Assembly (NCBI GenBank): GCA_902563335.1
Contig: CACEWU010000003.1
Span: 1-64,000 of the forward strand
Origin: an uncultured Prochlorococcus sp.
GTDB lineage: Bacteria; Cyanobacteriota; Cyanobacteriia; PCC-6307; Cyanobiaceae
Length of the DNA: 64,000 nt
Reading direction: 5' to 3'
Shown: piece by piece, positions 1 to 64,000 of the stretch
Layout: the number at the start of each line of letters is the position of its first letter
Numbering within the stretch: position 1 is the stretch's first letter
The notes under the pieces: generated by a model
Database searches by the model: none
What the model was told of the DNA's origin: nothing
The model's input: the letters and a program-made list of their open reading frames with translations, nothing else
Translations under genes and position numbers: made by a program

Positions 1-8
1 TACAAGGT

Positions 9-1952
9 GTGTCTAACAATTATGAGACTGATCTTATTTATCCCCTTGTTCAAAAGGCGGCAGCCTTGGCAGGAATTGACTATCATAAAGTTGACATTAA
101 GCATCAAACATCTCTCAAAGTAATTGGTGATCATTCAAGGGCAGTTACTCAATTGATTAGCGATGGAGTTCTAGCAAGCAATTTAGGACGTGGGTATATA
201 TTGCGACGACTTCTACGACGTGTTATCCGTCATGGTCGATTAATTGGGATTAATCGACCTTTTCTGAGAGAAATTGGACAATCAGCAATTGAGTTGATGC
301 AGTCAGCTTTTCCTCAATTGTTAGAAAGACGTGAAGTGATTCTGGATGAGTTACAACGTGAGGAGGCTCGTTTTATGGAGACATTGGAACGTGGAGAGAA
401 GTTGTTGGCAGATGTTCTTCTAAGCCAACCAAAGGAAATCACTGGTGATCAGGCTTTTGAATTGTATGACACTTATGGGTTTCCACTAGAACTTACGCAA
501 GAAATAGCTCAAGAGCATGGCCTAAATGTTGATGTAGTTAGTTTTGAAAAAGCTATGGAGGAACAGCGACAAAGAGCTAAAGCTGCCAATATTAATATTG
601 ATCTTACGCTGCAAGATGCAATTGACAATATTGCCGTAAAAGCTGAGGAAACTATTTTTAGGGGTTACGATTCTTTAGAACATAGAAGTTGTATTAAAGC
701 ATTAGTTGTCAATGGGAATCCAGCTCAAAAAGCTGAGGTTGGAGATCAGGTTCAGGTAATTCTTGAATCTACTTCTTTTTATGGAGAGGGCGGTGGTCAA
801 ATTGGGGATTCTGGTGTGCTGTTGAAGACAGATATTAATAGTCAGAACTCTTTAATACAAATCGACTCTGTTAGCCGAAATAGAAATATTTTTGTTCATA
901 GCGGCTTTATAAAGAATGGGATTTTTCATGTTGGTGACTTGATTCTTGCTCGGGTAGATGTTACTTGTCGATATCGTGCACAAGTGAATCATACGTCTAC
1001 ACACTTGTTACAATCGGCTTTAAAAAAGGTTGTAGATCCTGGAATTAGTCAGGCTGGCTCTTTAGTTGATTTTGATCATTTGCGTTTTGATTTTCATTCT
1101 TCTAGGCCTGTGACATCTTCAGAATTAGTGGATATTGAAAATTTAATCAATACTTGGATTGCTGAAGGGCATATGCTTCAAACTCAGCATATGGAAATTG
1201 ATGCAGCAAAAGCTGCTGGTGCTGTTGCGATGTTTGGTGAGAAGTATAGAGATGTGGTACGTGTTGTAGACATACCAGGGGTTTCAATGGAGCTTTGTGG
1301 TGGAACTCATGTGACTAATACTTCGCAAATAGGTGTATTTAAAATTGTCTCAGAAACTGGAATTGCCTCGGGTATTCGTCGTATTGAAGCAGTAGCAGGG
1401 CCTGCTGTTTTTGATTATTTAAATGAAAGAGATGTAGTTGTAAAAAAACTCAGTGAACGATTTAGAGCTCAACCTAATGAGATCTTACAGAGAGTGATTG
1501 CTTTACAGAATGAGCTTAAACAGGTCACCAAATCTCTTAAGTCCACTCAAGAAGAATTGGCCTCTTCAAAAGTATTAGCTTTATCAAGTCAAGTAACTGT
1601 AATTGGGAGTAGTCAATTGATAGTCAAACGTATTGATACTATTGATGGTGGTGCGTTACAGAATGCTGCACAAGGATTAGTGGAGAAACTTGGTGTTAAT
1701 TCCGGAGTAGTCCTTGGAGGGCTTCCAGATATAGGTGATAAAAATAAAGTAATTCTTGTAGCTGCTTTTGGCTCGGAGCTTATTTCCAGTGGCTTACAGG
1801 CAGGAAAGTTTATTAGTGAAATAGCTAAATTGTGTGGAGGAGGAGGAGGGGGTCGACCTAGTCTTGCTCAAGCAGGTGGTAAAGACTCTAAGGCACTTGA
1901 TGGTGCATTAGATGTGGCCAAAGAACAACTTATTTCCGCACTGTCAGAATAA
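9..1952 (+). CDS. alaS: Alanyl-tRNA synthetase, C-terminal portion (5' end outside the window)
   Basis: Contains RGYILRRLLRRVIRHG, HTSTHLLQSALKKV, MELCGGTHV and a C-terminal GGGGGGRPSLAQAGG segment, typical of AlaRS. Confidence 0.97.
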   Translation: MSNNYETDLIYPLVQKAAALAGIDYHKVDIKHQTSLKVIGDHSRAVTQLISDGVLASNLGRGYILRRLLRRVIRHGRLIGINRPFLREIGQSAIELMQSAFPQLLERREVILDELQREEARFMETLERGEKLLADVLLSQPKEITGDQAFELYDTYGFPLELTQEIAQEHGLNVDVVSFEKAMEEQRQRAKAANINIDLTLQDAIDNIAVKAEETIFRGYDSLEHRSCIKALVVNGNPAQKAEVGDQVQVILESTSFYGEGGGQIGDSGVLLKTDINSQNSLIQIDSVSRNRNIFVHSGFIKNGIFHVGDLILARVDVTCRYRAQVNHTSTHLLQSALKKVVDPGISQAGSLVDFDHLRFDFHSSRPVTSSELVDIENLINTWIAEGHMLQTQHMEIDAAKAAGAVAMFGEKYRDVVRVVDIPGVSMELCGGTHVTNTSQIGVFKIVSETGIASGIRRIEAVAGPAVFDYLNERDVVVKKLSERFRAQPNEILQRVIALQNELKQVTKSLKSTQEELASSKVLALSSQVTVIGSSQLIVKRIDTIDGGALQNAAQGLVEKLGVNSGVVLGGLPDIGDKNKVILVAAFGSELISSGLQAGKFISEIAKLCGGGGGGRPSLAQAGGKDSKALDGALDVAKEQLISALSE

Positions 1953-1954
1953 TT

Positions 1955-3946
1955 TTATTCATGTAAGTAGGTACTTTGTCGTAGGCTTGTTTCAAGGTGA
2001 TCCATTAATTGTTGTGCATCACTAATCTTCAAGGTACCTCCTTGAATAGCAGATTCGCTTGCTATTCGAAGTCTTTCTAGTAGTAGCTCGGGATCATGTT
2101 CCATTGCTTGAAGAACATCTGATTTTGTATTACATCGAACTACATTATCTAATTTGTAACCCCCATTATTTCTGAGTTTAATATGGACAGCATTTGTGCT
2201 GCCAAATAAGTTGTGTAAATTCCCCATAACTTCTTGATAGGCTCCTCCTAGAAATAATCCGATGAGGTATTGTTCATCTCTTTTGAATTTGTGCAGTTCT
2301 AGTAGTTGTTTTAGATCTCCATTATCTATAAAACGTGAAAGCTTGCCATCGGAATCACATGTTAGATCTGCAAAGTGACCTAGTTGACTTGGCTTTTCAT
2401 CGAGCCTATGAATTGGTAAGACTGGGAATAATTGTTCAACTGCCCAGGTGTCAGGAGCTGATCGAAATATTGATAAGTTTGCATAATATGTCTCTGCTAG
2501 GGCGGATCGGAGTTCTTTGAGTTCTGTGGGGATCATGTCTTCACTTGGTAGACGTTCAATTAACGCTTTTGCACAGGCCCAGGTGAGTTGCTCGGCTATG
2601 GCTCTATCAGGTAGTGCAAGATATCCCAATCGAAATGCATTTAAAGCATCATCTTTGAATTTGAGAGCATCATTCCAGGCTTCTTGAAGTTTTGAACAAT
2701 CAATGTGTGACTCTTTCGATATCTTTTGAATGCTATTTAGTGTCTCTCTAAGATTTTTTACTATTAGACATTCGTTTTCTTTTACTTTAGGTATGTCTGA
2801 AGGAACTGAGCTAGTACCTAGTACATTGAAGAGAAGAACAGAGAAGTGACTAGAGATTGCTCTTCCGCTTTCGCTAATCAAGGTGGGGACTTCAATGTTA
2901 TGAAAGGAACAGGCCTCTTGTACCGTTGCTACTACATCATTGGCATAATTTTGAAGGGAATAGTTGGTAGAAGCTGATGTTGTAGTTTGACTGCCGTCAT
3001 AGTCGATTCCTAACCCACCTCCTACGTCAAGGTAGCCCATTGGTGCACCAAGACGATTTAATTCTACGTAGATCTTCCCCGCTTCTTGTAAAGCGTCTTT
3101 GTGAATGGCAATGTCATTGACTTGACTGCCAACGTGGAAGTGCAAGAGTCGAAGCTCATTTATAAGATTCGCTGTACGTAGTTTTTCTAAAGTTTGTAAA
3201 ATATCTGGTACAGATAAGCCGAATTTGGCTGTTTCACCAATTGATGTTCCCCAGCGTCCACTGCTACGACTAGATAGCTTTGCGCGTATACCAATTAAGG
3301 GAGCAGCTCCAAGCGTTTTGCTTGCCTTGATTATTCTTTCAACTTCGTCTGGTTGTTCAATAACGACGACAGGTTGTCGACCAAGTTGCCGCGCTAAAAT
3401 AGTTGTTTCTATATAACGTTGGTCTTTATAACCGTTACATATCAGAAGAGCGTTGGGGTCTTCTATGAGCGCTAATGCGATTAAGAGTTCAGCTTTGCTG
3501 CCGGCTTCTAAGCCAAAGTGAAAATGTCTACCATATTTCATAACTTCTTCTATGACATGGCGTTGTTGATTGCATTTGATTGGGAAAACACCTTGGTAGT
3601 TACCCTTGTAGTTGTATTGTTGAATTGCGTTGTTAAATGCTTTGTGTAAACGTTTTAATCTGTCATTAAGAATGTCATCAAAACGGATTAATAGAGGCAG
3701 TTTGAGATTGCGTCCCTCTAGTTCTTTAACTAAAGCCAATAAGTCAAGACTTTCTCCTTGTGGACCTTGTGGATGCACAGTGATATGACCAAGTTGATTA
3801 ATAGAGAAATAGCCTTCTCCCCATCTATCAAGACCGTACAAATTAGAACTGTCTTTCACAGTCCATTGATTGCTAAGTGCTGAGAGACCAGTTTCTTTCA
3901 AAATCGATGTGCTGTATTCAGCATTTAATGGTGGCGATAAAGACAA
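1955..3946 (-). CDS. speA: Biosynthetic arginine decarboxylase
   Basis: PLP-dependent SpeA-type protein: YQGVFPIKCNQQRHVIEEV, FGLEAGSKAELL, LHFHVGSQVNDI, YLDVGGGLGIDYDGS. Confidence 0.96.
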   Translation of the reverse strand: MSLSPPLNAEYSTSILKETGLSALSNQWTVKDSSNLYGLDRWGEGYFSINQLGHITVHPQGPQGESLDLLALVKELEGRNLKLPLLIRFDDILNDRLKRLHKAFNNAIQQYNYKGNYQGVFPIKCNQQRHVIEEVMKYGRHFHFGLEAGSKAELLIALALIEDPNALLICNGYKDQRYIETTILARQLGRQPVVVIEQPDEVERIIKASKTLGAAPLIGIRAKLSSRSSGRWGTSIGETAKFGLSVPDILQTLEKLRTANLINELRLLHFHVGSQVNDIAIHKDALQEAGKIYVELNRLGAPMGYLDVGGGLGIDYDGSQTTTSASTNYSLQNYANDVVATVQEACSFHNIEVPTLISESGRAISSHFSVLLFNVLGTSSVPSDIPKVKENECLIVKNLRETLNSIQKISKESHIDCSKLQEAWNDALKFKDDALNAFRLGYLALPDRAIAEQLTWACAKALIERLPSEDMIPTELKELRSALAETYYANLSIFRSAPDTWAVEQLFPVLPIHRLDEKPSQLGHFADLTCDSDGKLSRFIDNGDLKQLLELHKFKRDEQYLIGLFLGGAYQEVMGNLHNLFGSTNAVHIKLRNNGGYKLDNVVRCNTKSDVLQAMEHDPELLLERLRIASESAIQGGTLKISDAQQLMDHLETSLRQSTYLHE

Positions 3947-4051
3947 GCAATGAAGGAAATCTAACGGGTGTTGTTTTCGATACCGTTGTTTTGCTTGCCA
4001 AGAGGGCAGCTGGCCGATAACGATGGCCAGATAGTGATTTTTTCATTTTTC

Positions 4052-4507
4052 ATGACTGTTGAAAGGACGTTTGTAGCAATTAAGCCCGATGGGGTGCAGA
4101 GAGGTTTGGTTGGTGAGATTTTGAGCAGATTTGAACGTAAAGGGTTCAAGCTGATTGCGCTCAAGCAAATAATTCCTAGCCGTGATTTGGCTGAAAAGCA
4201 TTATGGAGTTCATAGTGAGCGTCCATTTTTCGCGGGTTTGGTTGATTTCATAACAAGTGGGCCTGTGGTGGCAATGGTTTGGGAAGGTGAAGGAGTTATT
4301 TCTAGTTCTCGTAGGCTTATAGGTGGTACTAAGCCGTTAGAAGCTGAGCCAGGAACAATTCGTGGTGATTTGGCAATGAATATTGGCAGAAATGTCATTC
4401 ATGGTTCAGATGGACCTGATACGGCTGCTTTTGAGATATCTCTTTGGTTCAATTCAGAAGAATTGAATAATTGGATTCCTGCTGATCAAGTTTGGCGTGT
4501 GGAGTAG
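4052..4507 (+). CDS. ndk: Nucleoside diphosphate kinase
   Basis: [23 protein letters not shown] and [16 protein letters not shown] active-site motif. The ATG at 4052 fits the family better than the tracked 3968 start. Confidence 0.96.
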
Positions 4508-4570
4508 CACACACACGTAAAGATCTTGGATCAGCTTATATAGTTTTTATTTAAAATAAATTATGATTGA

Positions 4571-5680
4571 TTAGTCATTAAAACGACTCCAATCGAATTT
4601 TCCTAGAAGAGAAGATTCTTCATTTTTTATTTTTTCATTACAAATACATTTGGCGAGTAATTCAGCTGTAATGGCGGCTAAAAGAACTCCATTACGGTAA
4701 TGCCCAGTTGCAAGCCAAAGTCCATTTAATGATGAGGAACCTATTATGGGTAATTCATCTGGGGTGCAGGGTCTGAATCCCCACCAACGTTCCATGTGAG
4801 GCCATGCATTCGCACATGGCAGTAATGAATGTATACCTTTTTGTAGTTTTTTTTGTCCTGCAGGAGTCAGCCCTTCACTAAACCCAGCTTCTTTTTCACT
4901 AGTTGCTCCAACGACTATTAGTCCATCGTCTCTTGGAACTAAATAGGTACCTGGTCCAAAGACAATTCTTTGGAAAGCATTTTTCGGACCTTGAATAGAT
5001 AACATTTGTCCTTTTACTGGAAAGACAGGAATCTCTTTTAGTAATTGATTGCTCCAAGCGCCACTACATAGCACCGCTTGATTCCCATGAAAAGTCTCAA
5101 TATTCCCTTCTGCATTTCGAATTTGAACACCATGAAAATCTTTATCATTTTTTATTAGTTTGAGTACTTCAACCCCTTCTTCAAAATGGACGCCTAATTC
5201 AACACATGCTTTTTCAAGCGCACGCATTAGTTGTCGTCGATTATCTATTTGCCCATCTTCATGGAAAAGCAATCCAGTAGTCCATTCGCAAGCTATACCA
5301 GGGATTTCCCTTTCCAGTTCTTTTCTATTTAAAGCTTGTCCGGAGAGGACTGTTGGATATGCATTTCTTTCTTGATGATTTAGAAATGGAACGACAATTC
5401 CACAACGTTTTAATCCACAGTTTATGCCACTATTACTTTCTATAGTTTCAACCCATGTAGGTATTCGATCAAGACTTAATTGACCGAGCTTTAAAAGGTC
5501 TTCATCAAGTCCCTCTGCATGTGGTGCAAGCATCCCAGCAGCGACAAAACCAGCAGCTTCACTTCTCCGACGACTTAGAACGGCAATATGCCTTCCTTTC
5601 AGAGCCAGCTCGTGCGCAATTGTTAGACCCATCAGTCCTCCACCAAGAATTAGTAAAGGGTCTTTGTGCAAAAGATTCAT
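4571..5680 (-). CDS. thiO: FAD-dependent glycine oxidase-like protein (ThiO family)
   Basis: N-terminal LILGGGLMGLTIAHELALKG dinucleotide-binding motif, and C-terminal GFRPCTPDELPIIGSSSLNGLWLATGHYRNGVLLA. Confidence 0.85.
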   Translation of the reverse strand: MNLLHKDPLLILGGGLMGLTIAHELALKGRHIAVLSRRRSEAAGFVAAGMLAPHAEGLDEDLLKLGQLSLDRIPTWVETIESNSGINCGLKRCGIVVPFLNHQERNAYPTVLSGQALNRKELEREIPGIACEWTTGLLFHEDGQIDNRRQLMRALEKACVELGVHFEEGVEVLKLIKNDKDFHGVQIRNAEGNIETFHGNQAVLCSGAWSNQLLKEIPVFPVKGQMLSIQGPKNAFQRIVFGPGTYLVPRDDGLIVVGATSEKEAGFSEGLTPAGQKKLQKGIHSLLPCANAWPHMERWWGFRPCTPDELPIIGSSSLNGLWLATGHYRNGVLLAAITAELLAKCICNEKIKNEESSLLGKFDWSRFND

Positions 5681-5778
5681 CGTGGTGGCTTTATTAGGGC
5701 TGACAATTACTGTTTAAGGTCATATTTAGGTTCTCTGCACGGTTATTCCATAGGATTTAGAAATCTATTTTGATTGTG

Positions 5779-7254
5779 ATGTCCGGATCCGATGCTGCAT
5801 GGGAAGCCGTAATCGGCTTAGAAACACATGTTCAGCTTGGTACTGATAGCAAGATATTTACTACGGCTTCTACAGCTTTTGGTGATCAGCCCAATACTCA
5901 TATTGATCCAGTTGTTTGTGGTCTTCCAGGCACACTGCCTGTTTTGAATCAGAAGGTGCTCGAGTATGCGGTTAAAGCAGCTATGGCATTGAATTTGAAA
6001 ATTGCGACGCACAGTAAGTTTGATAGAAAGCAATACTTTTATCCTGATTTACCAAAGAATTATCAGATCTCGCAATTTGATGAGCCAATAGCAGAAGAAG
6101 GTTGGATTGAGGTAGAAGTAGCGGAGAAAGGGAAAGAGACTTATTTAAAAAAAATTGGCATAGAGCGCTTGCATATGGAAGAAGATGCTGGAAAGCTTGT
6201 TCATGGAGGGAGTGACCGTCTTGCTGGCTCAACTCATTCATTGGTCGATTACAACCGTGCTGGAGTTGCTTTAGCAGAGATCGTGAGCAAGCCTGATCTT
6301 CGGACAGGTCGAGAAGCATCCGAATATGCCTCGGAGATTCGCCGAATAATGCGTTATTTGGGAGTTTCTGATGGGAACATGCAGGAGGGTTCTTTACGTT
6401 GTGATGTCAATATTTCTGTTAGGCGTGGTCCAAATGCTCCTTTTGGGACAAAGGTTGAGATTAAGAATATGAATTCTTTCTCTGCAATTCAGAAGGCTTG
6501 TGATTATGAAATTCAACGTCAGATCAAAGCTTATGAAGGGGGTGAATTAGTCGTTCAGGAAACCCGTTTATGGGATGAAGCTAAGCAGCTTACAAAGAGT
6601 ATGCGTTTGAAAGAAGGAAGTAGTGATTATCGTTATTTTCCTGACCCTGACTTAGGTCCGATTGAAGTAACTGTTGAGCGTAGAGAAAGTTGGCGAGCTG
6701 AACTTCCAGAACTTCCTGCTTCGAAGAGACATCGCTATGCCTCTGAGTTTGGACTGTCTGTTTATGACTCTCGTGTACTTACAGATGAGTTGTCTATGGC
6801 GGAATATTTTGAGTGTGTGGTTTCTTTAGGTGCAAATCCAAAGACTGCATCTAATTGGATTACTGGTGATATCTCAGCACATGTCAATTCAAAAAAAATT
6901 AGTTTTTCCCAGCTTCCCTTTTTACCGCACCAGTTGGCAGAAATGGTTGAAATGATTGATACAGGAAAAATAAGTGGAAAGATCGCTAAGGAGATTTTGC
7001 CTGAATTGCTACTGAATGGTGGATCACCCAAGTCGATTGTTCAAGATCGTGGTCTTGGGATGATTAGTGATCCTTCTGTCATAACAGCAATTGTTGAAGA
7101 CCTCTTGGATTCTCACCCTAAGGAAGTTGAGGACTATCGAGGAGGCAAAAAGAAGCTTCAGGGATTTTTTGTTGGTCAATTAATGAAAAAGACAAGTGGT
7201 AAGGCTGACCCTAAACTGGCCAATCAGATTTTGAGCAAAAAACTCAATCAATGA
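5779..7254 (+). CDS. gatB: Asp/Glu-tRNA(Asn/Gln) amidotransferase subunit B
   Basis: WEAVIGLETHVQL, KNYQISQFDEPI, MQEGSLRCDVNISVR and the C-terminal GatB/Yqey-type domain. Confidence 0.97.
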   Translation: MSGSDAAWEAVIGLETHVQLGTDSKIFTTASTAFGDQPNTHIDPVVCGLPGTLPVLNQKVLEYAVKAAMALNLKIATHSKFDRKQYFYPDLPKNYQISQFDEPIAEEGWIEVEVAEKGKETYLKKIGIERLHMEEDAGKLVHGGSDRLAGSTHSLVDYNRAGVALAEIVSKPDLRTGREASEYASEIRRIMRYLGVSDGNMQEGSLRCDVNISVRRGPNAPFGTKVEIKNMNSFSAIQKACDYEIQRQIKAYEGGELVVQETRLWDEAKQLTKSMRLKEGSSDYRYFPDPDLGPIEVTVERRESWRAELPELPASKRHRYASEFGLSVYDSRVLTDELSMAEYFECVVSLGANPKTASNWITGDISAHVNSKKISFSQLPFLPHQLAEMVEMIDTGKISGKIAKEILPELLLNGGSPKSIVQDRGLGMISDPSVITAIVEDLLDSHPKEVEDYRGGKKKLQGFFVGQLMKKTSGKADPKLANQILSKKLNQ

Positions 7255-7898
7255 TTAGCATCTAAAAGAGACTTGATTTGATCGATCCATGCATTTTTTT
7301 TACCTGTGTTGTCAATTACGACGTCTGAAAGACTGCTTTTTAGAGCTTGAGGCCATTGAGCTTGAATCAGTGAATGAGCATGCTCTTCTTCAATCTTATC
7401 TCTTGACATAAGCCGTTGTAATTGCTGCTGAGGAGAGCAACTTACTAGCCAGATCTCACTGCATATTCCTGATAGATTAGCTTCGAATAACAGTGGAATA
7501 ATTAGAACTATAATTGGTACATGTTGCTTGGAAATTAAAGCTGCATGTAGTTTTTTTACTACTATTGGATGAATAAGTTTCTCTAGCCATAATTTTTCTT
7601 CTTTATTATGAAAAATAATTTTACTTAGCGCCAACCTGTTGATTGATATATTGCCTTTTTGATCATAAATAATAATTCTTTTTCCATAGCGATTTAAAAC
7701 CGTATTTGTAAGAGCTGTTCCAGGAGCGAGTGCTTCTCGCGCATATATATCTGTATCAATGATTGGTAAGCCTTCAATTTCTTGCAAGAAACGCCCAATG
7801 GAGCTTTTCCCACTAGCGATTCCACCCGTTAGTCCTATGCGCCGTTGTGACCCATGCCACCGTGGTAGTTGGGTTGGACTATGAAGTTCGCCGTTCAT
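7248..7898 (-). CDS. coaE: Dephospho-CoA kinase
   Basis: RIGLTGGIASGKSSIGRFL P-loop and DTDIYAREAL. The start is placed at the internal Met (7898) to reduce overlap with argJ; the tracked ORF reaches 7955. Confidence 0.9.
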   Translation of the reverse strand: MNGELHSPTQLPRWHGSQRRIGLTGGIASGKSSIGRFLQEIEGLPIIDTDIYAREALAPGTALTNTVLNRYGKRIIIYDQKGNISINRLALSKIIFHNKEEKLWLEKLIHPIVVKKLHAALISKQHVPIIVLIIPLLFEANLSGICSEIWLVSCSPQQQLQRLMSRDKIEEEHAHSLIQAQWPQALKSSLSDVVIDNTGKKNAWIDQIKSLLDANH

Positions 7899-7921
7899 AG
7901 CGCAGGATGAGGGAGTGAATT

Positions 7922-9178
7922 TTGCTTTCGACGGTTTTGAGCCCCTCGGCTTCATCTCTATGGTCTCCTATCTCTGGTGGCATAACCGCTCCAGAGGGCT
8001 TCCAAGCTGCTGGAATACATGCAGGTTTGAAACAATCTCAAAGGGCTGATTTAGCTCTTTTGCTTGCGCCATCCGGGGCTGTTTGTGCAGGCACTTTTAC
8101 CCAATCATTGACTAGGGCTGCGTGTGTTGATTTGTGCATTGAACGTCTACATGATTCTGGTTTCCGAGCACGCGCAGTTTTGATTAACTCAGGCCAGGCG
8201 AATGCGTGTACGGGAGATCGTGGTCGTATTGATAGTTTGCGAGTTACCAGTTTGCTTTCAGATCATCTTGGTTTAAGTGTGGATGAAGTTTTGATTTGCT
8301 CTACTGGTGTCATTGGGGTTCCTATACCTATGGATAAGTTGCTTGTTTCGTTAGGGCCTTTGGTAGAAGAACTAAATCATGAGGGAGGTTCATCAGCAGC
8401 TAAGGCAATTATGACTACAGATCTTGTTGATAAACAAATAGCTTTGAAGGCTGATTTAGGAGGCAGATGTGTTCGCTTAGGTGGAATGGCCAAAGGTTCT
8501 GGAATGATCCATCCAAACATGGGAACTATGCTGGCTTATTTAAGTTGTGATGCAGGTATTCCTGTTGATGTATGGCGAGAGATGATTAAAAGAGTTGTAG
8601 ATAACTCGTTCAATTTAATTTCTGTAGATGGCGATACGAGCACTAATGATTCGCTCTTGGCATTTTCTGCTGGGCAGTCTTTGGATAGTAAATATTGGCC
8701 TATATTAGAAGATGGACTCTTATTGTTATCTCAGTATCTTTCTAAGGCTATTGTGAGAGATGGAGAGGGAGCTAATTGTTTATTAGAAGTTCAGGTTGAA
8801 GGAGCGAAAAGTTTTAATGATGCAAAATTGATTGCTCGTACAGTCTCCAGTTCACTTTTGGTTAAGACAGCTCTGCATGGCTGTGATCCAAATTGGGGTC
8901 GAATAGTTGCAGCTGTAGGACGATCAGGTATTAGTTTTAGATTAAGTGAGTTGTCAATTTGGTTAGGTCCCTACCAATTAATGCATGGTGGTGAGCCTTT
9001 AAAGTTTGATTATGATGCAGCTTCTAATTATATGAAAGAGCGTTTTCAAGGTGCCTATCTAGTTGATGATTCTGTTTGTATTCGTCTAAAAGTTGGTGAT
9101 GGTTTTGGCAGTAGCTTTGCTTGGGGATGTGATCTCTCAGATGAATATGTACGAATTAATGCCGACTACACAACTTGA
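7922..9178 (+). CDS. argJ: Bifunctional ornithine acetyltransferase / N-acetylglutamate synthase
   Basis: INSGQANACTGDRG, GMAKGSGMIHPNMGTMLAY (ArgJ autocleavage region), NSFNLISVDGDTSTNDS. TTG start. Confidence 0.96.
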   Translation: MLSTVLSPSASSLWSPISGGITAPEGFQAAGIHAGLKQSQRADLALLLAPSGAVCAGTFTQSLTRAACVDLCIERLHDSGFRARAVLINSGQANACTGDRGRIDSLRVTSLLSDHLGLSVDEVLICSTGVIGVPIPMDKLLVSLGPLVEELNHEGGSSAAKAIMTTDLVDKQIALKADLGGRCVRLGGMAKGSGMIHPNMGTMLAYLSCDAGIPVDVWREMIKRVVDNSFNLISVDGDTSTNDSLLAFSAGQSLDSKYWPILEDGLLLLSQYLSKAIVRDGEGANCLLEVQVEGAKSFNDAKLIARTVSSSLLVKTALHGCDPNWGRIVAAVGRSGISFRLSELSIWLGPYQLMHGGEPLKFDYDAASNYMKERFQGAYLVDDSVCIRLKVGDGFGSSFAWGCDLSDEYVRINADYTT

Positions 9179-9328
9179 AAGTGTGATAATTCAAATCTAT
9201 TGGTATGACTGAATTATTTTTGCTGTTGTGAGAAAAATGTGATTTATTAAGCATCTTTAGAAGAGCTAAAGGGGAGTGAAAATGTTTGCACCCTCTTTAA
9301 ATCAGTTTGATTTTAGTAACTATTTATT

Positions 9329-10099
9329 TTAAAAATTTTGACTTTGTTTTGATAAAAGCTTTGATTTCATTTCTTGAAATTCAGAATCACTAAGTACTCC
9401 TTCATCAAGTAGTTTTTTTAATTTCATAAGTTGATCGGTAATATCAGTTTCTGGAGCAGATGAAGGAGATTGTGATGAGATACCGCCGATACCGCCAATC
9501 ATGACGCCACCTGCTTTTGCTCTTTTTTCTTCCATATCTCTTATTCTTCTCTTTTCTTCCCATGCTTGTTCTTCCATTTGTGAATGCTTGTATGCCTCTG
9601 TTGCAATTTTTGATTGAGGAAAGACTTCAATATTTAAGGGCTCTCCATCTTTTTGTTGATTAGATTTAAAAGATAGTGTTGAGCCGCATAATCCTGGCCA
9701 TATGTTTTCATGAACTTCAGCATCTTTTAGATCTTTCCATTGAAAATCTTTCATCGTGTAACCACCTAATATTCCCCTTTCCATAAGAATAACCCTTGAA
9801 TTTGTTACTCCAAAGACTTGCCTTCTTGATAACAATGCAAAAGGTCGAGTATCAATACCCTGTTCAATTATTGTTTCATCTTTCATGAGAGTATCTTTAA
9901 ACTTTGAGTAGGATTTTTCAGCTCTTTTATCTCCACCTGTGAAAACCATTTTGTACCACCAACCAAGAAATAAAATTGCAAATATATAGCCAAATGCTCC
10001 TCCTCCAAAAATAGCAATTATTATGCTTGTCAAGATAAGCAGGACAATAGGAGTACCTATAAAGGCGTACCAGATTCCCCACATGAAAATACATCTCAA
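9329..10099 (-). CDS. Membrane protein with PH-like domain and C-terminal SHOCT domain
   Basis: N-terminal hydrophobic segments. C-terminal ITDQLMKLKKLLDEGVLSDSEFQEMKSKLLSKQ matches the SHOCT pattern. Confidence 0.7.
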   Translation of the reverse strand: MRCIFMWGIWYAFIGTPIVLLILTSIIIAIFGGGAFGYIFAILFLGWWYKMVFTGGDKRAEKSYSKFKDTLMKDETIIEQGIDTRPFALLSRRQVFGVTNSRVILMERGILGGYTMKDFQWKDLKDAEVHENIWPGLCGSTLSFKSNQQKDGEPLNIEVFPQSKIATEAYKHSQMEEQAWEEKRRIRDMEEKRAKAGGVMIGGIGGISSQSPSSAPETDITDQLMKLKKLLDEGVLSDSEFQEMKSKLLSKQSQNF

Positions 10100-10426
10100 C
10101 TAAGTTCCTAGTTTAATCAGTGAAATCAACAATTAAACTTGAAGAAAATGTGATGATTTTAAGGAAAGTGTGATATTGCTTACTCTTCAAGAGATTAATC
10201 ACAATGATGCAGATTACTAATATACTCAAAGGTTAGTGAAAATGCCGGTTACACAAATGAAAGATGTGATTAATTAGCCGCATTATTTTTAAAGTAAAAT
10301 AATTATGAAACTATTTCCCATCCCATGAGCAAAAAGAATATGCATATTTATATTCAGAAAATGCTGAACACTATTGCTACCAGTGGCTGAATTTTTCAGA
10401 GCAGAAGAACGATTAGACTTTGAGTT

Positions 10427-10542
10427 AAAGGTTTCAATGGAGAACAGCCATTGGAGGTAACGGGGAAAAGCGGTGAAAATCCGCTACTGTCCCGCAGCTG
10501 TGAAGTATCGATATTCATCGATATTAGTCAGAAGGCCCGCCT
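10427..10542 (+). promoter_or_regulatory. Cobalamin (B12) riboswitch-like leader upstream of hupE
   Basis: GGTTTCAATGG...CCATTGGAGGTAACGGGGAAAAGCGGTGAAAATCCGCTACTGTCCCGCAGCTGTGAAG...GTCAGAAGGCCCGCCTT matches the B12-box core and downstream elements. Confidence 0.88.
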
Positions 10543-10570
10543 TATTTCACAATTCGACGAGGATCGACCT

Positions 10571-11203
10571 ATGACCGTTCCCTTCTTAGGGCGTAAGCAT
10601 TTTCTTGCAGTTTTAGTTCCATTATTTGTTTTACTGACTTTTTTAGCTGATCCAGCTTTGGCTCATCATCCCTTTGGGATGGGCGACAGTTCAGAGCTGT
10701 CAGCTTGGCAAGCTCTACTTAGCGGGATCGGGCATCCATTGCTTGGACCTGATCATCTACTTTTCATGCTAGGCATCGCCCTTGTGGGACTCAAAAGAAA
10801 CAAGAAATGGCTTTTGCCTCTTTTATCTCTTGGATTAGCCGGAAGTGCATTGGTGCAGTTGCTCCCCTTACCTGATGTAGTAACTCCCTGGGCAGAAGCA
10901 CTTGTCTCTTTGTCTTTGGCAATAGAAGGCTTAATTGTTCTGAATCGTTTGAGCGCAAAATGGCTCTTGCCAATGTTTGCTTTCCACGGCTATTTGCTTG
11001 GGAGCACAATTGTTGGTGCGGAACCTACACTTCTTATAGGTTATTTTTCAGGTCTCCTTCTTGCGCAAGGATCTTTACTTTTACTTGTAACAGCAGCGTC
11101 TCAAAAAGTGATCACTAGCCTTGGTAATAATAGTCGCAATTTGTTTGCTGGTATCTGGATAGGTATAGGACTTGCTTTCTCTTGGGTAGCTCTCGTCCCA
11201 TAA
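10571..11203 (+). CDS. hupE: HupE/UreJ-family membrane protein, putative cobalt/nickel transporter
   Basis: Signal-like N-terminus, HHPFGMGDSSELSAWQALLSGIGHPLLGPDHLLFMLGIALVGL (HupE signature), several TM helices. The ATG at 10571 is preferred over the tracked 10451 start, which lies in the riboswitch. Confidence 0.88.
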   Translation: MTVPFLGRKHFLAVLVPLFVLLTFLADPALAHHPFGMGDSSELSAWQALLSGIGHPLLGPDHLLFMLGIALVGLKRNKKWLLPLLSLGLAGSALVQLLPLPDVVTPWAEALVSLSLAIEGLIVLNRLSAKWLLPMFAFHGYLLGSTIVGAEPTLLIGYFSGLLLAQGSLLLLVTAASQKVITSLGNNSRNLFAGIWIGIGLAFSWVALVP

Positions 11204-11389
11204 CACCCCTAAGGAAGATATGCATTCGAAATAGAAGGATATAATTGCAAAGCGTCATTAGTTTTACACTGGACTCTATTCATAGAACTTCCGATAAATT
11301 TATATAGAATGATCTCAACAATAATATTAAATTGGAGATACAGCTAGTAAATTTTCAATGCTTCTATCAATGCTTTATTGCAAATGAAT

Positions 11390-12184
11390 TTAAGAATCCG
11401 CTAAAGAATTTAAGGTAAGTGCATATTCGTATATTGAGAAGTCTAGTCTATTTAAATCTTCGAGCTTTCGAATTACTTTAGGGCTTAGGTCTTGTCTTGA
11501 CATTGCGTTAGATTTTCCAGTATGAGGATTTTCGGAAGATTTATTAATGAAAGGGACCTCTCCTTGATAATTTATGCCAAGCCAATTACTAAGACTGCTT
11601 ACTGATTTAGGGAAGTTTTCAGTAATTCCGATGACAGAGCATTGTTCTAGTGTGTTTTTAGCTGTTTTCAAAATGTCTTCAGGTTGAATATACTTGGCAG
11701 CTAAGGCAACTAATTCTTGTAAACCATTATATGGACCACCTTTTGTTTTTAACTTATTTAAGTCTAGATTAATACCAAGTACACGTGCCTGATAATTAGA
11801 AAGAAATTGTTTGATACCTGGCTCTTCCAAGCAAGCCTCAACATCACCTTCTAGTCTTTTGATTCTTTCATGAAGTGTAGTTCCAGGATTTCTAATATGT
11901 GCATTTATTTGTGAAATCATTCGATCTATTGGATTTCTTAGAAGAGTAATGATATCTAGATTTTTAATTTGTTCCTTCTCTAGTAGTGTTGGTAAGCCTA
12001 ATCCAAAATGACCATGATAATAGTTATAAGTTCTAATTTTTTCGTTAGGAAGCACTAGCAATTCTGGAATTAGTCCAGCAGGACAACGTTCTTTAATATG
12101 AAAAGAAAGTTCTGCAATTTTATTAAAGGAGCTACCAGCAGTTTTATTGATATGCAGAAAATAAATTTTTTTTGCTGACCTCAT
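11390..12184 (-). CDS. Sulfotransferase-family protein
   Basis: KIYFLHINKTAGSSFNKIAE (PAPS-binding-like loop) and LDIITLLRNPIDRMISQ (3'-phosphate-binding-like motif). Confidence 0.75.
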   Translation of the reverse strand: MRSAKKIYFLHINKTAGSSFNKIAELSFHIKERCPAGLIPELLVLPNEKIRTYNYYHGHFGLGLPTLLEKEQIKNLDIITLLRNPIDRMISQINAHIRNPGTTLHERIKRLEGDVEACLEEPGIKQFLSNYQARVLGINLDLNKLKTKGGPYNGLQELVALAAKYIQPEDILKTAKNTLEQCSVIGITENFPKSVSSLSNWLGINYQGEVPFINKSSENPHTGKSNAMSRQDLSPKVIRKLEDLNRLDFSIYEYALTLNSLADS

Positions 12185-12465
12185 AGAAATAACTTTAATT
12201 CTTTTTAATTTAGTGTGTTCATTGTATTGGATTCTTTTTCATGACATTTGACCTTGTCTGATTAAATCTACAATTTATCAACAATACTATAGATTATTTG
12301 CTTAGCAACTCCTTGCTTTGCAGCATGGTCGTACCTAAACCATCATATTTCATTGTGGCGATCAATCACTGTTTCTCAGGAAAAAAATTACATCTGTCTT
12401 GTTGTCCATATAGAAGTTGTTTATTGGCTACACTTGAAATCTGATCCCTAGGCCACTCAGAATCA

Positions 12466-12861
12466 ATGAGAATGCTCACTTGGGATGAGTTCAACTCTTG
12501 CGTTGAAAGTATTACTTCTTCATGTAAGAACCGAGCTTTTTGTGGCGTTTATGGATTCCCTCGAGGTGGGCTTTGTTTGGCAGTTGCATTGAGTCATTCG
12601 TTGAATATTCCTTTGCTCAATCAATTAGAACCCAGTTCTCTTGTAGTTGATGATGTTTATGAATCAGGTAAGACTTTAAGTAGAGTTTTGAATTTTCCTG
12701 ACATTACTACTTTTGTTTGGTTGAGTAAAGTGAAACCTATCTGGTGGAATACTGTTGAGCTCAGTGATCCCAATGAATGGCTTGTATTTCCTTGGGAGAA
12801 TCAAGAACGTGCATATTTAGATGAAAAACTTTATCGAAATGCTCGTGGATTATCTAAATGA
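12466..12861 (+). CDS. Phosphoribosyltransferase-like protein
   Basis: GVYGFPRGGLCLAVALSHSLNIPLL and LVVDDVYESGKTL (PRPP-loop-like) followed by a short hood region. Confidence 0.72.
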   Translation: MRMLTWDEFNSCVESITSSCKNRAFCGVYGFPRGGLCLAVALSHSLNIPLLNQLEPSSLVVDDVYESGKTLSRVLNFPDITTFVWLSKVKPIWWNTVELSDPNEWLVFPWENQERAYLDEKLYRNARGLSK

Positions 12862-13322
12862 CTAAAAAAATCATCTATCTAGCTTCACCATATGGGTTCT
12901 CTAGGCAATGGAGTGAAAGACTTATCCCTCAATTTGTAACTGCCCTAGAAGGAATAGGTTTGAAGGTTTGGGAGCCTTTTGCACGTAATAGTCAGGTTGA
13001 TTTCTCACGTAGTGGCTGGGCTTACAACGTTGCAATTGCTGATTTGCAAGACGTTAAAGATGCGCATGCAATTTTTGCAATTGTTAATGGTAATCCTCCG
13101 GATGAAGGTGTGATGGTTGAACTTGGAGTTGCTATTGCATTGAAGAAACCCACTTTTCTATTTAGAGATGATTTTAGACGATGTACTGATTCAACAGATT
13201 ATCCATTAAATTTGATGATTTTTTCTGGACTGCCTGCTATTGGATGGGAAGACTATTTCTATACATCAATAGATGAAATTGGGAATAAAGATAAGGCCTT
13301 ATTTCGTTGGGTAGACTCTTAA
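12858..13322 (+). CDS. Nucleoside 2-deoxyribosyltransferase-family protein
   Basis: KKIIYLASPYGFSRQW, DAHAIFAIVNGNPPDEGVMVELGVAIALKKPTFLFRDDFRR (NDT motifs). Overlaps the upstream gene by 4 nt (ATGA). Confidence 0.82.
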   Translation: MTKKIIYLASPYGFSRQWSERLIPQFVTALEGIGLKVWEPFARNSQVDFSRSGWAYNVAIADLQDVKDAHAIFAIVNGNPPDEGVMVELGVAIALKKPTFLFRDDFRRCTDSTDYPLNLMIFSGLPAIGWEDYFYTSIDEIGNKDKALFRWVDS

Positions 13323-13339
13323 ATAATTTTCCTTTTATG

Positions 13340-13362
13340 AGTTAATGAATTAACTCTTTTAT
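13340..13362 (+). terminator. Putative rho-independent terminator after the PRTase/NDT pair
   Basis: GAGTTAAT-GA-ATTAACTC hairpin followed by TTTTATT, 18 bp after the stop codon. Confidence 0.5.
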
Positions 13363-13511
13363 TCTTAAAATTTACTTCTAATACAATTAGAATACCTAAG
13401 TCTATACTTGAAATGTGGCGAGAGGAATTCTTACTTTCTTGTAAATACATATAAAAATGATTCTTTATTAGCCCAATATTTAGATAATTGGATTTCTTTT
13501 TTGAACAATCA

Positions 13512-14186
13512 TCAAGCTTCTTGATTTAGATTTGCCTCTCTGCCTCGCCAATCCCATTCAAATATAGTCTTATTGCTGTTTATAGTCCCCTCGAAAAGAG
13601 AATAGCTTAGTCCTGATTGTTGTAAGAGATAAGGGAATGAGACTTGGTCTTCTATGCTCCAAATTGCATTATGTATAAACCATTCTTCCATTAATTTTCT
13701 AGCTTTGCGATGGTAAGCAAAGAATGTCATTGAAAATAGATTTTCATCTGTAAAATCTTGGTCTCCGTAGTATTGAATAAGTTGTTCAAGAAGCGGCTCA
13801 CCTTGATAACGCTTGGTGAAATATTTATTGTTATTTGCAAGTTGAGAGCGAATATAATTAACTTCTTCCAAAATAGAATTTGCCTTAGTATGCCTGAATA
13901 GACAGAGTGGATTGTTACCAGCTGTATCAAGAATGACTTCAGCAATATCAATATCTTTAAGCTTAATTGAAGAATCAAGCCAGACATACCATTCTGCATC
14001 TACATACTTCCATTCGAGCATTTTTGGAATTTTACTTTTTAATCTGGGATGCATCGATAGATGTCTTGATGGAGTATTTCCATCGTGATAGTAATTTAGT
14101 GAAACTTTATTGCCTTTTGATCTGACCTTATGAATCCAAGGTATTGACCCTCCAAAATGTGCTGAAACAGCATGTAAATGTGTCAT
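13512..14186 (-). CDS. DUF616-like (TOD1/glycosyltransferase-like) protein
   Basis: DAEWYVWLDSSIKLKD, CLFRHTKANSILEEVNYI and MTFFAYHRKARKLMEEWF resemble the DUF616 family. Confidence 0.6.
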   Translation of the reverse strand: MTHLHAVSAHFGGSIPWIHKVRSKGNKVSLNYYHDGNTPSRHLSMHPRLKSKIPKMLEWKYVDAEWYVWLDSSIKLKDIDIAEVILDTAGNNPLCLFRHTKANSILEEVNYIRSQLANNNKYFTKRYQGEPLLEQLIQYYGDQDFTDENLFSMTFFAYHRKARKLMEEWFIHNAIWSIEDQVSFPYLLQQSGLSYSLFEGTINSNKTIFEWDWRGREANLNQEA

Positions 14187-14666
14187 TGCTTTTCACGACA
14201 AATTAACCTTTGATGAAGATAATACCTACTTTTGAGTTCTTTTGTTTTTGGATGTTGATCCTGGAGCGTTGACCTTAAGTTAATCTAACTTGCATGATGC
14301 TATTCTTTATATGAAATTAAATTGTTCTATTGACCTTTATTCCCTTAACTTTCTATTTTAGTTTAGTGCATATAGATAATGGAATTAGTTCTTTTAGAGG
14401 TTGTTATTGATCATTGTTCTTTTTTATAATTTAACTATTTGATGGATTTTGGAGTACCTGAAAAAGATGATCAGTTTCTCTCAGAATTTAACCTAGAAAT
14501 TAACTGTTTGCATTAACGTTGTGTAATTATTTTTTCTCTTCGCCTAATATTTTCCTGCTATTTGCTCTTAAAAATTCGAGTTTGCTGCCCGCTGTAAATT
14601 TGTTAATGTCTTACGAGTTAGGGAAGGAATATCTAAAAAAGAAAGGTTGAGCTCTGGCTGTGAAAT

Positions 14667-14813
14667 TTAAGCTCCTACAAAGACGGGTGCAAAGCTCCAG
14701 GCTAAGGCTAGTTGCCTGAATGGAAACCCAAAGAAGGTAGAGACCACTTCAACAGCTACTCGTCCAGCTAGCACTTGAAAAAAGAAGATGATCCAATACC
14801 TTATTAGACTCAC
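14667..14813 (-). CDS. Possible 48-aa hydrophobic small protein (not in ORF track)
   Basis: Manually translated: (GTG)VSLIRYWIIFFFQVLAGRVAVEVVSTFFGFPFRQLALAWSFAPVFVGA*. GTG or upstream TTG start; hydrophobic, W/F-rich composition. Confidence 0.4.
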   Translation of the reverse strand: MSLIRYWIIFFFQVLAGRVAVEVVSTFFGFPFRQLALAWSFAPVFVGA

Positions 14814-14929
14814 TCGCAAACTGCGAGTGAGAAAGATTAGGAAATTTAATCAAATAGTTTTTCTTTAATGATATAAATTTTAATTTGATTGCTAAAAGGT
14901 ATGTTATTGCATTGATTTTTTGATTAGTT

Positions 14930-15436
14930 TTAATAGGTACGTGGTGATTTTTGTTTGATTAATAAGAATATGATGAGAATAGAACCCCAGATAGGAAGTA
15001 AATAAAGAACTGTCATTAACCCCATAAGCATTAATCCGATAATGGATAAGCCTATTAAAGTAATACTAATTAGTGCTAACCATCTACGTATTTCATTCGA
15101 CCAGAATTTTCCGGTAACTTTTTCTAAAAGTATCTTCAATCTCTTATGCTCTTTGTGCAGTGATATCAATCTATCTTCATGCCATTTTGCTGATTTATTA
15201 GCTGCAGAAATGACCATATTTTGTTGAAGATTAGCAAGCCAATTATTATTTCTAGATATTGATGATCTAAAACTAACTGCTTTGGCGTTGATTAAACTAG
15301 ATGTAATTTCCGAGATTTCTTGCTCAATTAATATTAATTGTTGTTTTAGATGATCTGCGCTTTGAGCTTCTTTAATTGGGTTACGTTTTTTAATTGATGT
15401 GGATAGGGACTTATTTTGAACAATCTTTGGGCGCAT
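14930..15436 (-). CDS. Hypothetical coiled-coil protein with two C-terminal TM segments
   Basis: Intact 168-aa ORF: central helical charged region, then WLALISITLIGLSIIGLMLMGLMTVLYLLPIWGSILIIFLLI. Confidence 0.6.
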   Translation of the reverse strand: MRPKIVQNKSLSTSIKKRNPIKEAQSADHLKQQLILIEQEISEITSSLINAKAVSFRSSISRNNNWLANLQQNMVISAANKSAKWHEDRLISLHKEHKRLKILLEKVTGKFWSNEIRRWLALISITLIGLSIIGLMLMGLMTVLYLLPIWGSILIIFLLIKQKSPRTY

Positions 15437-15571
15437 CAGATTGAATTTGTTATGGCAAAACAGGTTTCTGTTTAAGCACTTACACTACTATGAATTATAT
15501 TAAATCACATCTTATTAGAAAAGATAATTATCCCTCTTAAGATATTTTTTAGGAGTTTTGTTTGAATTTCA

Positions 15572-15727
15572 ATGGTTGAGAAAACAAAGAACCCAATCAA
15601 GATTGCTTACGAGGAGTTTTGGGTGCCAGTTTTCGGCAGAATACTCATGTTTTTTGCTCGTTGGATTGAAGGTAAAGACGAATTAGAGAAGAAGCCTACG
15701 TATGACTTAAGAGATAAGACCAAATAA
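15572..15727 (+). CDS. Small conserved-type hypothetical protein, 51 aa (not in ORF track)
   Basis: Manually translated: MVEKTKNPIKIAYEEFWVPVFGRILMFFARWIEGKDELEKKPTYDLRDKTK*. AGGAG lies about 17-21 bp upstream. Confidence 0.55.
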   Translation: MVEKTKNPIKIAYEEFWVPVFGRILMFFARWIEGKDELEKKPTYDLRDKTK

Positions 15728-15782
15728 GCAAAGATTATTTGGTCTATAGGCTTTTCTAGTGACATAAGTGGAATTTTTTGAT

Positions 15783-15965
15783 TTACGACAGCCAAAACCC
15801 TCCTTGTCTTAATACTGCAAAATAACGTTCATTGGTTTGAGCTTGTCTTTGAACGATTGGTTTGGTTTTTGATGAGGCATGACTTTGCCTTGTAAGGGAG
15901 TCAATTGTGTAGCGCGTTAACCTGTCAAAAATTGAGCGACTTCTGGGCCATTTGAGGTAGGCCAT
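15783..15965 (-). CDS. Hypothetical small basic protein
   Basis: MAYLKWPRSRSIFDRLTRYTIDSLTRQSHASSKTKPIVQRQAQTNERYFAVLRQGGFWLS; protein-like composition. Tracked start is 15983. Confidence 0.45.
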   Translation of the reverse strand: MAYLKWPRSRSIFDRLTRYTIDSLTRQSHASSKTKPIVQRQAQTNERYFAVLRQGGFWLS

Positions 15966-16220
15966 GCGTGAAATGCAGTGCACACCCAGGTATTAGCTAA
16001 TACTTGAAGCAAACTCAATTAACGTAATTATTTTTTCCATATATAAAATATTGATATCAAATCATTTCTAACCCCTTAGAGATATCCAACTCTTCTTTCT
16101 TTATTGTTGATACCTAAATAAACGAATGATATTGAGCACGTTTCTGGGACATGCATGAAAGTGTTCCTTTAGGGGAACCAAGTCAATTAAGCGGTTCCTT
16201 TTAAAAGCTCTGTTTTGGGC

Positions 16221-16361
16221 TTAGCCGTCAACAGCTTGGTTTAGGCCATCAAGGACTGCCTTGGGATCGAGTTTAAATACTCCCCATCTGGTCAGCCAAA
16301 ATACAGTCCACACTACGGAGAAAACTATTGGGAATAGAACCAGTACAACTCGGAGATCCAT
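16221..16361 (-). CDS. psbY: PsbY-like photosystem II small protein, 46 aa (not in ORF track)
   Basis: Manually translated: MDLRVVLVLFPIVFSVVWTVFWLTRWGVFKLDPKAVLDGLNQAVDG*. The MDxRVxxVxxPIxxxxxW start resembles cyanobacterial PsbY. Confidence 0.55.
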   Translation of the reverse strand: MDLRVVLVLFPIVFSVVWTVFWLTRWGVFKLDPKAVLDGLNQAVDG

Positions 16362-16714
16362 GTCAGCGCTTTGAGGGGAGTTATCAAACCTAGGTTACTA
16401 GGCAAGGTGGGTCAAGCGAACATCCGCTTGAGAATTTTTACCTTTGAGTGTTTTTCTGTATTTTTTGAAAGCTTAAGCTTTTCTGAGAAGTGCATTTTGA
16501 TCACTCTCAGTCCACCTGATGCAACAAAAATGACCGTGAACACTATGGTCTTTGATAGTTGCAATGATTTTCTTACCAGATTTTACTGGCCATCTTTTCT
16601 GGGGTTTAAAAGATCAGATGATCTCTTGCTCGTAACTCCTTCTATCTATCTATTGGAGGATCTTTTGTAAAAGTAGATAATTAAGACAACTTCAAGGCTT
16701 AGTGAGGACAACCC

Positions 16715-17266
16715 ATGAAAATATTTCGGTTCACAAGGCCTGTCTTGATGGGCTTTTTTGCTCTGATTGCCTGCTTGTTAATTGCAGTCCCTGTAGAGGC
16801 TGTTCTTCAACAGGGAGATGAAGTCCCTAACTATGTGCGAGCAGACATAACTGGAATTGACCTTCATGGAGAAGACCTGTCTAAGTCCTCAATAGCTGGT
16901 GCAGTCGCTAGAGAGGCGAATTTGAGTGATGTCGATTTGCATGGCACAGTTTTGACACTTTCAGATTTAAAAGGCTCTAATTTAAATGGAATTGATCTTA
17001 CAGATACCCTTTCTGACAGGGTTAATTTTCAGAGAACAGATCTAAGAAATGCAGTGTTGGTGAACATGATTGCATCAGGCAGTAGTTTTGCAGGAGCTCA
17101 AATAGAAGGAGCAGATTTTACTTTTGCAGTTTTAGATAGTGATGACCAAATTAATCTTTGTAAAATTGCTGAGGGTGTAAATCCGAAAACTGGAATCTCT
17201 ACCCGGGAAAGTCTTGAATGCTCGGATCAATCTCGAGGATATAAGCCTCCTATGCCTGGGACGTAA
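16715..17266 (+). CDS. Secreted/lumenal pentapeptide-repeat protein
   Basis: Signal peptide [29 protein letters not shown], then A(D/N)LxG-type repeats ([32 protein letters not shown]). Confidence 0.8.
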
Positions 17267-17559
17267 TCTCTTGCTATTATTGACCTCTTAGCTGAAAATC
17301 TGTTTTTATTAGAATTAACTTTTCAAGTTAAAATTAGATTCACACCTCCCCCCTTGAGAGACCAACTTTTTCTCAATACAATTTATCAATGAATATATGT
17401 TTAGTTTCTTCACTGATTTATTTGTATAGGGTTTTCCCCTGAGCCTTCAACATGATTTTTACTAAAGATTGAACTTTGCCTGATAACAAAAGATGCGTAG
17501 TTTTCTTCTTAATGCACAACCTTTCTTTCTAATAGGATCTTTGTATATAAAGAGGGGAC

Positions 17560-17850
17560 CTTCCAGTCCCCCTGAGTCATTTGGGTGATAAGGCTGACCT
17601 CACCCCATCTCCTTTAGTAAGTTCAGGCAGCAACAGGGGCTGTCTGACGGGAGAAACGAACGATGTTGTTCGCTGTTACGGTTTTGCTCTTACCGAGCAG
17701 GCTTCAGTCACCCTCCTCATGCCCCGTCGAAACCATTGCAGCCCCAGCTAAAAATTATGGAAATGGAGCTGAGCGGAATCGAACCGCTGTCCGAAACACT
17801 GGTGTGAATCACCTAGTTCATTAGATAATGAACTTCTACATTCTTGCAGT
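17560..17850 (-). ncRNA. ssrA: Circularly permuted two-piece tmRNA (5' mRNA-like piece and 3' acceptor piece); outer bounds approximate
   Basis: Minus strand has GGGGCTGCAATGGTTTCGACGGGGC (5' end at 17745), tag ORF GCGAACAACATCGTTCGTTTCTCCCGTCAGACAGCCCCTGTTGCTGCCTGA (17623-17673, ANNIVRFSRQTAPVAA), and an upstream acceptor piece GGACAGCGGTTCGATTCCGCTCAGCTCCA. Confidence 0.92.
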
Positions 17851-17913
17851 CTTTGTTCCTTTATTGCATGTTTTTGCTCTCTTTTAATTGAAGTCTTGTT
17901 GAGCTGATTCGAT

Positions 17914-19041
17914 TTGTTAAAAGCGATTGCTGTTTTTCCGCCCGGCCTTGAATGCGAAGGTGTTAAGGAACTTTCTCGTCTTGGAGCGAAAGATGTTCTC
18001 TTACTGAAACGAAGTGCAGCTTTTCATGCTGATATGGCTTGTTTCTATAGATTGCATCTGCAGGCTCGATTGCCTTTCCGCCTGTTTCGAGAGATTTCTA
18101 GATTTCAATGTCGTAGTCGCAAAGATCTTTATAAAGGTGTACAGCATTCGCTGGATTGGGCTAGGTGGTTGATGCCCTCAATGAGTTTTCGAGTTGATGT
18201 TTCTGGTGGGTCTAATTATTTAAATCACAGTCATTTTTCAGCTTTACAAGTTAAGAATGCATTGGTGGATCTTCAAAGACAATTTTGGGGGGAAAGATCT
18301 TCAATTGATCTTGAGAAGCCAGATCTATGTATACATTTGCATATAAGTCAAACAGAAGCGGTTTTGAGTCTTGATGGATCCGGTGGAAGTTTGCATAGAC
18401 GTGGGTATAGAACAGCAATGGGTGTGGCACCTATAAAGGAAAATATTGCTGCTGGATTGATTCTGTTAAGTGGTTGGGATGGAAATGTACCTTTAGTAGA
18501 TCCAATGTGTGGTTCGGCTACATTACTAATTGAGGCGGTCAGCTTAGCTTTGGGCTTACCTCAAGGGTTGCGACGATCATTTTTGTTGCATAACTGGGCT
18601 GATTTTGATTCAAGACTTTGGGAAGATGAGAAGAAGAGAGCAAAAAAAAGCCAACGATGGAATAAAAAACTTCCACCAGTTATTGGTTCTGAAAGAGATG
18701 AAGAAATTGCTAAACATGCCAGAATAAATGTCATATCTGCAGGCCTAGAAGAAATCATCAAGATTGAGAATATTGATTTTAAAAAACTTGCAATACCTAG
18801 ACAAGAAGTAATGATTGTTTGCAATCCTCCATACGGTAAAAGAGTTGGCTTTGATGAAGATATACAAAGCCTTTACCATGAGTTAGGTTCTTTTGCAAAA
18901 CAATTTGCTGCAGGATCTCAATTGTGGCTACTAAGTGGAAATCCTAATTTAACTGAATTTATTAGGATGAAATCTAGCTCTCGTTTTCCTATCAGCAATG
19001 GCGGAATTGACTGTCGCTGGCTAAAATATTTAGTTCGCTAA
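17914..19041 (+). CDS. THUMP-domain class I SAM-dependent RNA methyltransferase (RlmL/TrmN-like)
   Basis: LVDPMCGSATLLIEA and MIVCNPPYGKRVG (NPPY) with an N-terminal THUMP-like region. TTG start. Confidence 0.88.
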   Translation: MLKAIAVFPPGLECEGVKELSRLGAKDVLLLKRSAAFHADMACFYRLHLQARLPFRLFREISRFQCRSRKDLYKGVQHSLDWARWLMPSMSFRVDVSGGSNYLNHSHFSALQVKNALVDLQRQFWGERSSIDLEKPDLCIHLHISQTEAVLSLDGSGGSLHRRGYRTAMGVAPIKENIAAGLILLSGWDGNVPLVDPMCGSATLLIEAVSLALGLPQGLRRSFLLHNWADFDSRLWEDEKKRAKKSQRWNKKLPPVIGSERDEEIAKHARINVISAGLEEIIKIENIDFKKLAIPRQEVMIVCNPPYGKRVGFDEDIQSLYHELGSFAKQFAAGSQLWLLSGNPNLTEFIRMKSSSRFPISNGGIDCRWLKYLVR

Positions 19042-19428
19042 TTATGATTTTCCAAAGACTGCTTTGGTGGTTTTTGAAAGCCCTTCAAGGGTTTCAGGTA
19101 GATATGGGCCTTTAACAAGTTTCCCTCCAATTCTAAGGCTTAATCCTGCCAGCGTGATATTAATTAGTGAAACTATAATTAATGACCATTCTAGCGTCCA
19201 ATTTAAATATCTTTGCATCCATATTACTCCGAAAACTTCTGTTGCTAATAATGCAAATAGCATTAAAACTCCTCCCATCGCAAGAAAAACACCACCACTA
19301 ATAAGGCGGCGTTTTTCTCGATCCATTTCTTGCAGTGCAATGCGCACATGCAGATCCATTACAGAGCTCGCTAGTGCAGTGATTCGTGCTGCAGCTCCTA
19401 CGCCTCGTGTCTGTTGAGAATCGGTCAT
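19042..19428 (-). CDS. Phage-holin-family/DUF1469-like membrane protein
   Basis: Two TM helices, position 1 nt from the downstream ORF; RITALASSVMDLHVRIALQEMDREKRRLISG pattern. Confidence 0.6.
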   Translation of the reverse strand: MTDSQQTRGVGAAARITALASSVMDLHVRIALQEMDREKRRLISGGVFLAMGGVLMLFALLATEVFGVIWMQRYLNWTLEWSLIIVSLINITLAGLSLRIGGKLVKGPYLPETLEGLSKTTKAVFGKS

Positions 19429-19893
19429 TTAGGAACGCCTGCCTCCCGCTAAGAGAATTCCAAGTAATACCCCTATGCCAGCAGCCATTCCAATTGCTAG
19501 TAAAGGTCTTTTTCGGACAGGTTTTTCAATACGAGGTCTCAGGCTGCTATTTAACTCATCGAGAAGTTCTTCAAGCTGTTTTTCTAATGGCTCAAGGCTT
19601 TCGGCAATATCCCTTGTTCTATCACTGGCAGAATTGAACAATTCTTCTAGCTGTTCTTGGACTCCAAAAGTTGTTTTACCAGAGTGTTCTGAAATCACTC
19701 GAATCATTTCATCAAGGCTCCCACGGGTTGCTTCAAGAGTTTGTTGTGCAAGATTTGGCCATCGCTCTTGAATTCTGGGCAGTAAACTTTCGAAACGTTC
19801 ATTGAACCACTTGTCAGAGAGAGTCTGATTAGGCTGGGCAGCTTCAACTGTGGCTTGTGGTTCGTCGGATGCTGCGGAATGCATTGATTCCAT
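19429..19893 (-). CDS. DUF883-like membrane-anchored helical protein
   Basis: Long amphipathic helix region, then KRPLLAIGMAAGIGVLLGILLAGGRRS. Confidence 0.55.
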   Translation of the reverse strand: MESMHSAASDEPQATVEAAQPNQTLSDKWFNERFESLLPRIQERWPNLAQQTLEATRGSLDEMIRVISEHSGKTTFGVQEQLEELFNSASDRTRDIAESLEPLEKQLEELLDELNSSLRPRIEKPVRKRPLLAIGMAAGIGVLLGILLAGGRRS

Positions 19894-20117
19894 GGAATCC
19901 AGACGGTTGTTTAAAGCCTACGTAATTTCGCTACTTAGCGAAACCCTTCAATGTGTTCAGTTTTCCTCATCAAAGAGAGCGTGTATTTAGGCTTTCTCCT
20001 TTGTGGTTAACCGCTTAGGAAGTTTTGAGGAAAACAATCCAAGCGTCTTTTTTGCTTACATATATTGCTATTGCAAGGCTTCCTCTGCTAAAGACGTCTG
20101 GTTTCTACTAGCTGATC

Positions 20118-20267
20118 ATGGACGTTGGCTTGACCGCAATAGTTTTTGCATCCAAAAGCATTCCAACCACTTTTGGTCAAATCGCAGCTGCATTAGCAGG
20201 TGCTGGTGCATTGATTTTCGTCGCAACTGGTTTTGTTAAAGACGCGAGTTGGAAGCAAACTAGATAA
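20118..20267 (+). CDS. Small single-TM membrane protein, 49 aa (not in ORF track)
   Basis: Manually translated: MDVGLTAIVFASKSIPTTFGQIAAALAGAGALIFVATGFVKDASWKQTR*. Clear TM segment. Confidence 0.6.
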   Translation: MDVGLTAIVFASKSIPTTFGQIAAALAGAGALIFVATGFVKDASWKQTR

Positions 20268-20429
20268 TTCTCACCAATCCAGTAAAGGAAGGACTTTTTG
20301 TCCATCTTTTATTAATTGCTGTTTGTACCTATTCTCGAGAGGGAAATCTTGCGAGAGGTGTTTCATTGAGATTTTTTATTGTTGGAATTGCCGTAATAGA
20401 GACTTTTTAAGCTACCTTGAAACAATTAC

Positions 20430-20681
20430 TTGGCTCCATTCTCAGTGCCTATCGATGACCCTATAGAACCAAGTTTGCAATCAATGTTTGAGGTTGAGAA
20501 ACTTAGTCGTATGATTCAAGAATGCAATGATATAAATAGCTTGAGAGATATTTCAATGGAATTACTGAGTCTATATCAAAAGAAAAGTGCTATTGCGTAT
20601 TGGGCAACTCGACGAGCAGCCGAAGCCGAAGAAAGGGAGTTAAGAGTTAAGTCTAGCCATATAAAGGGATTGGACGACTAA
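20430..20681 (+). CDS. Hypothetical small protein
   Basis: 83-aa ORF with charged/helical composition (EVEKLSRMIQECNDINSLRDISMELLSLYQKKSAIAYWATRRAAEAE). TTG start or a later ATG. Confidence 0.6.
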   Translation: MAPFSVPIDDPIEPSLQSMFEVEKLSRMIQECNDINSLRDISMELLSLYQKKSAIAYWATRRAAEAEERELRVKSSHIKGLDD

Positions 20682-20778
20682 AACATATTATTTAAGTAGT
20701 AAATTAAAGTAAAGATAAAATTTCTAATTTACTTATTCACTAATATATAAAATGTTTTTTTACAGAGCTTCAGATTGA

Positions 20779-21183
20779 ATGCATCAGGGGAATAGATGGG
20801 TATTGCTTGAGCATTTAGGGGATCCTCACGATCCAATTGGACGTCATTTCGATTTGCTTTTAGAAGATGGATTGCATTGCAGGACATGGCGCTTGTATGA
20901 CATTCCTGTTTTAGATGGCCCTGCGTTGAGCGTTACTTCATTACCTGCACATAATCTTTCCTGGTTAGATTCAAAAGGGAGAATAGTTTCGGGTAATAGA
21001 GGCTGGGCTCAGCCAATTCAAGGGGGTTGTTTTAATGGTGAATTGCCATTGGCTAACAGCAGTTTGGTTCGGGTAGAGCTGGAAGGAAGCAGTGATTTTC
21101 AAGGAACTCTTGAAATAGTAAATAATCGCTGCACACTACGCTCATTGCCTCGGATTAATTCTCAGAAGGTCATTACCCCTTGA
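20779..21183 (+). CDS. Stand-alone LigD 3'-phosphoesterase-like domain protein
   Basis: RWVLLEHLGDPHDPIGRHFDLLLEDGLHCRTWRLYD resembles the PE core (HxDLRLE...W); also GELPLANSSLVRVELEG and FQGTLEIVNNRCTL. Confidence 0.55.
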   Translation: MHQGNRWVLLEHLGDPHDPIGRHFDLLLEDGLHCRTWRLYDIPVLDGPALSVTSLPAHNLSWLDSKGRIVSGNRGWAQPIQGGCFNGELPLANSSLVRVELEGSSDFQGTLEIVNNRCTLRSLPRINSQKVITP

Positions 21184-21230
21184 GCTTCTTTCAAGTTTCG
21201 CTATTGTTTCCCTAATTACTTTGCCTCCTG

Positions 21231-24200
21231 TTGGTTCATATCAATCAGGTCGGGCTAACTCATTTCAAGTCCTTTGGAGGGTCTATGACGATCCCTCTGG
21301 AGGAAGGTTTTACTGTTGTAACTGGGCCAAATGGGTCTGGTAAAAGCAATATTCTTGATGGAGTCTTGTTTTGTCTTGGACTAGCAAATAGCCGAGGCAT
21401 GCGCGCAGATCGTTTGCCTGATCTTGTTAACAGCGGCCGATTGCGTGCAGGAAAAGCTGCAGAGACCGAAGTAAGTGTTCGTTTTGATCTGACTGACTGG
21501 CAACCTGATAGCGCGGAAGAAGGCTTGGAGCCTTCGCTGGAAGGTCCTTGGATAAAACCTGATCAAAAGGAATGGGTAGTTACAAGGCGCTTGAGAGTAA
21601 TGCCAGGAGGCTCTTATAGCTCGAGCTATAGCGCTGATGGTGAGCCTTGTAATCTTCAACAACTGCAGACTCAATTAAGAAGGTTAAGGATTGATCCTGA
21701 AGGTAGCAATGTGGTCATGCAAGGTGATGTGACCAGAATTGTTTCGATGAGTAATCGTGATCGTCGAGTTCTTATAGATGAGCTTGCAGGAGTAGCTCTT
21801 TTTGATAATCGTATACAGCAAACACGGAGCAAGCTTGAAAGCGTTCAAGAACGACAAGAAAGATGTCGGATAGTTGAACAAGAACTTCTTAATTCTAAAC
21901 AACGTTTGGAAAAAGATTGTGCCAAGGCGCGTACTTATCAGGAATTAAAAGAGAACTATCAGCTTGGTAAGCAGCAGGAACTGGTATTAGCTTTTGAAGC
22001 TGCACATCAACATCTTGACAAGGTAAGGAAGCAACATTATGCATTAGGAGAACAAGAGAAACGTGATTCAATTCTTCTGAAAGATGCTGAGAAGAAATTA
22101 GTTGATTCTGCTAAAAATTTGAGTAGTTTACAGAACAATGTAAAGGCTTTAGGAGAAGATAAATTGATTAATGTTCAGGCTGAGATAGCTGGAGCAGATA
22201 CACAATTTCGTGAATTAGAACGCCAGGCAGAAAATCACAAAAGGGAAGGAGAAAAATTGCAACAATCTCGAGAAGTGTTATTAAGACGACGTAAAGAAGT
22301 GAAGGAAGGTCAAGATAAAAAATTAAAACAATTTGAGTCTGATTCATCTCTAGCAGCTGCTGAGATCAAATGCACAAATGCTGCTGCTGCTGTTGATGTT
22401 TCTAGAAGAAGACTAGGTGATGTTGCTGGTCGATCAGGAGCATGGTTTGAAGACCAACGGAAGAGGACAGCTTTACGCCAAAAGATTGAATCGACTCTCT
22501 TACCACTTCAGCAAGAGCAGCAAAAACTGGAGGAGCGTTTGCGTTTTGATGCTTCCAGAGAGAAGGAGTTGGAATTGGAGCAAGAACGAGATATCGCACA
22601 AAATCAAGAAGTTCTAGATCAACTTGATCGGCTTGAACAAGAATGGAAATCACTTGTCCAGCAAATCTCTACTGAGAAGAAACAAATTAATGAAGTTACG
22701 GAAACTCTTTCAGTGCAACAACGCACTCGTAGTCGACTAGAGCAGGAACAAACCAATCTTGAAAGGGAAATTGCTCGTCTTGAAAGTCGTTCAGAGACTT
22801 TGCAAGAAAGTCGAGGAATAGGTGCCTTAAGGCTGCTTCTTGAGGCAGGGTTGGAGGGAATTCATGGACATGTGGCGCATTTAGGTGATGTTGAAGATTG
22901 TCATCGACTTGCTCTTGAAGTAGCAGCAGGGTCCAGACTTGGACAAATTGTTGTTGATGACGATCGAATAGCAGCTAAGGCAATTGAGTTACTAAAAAAA
23001 CGTAAAGCAGGTCGGCTCACTTTCCTTCCGCTTAATCGAATACATACTCCTGGAAATCTTACTAATAATGCCTTAAGGAGAGGGGACTATCCATTAAAGT
23101 TTGATTGCAATGATGGCTTGGTTGGTAGAGCAATTGAGTTGGTTCGTTTTGAATCAATATATAAAGATGTTTTTGCTTATGTATTTGGTTCAACTCTTGT
23201 ATACAAGGATTTGAAATCAGCTCGCATACAACTTGGTAAAACAAGAGCTGTAACACTTGATGGCGAGTTGTTGGAAAAAAGTGGTGCGATGACTGGTGGA
23301 AGTTTTTCTGGACGAAGCACTGGCTTTAATTTTGGAATAGCTAATGAATTTGATGATGCAGATCCTATGCGGAAAAGGTTATTAGAGCTGGGAGAAACTC
23401 TTATAAAGTGTAGACTTGAGGAAAATAATCAAATTAAATATTTAGAAGATAGAAGACCTTTGTTAAGGACGTTAGAACAGCGCCAGGCTGCCTTGGATGC
23501 AGAAAGAATTACTTCACGTCGCTCTAGCTCTCCTCTTCTTGAGAGAAGTAAAGAATCTTCTGAAAGGTTAAATAATCTCCAAAAGAGTCAGGAAAATTAT
23601 CAAAAACGCTTAAAAGTTATTAGTTCTGAAACAAAGCCTTTAATTAAAGAATTGCAAGATTTGAATAATAAAGAAGCTCTGATTGGAAAAGAAACTGATT
23701 CCGAGAATTGGAGGCATCTGCAAGTTGAGCTCCAAGCTGCCGATGAAATGCTTTCCAAGGCTCGAGTTGAAAGAGATGAGTATTTGCAACAAAAAAGACA
23801 ATTTGAACTTGAAATTGAGCGCTTGGAAGGAGAGCAGAAATCACTTTTGGCTGAAGAAAATCTTTTGCAAGAAGCAGTACAAACTTTGGCTAAATCTCAT
23901 AAGGACTGGCGAGAACAAAATCTTGATCTAGAAGCACGACGTAAGATTTTGGCGAAGGAACAGAAAGAATTACAAGAAAAATTTGGAGAACAGCGAAGAG
24001 CTCGAGATGCAGCAGAAGCAGATGTTGCTAATCAAAGACAAAAATTGCAAGAGGCACAATGGAAATTTGAACGCTTGCATCAAGATCGCGACGCATTAGA
24101 AGAAGAAATTCGGAGCAGTACTATTCGCCTCCAAGAATTGGAGGAAGCTCTTCCAAAACCTGCACCAAACATCTCAGAAGAAGTTAAGGCTGCTGGTTTG

Positions 24201-24842
24201 GAGCAATTACAAGCTGATTTAGTCCAATTACAAAACCAAATGGAAGCTTTAGAACCTGTAAATATGTTGGCATTAGATGAATTGACAAAGCTTGATGAAA
24301 GGCTGTGTGAGCTTGTTGAAAGACTTGAAATTCTTAGCGAAGAACGTTCAGAGCTTTTGCTTCGTATAGAAACTGTTGGCACGTTGCGTCAGGAGGCATT
24401 TCTGGAAGCCTTTGAAGCAGTCGATGGTCATTTTCGTGAAATCTTTGCGAGTTTGTCTGATGGGGATGGTCATCTTCAATTGGACAATTCAGATGATCCC
24501 TTAGAGGGTGGCTTAACGCTTGTAGCTCATCCCAAGGGCAAGTCTGTTAGACGTCTAGCTGCAATGTCAGGTGGGGAAAAGTCATTAACAGCTTTGAGCT
24601 TTCTGTTTGCGTTACAGCGCTTCAGGCCATCTCCTTTTTATGCTCTTGATGAAGTGGATAGTTTTTTAGATGGAGTTAACGTAGAAAGGTTGTCTGCTCT
24701 TATTGCTTGCCAGGCTGAACAAGCACAATTTTTGGTTGTTAGCCATAGAAGGCCAATGATCAGTGCCTCAAGTCGGACAATAGGAGTGACTCAGGCCAGA
24801 GGGGCACATACTCAAGTTGTTGGATTACCAAATGCAGCTTGA
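21231..24842 (+). CDS. smc: Chromosome segregation protein SMC
   Basis: FTVVTGPNGSGKSNILDGVLFCLG Walker A, long coiled coils with a hinge, AAMSGGEKSLTALSFLFALQRFRPSPFYALDEVDSFLD. Confidence 0.97.
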   Translation: MVHINQVGLTHFKSFGGSMTIPLEEGFTVVTGPNGSGKSNILDGVLFCLGLANSRGMRADRLPDLVNSGRLRAGKAAETEVSVRFDLTDWQPDSAEEGLEPSLEGPWIKPDQKEWVVTRRLRVMPGGSYSSSYSADGEPCNLQQLQTQLRRLRIDPEGSNVVMQGDVTRIVSMSNRDRRVLIDELAGVALFDNRIQQTRSKLESVQERQERCRIVEQELLNSKQRLEKDCAKARTYQELKENYQLGKQQELVLAFEAAHQHLDKVRKQHYALGEQEKRDSILLKDAEKKLVDSAKNLSSLQNNVKALGEDKLINVQAEIAGADTQFRELERQAENHKREGEKLQQSREVLLRRRKEVKEGQDKKLKQFESDSSLAAAEIKCTNAAAAVDVSRRRLGDVAGRSGAWFEDQRKRTALRQKIESTLLPLQQEQQKLEERLRFDASREKELELEQERDIAQNQEVLDQLDRLEQEWKSLVQQISTEKKQINEVTETLSVQQRTRSRLEQEQTNLEREIARLESRSETLQESRGIGALRLLLEAGLEGIHGHVAHLGDVEDCHRLALEVAAGSRLGQIVVDDDRIAAKAIELLKKRKAGRLTFLPLNRIHTPGNLTNNALRRGDYPLKFDCNDGLVGRAIELVRFESIYKDVFAYVFGSTLVYKDLKSARIQLGKTRAVTLDGELLEKSGAMTGGSFSGRSTGFNFGIANEFDDADPMRKRLLELGETLIKCRLEENNQIKYLEDRRPLLRTLEQRQAALDAERITSRRSSSPLLERSKESSERLNNLQKSQENYQKRLKVISSETKPLIKELQDLNNKEALIGKETDSENWRHLQVELQAADEMLSKARVERDEYLQQKRQFELEIERLEGEQKSLLAEENLLQEAVQTLAKSHKDWREQNLDLEARRKILAKEQKELQEKFGEQRRARDAAEADVANQRQKLQEAQWKFERLHQDRDALEEEIRSSTIRLQELEEALPKPAPNISEEVKAAGLEQLQADLVQLQNQMEALEPVNMLALDELTKLDERLCELVERLEILSEERSELLLRIETVGTLRQEAFLEAFEAVDGHFREIFASLSDGDGHLQLDNSDDPLEGGLTLVAHPKGKSVRRLAAMSGGEKSLTALSFLFALQRFRPSPFYALDEVDSFLDGVNVERLSALIACQAEQAQFLVVSHRRPMISASSRTIGVTQARGAHTQVVGLPNAA

Positions 24843-24898
24843 AGTGTTAAAAATTAGGCCTTGAGTCACAATGATTCGAATAGTCCAAGCCTGAAAGT

Positions 24899-25960
24899 TT
24901 GCGTTTGACCAAGACTCCATCCCAAAACGAATTACTGGAAACAGTTCCAAGCGACCGTCTTTGGTTGCGAGCAGAGTTAATGGGAACTCAGGTGATTACT
25001 CGTGACTCGGGGCGCCGACTGGGTGTAGTCGGAGAAGTTGTTGTTGATATTGATCGACGGGAGGTAGTCGCACTTGGCTTAAGAGATAATCCGTTGACTC
25101 GGTTTCTTCCAGGGTTACCTCGTTGGATGCCACTTGATCGCATAAGGCAAGTGGGCGATGTGATTCTGGTTGATTCGGTTGATTCATTGAGTGAAGGATT
25201 TAGTCCTGAGAGATATAGTCGAGTTATTAATTGTCAAGTAATTACAGAATCAGGACAGCAATTAGGGCGAGTTCTTGGGTTTTCTTTCGACATAGAGACT
25301 GGCGAACTTTGTACTTTGGTAATGGCAGCTCTGGGTGTTCCATTGCTTGGTGAAGGGGTGTTAAGTACCTGGGAAATCCCTGTTGATGAAATAGTGAGCA
25401 GTGGAGCAGATAGGATAATTGTTTATGAAGGTGCAGAGGATAAATTAAAGCAATTAAATAGCGGTTTTCTTGAGAAGTTGGGAGTGGGTGGAGCCACTTG
25501 GGAAGAAAAGGAAAGGGAGCGTTATCGAGTAAATCTTGTTCCTGTTGAGAATCAACTTTCTGCGGGTGAAAATTTTGAATCTGAAGAGAGAATGCTGAGT
25601 GCTTCTAGGAATGAGGCGTTAGCTCAGGAAGAAGAATTGGAATATGTTGAGTTGGATAATAGTCAACAGTTAGAAACTCAACAAAGAAGATATTTAGATG
25701 ATGAAATTGAGAGATCATCATCTGATTTTGAAAATTATTCCGAAGGGAAAAATATCTTAAAAGAAGAAACTTTTATTGAGCAATCTAGTCTAAATGCTCA
25801 TCCTTCTCCTTCTAAGCCGAAACCAGCTTCTCGAAGGCCTATTAAAAAATCCGAAGACCCTTTAGATGTAGAACCGCTAGATTATAAGGATAATGATGGG
25901 ATGAAAAATAATTCTTCTGAGCCTAGATCATCTATTAATGAGTTCGAGGATCCATGGTAG
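24899..25960 (+). CDS. PRC-barrel domain protein
   Basis: Two PRC-barrel-like repeats (MGTQVITRDSGRRLGVVGEVVVDIDRREVVALGLRDN and CQVITESGQQLGRVLGFSFDIETGELCTLVM), low-complexity acidic tail. Confidence 0.8.
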   Translation: MRLTKTPSQNELLETVPSDRLWLRAELMGTQVITRDSGRRLGVVGEVVVDIDRREVVALGLRDNPLTRFLPGLPRWMPLDRIRQVGDVILVDSVDSLSEGFSPERYSRVINCQVITESGQQLGRVLGFSFDIETGELCTLVMAALGVPLLGEGVLSTWEIPVDEIVSSGADRIIVYEGAEDKLKQLNSGFLEKLGVGGATWEEKERERYRVNLVPVENQLSAGENFESEERMLSASRNEALAQEEELEYVELDNSQQLETQQRRYLDDEIERSSSDFENYSEGKNILKEETFIEQSSLNAHPSPSKPKPASRRPIKKSEDPLDVEPLDYKDNDGMKNNSSEPRSSINEFEDPW

Positions 25961-25974
25961 ACAGTTATTTAAGA

Positions 25975-26439
25975 TTAAGATTCAGTTTCTAGAAATTTTA
26001 AAGAAAGGCTATTTACACAAAAACGCTGCCCAGTTGGCTGGGGCCCGTCATTAAATAAATGTCCAAGATGAGAATTACATTTAGAGCAAATGATTTCTGT
26101 GCGCATCATCCGGTGGCTAGTATCTGAGCGAGTTCTAATTGCATTGGAATTAATGCTTTCATAAAAGCTAGGCCAACCTGTCCCTGAATCAAACTTATGA
26201 ATTGAAATGAATAAAGGTGCATTACAACAAATACAGTAATATGTTCCTGTTTTTTTTGTACTCCAATAAGCACCTGTAAATGCTCTTTCGGTGCCACCTT
26301 CACGAGTTACCTGGTATTGCTCAGGCGTTAGTTTTGATTTCCAGTAATTTGCATCTTTCTCACGCTCATCGCTTGAATTAGATTTCAAATCTGACATTTT
26401 TATCAGGTTTTCGTCGATGTTAGCTTTCATTTTAGACAT
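25975..26439 (-). CDS. msrB: Peptide-methionine (R)-S-oxide reductase
   Basis: YWKSKLTPEQYQVTREGGTERAFTGAYW, CICCNAPLF, FDSGTGWPSF, CSKCNSHLGHLFNDGP, RFCVNSLSL. Confidence 0.95.
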   Translation of the reverse strand: MSKMKANIDENLIKMSDLKSNSSDEREKDANYWKSKLTPEQYQVTREGGTERAFTGAYWSTKKTGTYYCICCNAPLFISIHKFDSGTGWPSFYESINSNAIRTRSDTSHRMMRTEIICSKCNSHLGHLFNDGPQPTGQRFCVNSLSLKFLETES

Positions 26440-26448
26440 GTTTTGAAG

Positions 26449-27726
26449 TTATCTTTTGGTTGCACCCTTAGGAAGTAGATCGATAATTTCTTGGGTCATT
26501 GCCTCCACTGCTCCAGGTTGACCTCTAAGACTTCTCAAATCTTCTTTTTGACCTTTGAGGCGTTCTGGAGATGAAAGCCATTCAGCAGCCTCTTGGGCAA
26601 TTTCTTCTGGAAAAATGTTTCCGATTTTCTCGGGGACAATCATTCGTCCTGCTGAGATATTTGGCCATGCCAAGAAACTATTACTTCTTAAACGCCAGTT
26701 GCTTAATAAAAAACCTATGAATCTACCTACTCCTGGAAGCCTGCTCAATATCCCTAGAAATCCATCCCAGGCTTGCATGACATGTAAATGTTGAGTGGGT
26801 ACAAGTACAATCATTGGTACTCCAAGTGCTCCTAACTCGGCTGTATTTGCACCAACTGTTGTCAGAGCTAGTTCGCATTGACTAAGAGAAATATGAGCAG
26901 GAGCTTCTTCTTGTAGATGGATTATTGTTCCAGCTTTTGTAATTAATTTTCCTAATATTTGATTTTTTTTAGGAGGGTCAATTCTTTCGATAGCAGATTG
27001 GTAGCTCTTTGCAATTGGATTTTTATGACTCATAAATTCTTGCAGCTCTTCAAGGTTTGTTGTAGGAGCAATAGGAAGTAGAAATTTATAATTAGGCAAG
27101 ATTTTGAGGAGTTGATCTGCCACTTCTAATAGGAATGGGACTCCTACTGAGAGTTTTGCTTTTTTTGACCCTGGCATTAAGGCAATCCATTTGCCTTCAG
27201 GAAGAGTATTTTCAATCTTTGCAAAGTCCGATAGATCTGCCATAAGATCTCCAACGACATTGCAACGATTTTTGAACTGATTAGGGATTCGATCTCTCAC
27301 TTTGGAAGACATTGCTGCAATGCGGTTATTCCAACGAGGCCACCTGGCTACCCATTCTGCATATGTGATATGTCGATATCCAAGTCTTACTGAAAGCAGC
27401 ACACTCCAGAACTGATCTCCACCAAGGAAAACTACTAAACCTTGCTGAGGCCAATTTCCATAGTGCTGGGGACGCATTAATAAATTCCAGAATCTTTTGG
27501 CATGTGTGATTTGGTCAAATAGTTTCCAATTATTCGCTACGGTTTTTTCTTTCCCTGTGGCATTGGGGCAAGGAACTAATACAAGACGAAGACTTATTGA
27601 TGAGCTAATTGCTCGAGGCCGCATCAAAATTTTGGAATGCAGTTTTTCTGAAATGGGTCTTACCCATGTAGCAAGCTCTCCTGGCCCATTTGATATCAGT
27701 ACCACTACACGAGAGGCTTCCTGCAT
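26449..27726 (-). CDS. Lipid-A-disaccharide synthase-related protein (COG4370-like)
   Basis: VLISNGPGELATWVRPISEKL start, GKWIALMPGSKKAKLSVGVPF and CELALTTVGANTAELGALGVPMIVLVPTQHL. Confidence 0.75.
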   Translation of the reverse strand: MQEASRVVVLISNGPGELATWVRPISEKLHSKILMRPRAISSSISLRLVLVPCPNATGKEKTVANNWKLFDQITHAKRFWNLLMRPQHYGNWPQQGLVVFLGGDQFWSVLLSVRLGYRHITYAEWVARWPRWNNRIAAMSSKVRDRIPNQFKNRCNVVGDLMADLSDFAKIENTLPEGKWIALMPGSKKAKLSVGVPFLLEVADQLLKILPNYKFLLPIAPTTNLEELQEFMSHKNPIAKSYQSAIERIDPPKKNQILGKLITKAGTIIHLQEEAPAHISLSQCELALTTVGANTAELGALGVPMIVLVPTQHLHVMQAWDGFLGILSRLPGVGRFIGFLLSNWRLRSNSFLAWPNISAGRMIVPEKIGNIFPEEIAQEAAEWLSSPERLKGQKEDLRSLRGQPGAVEAMTQEIIDLLPKGATKR

Positions 27727-27764
27727 TTCAGCTGGAGAATTTAAGTGATGTTGAAAGTAAGGAA

Positions 27765-27846
27765 TGCGGATGGCGAGACTTGAACTCGCAAGGCCGAAGC
27801 CACACGCTCCTTAGACGTGCGTGTCTACCAATTCCACCACATCCGC
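27765..27846 (-). tRNA. tRNA-Leu, anticodon read as AAG
   Basis: GCGGATGTGGTGGAATTGGTAGACACGCACGTCTAAGGAGCGTGTGGCTTCGGCCTTGCGAGTTCAAGTCTCGCCATCCGCA: full acceptor and T-stem pairing, long variable arm, A73, anticodon loop C-T-AAG-G-A. Confidence 0.95.
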
Positions 27847-27967
27847 AGGGTGAGGAAATCTCTCAGATTTACGTCAATTGGATCATAACGGGCAACCTTC
27901 TTTGACTGGAGAAACAAATTTGGAGAGGACCGCTGATACGATCCGCCTCAATACTGAATATTCATTG

Positions 27968-29314
27968 ATGCCTATAGGCAAGGTTTTAATAGCCAATCGT
28001 GGTGAGATTGCCTTACGAATTCTGCGCAGTTGCAGAGAGTTGGGCATTGCAACTGTTGCGGTGTACAGCACCGTAGACCGCAATGCATTGCATGTTCAGC
28101 TCGCTGATGAGGCAGTTTGTGTTGGCGATGCTCCAAGCAATAAAAGCTATTTGAATGTGCCAAACATTCTTGCGGCAGCCACTTCTAGAGGGGTCGATGC
28201 AATTCATCCTGGATATGGATTTCTGGCCGAAAACGATCGCTTTGCAGAAATCTGTCGAGATCATGGAATTGTGTTTGTTGGTCCTTCCCCACATGCGATT
28301 CGGTCTATGGGGGATAAATCGACAGCAAAATCAACTATGCAGAAAGTTGGAGTGCCTACTGTTCCAGGGAGTGAAGGTTTGCTCTCTAGTCCAGAAGAAG
28401 CAGCTGGTTTAGCTAGAGAAATGGGTTATCCAGTCATGATCAAAGCAACCGCAGGTGGAGGAGGAAGGGGTATGCGTCTGGTTAACAGCCCAGATCAACT
28501 CGAGAATCTTTTTAAGGCTGCTCAAGGTGAAGCAGAGGCCGCTTTTGGTAACGCAGGTTTGTATATGGAGAAATTTATTGATCGCCCTAGGCACGTAGAA
28601 GTTCAGGTTTTAGCTGATAGACATGGAAATGTTGTTCATTTAGGTGAAAGAGATTGTTCTATTCAGCGTAGGCATCAGAAGTTGTTGGAAGAATCTCCTA
28701 GTCCAGCTCTAGATCCTGATTTGCGAATTCGAATGGGTGAGGCTGCTGTAGCTGCGGCAAGAAGTATTGAATATGAGGGGGCTGGAACGGTTGAGTTTTT
28801 GCTTGATCGTAATGGTGACTTTTATTTCATGGAGATGAATACTCGTATTCAGGTAGAGCATCCCGTTACAGAAATGGTGACAGGGATCGATTTAATTGCA
28901 GAGCAGTTAAGGATTGCTGGAGGGGAGCCCATAAGCGTTGTTCAAGAGGAAATCAAACTTCGAGGGCATGCAATTGAATGTCGAATAAATGCTGAAGATT
29001 CCACCCATAATTTTCGCCCGTCTCCAGGAAGAATTACTGGTTGGTTGCCTCCTGGAGGGCCAGGGGTCAGGGTGGATAGTCATGTGTATACGGGTTATGA
29101 CATCCCTCCCTTTTATGATTCTTTGATTGGGAAATTAATTGTTTGGGGTTCTGATAGAGAAGCAGCATTAAAACGAATGAAAAGAGCCTTAAATGAATGC
29201 GCAGTAACTGGTATTCCAACCACAATTGAGTTTCATTTGTATTTGCTGGATAGAGAAGAATTTCTCAGAGGAGATGTCCACACTAAATTTGTTGAACAGG
29301 AGATGCTGCCTTAG
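27968..29314 (+). CDS. accC: Acetyl-CoA carboxylase, biotin carboxylase subunit
   Basis: [64 protein letters not shown] at 27968 preferred. Confidence 0.97.
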
Positions 29315-29332
29315 CTTCTAAATTGTTTTGAC

Positions 29333-29692
29333 TTAAGAAATAGCTTGTATTTTGATAAGAATCTGAGAAAGAATACCTTGCTGGCCAACCAGGAGTTCTC
29401 TTGAAAGACTTATTAAGCCAACCCAGATAACAGGAGTTATATCTACCCCTCCTATCGGAGCAATAAATTTTCTGGAAATTATTAAGAATGGTTCAGTTGG
29501 CCAGCTCACTAATGGCCAAAAACCCTTATTGAGATTTACCTGTGGATACCAGGTGAGGATGATTCTCATAAGAAAGGCCAAAGTCAAGATTGCTAGGAGC
29601 AAGCCAAGAAAAAGGTGCAGAGTTGGCAGGATCTGAACTATCAAAGGCGTCACAAAGCTCAAAGCATCAAGGCATTCATCGTAGATAGCCAA
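29333..29692 (-). CDS. YggT-family membrane protein
   Basis: MRIILTWYPQVNLNKGFWPLVSWPTEPFLIISRKFIAPIGGVDITPVIWV is the YggT/Ycf19 pattern. Confidence 0.88.
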   Translation of the reverse strand: MAIYDECLDALSFVTPLIVQILPTLHLFLGLLLAILTLAFLMRIILTWYPQVNLNKGFWPLVSWPTEPFLIISRKFIAPIGGVDITPVIWVGLISLSRELLVGQQGILSQILIKIQAIS

Positions 29693-29738
29693 TGTTTATC
29701 CTTAGGATTGTGTTGGTTTGACCCTGTAAGCAGCTGTC

Positions 29739-29909
29739 ATGGCATTTTCTTCTTTAAATCTTCTCTTCGGTGCTGGAGTTTCCAGAGAAGTCGCAAGGCT
29801 TTCCGCTGAGGCGATGGTCGGTAGTTTTATTCAAGCGGCCATTGTTGTAGTTGTGCCGGCTGCAATTATTTTGCTTTGGGTGAGCCAGAAAGACGCACTA
29901 AGCCGTTAA
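29739..29909 (+). CDS. psbX: Photosystem II protein PsbX, 56 aa (not in ORF track)
   Basis: Manually translated: MAFSSLNLLFGAGVSREVARLSAEAMVGSFIQAAIVVVVPAAIILLWVSQKDALSR*; PsbX-like TM segment with FVSQxDxxxR-type end. Confidence 0.8.
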   Translation: MAFSSLNLLFGAGVSREVARLSAEAMVGSFIQAAIVVVVPAAIILLWVSQKDALSR

Positions 29910-29997
29910 AAGCTAGTAATCCCTCGCGCACTTCGTAGACTGACATCAATGAGGCTGTTTTCAGTCTCTTGTCAGGTCTGTTTCAGGGGGCAAAACT

Positions 29998-30957
29998 TTG
30001 GTCAATGCCAGTCTTAATTGGGCCAGCATTGTGGGCATTGTCCTGGCCGTATGTGGTGCAGGGCTTTATTTCATGCGGTCTTTTAAACCAGCACTTGCCC
30101 GCGATTACGACGTGTTTTTTGCTGCCATAGGTTTGCTATGTGGTGGGATTCTCTTTTTTCAAGGATGGCGTTTGGACCCGATTTTGCAGTTTGGGCAGTT
30201 TTTGCTTGCAGGAACAACTGTTTTTTTCGCTTACGAAAGTGTGCGTTTACGGGGTATTGCGACAGATCAGGCTCGTCGCTCTTCGTATTTCGATGAAGAA
30301 GAACCCCCTGCTCGCATGCCTAGCGGAGGATTAAGAGGTGGATGGGACGATTCTTTTGATCAGTTTGAAGAGGCTCCTCGTATGAGGAGAAAATTCGCTG
30401 GAGGGGACAATGCAGTTGATGAAATGCAAGAAGGAGATTTATATCGGCCGAGGCGGACATCAAGGGCAGCAATCCCAGAGCAAGCTGCAAGTCGGCGTGT
30501 TCGCAATTCGATAGATGCGGCACCTCCGGCCGCCAGTGCAGAGCAGGCTAGGCGAATGGCTAGATTTGGAAGACAAGAAGAAGATGCCGGGCTGCAAACT
30601 GAATTTGGCGCACGACGTAGCCTTCGACGTGATCAACGAAGGGGGACACGCCCTGAAGCAAATCAACAACAAAGCTCAAGTCCGAGAAGGAGTCCCGATA
30701 GAGATTCGAGACCGTCAAATTCAAGTAGATATTCTTCTTCGAGTAGAACTGGCATCCCGAAGGGGTCTCCTATGGGCGATAGGAAACCTGAGGATGCAGC
30801 TTTTTCGCCATCACAATCTTCTAGGTCAATTCGTTCAAAAGGTTTAAATATGCGTTCTTCTGACCAAGGCTCTGGAAGGGCTTCTGGCTCTTTTCAAAAG
30901 CCTTCTTCTAGGCCAAGCGCAAGGCCCCGTGACAACAGATCACGTTTTGATGACTGA
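29998..30957 (+). CDS. ycf66: Ycf66-family protein with long charged C-terminal tail
   Basis: VNASLNWASIVGIVLAVCGAGLYFMRSFKPALARDYDVFFAAIGLLCGGILFFQGWRLDPILQFGQFLL matches Ycf66; the C-terminus is Arg/Ser-rich. Confidence 0.88.
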   Translation: MVNASLNWASIVGIVLAVCGAGLYFMRSFKPALARDYDVFFAAIGLLCGGILFFQGWRLDPILQFGQFLLAGTTVFFAYESVRLRGIATDQARRSSYFDEEEPPARMPSGGLRGGWDDSFDQFEEAPRMRRKFAGGDNAVDEMQEGDLYRPRRTSRAAIPEQAASRRVRNSIDAAPPAASAEQARRMARFGRQEEDAGLQTEFGARRSLRRDQRRGTRPEANQQQSSSPRRSPDRDSRPSNSSRYSSSSRTGIPKGSPMGDRKPEDAAFSPSQSSRSIRSKGLNMRSSDQGSGRASGSFQKPSSRPSARPRDNRSRFDD

Positions 30958-30974
30958 AATATAGTCAAAATAAT

Positions 30975-31484
30975 TTGAAGTATCTTCTGTTGTTGTTGGG
31001 ATGTTTTGGCCTTTGTAGTTGTGCGAGAGAAGTCCAAAGAATTCCCAAAGGGTTTTTAAGTTTGAACCAGAGAGACCCAGCTTTGAGCGGTAATGGAAAG
31101 AAGTTGGCTTTGATAGTTGACCAAAATGGAAGACCTACTGTTCAGTTGAAGGATCTTAGGAATGGCAATATCGTTCCATTGAGATATCTTTCAAGACACC
31201 AGCCTCATACTTCTCCATCTTTGAGTTGGAGTGCGCGTTATGTGGCTGCAATAACTCAAAGAGGCAATAAACGTCTTGGCGTTATTGAAGATCGTTTGAC
31301 AGGTACTGTTCATAAGTTGCTAATACCTGGTAACAGGATTCCTATTCGACTTAGTTTGGCCCCTGATGGACGTCAATTGGCCATTCAAGTAGCCGATAAG
31401 GGTAAGTGGAGAGTTGAGATATTTGATTTGAGTCGAAAAATTGACCCTGATCTGCCAGTTGGTATTAGAGGTGCAGGCTCTTGA
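30975..31484 (+). CDS. TolB-like beta-propeller-fragment lipoprotein (paralog 1)
   Basis: Lipobox-like LLGCFGLCSC; LSGNGKKLALIVDQNGRPTVQLKDLRNG and LSLAPDGRQLAIQVADKGKWRVEIFDLS repeats. Confidence 0.65.
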   Translation: MKYLLLLLGCFGLCSCAREVQRIPKGFLSLNQRDPALSGNGKKLALIVDQNGRPTVQLKDLRNGNIVPLRYLSRHQPHTSPSLSWSARYVAAITQRGNKRLGVIEDRLTGTVHKLLIPGNRIPIRLSLAPDGRQLAIQVADKGKWRVEIFDLSRKIDPDLPVGIRGAGS

Positions 31485-31498
31485 GAAAAGATAGAACT

Positions 31499-32005
31499 AT
31501 GAAAATCAGTTTCTTCAGAAAAATACCTATTGGGTTGTCATCAGTGCTTTGTTTGCTTTTGCTAAATGCTTGTGGAAGCTTAGTAATGAGACCTATTTAT
31601 AATCTTAATGGGATTATCTTTAAATCATCTACTAGTTATCGTGAACCCAACCTTGGAACTGAATGGTTAGCAACATTGGTTAGTAAAAATGGCAAGGAAA
31701 AGATCGAATTGATTGATCTCAGAAGTCGTAGAGTTGTTTCTTTACCGGGAATTAATAGTTCTGACTCACAGCCTATAAGTGTTAGTGTAAGTGCGAATGG
31801 TGAGAAATTAGCGTTCATTAGACAGAGAGCTGGCCAAACTGAAGTGTTGATTTATCGTAGAAAGTTAGGCACTCTCCAACGCCTAGAAATTACTCCTAAA
31901 GGTGTACCCCGTCGAGTTACTCTTGATGCTTCAGGAAGGGTATTAGCTGTTCAAGTAAGTCGAGGTGGAAATTGGCAGGTTGATGTAATTAGACTATCTA
32001 GTTGA
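31499..32005 (+). CDS. TolB-like lipoprotein (paralog 2)
   Basis: MKISFFRKIPIGLSSVLCLLLLNACGSL lipobox; VSVSANGEKLAFIRQRAGQTEVLIYRR and VTLDASGRVLAVQVSRGGNWQVDVIRLSS parallel the upstream gene. Confidence 0.65.
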   Translation: MKISFFRKIPIGLSSVLCLLLLNACGSLVMRPIYNLNGIIFKSSTSYREPNLGTEWLATLVSKNGKEKIELIDLRSRRVVSLPGINSSDSQPISVSVSANGEKLAFIRQRAGQTEVLIYRRKLGTLQRLEITPKGVPRRVTLDASGRVLAVQVSRGGNWQVDVIRLSS

Positions 32006-32018
32006 ATACTGTTGAAGT

Positions 32019-32249
32019 CTATGGAAATATCCCTGACCACTGCAGGAATGAACCTCTGGTAGTAGCTTCAACTATTAAAATCGCTATAAATCCAAGCATC
32101 GCAAAACGACCATTAATGCGCTCTGCATAGGCGCTCCATCCAAATGTTGGAAAGTCGTTAGTCGTTGCGCTGTTTTGCTTAGGGATCTTTTCAGCTAAGT
32201 CGGCTGAATTATCTTCTTGGTTAGGTAGCGCAGGTTTTGTTGAACTCAT
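32019..32249 (-). CDS. hli: High-light-inducible (Hli/CAB-ELIP) protein
   Basis: FGWSAYAERINGRFAMLGFIAILIVEATTRGSFLQW contains the ExxNGRxAMxGF chlorophyll-binding motif. Confidence 0.93.
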   Translation of the reverse strand: MSSTKPALPNQEDNSADLAEKIPKQNSATTNDFPTFGWSAYAERINGRFAMLGFIAILIVEATTRGSFLQWSGIFP

Positions 32250-32258
32250 TGACTCAGT

Positions 32259-34247
32259 TCATGAACGTTCGAAGTCATAGCTTGCTGTTGGGAGCAAACG
32301 CCAATTACCTTCCCCACTGAGTTCCAGTACAGATGAATGGAATTCTATAAGAGTTGGCCTATGACCAACACTAATAACAGCGAGATCACGTTTTGTGAGG
32401 AGCTCATATAAATGTTTTTCGGTTTTTACATCCAAAGCACTCGTGGCTTCATCAAGTACAGCAAATCTAGGGGCATTTAAAAGAAGTCGACCAAATGCTA
32501 GTCGTTGCTGCTCTCCGAGAGAAAGTATCCTGGGCCAGTCTTGTTTTACATCTAAATCTGGATAACGATCAATTAATGAATTGAGGTTGACTTCTTGTAG
32601 TACTGATTTGAGTTGATCATCACTAAACTTTTCTTCTTCAGCAGGATAACAGAGTTGTTCTCTCAGTGATCCCAATAACATATAAGGCTTTTGAGGGATA
32701 AATAGTAAATCTCCTGCTTCTGGACTTTCAATAGTTCCACTTAATGGCTTCCATAGGCCACTTATCATTCGAAGTAATGATGTCTTTCCACACCCCGAAG
32801 CGCCTACTACAAGAAGCTTGTCTGTGTTTTGAATGCTTATATTTAGATCTTCAATTATAACTTTATTACTGCCAGGCGGGTATAAACTTGCATTTTGAAT
32901 AATAATTGAATCTGTTGTTTTAGGGATAATATTTGATGGAAGTATTTCTTGTCTGCTGACTTGTTCTACTTTTGATTGGAAGCTTTCTAGACGACTAATT
33001 CCTGCTGTGAATTTTGCTAATTCTTCTATTTGGTTGACAATAAAGAATAAGGATCCTTCTACCATTCCAAAGGCAAAACTAGCCTGAATGAATCGACCAT
33101 AATCAATTTCTCCTAGAAAGTATGGAATAGCCATTATTAGATATGGAAAGAAGTTTCCTGCATAGTTAATTGAACGCCGCATTACATCAATAATGACTCT
33201 CCAAATGATTAGAAGATTGAAATTTCTGACAACTTCATCAAGCCTTCTTTGGGTCTCTGCTTTTTCAGGCCCTTCTCCTGAATAGAACGCAATTGATTCT
33301 GCATTATCTCTAATATGTACTAGCCCATAACGAAAGTCTGCTTCAAAGCGCAATTGATCAAAATCAATCCTTACTAAATTTTTCCCTGCTATTAAAAGTA
33401 CAGTTGTCGCAAAGGCGGCATATCCAAAAAGTGACCATGTCAAGGTGGTACTTATCGTCCATAAAATAATAATATTCAAAGAGAATGTTAGTAGAGCGTC
33501 AAATATTCCTAGTGTAAACTGTAAACTTTGACTAGTAAAAGCCCTTGTATCATCTGTAATTCTTTGATCAGGATTGTCTACATCTGTTGCTTCTTCATCG
33601 TTTGGATTGAGCACATAATAAGCTTTATTATTCATATAATCTGTTATTAGGCTATTAGAAAGCCATTCTCGCCAAATGAGGCCTAGCTTATAAGTGAAGA
33701 ATATCTGCAAAACACGAATTGGTAGAGCAACTACAAAACAGCATGCGTAAATACCAAGGATTCTATAAAAGCCTGATTCCTGTTTTTCTACAAGAGCATT
33801 AGTTAGGTCTCTTGCAATAAAACCTATGCCAGCATTTATTCCATTCACTGCAAGCAGCATTAATACTATTACGCCAAGAAATAGCCAGTGAATCCATCTT
33901 CTGTTTCTTAGCTGTTGGCGTAGGCTAAAGAAGCTAGAAGACCCAATAATAAAGAGTCCTGAAAATAACCAACCCCACCAAGAGCTCCATATCGTTTTAA
34001 TTGTCCCAACGACACCACCAAAGTATTTTTGTGTAAGAGTTGGTTGTAATTTTTGTAGCAGTTCAATTATTCCTGTCAGGCCTATGAGTACTATTCCACC
34101 TACGCAAAAAAGTAGACAAATTAGCAGCCATATAAATTGCCATCCTTTAACCTGATCTAGTGGAAGGAAGAAAGGTTGTGCTAATCGTCGAAGTCTACCT
34201 AGTTGATTGCTTATGCCTCTTTGAGCTTCATTGATTGTACTTGTCAT
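32259..34247 (-). CDS. ABC transporter, fused permease and ATPase (SbmA/BacA/ABCD-like)
   Basis: Multiple TM helices, WREWLSNSLITDYMNNKAYY, then LLVVGASGCGKTSLLRMISGLW, LSLGEQQRLAFGRLLL and FAVLDEATSALD. Confidence 0.92.
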   Translation of the reverse strand: MTSTINEAQRGISNQLGRLRRLAQPFFLPLDQVKGWQFIWLLICLLFCVGGIVLIGLTGIIELLQKLQPTLTQKYFGGVVGTIKTIWSSWWGWLFSGLFIIGSSSFFSLRQQLRNRRWIHWLFLGVIVLMLLAVNGINAGIGFIARDLTNALVEKQESGFYRILGIYACCFVVALPIRVLQIFFTYKLGLIWREWLSNSLITDYMNNKAYYVLNPNDEEATDVDNPDQRITDDTRAFTSQSLQFTLGIFDALLTFSLNIIILWTISTTLTWSLFGYAAFATTVLLIAGKNLVRIDFDQLRFEADFRYGLVHIRDNAESIAFYSGEGPEKAETQRRLDEVVRNFNLLIIWRVIIDVMRRSINYAGNFFPYLIMAIPYFLGEIDYGRFIQASFAFGMVEGSLFFIVNQIEELAKFTAGISRLESFQSKVEQVSRQEILPSNIIPKTTDSIIIQNASLYPPGSNKVIIEDLNISIQNTDKLLVVGASGCGKTSLLRMISGLWKPLSGTIESPEAGDLLFIPQKPYMLLGSLREQLCYPAEEEKFSDDQLKSVLQEVNLNSLIDRYPDLDVKQDWPRILSLGEQQRLAFGRLLLNAPRFAVLDEATSALDVKTEKHLYELLTKRDLAVISVGHRPTLIEFHSSVLELSGEGNWRLLPTASYDFERS

Positions 34248-34283
34248 AATATTAGAATAAGCATTATTTGATTAAAAGCGTGT

Positions 34284-34421
34284 TCATAAGTTGCAGCATC
34301 CTAAAAGTCTTGTCAGTTTTCTTGAATAGGAATTAATAATTCCATATGGGTCATCCATTATATCTTCTCGGGAAAGGTTTTGTTCTTTTGAAGATTGTTT
34401 GTCAATAGCTTTTTTTAGCAT
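34284..34421 (-). CDS. Possible 45-aa hypothetical protein (not in ORF track)
   Basis: Manually translated: MLKKAIDKQSSKEQNLSREDIMDDPYGIINSYSRKLTRLLGCCNL*. The frame is open upstream to an in-frame TAA. Confidence 0.35.
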   Translation of the reverse strand: MLKKAIDKQSSKEQNLSREDIMDDPYGIINSYSRKLTRLLGCCNL

Positions 34422-34667
34422 ATATGCATATGTTAACCCAAGGCTTTCCGAGATGAGAGCTATTGAAGAATTGGAAAAGAAACAAATTGACTCATATTAA
34501 ATTTAAGGATTAATCATAGCTATTGCTAAAAGGAAAATGATGAATGGCTTATTTATTCAACTTTAAGGGAGCAGCTTCTTGATCTAATTAGAGATTTTAC
34601 GGCGTAATGCTACAGGCAATATTGAGCTAATAGATTTTATTGATTAAGTTGCCTTAATTTAAGATCC

Positions 34668-34961
34668 TTATTTTTTGCAAGTAATAACATTATTTATTGC
34701 ATTTAGCATGGCTTCTTTTTCTAAGGCAGGAACAGGCAAGCATAAAACCTCATCAACCAGGTCAATTCGCCAAAGCCGTTTACTTTTTGGATCCTTTGGG
34801 TTTTCCTTTTTGTAGTGAAGCCCTTCGGTAAATAAATCAAATTGCTTGATTAGCTCATTTTTAGAAATCCCTAAGTATTCTAGGAGTTCAGCAGTAGAGA
34901 ACCAGGGAGTTGGTTCACTGGTCAGCCATTGGTCTGGAGATTGTTCATGACGACACTCCAT
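34668..34961 (-). CDS. Hypothetical protein with excisionase/MerR-like helix-turn-helix flavour
   Basis: 97 aa; WFSTAELLEYLGISKNELIKQFDLFTEGLHYKKENPKDPKSKRLWRIDLVDE. Confidence 0.55.
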   Translation of the reverse strand: MECRHEQSPDQWLTSEPTPWFSTAELLEYLGISKNELIKQFDLFTEGLHYKKENPKDPKSKRLWRIDLVDEVLCLPVPALEKEAMLNAINNVITCKK

Positions 34962-35107
34962 GAGCTGTTTTGATGACTTGCGTCAAGGATCCCACTTTCA
35001 ATCGAGGAGGCAAGACCTAACTATGAAATACATCTGTTTTCTTTGTAAAAATTATGTTCAAATTTGCTTCGAAAATTTTTTATAAAGGGTAAGTGATTTT
35101 TGAGATT

Positions 35108-35449
35108 TCAACCAGGTGGCCAAGTAAGGGCTCGACCACCAATAATATGCAAGTGAAGGTGGAATACAACTTGTCCTGATCCTTCTCCAGTATTGATAAC
35201 TGTCCGCCAATCTCGTAGCCCTTGCTGTTTAGCAACTTTTGAAGATACTAGAAGTAAATGCCCTAATAATTCCTGATCTTCTTTTTGGGCTTCTCGCATG
35301 CTGCTTAGTTCTTTTCGAGGAATAACAAGAATGTGAACAGGTGCTTGAGGATTGATATCCTTAAAAGCTAGACAGATTTCGTCACTATAAACTTCATCAC
35401 ACGGGATTTCACCGCTTAAGATTTGGCTAAAAATAGTTTTGCTCGACAT
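35108..35449 (-). CDS. HIT-family protein
   Basis: IFSQILSGEIPCDEVYSDEICLAFKDINPQAPVHILVIPRK and GQVVFHLHLHIIGGR (HxHxH). Confidence 0.95.
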   Translation of the reverse strand: MSSKTIFSQILSGEIPCDEVYSDEICLAFKDINPQAPVHILVIPRKELSSMREAQKEDQELLGHLLLVSSKVAKQQGLRDWRTVINTGEGSGQVVFHLHLHIIGGRALTWPPG

Positions 35450-35630
35450 TTTTTACTGGTTAGGGGCGGGAGATGAGTTGGTTTAAGAAGTGATTTTAAT
35501 CTTATTCACTATTTTCGAGGTAATACATTGTTTTTGTGTTCATAGCTATTTGGATCAACGATCACTATTAGGAAGCCCTTGATAGGTAAAATTTTTTCTT
35601 TTAGGGCTTCCTAATGGAAACCATCTTTTT

Positions 35631-35771
35631 TTAATGTGACCTTTTAGGCTTGTCTTTATATGGTTGCGGTCCAATTGGAGGAGGCATTTGTCTATGCAAA
35701 GTTGGGCTACCAAGAGTAAATTCAAGAGCTTCGGCTAACCAAAACCTTAGACCTTGAAGGTTTTTTGCCAT
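35631..35771 (-). CDS. Small hypothetical protein, 46 aa (not in ORF track)
   Basis: Manually translated: MAKNLQGLRFWLAEALEFTLGSPTLHRQMPPPIGPQPYKDKPKRSH*. Confidence 0.5.
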   Translation of the reverse strand: MAKNLQGLRFWLAEALEFTLGSPTLHRQMPPPIGPQPYKDKPKRSH

Positions 35772-36199
35772 GGATACCTCTGTTTGTATCTTTCTTCAGT
35801 CTGTCAAGGGTCAATATTTAGGCAACAAGTAATTCCACTCTTTTTGTTACGTTGAAGCTGTTCAGTAGAAACCTTGCTTCTCCTATTTATCAATTGCCAT
35901 CTAAGTGATCAGTCTTTTTTAGGAGCTTCTTGTCTATATTGCTCAATGGCAGGTTTGTGTTGGTAGTTGAGGTTGAGATAGCGAAAGTCTTAGTTTTTGA
36001 AACTTTGATGAGAATTTTGATTTGCTTTTTATTTTATGTATAATTTCTAAAATAGATTGAAAAAATATTGGATCATTTGGGAAAGTCTTTATTAAAGTAA
36101 TTGACTGGGTGAATGGTTGCTCACTTTCAGAGAATTTTATTGACTGTACTTTTAGGTTCACATTCTGTAGATGAAGATTGCTGCAATTAAATAATGTCG

Positions 36200-36805
36200 T
36201 TATTTAATTGAATTTACGTCCTCCTTGCGAAAGCCATGTTCTTTTAACTCACGTTTTAGATCCTCTTTCGCGGTAACTCGGTCGACGAATAGAACACCAT
36301 TTAGATGGTCCATTTCATGTTGAATGCATCTGGATATAAGTCCATTGGCATTCATTTTTTTAGGCCTTCCCATTTCATCTCGATAACTTAGTTTGATCGT
36401 TGAAGGTCTAACTACATCTAAATAGACACCTGGAATACTCAGACATCCTTCCTCGTAGGTTTCTAAACTTGCACTCGAGGCAATGATTTCAGGGTTGATT
36501 AAAATTAGAGGAGGAGTAGTAGGAGTTTCTATATCAATATCAATGACTAAAATTTGCTTATGAATGCCAATTTGTGGTGCGGCCAAGCCAATTCCTTTAG
36601 CTGAGTACATGCTTCTTAACATGTCTCTTGCTAACTCTCTTATGGATTCATCAACTTTGCTGACTCGTTTAGAGGGGTCTCTTAAAACTAGATTGCCAAG
36701 TTGATGGATCTCGAGAGGTGGTTTCTCGAGAGGTTCTTTAGAAACTGCTATTGCAGCCTTCTCTTTTTCGGCGTTGCGTGCCAATTGAGCAAAGCTTCGA
36801 GCCAA
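36200..36805 (-). CDS. def: Peptide deformylase
   Basis: GIGLAAPQIGIHKQ, EEGCLSIPG, CIQHEMDHLNGVLFVDR. Confidence 0.97.
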   Translation of the reverse strand: MARSFAQLARNAEKEKAAIAVSKEPLEKPPLEIHQLGNLVLRDPSKRVSKVDESIRELARDMLRSMYSAKGIGLAAPQIGIHKQILVIDIDIETPTTPPLILINPEIIASSASLETYEEGCLSIPGVYLDVVRPSTIKLSYRDEMGRPKKMNANGLISRCIQHEMDHLNGVLFVDRVTAKEDLKRELKEHGFRKEDVNSIK

Positions 36806-36901
36806 GGAAACTTATTCCCAGTATTTTTTAATCTTAGTCAATTCATCTCTTTGACTTCATCATAAATGTAATGAAGGGAATTTTTTAAGGAGCACACAAG
36901 A

Positions 36902-38821
36902 TTGTCTGAACCATTAAGTGCAGCTTTGGCTTTAGGGCAAGTACCCCTTTTGAAGGAACCCCGGATTATTGGTGATTGGGTTTTTTGGTTGGAACAAAGG
37001 CCAAATGAGTGTGGACGTACAACAGCTTTGATCCGCCCATGGGCGAGGCCTGATTTTCTTTGTCAGGAATTAACGCCTTCTCCAATTAATTTGCGCACGC
37101 GAGTTCATGAATATGGAGGGGCTCCTGTAGCGATAGCAGCTTCTGGAAACCAGATGACTATGGCATGGATTGATGGATCTGATGGTTGTCTTTGGACTCA
37201 ATCTTTTGAAGGATTGTCTTGGCCAGATAGTGATAATCAGCCTTGTTTAATACCTTTTGATTCTCCTAAATGCCTTTCATGTCAGGGGGAGGGGGATTTG
37301 GCTGATGGCTTGATTGATTTGCCGCGACAGAGGTGGATTGGTGTTATGGAGCGTGATGGACAGGATTTTTTGATTGCTTTCTCTCTCAAAGAAAGTAATC
37401 AATCTCCAGAGATTCTTTATCGTCCATCAGATTTCATTGGTTATTGCACCCTTAGTCCTAATGGTAAGAAGTTGGCTTGGCTGGAATGGCAACAACCAGC
37501 TATGCCATGGGATAGTTCTCAACTTCTTCTGGCTCGGTTCGCAAAAGATGGTTCTCTTTCGTCAAGAGAAGTAATAGCTGGGAGTAGATCTGGGGAGAAT
37601 TTTTCGATTTCAGTTGTTCAACCATTTTGGCTATCTAGTGGTGAGCTTGTTGTTGCAGAAGACAGCACTGGTTGGTGGAATTTGATGCTTATGGTGCCTG
37701 AGATTGTTGTTGGATCTTCTCAGTGGCTTCATTTATGGCCGATGAAAACTGAAGCAGCAATGCCTCAATGGGTTTATGGAATGTCAAGTAATAGTGGAGA
37801 TGGGAAGCAAATTATTTCCGCTAGTTGTGATCAAGGTATTTGGAAGCTTGATCTTTTAACTTCGGATGGAGAAGTACGCAAAATTGATCAACCTTTTAAT
37901 GATTTAGAAGGGATCGATGCGAAGAATGGCCGAGTGGTTGCAATTGCCAGCAATCCGCTTAAAGCGAGTGGACTTTTAGAAATTGATATTCAAGAAAATA
38001 GCTGGATTCATACTCCTTCAGTAGATCACTTTCTAGAGGAAGACCAGATAAGTATTCCTGAAGCTTTTTGGTTTCAAGGTTGGAATGATGAGCCAACTCA
38101 TTCTTGGTATTACCCACCTATGAATGGCTCGAAAATTCCTGCGCCTTTATTGGTAAAAAGTCATAGTGGACCAACTTCCATGGCTAGCACTGGGCTTAAT
38201 CTTGGTATTCAATTTTGGACTTCACGAGGTTGGGGAGTAGTTGATGTTAATTATGGAGGCTCAACTGGGTTCGGAAGGGAATATCGGGAAAGATTAAAAG
38301 GAGGTTGGGGAGAGGTGGATGTCTTTGATTGTGCAGCTGTAGCAAAGGCATTGGTTGCTGCTGGTAAGGCACATAAGGAAAGAATTGCTATTGAAGGTAG
38401 TAGTGCAGGTGGATTTACGACCCTTGCTTGTTTGTGCTTTACAGATATTTTTCGAGTAGGAGCTTGTCGTTATGCTGTTAGTGATTTAAATGCCATGGCT
38501 CAGGAAACACATCGTTTTGAGGCAGGTTATCTTGATTATTTGTTAGGTAAACTACCTAATAATTTGCAGATATATAATAAGCGCTCGCCATTAATAAATG
38601 CAGATAAAATACAATGTCCAGTAATATTTTTTCAGGGATTGAAGGATAAGGTTGTTCCTCCTCAGCAGACTCAACGAATGGTAGAGGCATTAAAAAAAAA
38701 TAATATACCTGTTGAAATTTATACTTTTATGAATGAGGGTCATGGATTTCGCGATAGTAAAGTCAAAGTCAAAGTTCTTGAGGCTACAGAGATTTTTTTT
38801 CGCAAGTATCTTCAGCTTTAA
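36902..38821 (+). CDS. S9-family prolyl oligopeptidase-like peptidase
   Basis: IAIEGSSAGGFTTLACL (GxSxGG), FFQGLKDKVVPPQQTQRMVEAL, NEGHGFRD. TTG start. Confidence 0.92.
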   Translation: MSEPLSAALALGQVPLLKEPRIIGDWVFWLEQRPNECGRTTALIRPWARPDFLCQELTPSPINLRTRVHEYGGAPVAIAASGNQMTMAWIDGSDGCLWTQSFEGLSWPDSDNQPCLIPFDSPKCLSCQGEGDLADGLIDLPRQRWIGVMERDGQDFLIAFSLKESNQSPEILYRPSDFIGYCTLSPNGKKLAWLEWQQPAMPWDSSQLLLARFAKDGSLSSREVIAGSRSGENFSISVVQPFWLSSGELVVAEDSTGWWNLMLMVPEIVVGSSQWLHLWPMKTEAAMPQWVYGMSSNSGDGKQIISASCDQGIWKLDLLTSDGEVRKIDQPFNDLEGIDAKNGRVVAIASNPLKASGLLEIDIQENSWIHTPSVDHFLEEDQISIPEAFWFQGWNDEPTHSWYYPPMNGSKIPAPLLVKSHSGPTSMASTGLNLGIQFWTSRGWGVVDVNYGGSTGFGREYRERLKGGWGEVDVFDCAAVAKALVAAGKAHKERIAIEGSSAGGFTTLACLCFTDIFRVGACRYAVSDLNAMAQETHRFEAGYLDYLLGKLPNNLQIYNKRSPLINADKIQCPVIFFQGLKDKVVPPQQTQRMVEALKKNNIPVEIYTFMNEGHGFRDSKVKVKVLEATEIFFRKYLQL

Positions 38822-40074
38822 CTATTTTTCTTGAGAAAATCAATTGCTGATTTAAGTTCTTCTAAGAATTGATTGATTTCTGAAATTGTTGAAGTAAAGC
38901 TAAGACTGGCTCTTGCAGAAGAATTGACATTGTAATGCCTATGAAGTGGCTGGCAGCAATGATGGCCACTTCTAATGCAAATGCCATTAGAATCTAATAA
39001 AGCTGAAATATCGTTAGCATGAATATCTTTTATAATAAAAGTAGCAAGTGCACCTCTTTTTTTTTGTTCTTGAGGGGAAGGTCCAAAAACTTTGATCCCA
39101 TTTATTTCTTCTAGTCCTTGAAAAAGGTGTTGAGTAAGTTTTTTCTCCCAAGCATGTATTTTATCTAAACCAATTTCTTGTAAATATCTGAGTGCCACTC
39201 CCATTCCAATAGCTTCACCTATTGCTGGCGTACCTGCTTCAAATTTATGTGGTAAATCTGCCCATGTGCTGTGATCAAGAAATACTTCTTGAATCATTTC
39301 TCCCCCACCAAGGAATGGGGGCATTGCATCTAGAAGGGCTTCTTTTGCCCAAAGAAAGCCAACGCCAGTTGGGCCACAGAGCTTGTGGGACGAGCCTGCT
39401 AGGAAATCAATACTCAAATCATTCACATCAATTGATTGATGTGCCAAGCTTTGACATGCATCAAGAAGGACAAGAGCACCTACGTTATGTGCAAGGTTGG
39501 TAATCTCTTTTATTGGATTACAACAACCAAGAGTATTACTTACATGTACAAGACTTAATAAGCGAGTTCGTTTATTAAGTTTGACTTGGAGATCATCAAG
39601 ATCAAGCTTGCCATTTTCAGTTATTCCTACATATCGCACCAAGCAACCTGTTCGTTTAGCAAGTAATTGCCACGGAACAATATTACTGTGATGTTCCATT
39701 AAAGTTAGTAAGATTTCGTCCCCTGGTTCTAGTTGGGAATCACCCCAAGAATGCGCTACAAGATTTATTGCTTCGCTGGCATTACGAGTGAACACTATTT
39801 CTTTTGAGGAAGATGCATTTAAGAAATTTGCGGTAATTTCACGAGCTCCTTCAAATGCTTCAGTTGCTCTTGCACTTAATTGATGAGCACCTCTATGAAC
39901 ATTGGCGTTGTTTTTACTATAGTAATGTGCAAGAGCGTCAATCACTTGTTGTGGCTTTTGGCTAGTTGCAGCATGATCAAGATAAATAAGTGGTTGATTG
40001 TCTGAGCATTGATTAGAAAAGAGTGGGAAATCCTTTCGAGTTTGCTCTGCAAGATTTTGAGATATAAATGTCAT
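38818..40074 (-). CDS. sufS: Cysteine desulfurase SufS
   Basis: IYLDHAATSQKPQQVIDAL, LLTLMEHHSNIVPWQLLA, DFLAGSSHKLCGPTGVGFLW, IRSGHHCCQPL. Confidence 0.96.
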   Translation of the reverse strand: MTFISQNLAEQTRKDFPLFSNQCSDNQPLIYLDHAATSQKPQQVIDALAHYYSKNNANVHRGAHQLSARATEAFEGAREITANFLNASSSKEIVFTRNASEAINLVAHSWGDSQLEPGDEILLTLMEHHSNIVPWQLLAKRTGCLVRYVGITENGKLDLDDLQVKLNKRTRLLSLVHVSNTLGCCNPIKEITNLAHNVGALVLLDACQSLAHQSIDVNDLSIDFLAGSSHKLCGPTGVGFLWAKEALLDAMPPFLGGGEMIQEVFLDHSTWADLPHKFEAGTPAIGEAIGMGVALRYLQEIGLDKIHAWEKKLTQHLFQGLEEINGIKVFGPSPQEQKKRGALATFIIKDIHANDISALLDSNGICIRSGHHCCQPLHRHYNVNSSARASLSFTSTISEINQFLEELKSAIDFLKKNS

Positions 40075-41318
40075 CTCTTTACACTTTTAAGAAGTTTATC
40101 TAAGATTTCCCAGCGATGGGACTCGACTGGTAAATTATCCAGAATTTCCTTGCAATAACCCTTTAAAAGAAGAGAAGTTGCTTGTTCTGTTGTGATTCCT
40201 CTACTTCTCATATAGAAAACTTCTTCTTCTTGAAGCTGACTAATAGTTGCACCGTGAGTACAACGAACGTCATCTGCAATTATTTCAAGCTCAGGCTTTG
40301 TATCGATACGAGCACGGTTAGACATTAGTAAGTTCCTACTGAGTTGAGCTGCATTTGTTTTTTGCGCCAACTGAGGGACTTGAATAGAACCATTAAATAT
40401 GCAATGTGAATTGTCCGTTGCAGCAGATTTTTGTAATTGCTCCAGACACCCTTGAGGTCCTTCAAATTTAACTCTTGAATGAGTTGCTATTTGTTGTTTT
40501 TTTGAGGACACTTGTAGTCCTTTTAGAGTTGTATTAGCGTGACCATTAGTTTGAACAATTAATGACTCTAGTCGACTTAAGGACCAGCCATGTTGTACTG
40601 AGGTAAAAGAGTAATGACTGCTTGTTTTTTGCTCAACAAAGAGGTTTGCAATCATATTTGCTTCTTCTATTCCAAATGCAATAAGACCGTGATTGAGTTC
40701 TGCTCCTTTCCCTAAATAAATTTCTACGAGATGACTTTGTGCTGAATTTGCAGCACCTAAAGCTACTTGTAGTAAGTTTAACTTTGTTTTATCTTCTACT
40801 ATTAATGCAATTCTTGTGGGGATAAATGCTCCACTATCTGATTGCATTATTAACTCTAATGGTGGCAAATTTTGACCTTCGATTTTTAAGGCAAGAAAAT
40901 TTGTTGCTGTAGCATTATTAATTGCTACTTGCCAGTTTCTTGAAGAAGAATACTGGTTGCTCCTTTGCACCAATAGCTTTTCTACCTCTGCGGAAGTCAG
41001 TGGACGAATCCCATTAGGAAGATTGATATCTTCCAGCGGATTGGTTTGTGAATCAATTACTAGTCGAAATCCATTTTTTGGCCTTTGTGCCCATTCTTTT
41101 TGTTTTTCTTCGTCCAAGTAGTCTCTATTAGGCTTATATAACGGTAGGTTTAGAATTTTTTGGAGGCAATTCAAATCTGTTAATCGCCATTCTTCAAGGG
41201 TATTAGTTGGCATTCCAAGGTTTGCTAAAGAGGCGCGCCCTTGAGTTTGCAGATTTTTTAGAACGCCATTTGGTTCTGGTAGTGAATTTAGCCATTGGCG
41301 GTAGTCCGCCATGATCAA
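40071..41318 (-). CDS. sufD: Fe-S cluster assembly protein SufD
   Basis: Position in suf operon; [39 protein letters not shown]. Confidence 0.95.
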
Positions 41319-42103
41319 TTGACCTCCTTATTATTTGAGGGCTTTTCTACGCAGTCATATCCATATTCTTCTAACTCGAGTGCGAGTTCTTTTCCACCAG
41401 TACGTAAAATTTTTCCAGAAGACATGACATGAACAAAGTCAGGGATTACTTCATTTAATAGGCGTTGATAATGAGTAATTAATAATGTTGCAGAATAAGG
41501 AGTATTCAATTGATTTACTCCTGCCGCGATAACTCTAAGAGCATCAATATCAAGGCCTGAATCGGTTTCATCTAGTATTGAAACAATCGGTTGGAGCAAT
41601 GCCATTTGAAGGATTTCATTTCGCTTTTTTTCTCCTCCTGAAAACCCTTCATTAACGCTACGCTCCAAAAATATTGGATCCATCTGGACTAACTTTAGTT
41701 TTTCATTTACTAAATCTTCAAAAGCAAAAGTATCTAACTCTTCTTCATCCATTTCAACTCTTCTTGAATTTGTTGCGACTCTTAGAAATTCTAGGTTGCT
41801 AACTCCAGGAATTTCTACTGGATATTGGAAGCCAAGAAATACCCCAGCTCGAGCTCTATCTTCTGGCTCCATATTTAATATATCCTTGCCTTGGAATTTC
41901 ACTTCGCCTGAAGTAACTGTATAGGCAGGATGACCAGCAATAATCTTGGAAAGAGTGCTTTTACCACTTCCATTTCTACCCATGACAGCATGAATCTCGC
42001 CAGCACGAATTTGAAGATTAACTCCTTGGAGGATTGGTTGATCTTCAACACTTGCGTGAAGATCAGTAATTTCAAGAATAAGGTGGGCGTCTTTTTTGAT
42101 CAC
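41315..42103 (-). CDS. sufC: Fe-S cluster assembly ATPase SufC
   Basis: [51 protein letters not shown]. Confidence 0.97.
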
Positions 42104-42167
42104 TGCATTAAAAAAAATAATGGTGAATTAGTGTCCAATTAAAATTTGGAGAGTGACTTGCAGCAAA

Positions 42168-43610
42168 TTAACCTACAGAGCCTTCCAGCTTTAATGCCAT
42201 TAGTTTGTCAGCTTCTGCTGCAAATTCCATTGGTAGCTGATTAAAGACATCTCTACAAAAACCGCTAACCATCATTGAGACAGCTTCCTCAAAACCAATT
42301 CCTCGACTTTGGAGATAAAACAATTGATCTTCTGAAATTCTGCAAGTGCTTGCTTCATGTTCAATTTTTGCTTGTGGCTGTTGAGAGCGTATATAGGGAT
42401 AAGTATTGGCAGCGGCTTGGTCCCCGATCAACATTGAATCGCATTGACTGAAGTTTCTAGCACCATATGCCTTAGGACCCATTTGCACTAGACCTCTATA
42501 GCTATTACTGGAATGTCCGGCACTGATTCCTTTACTGACGATTGTTGAACGGGTATTTGCACCGACATGAATCATTTTTGTTCCCGTATCAGCTTTTTGA
42601 CGATTATTAGTTAATGCAACTGAATAAAACTCACCAATTGATTCTTCGCCTTGAAGTATGCAACTTGGATATTTCCATGTAATAGCTGAACCGGTTTCAA
42701 CTTGTGACCAACTAATCTTGCTTTTCTTTCCTCTACATTGACCACGCTTGGTAACAAAGTTATAGATTCCTCCGATTCCTTGTTCATTACCAGAATACCA
42801 ATTTTGGACGGTTGAATATTTAATGGAAGCTTCATCAAGGGCTACAAGCTCAACTACAGCCGCATGAAGCGTATTTGTATCAAACATTGGCGCTGTGCAG
42901 CCCTCTAAATAACTTACAGAAGAAGCTTCTTCAGCAATGATTAATGTACGTTCAAATTGACCAATGTCTCCAGAATTTATTCTAAAATATGAGGATAAAT
43001 CCATTGGACAATTGATCCCTTTTGGAATAAAAACAAAAGATCCATCGCTGAATACAGCTGAATTCAAAGCGGCGAAGAAATTATCAGATACTGGAACCAC
43101 GCTCCCTATATATTTTTCTACTAGATCTGGATATTCTTTGATTGCTTCACTTATAGAGCAGAAAATGACTCCATGTTCAGCCAACTTCTCTTTATAAGTA
43201 GTTGCTATAGAAACGCTGTCAAAGACTGCGTCTACAGCTACATTTGATAATCTTTTTTGCTCACTTAATGGAATGCCTAATTTGTCAAAAGTTTCTAACA
43301 GTTTGGGATCCACTTCTTCAAGGCTTGATTTCTTATTCTTTTCTGTAGGAGCGGCATAATAAATAATGTCTTGATAGTTTATTTCTGGGTATCCGAGATT
43401 GGCCCAATTAGGCTCTTGCATTTTTTTCCATTGGTTAAATGCTTTTAGCCTAAAATTTAAAAGAAACTCAGGTTCTTCTTTTTTAGCGGAAATTAAATGA
43501 ATCGTCTCTTCATTTATTCCTTTTGGTATTTTTTCTGTTTCGATGTCTGTAACGAAGCCATACTTATAGGCTTGTGAAACAACTTTTCCAACGGCAGTTT
43601 GGCTCTCCAT
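42168..43610 (-). CDS. sufB: Fe-S cluster assembly protein SufB
   Basis: [69 protein letters not shown]. Confidence 0.97.
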
Positions 43611-43784
43611 GATTTGGCCAGTTTAATTAGATTTATGGATATTGAGAGCCATTAAATGGCTGCATGTTTTTTTGCATGTCAAAATTTTGTTTTGATTCTG
43701 GGAGTTTGGAGGAAATTTGACAACTTTTCCTTGCCTTTGTGAGGTGGCTGCTTTTATTGGGAAACATGCATACAGCATTTATTT

Positions 43785-44051
43785 GTGAGGGGAAAAGGAT
43801 TGGGTCTACTACTTACTAGTAGCTCATTGATTTGGCTTGATGAGTCGCTAGTGGTTAAAGCGAGATTCGAAACAAACTGGTTTCGTTTTGATGATCATAA
43901 GGCACAGTCATATCTGTTGAACTTGATTCCATCAGAACTGGTAGAGCTTGATTTGCAGAGTGATATGGCCTTTTCAAGATCTCAGTGCTCTTCAAGGTCC
44001 CCAGAGCATTTTGGACAGTCTGTGTGCAAGTTTCTTATTAGGTTGTATTGA
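43785..44051 (+). CDS. Hypothetical protein between sufB and sufR
   Basis: 88-aa open frame with GTG start, no recognised motif. Confidence 0.4.
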   Translation: MRGKGLGLLLTSSSLIWLDESLVVKARFETNWFRFDDHKAQSYLLNLIPSELVELDLQSDMAFSRSQCSSRSPEHFGQSVCKFLIRLY

Positions 44052-44150
44052 AACGGTTTTCTTAGAGATCGAATATCTCTAGGCTTTGAGAGAAATCACA
44101 TGACGTCACCTTTAATACAGGTGGCTATTGGTTGTATTAGCTGTCAAATC

Positions 44151-44798
44151 ATGACTACAGAGGTGCAAGTCACCACTCGTGAAGCTGCTCTTAATCTTCT
44201 TTTGAAGAAGGGTGAGAGTAGTGCTAGGGACTTGGCATTTTCTGTAGGTGTATCAGTTCAAGCAATGAGACGGCACCTTCGTAGTCTTGAGGTAGAAGGA
44301 TTTGTTGAGTCCACTCTGATTTCATTAGGACCAGGCAGGCCCTCTAACTTGTGGCAACTGACAATTAAGGGTCGAAATTTCTTTAATGATGGGACTGAAA
44401 GATTTGCATTGGATCTGATGGGCTTGATTGAAGCTAATCTTGCTCCAGAAAAAGTAGAAGGTTTACTTAATCAACAAGCTCTTGAAAAGGCAAGTTCCTA
44501 TCGCCATAAGATAGGTGAAGGGGATATTTCTGAACGCTTGGCAAAACTAGTTGAATTAAGAAATCAAGAGGGGTATTTGGCTGATTATCAAGTTGCAGAA
44601 AATGGAATGAGCTGGTTTCTGAATGAGTTTACCTGCTCAATTAGTGGGATAGCAGAAAAATATCATTCGGTTTGCGATCAGGAATTGCAGTTAATAAGAT
44701 ATACATTTCCTGATTGCAAGGTAGAACGTGTTCAATGGCGTATTGAATTTGGCCATTCTTGCGGATTTGAAATTACTCCTTTAAAACTCAATGAATGA
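44151..44798 (+). CDS. sufR: SufR-type iron-sulfur transcriptional repressor
   Basis: N-terminal HTH (ARDLAFSVGVSVQAMRRHLRSLEVEGFVEST), conserved Cys residues, divergent from sufBCDS. ATG at 44151 preferred. Confidence 0.88.
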   Translation: MTTEVQVTTREAALNLLLKKGESSARDLAFSVGVSVQAMRRHLRSLEVEGFVESTLISLGPGRPSNLWQLTIKGRNFFNDGTERFALDLMGLIEANLAPEKVEGLLNQQALEKASSYRHKIGEGDISERLAKLVELRNQEGYLADYQVAENGMSWFLNEFTCSISGIAEKYHSVCDQELQLIRYTFPDCKVERVQWRIEFGHSCGFEITPLKLNE

Positions 44799-45159
44799 TT
44801 TGCACAATATTGATAATAGTCCTTTGAACTTGTCAGACATTCAAAGAATCGAGGATACAAAATTGTCCAATATTCAACGTCATCATCTGAGATTATTGGC
44901 TCATTGCCTGGCATGCTTTAAGGAAATGTCTGTTGATTGTTATGTAGGCCCTTTTCCTCAAGAAACGCATCGTTTGCAGTGGTGCCTGCAACAGCCAACC
45001 TTGACGAATGACAAAACTTTTATTGCGCTATTGCTTGAACAGTTTGCTTCGGCAGCTCGGCAGTTGGAAGATTTGGCTACAGAGCTAGGTGTTACGCCTT
45101 TGGAACTGACGTTAGAGGATCTCATTGTAGCCACTATGAATTGGTCAAGACCTTTTTAG
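44791..45159 (+). CDS. Hypothetical protein translationally coupled to sufR
   Basis: Start codon overlaps the sufR 3' end (8 nt); 122-aa helical ORF. Confidence 0.7.
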   Translation: MNDLHNIDNSPLNLSDIQRIEDTKLSNIQRHHLRLLAHCLACFKEMSVDCYVGPFPQETHRLQWCLQQPTLTNDKTFIALLLEQFASAARQLEDLATELGVTPLELTLEDLIVATMNWSRPF

Positions 45160-45436
45160 AAAAAACGAGGTTTCTTAATTTCTTGGCAGTTCTAAATCTG
45201 AAAGAAATGTCTTCTTAAAGGTTGCTTGGGTAGTTAGTGCGATCGAATTAGTGACCAAACTAGATTGCTTTGAAATTCCTAAAAAATTCAGTTGCTGCTA
45301 TGCATTTACGCGTTTTTGGCAGAATTAATGGACCCCTAGGGGAGTCAGTAGATCCTGACCACAGTCTTTTTTGACGAACGGAATAGACAAATAGATCACA
45401 TACTGTGATCCCGAACAAAAACGGAGTTTTTTAGAC

Positions 45437-46528
45437 GTGACCAAAGACCAAGAAGATCTGGCACGTCTCACACTGCGTCAACTTCGCCACAAGGCAAGTG
45501 AGCTAGCTGTCCCTCTTTACAGTCGCAAAAGTAAGGCAACCTTGGTTAGAGAGATCTCCTTGGCTCAAGAAAAAAATAATTCTGGTAATTATTTTGCATC
45601 GTTTTGGAAAGCACCGGATGAAGTCACTCAATCAGCTTCTTTAGATCAATCTCAATCAAAAACCAAGGTTGTTTTTCTTCCAAGAGACCCTCAATGGGCC
45701 TATGTTTTTTGGGATCTTTCAGATGAAGACCAAAAGCGAGCTTTTTCTCAGAAAGCAAGTCGGCTTTGTTTGCGTCTTGTTGATGTAACTGGAAGTCAGG
45801 ATGGTAGTGCTAATAAACAAACTCTTCAGGAAGTTCAAGTAGATAGTCATAGCACTGAGTGGTATTTGCCTATTCCAATGAGTGATAGGGATTATCGGGT
45901 GGAAATTGGTTATCGTTTTGGGCATCGGTGGGTGTCTCTTGCTTTTTCTGGAGTGGCTAGAGTCCCTTCTCTTAAACCTAGTAATCAAATCCTTGATCAG
46001 TTTGTTCCTTTTAGTTTGGAGCCAACACCAAGTGATCAGTCTTCAACAGAGGCAATCTCTGCTGATTTTGCGGATAGTGGATTGCATGAGCGCTTATATC
46101 AAACTGCCACTACACACTTTCAAAAAAGTCGTGTTGGATCTGAAGAATTTCAAGAAGTTGATAGTTTGCGCTCTCAGGGACTTAATGACTCAGGGGTGGG
46201 ATTGTGGGCTAGTGGCCGCAATGAATCAGGCTTAGGGGGTGTTCCACCTCGGGAGCGATCTTTTTGGCTTGTAGCTGATGCAGAGCTTGTTATTTATGGA
46301 TCAACAGACCCCACAGCGACTTTAACTATTGGTGACGAACAAGTTCCATTATCAAATGATGGAACATTCAGATTGCAAGTTCCTTTTCGTGATGGTGTTC
46401 AGGAGTATCCAATTACAGCAACAGTTGATGATGGACAACAAAAGCGCAACATCACTATGAAATTTCAACGTACCACTCCTGAAGACAATACAAATCCAAG
46501 CGATCAGTCCAAGAGAGAATGGTTTTGA
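45437..46528 (+). CDS. DUF4912 domain protein with N-terminal SAP/Rho-N-like motif
   Basis: LARLTLRQLRHKASELAVPLYSRKSKATLVREI, then FLPRDPQWAYVFWDLSDEDQ (DUF4912 hallmark). Confidence 0.85.
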   Translation: MTKDQEDLARLTLRQLRHKASELAVPLYSRKSKATLVREISLAQEKNNSGNYFASFWKAPDEVTQSASLDQSQSKTKVVFLPRDPQWAYVFWDLSDEDQKRAFSQKASRLCLRLVDVTGSQDGSANKQTLQEVQVDSHSTEWYLPIPMSDRDYRVEIGYRFGHRWVSLAFSGVARVPSLKPSNQILDQFVPFSLEPTPSDQSSTEAISADFADSGLHERLYQTATTHFQKSRVGSEEFQEVDSLRSQGLNDSGVGLWASGRNESGLGGVPPRERSFWLVADAELVIYGSTDPTATLTIGDEQVPLSNDGTFRLQVPFRDGVQEYPITATVDDGQQKRNITMKFQRTTPEDNTNPSDQSKREWF

Positions 46529-46550
46529 TTAATTTACGAGTGAGTTGAGA

Positions 46551-46721
46551 ATGTTGCGTTTGTTGGTTGCTATAACTCCAATTACAGGGGTTATTCTGTT
46601 TCCTTTAGTTGTTCCATTGACGATTGCGCGTATTGGTATAGCTCCAGGAGTTGTTGTGGCATTACTTTTAAGCATTCTTTGGTTTGTCGCAATGCTTCGT
46701 ACGTCAGAAATGCCTCATTGA
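46551..46721 (+). CDS. Small two-TM protein, 56 aa (not in ORF track)
   Basis: Manually translated: MLRLLVAITPITGVILFPLVVPLTIARIGIAPGVVVALLLSILWFVAMLRTSEMPH*. Confidence 0.65.
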   Translation: MLRLLVAITPITGVILFPLVVPLTIARIGIAPGVVVALLLSILWFVAMLRTSEMPH

Positions 46722-46827
46722 AATCAGATATGAAAGCCTTTTATTTCTGTCTATTTAAAAGTTCTTGGATGCAATACTTTGTTCGTAAATTCTCTAGTCC
46801 CTTGTCTACCTAGGACCTAATTCATTC

Positions 46828-48450
46828 ATGGTGAAACTCTCGACTCCTTTTACTGATCAGAAGCCAGGTACCTCAGGTCTCCGCAAAAGTAGTAAGCATT
46901 TTGAGCAACCGCATTATCTTGAAAGTTTTTTAGAAGCAATTTTCAGAACTCTTCCAGGTGTAAAGGGTGGAACTTTGATTGTGGGAGGTGATGGTCGTTA
47001 TGGAAATTGTAGGGCTATTGACATCATTCTGCGTATGGCATCTGCTCATGGAGTGAGTAAAGTTATAACAACTGTTAATGGTATTCTCTCTACTCCAGCC
47101 GCCTCTAATTTAATTAGAAAACATAAAGCAATTGGCGGAATAATTCTTTCTGCTAGTCATAACCCTGGAGGTCCTGAAGGCGATTTTGGTGTTAAATTAA
47201 ATGCTGCAAATGGTGGACCTGCATCAGAGTCATTAACTAATGATATTTACACTTGCACGTTAAATTTAGATGAATATAAGATAGTTGAAAATTCTGAGAT
47301 CTCATTGGAATCTCCAGGAAGACATTTTATCTCTTCCATGATTGTTGAAGTCATTGATGGAGTAGAAGATTATCTGTACTTAATGCAAAAGCTTTTTGAT
47401 TTTGATCAAATTAGTGCATTTATTAATAAGGATTTTCCAATAGCATTTGATGCTTTGAATGCTGTTACTGGTCCATATGCAAGTCGATTGTTTGAAGGAC
47501 TTCTTGGTTCACCTTTAGGCACTGTTCGAAATGGATTACCTAAAGAAGATTTTGGAGGCTGTCATCCTGATCCGAATCTCACATACGCAAATGAACTTGC
47601 TGAATTACTCCTAGAGGGCACTAATTATTCTTTTGGGGCTGCTTGTGATGGCGATGGTGATCGTAATATGATTCTTGGCAGAGGTTGTTTTGTAAATCCA
47701 AGCGATAGCCTTGCGGTCCTTGTTGCTAATGCTCATTGTGCACCTGCATATAAGGATGGTCTGGCTGGTGTAGCTAGGTCGATGCCAACTAGTGCAGCCG
47801 TTGATTTAGTAGCAAGAGATTTGGGTATTGATTGTTTTGAAACGCCAACGGGATGGAAGTTTTTTGGAAATTTATTAGATACGGGAAAAATAACTATTTG
47901 TGGTGAGGAAAGTTTTGGTACGGGTAGTAATCATGTCAGAGAGAAGGATGGACTTTGGGCAGTTCTTTTTTGGCTGCAAATTTTAGCCTCCAAGCAATGC
48001 ACAGTTGATCACTTAATGTCACAGCACTGGAGTAACTATGGTCGACATTATTATTCTAGACATGATTATGAAGAAATACCAACTGAGATTGCGAACGGTA
48101 TTTATAACAACATAGAGAAGAAGATGCCTGCATTAATTGGTAACTCGTTTGCAGATAGTTCTATAATTTTTGCAGATAATTTTAGTTATAATGATCCTGT
48201 TGATGGTTCCATAACTGACAAACAGGGTTTGCGATTAATTTTGGAAGATGGCAGCAGACTGATCTTACGTTTATCTGGAACTGGAACAAAAGGAGCTACT
48301 CTTCGTGTTTATTTGGAGAGATATGTATCTGTTCACGGCAAATTAAATCAAAATCCACAACTCGCATTGAGAGGTCTTATTCAAGATATTGATCTAATGG
48401 CAGAGATTAGCCATCGAACTGGTATGAATAGACCAACTGTAATAACCTAA
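46828..48450 (+). CDS. pgm: Alpha-D-glucose phosphate-specific phosphoglucomutase
   Basis: GTSGLRKSSKHF, GGIILSASHNPGGPEGDFGVKLN, FGAACDGDGDRNMILG, GEESFGTGSNHVREKDGLWAVLFWL. Confidence 0.96.
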   Translation: MVKLSTPFTDQKPGTSGLRKSSKHFEQPHYLESFLEAIFRTLPGVKGGTLIVGGDGRYGNCRAIDIILRMASAHGVSKVITTVNGILSTPAASNLIRKHKAIGGIILSASHNPGGPEGDFGVKLNAANGGPASESLTNDIYTCTLNLDEYKIVENSEISLESPGRHFISSMIVEVIDGVEDYLYLMQKLFDFDQISAFINKDFPIAFDALNAVTGPYASRLFEGLLGSPLGTVRNGLPKEDFGGCHPDPNLTYANELAELLLEGTNYSFGAACDGDGDRNMILGRGCFVNPSDSLAVLVANAHCAPAYKDGLAGVARSMPTSAAVDLVARDLGIDCFETPTGWKFFGNLLDTGKITICGEESFGTGSNHVREKDGLWAVLFWLQILASKQCTVDHLMSQHWSNYGRHYYSRHDYEEIPTEIANGIYNNIEKKMPALIGNSFADSSIIFADNFSYNDPVDGSITDKQGLRLILEDGSRLILRLSGTGTKGATLRVYLERYVSVHGKLNQNPQLALRGLIQDIDLMAEISHRTGMNRPTVIT

Positions 48451-48574
48451 CCTAGAATTAATTGTTATCCATAATTATTTCTTTTATAATGCTAGAGCTT
48501 GCCTAAAGCAGACTCCTAGTTTATTTGCAGGAGAAATGCTTTTTTAGCAATAATTCAACCACTTTAGAAAGCTG

Positions 48575-50782
48575 TTGAATCAAGATCTTTTCACTTTTAA
48601 TGGAGATCGCGCATTACAGCGGAATGCACCGCTAGCTGAACGTCTTCGTCCAAGAACTTTGGATGAGTTTGTTGGACAAGGGGCAATCTTGGCAGAGGGT
48701 CGCTTATTGAGAAGAGCTATATCTGCAGATCGGGTAGGGAATTTGATCTTTCATGGGCCACCTGGCGTAGGAAAGACAACTTTGGCGAGGATTATTGCAA
48801 GGCACACTAAGGCTCATTTCTCTGTGCTTAATGCAGTTTTGGCAGGAGTTAAAGATCTTCGAATTGAGGTTGAAGCTGCGAAGCAACGTTTAAATCTGCA
48901 TGGCTTGAGAACTATCTTGTTTATTGATGAAGTTCATCGTTTTAATTCTGTTCAGCAAGATGCGCTTTTGCCTTGGGTCGAGAACGGTACGCTTAGCTTG
49001 ATTGGGGCAACTACTGAAAACCCTTTCTTTGAAGTTAATAAAGCTTTATTAAGTCGTTCAAGACTTTTTAGACTGCAAGCATTGCAATCAGATGATCTAA
49101 ATAGTTTATTAACCCGTGCCCTTAAAGATTCGGAGCGAGGTTATGGAAAGTTAGATGTCACGTTGAGTGATCACGCAGCTCGCCATTTAGTTGATATTGC
49201 CAATGGAGATGCTCGAAGTTTGTTAAATGCTCTTGAATTGGCAGTAGAGAGCACACCTGCTAATGAAGATGGGTTGATACATATTGATCTTTCGATTGCT
49301 GAGGAATCTATACAAGAGCGTGCGGTTCTTTATGACAAACAAGGTGATGCTCATTTTGACACTATTAGTGCATTTATTAAGTCTTTAAGAGGTTCAGATC
49401 CAGATGCTGCTTTGTTTTGGCTAGCACGAATGATTGAAGCTGGAGAAAATCCCAGATTTATTTTTCGGCGGATGCTCATTGCGGCCGGAGAGGATGTAGG
49501 CCTTGCGGATCCACAGGCAATTGTTGTCGTTGAGGCGTGTGCTGCTGCTTTTGAAAGGATTGGATTGCCTGAGGGACTTTACCTTTTAGCTGAGGCTGCG
49601 TTATATCTTGCAAATACGGAAAAAAGTAATAGTCTGCTTGGATTTTTTGAAGCTCAGCGTACTGTTCGGGATTCGCAACATCAGCAGGTTCCAAGCCATC
49701 TAAGAGATGCTCATAGAGATGGTGCGGCTTTTGGCGACGGTATGGGATATAAGTATCCCCATGCATTTGTTGAGCACTGGGTGGCTCAACAGTATTTGCC
49801 TAAAGAACTTCAAGGTGAAGTTTTTTGGAGCCCTAGCAATCAGGGCTGGGAAGGTCAACGTCGCTTGATCCTCTTTGAACGAAGAACGGCTCAACTTGCA
49901 GCTGCGATTGAATCTGCTTATGAAAACCCTTTTCTGATTAGCAGTGGGCCAGAAATTCCAGAATTTGAACGTTGGTTGCAGCGTCAGCTCACTCAAGAGG
50001 GTCGCCGGTTGGAGAAGCTTGCCACAAAACTATGGTCTGGAGTTTCTTGGCAGCGACATTATCGAGTGTTGGTAATCGAGGGGCGTTCACTGTTTTGGGC
50101 TGTGAACCCTCTGAAATCTGTTCCAGAAGGTGGTGTGACGATTTTGAGCAGCTCTCCTAAAGATCAGGTTCGCCTTTCTGCCCAACTCGAATTAATGGAT
50201 CCAGTCATTCGTCCAACATTAATTGAGCAAAGTAGTAAAGCAATAATTTCATTACCCCAAAAACTTCAATTTGAATTAATAGGAGGACGTTTTTATAGAG
50301 AGGATTTGGATGAGAACGAAATTGATCTTCTTTGGGAAGCTATTACGAATAGGTGTGTTTTTGAGGCTGATCTTAGGCTGTTAATTAGTTCTCCAGTAAT
50401 GGGACCTGCTAGCTCTCTGCAACAGTTACTTATTCGCGAAGAAATATCTAAATATGATGCTCTTCTGATGGAAAAAATTATTCAATTGGAGAATAAATGG
50501 CTTCATTCTAAGAATCTAGAACCTGTGCTTATGAAAAAGCTTAATAGTTTAGGATGGTCAATAGAGTCAGAAGAGTGGGAAGAGAATTTGTCTCTTGTAA
50601 TTGATGAAGAACTAGAGAAGAGATGGTTGGGACCTGGACGTATCTATAGATCCTTGCTAGAAAAAGAAAAGAATTTGTATGCGATAGATCAATTACAGCA
50701 ACTATTGAAAAAATTACGTGGCAGTAAACTTTCCCAAAAATTAATTCATAAAAGAATAATTGGCACTTATCGTGGTAATTAA
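48575..50782 (+). CDS. rarA: RarA/MgsA-type AAA+ ATPase with extra C-terminal domain (fusion)
   Basis: LAERLRPRTLDEFVGQ, FHGPPGVGKTTLARIIA, LFIDEVHRFNSVQQDALLPWVENGTLSLIGATTENPFFEVN. About 300 extra C-terminal residues after the RarA core. TTG start. Confidence 0.92.
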   Translation: MNQDLFTFNGDRALQRNAPLAERLRPRTLDEFVGQGAILAEGRLLRRAISADRVGNLIFHGPPGVGKTTLARIIARHTKAHFSVLNAVLAGVKDLRIEVEAAKQRLNLHGLRTILFIDEVHRFNSVQQDALLPWVENGTLSLIGATTENPFFEVNKALLSRSRLFRLQALQSDDLNSLLTRALKDSERGYGKLDVTLSDHAARHLVDIANGDARSLLNALELAVESTPANEDGLIHIDLSIAEESIQERAVLYDKQGDAHFDTISAFIKSLRGSDPDAALFWLARMIEAGENPRFIFRRMLIAAGEDVGLADPQAIVVVEACAAAFERIGLPEGLYLLAEAALYLANTEKSNSLLGFFEAQRTVRDSQHQQVPSHLRDAHRDGAAFGDGMGYKYPHAFVEHWVAQQYLPKELQGEVFWSPSNQGWEGQRRLILFERRTAQLAAAIESAYENPFLISSGPEIPEFERWLQRQLTQEGRRLEKLATKLWSGVSWQRHYRVLVIEGRSLFWAVNPLKSVPEGGVTILSSSPKDQVRLSAQLELMDPVIRPTLIEQSSKAIISLPQKLQFELIGGRFYREDLDENEIDLLWEAITNRCVFEADLRLLISSPVMGPASSLQQLLIREEISKYDALLMEKIIQLENKWLHSKNLEPVLMKKLNSLGWSIESEEWEENLSLVIDEELEKRWLGPGRIYRSLLEKEKNLYAIDQLQQLLKKLRGSKLSQKLIHKRIIGTYRGN

Positions 50783-50812
50783 TATTGGGTAAAAATTATT
50801 ATTCAATCATTT

Positions 50813-51496
50813 TTAGGATACGCATATTATTGGTGAGTTGGAAGTTTTAATTTGATCATATGCAATTGTCATAAACCATTTGCTATATGTAATTTGATGT
50901 ACGCATAGCTTTTGTCCATTCAATTTATGAGACGCAAGTTCAGATTGACTTGAATAACTCCATTGTGATAGATCTTTAGCAAGTTGTCCCCTTTGCCATT
51001 TAATAGATGCTTCTTTAATGAGCCATCTTTTAAGAACTGCTTTTCGAAGTTCTTCTCCTTTTAAATCTCTTAAGCTCTCTTTTTCTTCTTTACAGAAATA
51101 GCGATTCATTAGTAATTCAGCCTTGAAATTTCTATTTGCTCGTTCTAAATCGACTCCAATCTTGTGTGGTGCCCAACCAATTAGGAGGGCATCATTACAA
51201 TGGCTAAAACTTACATAACCCCAACCTTCTTCAAGAACTGGGGCTTCTCCAGGCTTTGCTTCTAAGGGAACGTCTAAGGGTGATATGTGTAAAAGTTCAG
51301 ATAATGCTTGTCTCGCATGCCCCCTTGAATGTTGGTATTGCCTTGACCTCCAAGAAGGTAATTCATTCGCTAATTGCTTTTCTTTAGCGCTTATTGGTTT
51401 TAGATATGAGTTGTTTGGAAATAGCCATAGTGCTAGTACGCTAGGTATCTCTATTGTCATTTTCATTGATGGTTTTTCAAATTGGCGATGAAGCAC
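50813..51496 (-). CDS. 4'-phosphopantetheinyl transferase (Sfp/HetI-like)
   Basis: YVSFSHCNDALLIGWAPHKIGVDLERANR and RYFCKEEKESL...RWLIKEASIKWQRGQL (WxxKEA). Confidence 0.9.
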   Translation of the reverse strand: MLHRQFEKPSMKMTIEIPSVLALWLFPNNSYLKPISAKEKQLANELPSWRSRQYQHSRGHARQALSELLHISPLDVPLEAKPGEAPVLEEGWGYVSFSHCNDALLIGWAPHKIGVDLERANRNFKAELLMNRYFCKEEKESLRDLKGEELRKAVLKRWLIKEASIKWQRGQLAKDLSQWSYSSQSELASHKLNGQKLCVHQITYSKWFMTIAYDQIKTSNSPIICVS

Positions 51497-51936
51497 CTGA
51501 TTTCACTCTCCCTGATCAGGATGGCAACTCTGTAAGGCTTTCATCATTTAGGGGACAAAGGGTTGTTATTTATTTCTACCCCAAAGACGATACTCCTGGA
51601 TGTACTAAAGAGGCCTGTAATTTTCGCGATGAATGGAGTGTTTTTAAAGATAATGGAATAATTGTTCTTGGTATTAGTAAAGATAATGCAGCTTCTCATA
51701 CCAAGTTTATTAAGAAACATGCTTTGCCATTTACACTTTTAACTGATGAAGAGCCATGTCCTGTTGCTAGTTTATATCAAAGTTATGGATTGAAAAAGTT
51801 TATGGGGCGTGAATATATGGGTATGATGAGACATACTTTCGTTGTTGATCAAAATGGGAATTTTGAGTCGATTTATTTAAAGGTTAAAGCAGATTTAATG
51901 GCTAGACAAATTCTTACCGATTTAGATCTTAGTTGA
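51469..51936 (+). CDS. bcp: Thioredoxin-dependent peroxiredoxin (BCP/PrxQ)
   Basis: [49 protein letters not shown]. Confidence 0.96.
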   Translation: [155 protein letters not shown]

Positions 51937-52627
51937 GTTGACTATGAATATCTATTAGCCCTTCCATTACGAGATTCGGATGATGTAATGCATTAACATT
52001 TCTTTTGATAAGCTCTTGAAAAATTATTGGTGAGTCACCACCACATAGCCAGATTGGCAGGTTTGTTTGTTTTTGCCCTTCTATAAGAGTTCCTACTAAG
52101 GCTTCTACGCTGCCTCTATGCATTGCTTCTGCCGTTGAGAAAGGGAAGATTGAAGGTAGAGATGGCTGGATCTCCCCAGGATCTTTCAAATTATGAGCAC
52201 CTTGTGTCATTGCTAAAAGTTGAAGTTTTAATCCAGGAACCAATTGACCACCAGCAAATTCACCATTTGCTGTGATGCGGGTAATACTCAAAATCGTTCC
52301 AGCATCAGCAACAAGTAAGCCTGTAGATGTTTTGTTGCTTACTTTAGACTTTTTCAGAGCTCCCCAAGCTCCTAAAGCACGATCTATTCCTAGCCATGGT
52401 GGCATTTTGTTTAAGGGTATATCTTTAATTTCTAGACGATTTTTGGGATTGAGAAAAGCTCCTGAAGGGATGGGACCAACTGCTGCCCACGCAAGTAATG
52501 AATCTTGAAGTGATTGAAGTTTTGTTGTATCTGCTGAAGTATGTATGAATTGAAAATCTTCTTTACTGTTAATTGCCCAATGCCAACGACTGTTGCCAAT
52601 TAGCAGAAAACTTCTGGCACATTGCAT
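51929..52627 (-). CDS. coaX: Type III pantothenate kinase
   Basis: LLIGNSRWHWAI, GIDRALGAWGAL, LLVADAGTILSITRI, GGQLVPGLKLQLLAMTQGAHNL. Confidence 0.88.
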   Translation of the reverse strand: MQCARSFLLIGNSRWHWAINSKEDFQFIHTSADTTKLQSLQDSLLAWAAVGPIPSGAFLNPKNRLEIKDIPLNKMPPWLGIDRALGAWGALKKSKVSNKTSTGLLVADAGTILSITRITANGEFAGGQLVPGLKLQLLAMTQGAHNLKDPGEIQPSLPSIFPFSTAEAMHRGSVEALVGTLIEGQKQTNLPIWLCGGDSPIIFQELIKRNVNALHHPNLVMEGLIDIHSQLN

Positions 52628-52629
52628 TT

Positions 52630-53430
52630 CTAAATTCCTTCACCCATCATTCCAGGAAGATGTATGCCGCACTCTTGTTTGAGGCCACCAAATCTTGTGT
52701 CTCTTCCTTTAGATTGACCGCCTTCTGGAGCACTTGAGTGCCAATCTCCAACAGTTGAATAGCCTTTTTCAAATAAAGGATGTTGGGGTAACTGATTTTT
52801 TTGCATGTAATAAAAAATATCTTTCTGTGTCCAGTTAAGAAGAGGTCGGAGTGAAAGTCTCCCTCGAATCTGGTCCAAAAATGTCATTGAGCGTCGATGA
52901 TCAGTTTGAGTTCCTCTGACACCACTTGCCCAGCAACATACTTTTAGATCGATCAGTGCCTGCTCTAGAGGTTGGACTTTGCGTATTAAATGATATTTCT
53001 CGAGATCTTCTATAGAATTAGTCTCCCAAAGTCGTCCATGCAAAGCTTCCATCCTTGCTGGAGAGATTGCACTCTGTACAACTGTGATTTTTAGATTGAG
53101 CTTATTGGTTAGTTCTTCTGCGTAGGTATACGTTTCTGGTGGCATATAGCCAGTATCAACCCAAATGATTGGGACTTGTTTTCGATTCTTGAGAAGGTGG
53201 ATCATATGTAATAAGACTGCTGATTGGATACCAAAACTTGTCGTAATGGCGAAGTTTGATCCAAATTTTGCGATTGCCCAGCTAAGTTTTTCTTCTGCTG
53301 GAAGATTTGTCAGATGAGCTCGAGTCTCATCCATGGGAATATCAGAGATGAAATCAATCTCCATTTCATCGCCTCGCATTCCTCTATTAGAAAGTGAGTT
53401 ATTAGTCATGTCTTCAGCTTCCAATGTCAC
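52630..53430 (-). CDS. cysH: Phosphoadenylyl-sulfate reductase
   Basis: AITTSFGIQSAVLLHMI, IIWVDTGYMPPETY, KVCCWASGVRGTQTDHR, KQECGIHLPG (ECGIH). Confidence 0.95.
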   Translation of the reverse strand: MTLEAEDMTNNSLSNRGMRGDEMEIDFISDIPMDETRAHLTNLPAEEKLSWAIAKFGSNFAITTSFGIQSAVLLHMIHLLKNRKQVPIIWVDTGYMPPETYTYAEELTNKLNLKITVVQSAISPARMEALHGRLWETNSIEDLEKYHLIRKVQPLEQALIDLKVCCWASGVRGTQTDHRRSMTFLDQIRGRLSLRPLLNWTQKDIFYYMQKNQLPQHPLFEKGYSTVGDWHSSAPEGGQSKGRDTRFGGLKQECGIHLPGMMGEGI

Positions 53431-53477
53431 GTTTTCCAGAGCTTGTTTAAGGTTTCAGGATCATCTCAGGCCCTTTA

Positions 53478-54647
53478 ATGATGGCCCCTAATTCTTCAAT
53501 GGCAGGAGCTGTAGTTGTTGTTGGAGGTGGGTTTGCAGGCCTAACGACTGCTTTAAAGCTCAGCCAATACCACCCTAGACCACCAATAATCTTGATTGAA
53601 CCCAGGTCTAGGTTTGTTTTTCTTCCTTTGCTTTATGAATTATTGACTGGTGAACTTCAATCCTGGGAAGTTGCACCTACATATCAATCTCTACTTAGCG
53701 ATAGAGGGATTGTTTTTGTTCAGGATCGAGTTGAGAGGATCGATACTGAAGAGCAGACAGTCTTTACTGCATCAGGCTTGAAGTTGAAATACTTGCAAGT
53801 TGTTGTTGGCACTGGCTCTGAATCGCATGATTTTGATATCCCAGGTGTTCAGCAAAATGCGCTTAAGTTTCAATGTTTGGAAGATGTTGATCGTCTACGA
53901 GGAGTGATTAATGCTCTAAAAACTAGTAAAAATCAGGCAAATAATGTTGTGGTTGTAGGTGGAGGTGCGAGTGGTGTTGAACTTGCTTGTAAATTGTCAG
54001 ATCTTTTACATGATTTTGTTGAGATTCATTTGATTGAACTTGGGGAGAGGATTTTGCCTCAAGGTAAATCCTTTAATCGGGAGCAAGCGCAACGCGCTTT
54101 GCGAAAACGTGGAGTGAAATTGCATTTATGTTGTCGTGTAACTGCAGTGATGAGTGACCGTGTTGAATGTGAAACAGATTTAATTGAGAGTCAAAGTATC
54201 TCTTTAATGCATAATGCTTTACTTTGGACTGCTGGTACTAAGCCTTGTGTTCCTGAGTTCTTACCAAAGATATTTCGTCCGGGAAGGAAACTTGTAGTTA
54301 ATGAATATTTGCAAGTTGTAGGGTTTGAAAATATATTTGCAATTGGTGATATTGCCTTTCATTCAGATAATCGATGGCCTAATACAGCACAAGTTGCTAT
54401 TCAGCAAGGTGAGCATGTTGCGAAGGCTGTGCTTTCTAATCGTTTAGGAGAATCTATTCAATGTTTCGAGTTTTTTGATCAAGGAGAAATGCTTAGTTTG
54501 GGCTTGGGAGAAGCAACTATGACAGGATTGGGATTCACTATTGCAGGACCTTTAGCTTTTCAAATTCGGCGGATGACTTATTTGACCAGAATGCCTAATC
54601 GTTTGTTAGGGCTTCGCTCAGCAGGTGCTTGGTTGCTGGGAAGTTGA
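53478..54647 (+). CDS. Type II NAD(P)H dehydrogenase
   Basis: VVVVGGGFAGLTTALKLSQ and VVVVGGGASGVELACKLSD, IFAIGDIAFHSDNRWPNTAQVAIQQGEHVAKAV. Confidence 0.92.
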   Translation: MMAPNSSMAGAVVVVGGGFAGLTTALKLSQYHPRPPIILIEPRSRFVFLPLLYELLTGELQSWEVAPTYQSLLSDRGIVFVQDRVERIDTEEQTVFTASGLKLKYLQVVVGTGSESHDFDIPGVQQNALKFQCLEDVDRLRGVINALKTSKNQANNVVVVGGGASGVELACKLSDLLHDFVEIHLIELGERILPQGKSFNREQAQRALRKRGVKLHLCCRVTAVMSDRVECETDLIESQSISLMHNALLWTAGTKPCVPEFLPKIFRPGRKLVVNEYLQVVGFENIFAIGDIAFHSDNRWPNTAQVAIQQGEHVAKAVLSNRLGESIQCFEFFDQGEMLSLGLGEATMTGLGFTIAGPLAFQIRRMTYLTRMPNRLLGLRSAGAWLLGS

Positions 54648-54761
54648 AATGATGTATTTCTTTCGCAAAACTTATCAGCGAAGGGTTTCATGAGACAGCG
54701 ACCTTGAATCTCTTTCGCAGCAGGTCAGAATCAGCATCACGGTCTAACGCAGTGATTAAGC

Positions 54762-56576
54762 ATGGATGAGCTCGGCTCTGTTTTTCAGAATCCGCAAGCC
54801 TTCATCACATTAGCCATTTTAGTAATGGCTATTGCACTTTTTATTACTGGTTCTTTGGCACCCGAGTTGACAGGTTTGTTGAGCTTGTCACTTCTTATGG
54901 CTACAGGAGTTTTAAGTCCGCAAACAGCTTTAGCCGGATTTGGTAGTCCTGCTCTAATCACATTGATGGGTCTATTTGCAGTTTCCTCTGCATTGTTTAG
55001 AAGTGGGGCATTAGATCGTCTACGGGAGTTAATTGCCTCTGAGCAAATTCGAACATCACGACATTTAATTGCTTTATTAGGCTTGGTTGTTGCGCCTATT
55101 TCAGGTGTAGTTCCTAATACACCTGTCGTTGCTGCGTTATTACCTGTAATAGAGGCATGGTGTAGAAGGAGAAATGTTTCCCCTTCTAGAGTTCTTCTTC
55201 CCCTTTCTTTCGCAACTGTTTTAGGAGGAACGCTGACTCTCTTAGGAAGTTCTGTAAATTTATTAGTTAGTGATATCAGTGATCAACTGGGTTATGGATC
55301 ATTAGAGTTGTTTAGCTTTACAGCGATTGGAATCCCTATTTGGCTTGTAGGAACTGTTTATATGTTGCTTGTCCCTCAATCTCTTCTTCCTGATCGGGGA
55401 AGAGATAGGAATGATTTGGGAGGAAGTATTGATGACATTGGTTATTTCACAGAAGTCAAAATCCCTAAGAATTCCAATTTGGTTGGTCAATCTCTTCACA
55501 ACAGTCGTTTGCAGCGCCGCTTTGATGTTGATGTTCTTGAGCTGCAGCGAGGTAGGGAAAGACTCTTACCACCACTTGCAGACCGTAAGATTGAGCCAGA
55601 AGATCGGTTATTGCTAAGGGTTACTCGAGCTGATTTATTGAGACTTCAACAAGAGGAAACAATTCAGCTCGCGAAGCGTGAGTGGACAAAGCAAAACAAT
55701 TTTTCAGTTTCCGATGAGGGTCAGAAAACTGTTGAAGTGCTTCTTCCAGCAGGTTCAACTTTGGCTGGAGCTAGCTTAAGAGAGTTGAGATTTCGACAGC
55801 GACATAATGCAACGGTTCTTGCATTGCGACGTGGTCAACAAACAGTGCAGGAAAGACTTGGCCAGGCAGTTTTACGAGAAGGAGATGTGCTTTTGCTTCA
55901 GGCACCAATGGACTCTATTCGTGGGTTACAAGCAAATAATGACTTGCTTGTACTTGACCAGCTTGAGAATGATCTCCCTACTGTGCGGCGCAAACCAATA
56001 GCAATTGCAATCGCAGCATCGATGCTAATTTTGCCTACCATTACCCCTTTACCTCTTGTTGCGGCTGTGCTTATGGCTGTGATTGCAATGGTGATTGGGG
56101 GTTGTTTAAGACCAGGTGAGTTGCAGCGCTCTATTCGATTAGATGTGATCCTTCTAATTGGTTCACTTTCGAGCTTTAGTGTAGCTATGCAAACTACTGG
56201 TCTTGCAGATGCACTAGCTGGCGCACTTGAATATTGCTTAGATGGACTGCCTACATATAGTGCTTTATTAGTCATCTTTCTTGCTACAACTATTTGTACT
56301 CAAGTAATTAGTAATGCAGCATCTGTTGCGCTTTTGGCGCCTGTAGCCATACAGCTTGCTCCTGGTATCAACCTTCCACCAACAGCACTTCTTATCACTG
56401 TTTTATTTGGCGCAAGCCAGTCATTTTTGACTCCAATGGGGTATCAAACTAATTTAATGGTTTTTGGACCTGGACGCTATCGTTTTTTTGATATAACTAG
56501 ATATGGTGCTGGTTTAACTCTTGTAATGACTCTGATGATTCCTGGTTTAATTATTTGGCAATATTCAGGATCCTGA
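54762..56576 (+). CDS. SLC13/DASS-family permease with two TrkA-C domains
   Basis: ISGVVPNTPVVAALLPVIEAW, LGGTLTLLGSSVNLLVS, TrkA-C-like NSNLVGQSLHNSRLQRRFDVDVLELQRG, QSFLTPMGYQTNLMVFGPG. Confidence 0.9.
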   Translation: MDELGSVFQNPQAFITLAILVMAIALFITGSLAPELTGLLSLSLLMATGVLSPQTALAGFGSPALITLMGLFAVSSALFRSGALDRLRELIASEQIRTSRHLIALLGLVVAPISGVVPNTPVVAALLPVIEAWCRRRNVSPSRVLLPLSFATVLGGTLTLLGSSVNLLVSDISDQLGYGSLELFSFTAIGIPIWLVGTVYMLLVPQSLLPDRGRDRNDLGGSIDDIGYFTEVKIPKNSNLVGQSLHNSRLQRRFDVDVLELQRGRERLLPPLADRKIEPEDRLLLRVTRADLLRLQQEETIQLAKREWTKQNNFSVSDEGQKTVEVLLPAGSTLAGASLRELRFRQRHNATVLALRRGQQTVQERLGQAVLREGDVLLLQAPMDSIRGLQANNDLLVLDQLENDLPTVRRKPIAIAIAASMLILPTITPLPLVAAVLMAVIAMVIGGCLRPGELQRSIRLDVILLIGSLSSFSVAMQTTGLADALAGALEYCLDGLPTYSALLVIFLATTICTQVISNAASVALLAPVAIQLAPGINLPPTALLITVLFGASQSFLTPMGYQTNLMVFGPGRYRFFDITRYGAGLTLVMTLMIPGLIIWQYSGS

Positions 56577-56679
56577 TTCAAACATGCTGGTAAAAATATT
56601 TGTACAATCGGACTTTGGACTCTCAATACTTAGTGATTTTAATCATTGACTTTTTGAGTTTTTAATAAGGAACACTGCC

Positions 56680-58083
56680 GTGACATTTCCTAAAGCAATA
56701 CATCTTACCCAGGGCTGGTACCGACGTTTAACGGTTCCTCAATTTACTGTGGTTACTGGCTTGTTAGTTATTCTTTTTGGCACATTTGTTTTGTCTACTC
56801 CAATTTGCTCTAGTGCCAAGGTAGGGCTTTGGGAAGCCTTTTTTACTGCAACATCTGCAGTAACAGTAACTGGTTTGACGATTATTGATGTTGGAAATGA
56901 GCTAACGATATATGGTCAGATCGTTTTAGCTGCAATGTTACTTGTGGGTGGATTAGGGCTTATGGCAATAACTACTTTTTTACAAGGCTTTGTTGTTCGT
57001 GGTACTGAATTGAGGTGTCGATTAGATCGAGGGAGGACTCTTGATGAGTTTGGTGTTGGTGGAGTAGGCAGAACCTTTCGAGGAATTGCTTTAACAGCAA
57101 CAGTTTTAATTTTGTTGGGATCTATAGCGCTGTATTGCTTTGGCTTTAACGATATTGCTAATACAGGACAAAGAGTTTGGGCCTCTTTATTTCATAGCAT
57201 CTCTGCGTATAACAATGCAGGTTTTGGCTTGTGGTCGAGCAGTCTGCAAAACTATCGTACAAATTGGGTGGTAAATATTGTGATAATTATGTTGATAGTG
57301 CTTGGAGGTTTAGGTTGGAGAGTTACAAGTGATTTATGGGCTAATCGTCAAAAATTGCAGCGACGCAATCTGAGTCTCCATACTCGTTTGGTACTCCGTA
57401 CATCTTTCATTTTAATTGCTATTGGTACAATTGGTTTGATGATCACTGAATCGATAGGTCATGATAATTTCTTTACAGATATTGGGTGGAAAGAGCGTTT
57501 CATAAGTGCTTTATTTGAATCTGTCAGTGCAAGAACAGCAGGATTTACAAATTTACCTATTTCAATTGAAACTATTTCGGATTCAGGTCTTTTACTCCTT
57601 ATGACATTAATGTTTATTGGTGCTAGTCCCGGTGGAACTGGTGGAGGAATAAAAACTACAACATTGGCAGCCCTGATGGCAGCAACAAGATCTACTTTGC
57701 GTGGTCAAGATGATGTTGTCATCAGGAATCGTCAAATTTCAGATAAGGTTGTTTTGAAGGCACTTGGTATCACAGTTGGATCCTTATTATTTGTTTTAAT
57801 AATGGCTTTGTTGTTGAGTATGACTAGTAATTTTGGAGGTGAGGAGACCTTCTCATTCCTAGAAATGCTTTTTACTTGCATTTCTGCTTTTGCCACCGTT
57901 GGATTTGATTTGGGTGTGACTCAACAATTAGGTCATTTTGGACAATTAGTGCTTGTAGTTGGAATGTTTGTTGGCAGACTTGGGATCCTTTTATTGCTTA
58001 GTGCGATATGGGAGATTATGAACCGTGGAAAGCATCATCATCAGAATCGTATAGGTTTTCCACGAGAGGATCTCTATGTTTAA
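56680..58083 (+). CDS. Trk/Ktr potassium uptake membrane subunit
   Basis: FFTATSAVTVTGLTIIDVG selectivity-filter-type loops, SVSARTAGFTNLPI, GASPGGTGGGIKTTT. Confidence 0.93.
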   Translation: MTFPKAIHLTQGWYRRLTVPQFTVVTGLLVILFGTFVLSTPICSSAKVGLWEAFFTATSAVTVTGLTIIDVGNELTIYGQIVLAAMLLVGGLGLMAITTFLQGFVVRGTELRCRLDRGRTLDEFGVGGVGRTFRGIALTATVLILLGSIALYCFGFNDIANTGQRVWASLFHSISAYNNAGFGLWSSSLQNYRTNWVVNIVIIMLIVLGGLGWRVTSDLWANRQKLQRRNLSLHTRLVLRTSFILIAIGTIGLMITESIGHDNFFTDIGWKERFISALFESVSARTAGFTNLPISIETISDSGLLLLMTLMFIGASPGGTGGGIKTTTLAALMAATRSTLRGQDDVVIRNRQISDKVVLKALGITVGSLLFVLIMALLLSMTSNFGGEETFSFLEMLFTCISAFATVGFDLGVTQQLGHFGQLVLVVGMFVGRLGILLLLSAIWEIMNRGKHHHQNRIGFPREDLYV

Positions 58084-58107
58084 CCCATTTACATTGGAGG
58101 TAAAAGC

Positions 58108-58812
58108 ATGAGCGAGTGGTGGCAGTGGTCGCCTAAGCAGTCGACCGATAATTATGGGTTTGCAGTAGTTGGTATAGGCCGCTTTGGCAGTGCTGTTTGT
58201 CGCGAGCTTTTGAAGAATGGTGCCGATGTTTTAGCTGTTGACTCTTCTGAAAGGGCAATTGAAGAGTTAAGACAATTGGAGCCTTCCATTGAGGCAAGAG
58301 TAGTGGATTCAACTGATGAAGAATCCATGAGAGAAGCTGGTGTTTTAGAGATGGGTACAGTTGTCGTTGGGATTAGTGAACCCATTGAGGCAAGTATTAC
58401 AACGACATTGATAGCTAAAGACAGTGAAGGGAGTCGAGTTCGGCAGGTTATTGCTCGTGCGACAAGTGACTTGCATGAAAAAATGCTTAAGAGAGTTGGA
58501 GCTGACCGAGTTGTTTTTCCTTCAAGAATGCAAGGTGAACGTTTAGGTTTAGAGCTAATTCGTCCAAACCTGATTGAACGTTTGGAATTGGATGATCAAA
58601 CTGGGATTGATGAAATCAAGGTCCCAGAAATTTTTGTAGGACGTTCGCTACGAGATCTGAATTTACGCAAGAATTACTTGGTAAATGTATTAGCTGCAGG
58701 GCCTGCCAAAAGATTAACAGTTAACCCACCAGCAACATTTGTTCTGCAAAATGATCATGTTTTGGTCGTTATGGGATTAATGGAAGACCTTCAAAAGCTT
58801 CCTCAAAATTAA
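58108..58812 (+). CDS. TrkA/KtrA regulatory subunit
   Basis: FAVVGIGRFGSAVCRELLKNGADVLAVDSSE RCK domain plus TrkA-C; 24 nt after the Trk membrane subunit. Confidence 0.94.
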   Translation: MSEWWQWSPKQSTDNYGFAVVGIGRFGSAVCRELLKNGADVLAVDSSERAIEELRQLEPSIEARVVDSTDEESMREAGVLEMGTVVVGISEPIEASITTTLIAKDSEGSRVRQVIARATSDLHEKMLKRVGADRVVFPSRMQGERLGLELIRPNLIERLELDDQTGIDEIKVPEIFVGRSLRDLNLRKNYLVNVLAAGPAKRLTVNPPATFVLQNDHVLVVMGLMEDLQKLPQN

Positions 58813-58817
58813 AATTT

Positions 58818-59957
58818 ATGCTTGCTCTGGGTCTGATGAGTGGGACCAGTGCTGATGGTGTTGATGCGGTTTTAGCTCAATTTAATGGTAACCCTAGAAG
58901 TCCAATATGGAATTTATTAGGCCATGCTTCGATTCCTTATTCACGTGAATTAGCTCATCGTCTTATAGCTGTAGGGCAAGGTCAGAAATTCAGTAGTGCT
59001 GAATGGTTAGAGATAGCTGAGGCTGTGACTGAGGTAAATGCAAAGGCTGCTTTGGCTTGTGATCCTCAGGGACTCACGGAAATTGTTGGTTGTCATGGGC
59101 AAACTATTTCTCATAGACCTGCTTCTCAAAAGCAACGAGGAGCCAGTTTGCAAATAATTCAGGCACCATTATTATCTCAACTTTTAAATAAACCAGTAAT
59201 TTTTGATTTTAGGGCTGCTGATCTTGCAATTGGAGGACAGGGAGCACCTTTAGTGCCTTTGTTAGATGAAGCATTAATTGGAAGGGTTAGTGGTTGGCGA
59301 GGGGTTCTTAATCTTGGAGGAATTGCAAATCTCACACTTATTCCTCCTTTAAGTGGTCCAGATCGCTTTGCTCATGTTTTGGGGTGGGACTGTGGCCCTG
59401 CCAATAGCCTGATTGATCTTGTAATGCATAGGTTTACAAATGGAGAGTTGTTTTATGACAGAGATGGTTTAATTGCATCAGAGGGTGTTCCTGATGAGAA
59501 CTTAATTAATAAATGGTTGCAAGAGCCATTTTTTCAACTTTTACCTCCCAAATCTTCGGGTAGGGAGCAATTTGGCCTGGATGACTTGGAAGTTCGTTTA
59601 GCTGAAATGAATAACTTTTCGAAGGAAAATATAATTTCAACTATTACTGCTTTTACTGCTGCAGTCGTAGCATATGACTTGGATAAATTACATCAATTCC
59701 GCTTAATTCGTCCATTTGAATTATTAGTTGCGGGAGGAGGTGCAAAAAACCTATCAATTCTTGCAGAACTTTCTAGGAGGTGCAGAGGAATTGGGGTAGC
59801 ACAACTTGAAGAACATGGTATTCCTTCTCAATGTAGAGAGGCATTGGCTTTTGCTTTATTAGCTTGGTGGCATGTTCTCAAATACCCTGGTAATTCTCCT
59901 TTTATTACTGGTGCTCAACGAGCATTAGTTCTTGGCATACGTGTAAACCCTGGGTAG
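58818..59957 (+). CDS. anmK: Anhydro-N-acetylmuramic acid kinase
   Basis: GLMSGTSADGVDAVLAQF, GCHGQTISHRP, LNLGGIANLTLI, GWDCGPANSLIDL. Confidence 0.95.
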   Translation: MLALGLMSGTSADGVDAVLAQFNGNPRSPIWNLLGHASIPYSRELAHRLIAVGQGQKFSSAEWLEIAEAVTEVNAKAALACDPQGLTEIVGCHGQTISHRPASQKQRGASLQIIQAPLLSQLLNKPVIFDFRAADLAIGGQGAPLVPLLDEALIGRVSGWRGVLNLGGIANLTLIPPLSGPDRFAHVLGWDCGPANSLIDLVMHRFTNGELFYDRDGLIASEGVPDENLINKWLQEPFFQLLPPKSSGREQFGLDDLEVRLAEMNNFSKENIISTITAFTAAVVAYDLDKLHQFRLIRPFELLVAGGGAKNLSILAELSRRCRGIGVAQLEEHGIPSQCREALAFALLAWWHVLKYPGNSPFITGAQRALVLGIRVNPG

Positions 59958-59986
59958 ATCAGAAAATTTCTTCTTAAGTAGGGTGT

Positions 59987-60286
59987 TTAGGAAGGTCTAT
60001 ATAGCCTGAGCCGACGAGGAGCACCTCTTAAACGTTGTGGCTCTTGGGCTTCAAGAGCAGAGCGAAACCCTTCAGTAGATGTTGCTGAGGTTGATTGTGA
60101 AGTTAATAAATGACTCTGTTCGTGTTGGTTAATTCCTTCTTGGATCAGTACCTTGGCCATGTTGCTCACCGTACGTGATTCTTGCTCGGCTAAGGCTGCT
60201 AAGCGAGAACAGAGCTGTTCTGGAAGTACCACTTGTACTCGAGGGGATTTGGGTTTCCCGTTAGAAGAGTTTTGTCGGGTAGCCAC
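59987..60286 (-). CDS. Ribbon-helix-helix/CopG-like small protein
   Basis: SPRVQVVLPEQLCSRLAALAEQESRTVSNMAKVLIQEGINQ. GTG at 60286 preferred over tracked 60436. Confidence 0.65.
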   Translation of the reverse strand: MATRQNSSNGKPKSPRVQVVLPEQLCSRLAALAEQESRTVSNMAKVLIQEGINQHEQSHLLTSQSTSATSTEGFRSALEAQEPQRLRGAPRRLRLYRPS

Positions 60287-60490
60287 GACCCAGAGAAAGT
60301 ATCGGGTAATCAATAGTGTACAGAGGTATGCAAGGATAGTATCCAGGAGTATGCTTTTTGGAGTTTCAGGTGATTTTCTGGAGGCACAGTTTTTGAAAGT
60401 TGTTCGATCGTTGCTTTTGTAAATGGTCAATTGCACTTTTTAGATGCATGCCTCACGAATATTTGATTCAAGTTTTTTCAGGATTGATCA

Positions 60491-60847
60491 ATGACTAAAC
60501 CCACCCTTCCTAAGCCAGCAATTGCAAAGCAATCAAGACGTTCAGTAGGTAAAAGAGAGACTTCTCCCAAGCGTCGTAGTCGAGCTACTAAAAGGCAAGA
60601 GAAAAGTGATGTTTTAATTTCTGCCGTTATTAGTCCATATCTTTTGACTTACCTGCACCATGTTCTGCAACGGGCTGAATATGGGGCTTTACAAGAAGGT
60701 AGGCCTACTCAAGCTGCGAATTTTGCACAATTGCGCAAGGTTCTCTGTATGGATGCTCGCAGTATGGAAGATGCTTTTGCGTCTGGAATGCATGAAGGCG
60801 ATTTTGAAAAGTTTCATGATTCCAAATTTGGGTCAAAAGTTGCTTAG
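60491..60847 (+). CDS. Hypothetical basic N-terminus protein
   Basis: 118-aa ORF: lysine/arginine-rich N-terminus, then conserved-looking helical domain. Confidence 0.65.
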   Translation: MTKPTLPKPAIAKQSRRSVGKRETSPKRRSRATKRQEKSDVLISAVISPYLLTYLHHVLQRAEYGALQEGRPTQAANFAQLRKVLCMDARSMEDAFASGMHEGDFEKFHDSKFGSKVA

Positions 60848-60880
60848 CTAATTAATGTTGATTAGTTATTTTTACTTTCT

Positions 60881-61114
60881 ATGAGTAGCAATGTTGAAGA
60901 GCTTTATAAGCGAATCAAAGACGACCCTGAGACGAGCAAGGGGTTATTTCGTCAGGCTCTTCAAGACCCTCAGGGAGCTTTAAAGGCAATTTGTGAACTT
61001 GGTGCCAGTTTTAATCTTCCTGTGACGGCTGAAGAAGTCAAGACTTATTTGGCAAGAATGGACGACGATGCAGACACAAATCAATGGTTGATTAAAGCTC
61101 GTGGAGGTCTTTAA
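60881..61114 (+). CDS. Nif11-like domain small protein
   Basis: VEELYKRIKDDPETSKGLFRQALQDPQGALKAICELGASFNLPVTAEEVKTYLARM resembles the Nif11 leader-type domain. Confidence 0.55.
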   Translation: MSSNVEELYKRIKDDPETSKGLFRQALQDPQGALKAICELGASFNLPVTAEEVKTYLARMDDDADTNQWLIKARGGL

Positions 61115-61284
61115 AGCAGAGTTTTGGCGCTCTTCTTTTTATTCTCTGGGTTAACAAGAGGGGCTTCTTGGACCCCACGTTGGTCATAGCCTCCTCCGCC
61201 AGCCAGACGCCAGAAAAACCAATAACTAGGAATTGCTAAGCCTGCCGCTAAAACTAGAGCAGTAATTTGTTCCAGTCTCACCAT
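61111..61284 (-). CDS. Small single-TM protein, 57 aa (not in ORF track)
   Basis: Manually translated: MVRLEQITALVLAAGLAIPSYWFFWRLAGGGGYDQRGVQEAPLVNPENKKKSAKTLL*. Stop overlaps the stop of the convergent ORF. Confidence 0.6.
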   Translation of the reverse strand: MVRLEQITALVLAAGLAIPSYWFFWRLAGGGGYDQRGVQEAPLVNPENKKKSAKTLL

Positions 61285-61362
61285 GACCGAAAATCCGGAA
61301 TGGGGATTTCTAGTCTGCTCTGATTCTTGCCCAGATGATGTTCTTATGGACCCTTTTAAATA

Positions 61363-63087
61363 GTGTTGCGACTTGAGCGGATTAGCAAGATATACCCGAC
61401 TAGTGAAGTCCTCCGAGACATCACTTGGGAAGTTAAGCCTGGCGATCGTATTGGGCTTGTGGGTGTTAATGGAGCTGGAAAATCCACCCAGCTCAAGATT
61501 ATTGCTGGTTTAGAAGAAGCCACAAGTGGCAAGATTCTGCGACAGGGCGAGCCACGCATTGCATATTTACAACAGGAATTTGATGTTGATGTAGAGCGAA
61601 CAGTTAGAGAGGAGCTATTTAAAGCTTTCGACAAGGCTTCGAAAGTCTTAATGGAACAGAAACAAATTCAAAAGGAGATGGAGACAAATTTAGCAAAGCA
61701 TGATGTTAATTATCTTGATAAATTAATCAAAGATTTGGGTGAGCTTCAAACTCAATTTGAAGCTTTACATGGCTATGAATTGGAATCTCAAATAGAAAAA
61801 ATCTTACCAGAAATCGGCTTCACTTCAGCAGAAGCCGATCAGTTGGTTGGAGACTATTCTGGAGGATGGCAGATGAGAATTGCTTTAGGAAAAATTTTGC
61901 TGCAGGACCCAGACCTTCTTTTGCTAGATGAGCCTACAAATCATTTAGATTTAGAAACAATTGAGTGGTTAGAAACTTACTTAATAAATCAATCTTCTGC
62001 TATGGTTGTGATAAGTCATGATAGAACATTTTTAGATCGAATATGCAATCAAATTGTTAGCATTGAGCGAGGAGTTTCACGTACTTACTTGGGTAATTAT
62101 ACTGCTCATATTGAACAAAAAAAAATAGAAAATGAGGCAACCAAAGCGGCATTTGATCGCCAACAGAAAGAATTATCATCACAGCAGTCTTATATTGATC
62201 GATTTAGAGCAAGTGCGACACGAAGTACACAAGCTAAAAGCAGAGAAAAATTACTTGAAAAGGTTGTTAAGATAGAAGCTCCTGATATTTCAATTGCTAG
62301 ACCCAATTTCCAATTCCCTAAAGCACCTAGATCAGGTAAGGAGGTGGTAAAAATTGAAGATCTAACTCATAGTTATGGAGATAAGATACTTTTTTTGGGA
62401 TCTAATCTTGAAGTTGAATGTGGTGATCGAATAGCCTTCGTTGGACCAAATGGATCAGGAAAGTCAACTCTTCTGAGATTGATTCTGGGACTCGAAGTAC
62501 CAGATGATGGAATTGCTTCCTTGGGTCCTCACAATGTTAGCCCTGGTTATTTTGAGCAAAACCAGGCCGAAGCATTAGACCTTGAGAAAACTGTTATAGA
62601 CACCATGTTCAATGTTGTCCCCAGTTGGACTCAAACAGAAGTCCGTTCATTATTAGGTAGCTTTTGCTTAAGTGATGATTCTGTTTTTAAAGCAGTTGCT
62701 CAACTGAGTGGTGGGGAGAAGGCTAGACTTGCGTTGGCTTTGATGTTGGTTAAGCCTTGTAATTTGTTGGTCTTAGATGAACCTACTAATCATCTAGATA
62801 TACCAGCAAAGCAAATGCTTGAAGATGCATTAAGAGCTTATGAAGGTGCAGCACTTATTGTTTCTCATGATCGTTATTTTATTTCGCGCGTAGCTAATAG
62901 AATTGTTGAATTAAGAGATGGCGAGTTGATTCTTTACCGAGGAGATTATGCTTATTATCAGGAAAAGAAATTAGAGGAGAAAGAAGCTGCTGCAAGGGCT
63001 GTTGCCTTGGCAGAACGAGAAGCTAAACGCTTGGCGAATAGGGATCGTCAGAGGAAGAGGCAGGCCAAGAAAAAAAAACCAAGCTAG
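61363..63087 (+). CDS. ABC-F family ATPase (Uup/EttA-like)
   Basis: Two ABC domains (GVNGAGKSTQLKIIAG and [16 protein letters not shown]), DYSGGWQMRIALGK, LSGGEKARLALALML, two LLLDEPTNHLD-type motifs, basic C-terminus. Confidence 0.96.
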   Translation: MLRLERISKIYPTSEVLRDITWEVKPGDRIGLVGVNGAGKSTQLKIIAGLEEATSGKILRQGEPRIAYLQQEFDVDVERTVREELFKAFDKASKVLMEQKQIQKEMETNLAKHDVNYLDKLIKDLGELQTQFEALHGYELESQIEKILPEIGFTSAEADQLVGDYSGGWQMRIALGKILLQDPDLLLLDEPTNHLDLETIEWLETYLINQSSAMVVISHDRTFLDRICNQIVSIERGVSRTYLGNYTAHIEQKKIENEATKAAFDRQQKELSSQQSYIDRFRASATRSTQAKSREKLLEKVVKIEAPDISIARPNFQFPKAPRSGKEVVKIEDLTHSYGDKILFLGSNLEVECGDRIAFVGPNGSGKSTLLRLILGLEVPDDGIASLGPHNVSPGYFEQNQAEALDLEKTVIDTMFNVVPSWTQTEVRSLLGSFCLSDDSVFKAVAQLSGGEKARLALALMLVKPCNLLVLDEPTNHLDIPAKQMLEDALRAYEGAALIVSHDRYFISRVANRIVELRDGELILYRGDYAYYQEKKLEEKEAAARAVALAEREAKRLANRDRQRKRQAKKKKPS

Positions 63088-63203
63088 TTTATTTGTATTA
63101 CTCTATCCTGGGAAAACTTTACATGGCCTTAGGCAGTAAGACTCATTTTTCTTTACCAGACTCAAAAGTTTGCATAGGCTGACAAAACGTATCAATAAAA
63201 AGG

Positions 63204-63365
63204 ATGAATCTTTCTTCTGCTAATGGCCCAGGTGATATCGCGCAGAATCTTTCTCAGAGTTGGGATGCTGTAGAAACATATTTTGAATGTATTACTACTT
63301 GCTCTTTAGATGACAGAGAATGCATCACACGATGTGTGCAAGAACTGAAAGAATCGGAGAACTAA
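63204..63365 (+). CDS. 53-aa protein with twin CX3C motif (not in ORF track)
   Basis: Manually translated: MNLSSANGPGDIAQNLSQSWDAVETYFECITTCSLDDRECITRCVQELKESEN*. Start within 1 nt. Confidence 0.6.
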   Translation: MNLSSANGPGDIAQNLSQSWDAVETYFECITTCSLDDRECITRCVQELKESEN

Positions 63366-63390
63366 ACTAATTTTAGTTTAGTTTAGCGTT

Positions 63391-63438
63391 AAAGCCTGTT
63401 TATAGACTATGTCTTAATCTATTAATCAGGCTTTTTTT
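63391..63438 (+). terminator. Putative rho-independent terminator
   Basis: AAAGCCTG...CAGGCTTTTTTT with a long loop, just after the twin-CX3C ORF. Confidence 0.45.
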
Positions 63439-63455
63439 AACAGAAAAAAGACACG

Positions 63456-64000
63456 TTAAAGATTTTTTATTGATGTTATATCAAGAGGAGTGATATAAAA
63501 AATCAATACTTTTCCTTTGCGAAGGATTTCAAAGGCAAGAGGAGAATTTACGCCATGATTATTAATTGCTGAGATTACATTTGTGGGCTCTTTTATTGTT
63601 AGACCACCTACGGATGTTATTACATCACCAACTTGAAGTCCTCCTTTATCTCCTGGACCACCATTGATCACATGCCTTATCAAAGCTCCTCTACTGGGTA
63701 TATTATTTTTACTTTTTTGGTTATTTAATACAGGAGAGAGGCTTACACCAATCATTGGATGACTAACTTTACCTTGCTCAACAAGTTGCTTGGCTATTTC
63801 ACGAGCACGATTAATAGGGATTGCAAACCCTAAGCCGGCTCCAGGTCCAGATCGAACAAGCGTGTTGATGCCAATGACTTCGCCATTAGCATTTAATAAT
63901 GGTCCTCCAGAATTTCCAGGATTAATCGCCGCATCTGTTTGGATAAGGTCTAAGCGTTTTCCGGATATTCCTAATTGCGCAACATTCCGATTTAAGTTGC
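63456..64000 (-). CDS. HtrA/Deg-type serine protease with PDZ domain, C-terminal part (start beyond the window)
   Basis: Minus strand reads [38 protein letters not shown] then [10 protein letters not shown]...[20 protein letters not shown]. The tracked ORF covers only 63456-63755; the frame continues. Confidence 0.92.

Follow-up and report, generated by a model that had tools for sequence, protein, structure and literature searches.

We analysed a 64,000-nucleotide stretch of an uncultured Prochlorococcus sp., referred to below as the window. The locus studied consists of a cobalamin riboswitch followed, on the same strand, by hupE. The features are listed in Table 1. The hupE product scores 64.1 bits against the Pfam HupE_UreJ profile (cut-off 23, E-value 1.5e-17) and carries the family signature, HPXXGXDH, as HPLLGPDH. 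Hence, it belongs to the HupE/UreJ permeases. The closest homologue, at 91% identity, is from the Prochlorococcus single cell AG-409-N21. Other close relatives are from Prochlorococcus and then from Synechococcus/Cyanobium. A sulfotransferase-family gene (11390-12184, minus strand) is convergent with hupE. Beyond it are overlapping genes (12466-13322, plus strand) for a weakly phosphoribosyltransferase-like protein and a nucleoside 2-deoxyribosyltransferase. Further along, a cyanobacterial permuted tmRNA (17555-17849, minus strand) was recognised at 308.6 bits.

Table 1 Features of the riboswitch and hupE in window coordinates
Feature	Position	Strand	Basis or detail
Cobalamin riboswitch	10411..10558	+	full RF00174 match, cmscan
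Aptamer core	10430..10541	+	covariation across 56 distinct leaders
P1/P3	GGU 10430-10432 and GGG 10462-10464, paired with CCC-GCC 10536-10541	+	
P2	10433-10440/10448-10455	+	
P4	10470-10473/10481-10484	+	
P5 hairpin CUG-UCCCG-CAG	10487..10497	+	loop L5 = 10490-10494
P6	10498-10500/10529-10531	+	
P7	10505-10512/10517-10524	+	
B12 box AGUCAGAAGGCCCGCC	10526..10541	+	sequence; aligned to RF00174 consensus
P13 hairpin UCGA-CGAGGA-UCGA, expression platform	10554..10567	+	conserved, covarying stem
hupE, 210-aa HupE/UreJ permease	10571..11203	+	PF04955; ATG start, TAA stop

The riboswitch was detected by running cmscan on the 64-kb window. The match to RF00174 scored 64.7 bits, where the gathering score is 31.5. 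It is untruncated, covering model positions 1-189, with an E-value of 1.1e-13 for the 64-kb window. This score exceeds the gathering cut-off about twofold, and is the highest in a set comprising the window's own genome and 59 listed relatives. The match is also the only one to RF00174 in the genome's own assembly (1.25 Mb, estimated completeness 65%). A sequence-only reading had proposed a riboswitch here from a B12-box core, GGTGAAAATCCGCTACTGTCCCGCAGCTGTGA, and a downstream string, GTCAGAAGGCCCGCC. Both are present in the window, the latter at 10527-10541, and the Rfam cobalamin covariance model agrees. The observation of a cobalamin riboswitch before hupE is confirmed. Two related families were considered and rejected. 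The AdoCbl riboswitch model (RF01482) gave 29.7 bits against a cut-off of 50, and AdoCbl-II (RF01689) gave 33.3 bits against 36.5. Weak Rfam matches to CyVA-1 and snoR113 fell under the cut-off and were discarded.

The aptamer structure was assessed using an alignment of 56 distinct leaders from hupE loci, including that of the window. When the helices in Table 1 were imposed on this alignment, 95.8% of cells were paired. Changes on both sides were evident for 21 of the 41 pairs, and none of 500 shuffles reached as high a count. Pairing fell to 29-53% if partners were shifted by 1-3 columns, a control biased in favour of the structure because this was taken from the window sequence. Covariation was seen in most aptamer helices. 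Hence, the RF00174 core, comprising helices P2-P7 and the B12 box, is present with covariation support. None of the 56 aligned leaders departs from UCCCG in loop L5. Thermodynamic folding gave no useful information when applied to the leader by itself; the result was not unusual (z -1.27) and the P13 hairpin was absent from the minimum-energy structure.

The open reading frame containing hupE extends back to 10427, and the first codon in it that resembles a start, TTG at 10451, falls in the aptamer. This bears out an earlier remark that the start of the tracked open reading frame lies inside the RNA. In orthologues, which share up to 91% identity, the alignment begins at the residue encoded at 10571. 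In addition, relatives differ in the length of the spacer separating the B12 box from P13 (8 to 17 nt), and these differences are not in multiples of three. We conclude that what lies upstream of 10571 is RNA rather than protein-coding sequence. The B12 box ends 29 nt before the ATG, close to the 30 nt estimated previously.

The only conserved element downstream of the B12 box is the P13 hairpin. A hairpin scan detected P13 in 55 of 60 hupE relatives as well as in the window. The stem occurs as UCGA/UCGA, ACGA/UCGU and CCGG/CCGG, as expected for a covarying helix. Its six-nucleotide loop carries the Shine-Dalgarno sequence AGGA (10560-10563), positioned 7 nt before the hupE ATG in the window. 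The loop is CGAGGA in 46 cases and CGCGGA in 10. All of L5 can pair with this loop, written CG-A-GGA, in the order U-A, C-G, C-G, bulged base, C-G, G-C. The predicted bulge (A in 46, C in 10) is the only variable position of the P13 loop, and the five bases complementary to L5 are constant. On both strands of the window there are 2938 hairpins with a stem of 4 and a loop of 6. Just one, P13, has the full complement of L5.

A similar arrangement is known from the env8 riboswitch (PDB 4FRN). There, L5 forms a kissing interaction with the P13 loop, which houses the ribosome binding site, and cobalamin dependence arises from a bulge of 1-2 nt in the kissing helix (PMC10907184). The window RNA has the same small P13 loop containing the ribosome binding site, complementarity of that loop to L5 (UCCCG against CG-A-GGA) and a short bulge. 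The likeness covers the loop design, and Rfam places the window RNA in RF00174. Because the L5 and P13 pairs are invariant in picocyanobacteria, the family itself offers no covariation evidence for the kissing helix. In more distant cyanobacteria the L5/P13 arrangement is found again, with loops such as CGAGGUA. In one distant riboswitch (L029) the kissing pairs show compensatory change, with UGCCG as L5 and CGUCGCA as the loop opposite. The evidence that L5 and P13 can pair is their complementarity, the A/C variation at the bulge, a single compensatory pair in a distant riboswitch, and the analogy with env8.

We surveyed the linkage of riboswitch and transporter in the window's own genome and 36 relatives of the same picocyanobacterial family. 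For 32 of the 34 RF00174 matches listed, a HupE match followed 39-163 nt downstream on the same strand. There were two exceptions. In genome G036 the contig stops 154 bases past the riboswitch. In genome G030 (L125:738-2013) the riboswitch precedes a gene resembling sirohydrochlorin chelatase, and this is the sole family copy clearly located away from hupE. In the family surveyed, the riboswitch is therefore almost confined to hupE. Together with the RF00174 and PF04955 matches, the linkage favours the earlier proposal that the riboswitch controls the HupE-type transporter beside it.

We consider it highly probable that the 5' leader of hupE is a cobamide riboswitch exerting translational feedback, via L5 and P13, on a probable cobalt importer. 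The proposed mechanism is as follows. When intracellular cobamide is low, the P13 loop and its Shine-Dalgarno sequence would be free and hupE would be translated. Cobamide bound at the four-way junction would cause L5 to kiss the P13 loop, with the A bulged. The Shine-Dalgarno sequence would then be hidden and translation of the importer would stop. The pathway that consumes cobalt would thus feed back, through its end product, on cobalt uptake. Binding of a cobamide by the window RNA, and the resulting repression, are what we infer from these features.

The mode of control and the transported metal both have alternatives. Ligand-repressed translation is the favoured reading, since the Shine-Dalgarno sequence is in a covarying P13 complementary to L5 and a terminator is absent. 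The sequence-only reading had also suggested translational control, on the basis of spacing; the conclusion stands, and the hairpin with its complementarity to L5 is a stronger reason than the spacing. It is unlikely that transcription termination or mRNA stability, and not translation initiation, is the main target of the riboswitch. A terminator role has been postulated for a cobalamin riboswitch of Synechococcus PCC 7002, and in Anabaena cobalt starvation alters transcript levels (PMC10878165). However, the region 10150-11350, which includes the interval between aptamer and hupE, yielded no terminator-like site, and the only conserved structure downstream of the aptamer is the short Shine-Dalgarno hairpin. 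We would give even less credence to a riboswitch that is decayed, or to a chance likeness with hupE expressed constitutively; this is very improbable. Decay does occur. Two Prochlorococcus leaders (L062 and L069) keep the aptamer and have P13 loops of CGAAGA and CGAAAA, with loss of both the Shine-Dalgarno sequence and the kissing bases, and at least one lineage is without the element. By contrast, the window retains the conserved core of the aptamer intact, together with complete L5/P13 complementarity, and the RF00174 score is that of the best-matching copy.

A real switch might instead control a nickel importer, serving for example Ni-superoxide dismutase or urease. Many HupE/UreJ proteins are encoded in nickel-enzyme clusters (PMC7689651; PMC4284471). 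Outside this setting, members of the family are considered nickel carriers. For the present gene this is unlikely. Nickel enzymes are not among the nearest neighbours of hupE in the window, a cobamide sensor would be a sensible means of controlling cobalt uptake, and a separate protein, SodT, has been proposed for nickel in marine cyanobacteria (PMC4284471). Furthermore, a hupE mutant of Synechocystis is rescued by cobalt or methionine, which is the basis for assigning cobalt transport to HupE (PMC7689651; PMC4284471). The Synechocystis PCC 6803 protein (slr2135) is of the HupE/UreJ family, like that of the window, and its cobalt uptake is deduced from the mutant rescue. In a tree with slr2135 outside its sample, HupE proteins linked to picocyanobacterial riboswitches form a divergent clade apart from other cyanobacterial HupE. 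By analogy, we conclude that HupE here probably imports cobalt.

The sequence-only reading had described the host as B12-synthesising. In support, the genome's own assembly encodes four corrin-pathway methyltransferases, of the CobA, CbiL/CobI, CbiF/CobM and CbiH/CobJ types; for the last two, the CbiF and CbiH families gave the highest scores, below curated cut-offs when searched as domain pieces. With these enzymes encoded, synthesis of a cobamide is plausible, and completeness of the pathway is an extrapolation from a 65%-complete assembly. A GATase_3 (PF07685) match that might have signalled CbiA/CobQ was identified as PurQ by NCBIfam and discounted. Neither MetH (PF02965, Met_synt_B12) nor a B12-dependent ribonucleotide reductase (TIGR02505) was found in this incomplete assembly, which is weak evidence given the incompleteness. 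Cyanobacteria mostly make pseudocobalamin (PMC8123684). It would then be the ligand in nature. Failure to bind pseudocobalamin is known for at least one riboswitch elsewhere.

The kind of riboswitch and its pairing with hupE are already known, and the value of our analysis is in confirmation and detail. According to a 2014 review, marine cyanobacteria have a hupE governed by a B12-responsive riboswitch (PMC4284471). The gene family, RNA class and position are the same as in the window, which provides another copy, from a partial Prochlorococcus genome, with no substantive difference. B12 elements before hupE have also been reported from metagenomes (PMC2211319). A cobalamin riboswitch was also proposed in a 2005 screen for picocyanobacterial non-coding RNAs, where cluster 101 was conserved in three of the four marine picocyanobacterial genomes compared (PMC1242208); in the passages found this is a prediction, with downstream gene and expression platform unnamed. 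Two small additions are made here: a kissing-loop anatomy that holds over 56 leaders, and a separate hupE lineage, free of the riboswitch, as a contrast. The anatomy points to bases worth mutating. Open-ocean waters contain little cobalt, and among the important producers of pseudocobalamin are the picocyanobacteria. Tying cobalt import to the cobamide level is a plausible control point.

A broader interpretation can be offered tentatively. The picocyanobacterial cobalamin riboswitch may be a near-dedicated switch for cobalt import that reads pseudocobalamin, with a separate hupE lineage, beside a QueD-like gene, that is switch-free and regulated differently. Apart from the one chelatase-like gene, no riboswitch copies were seen on the B12 pathway in the family. 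Six switch-free hupE copies, from other genomes of the family, form a supported separate clade in the tree (L136:2394-3597 in genome G031, and L129-L133). In G031, the sole clade genome examined in full, hupE follows a gene for a QueD-like 6-carboxytetrahydropterin synthase. Upstream sequences of further clade members look similar. A permissive cmscan found no riboswitch remnants upstream of switch-free hupE copies in several genomes, and the leader had no match in related phage records. Loss of the element is also evident in AG-363-N16 (L089), inside the riboswitch-bearing Prochlorococcus clade. Conversely, AG-409-N21 has two hupE loci (L061 and L092), each with its own cobalamin riboswitch.
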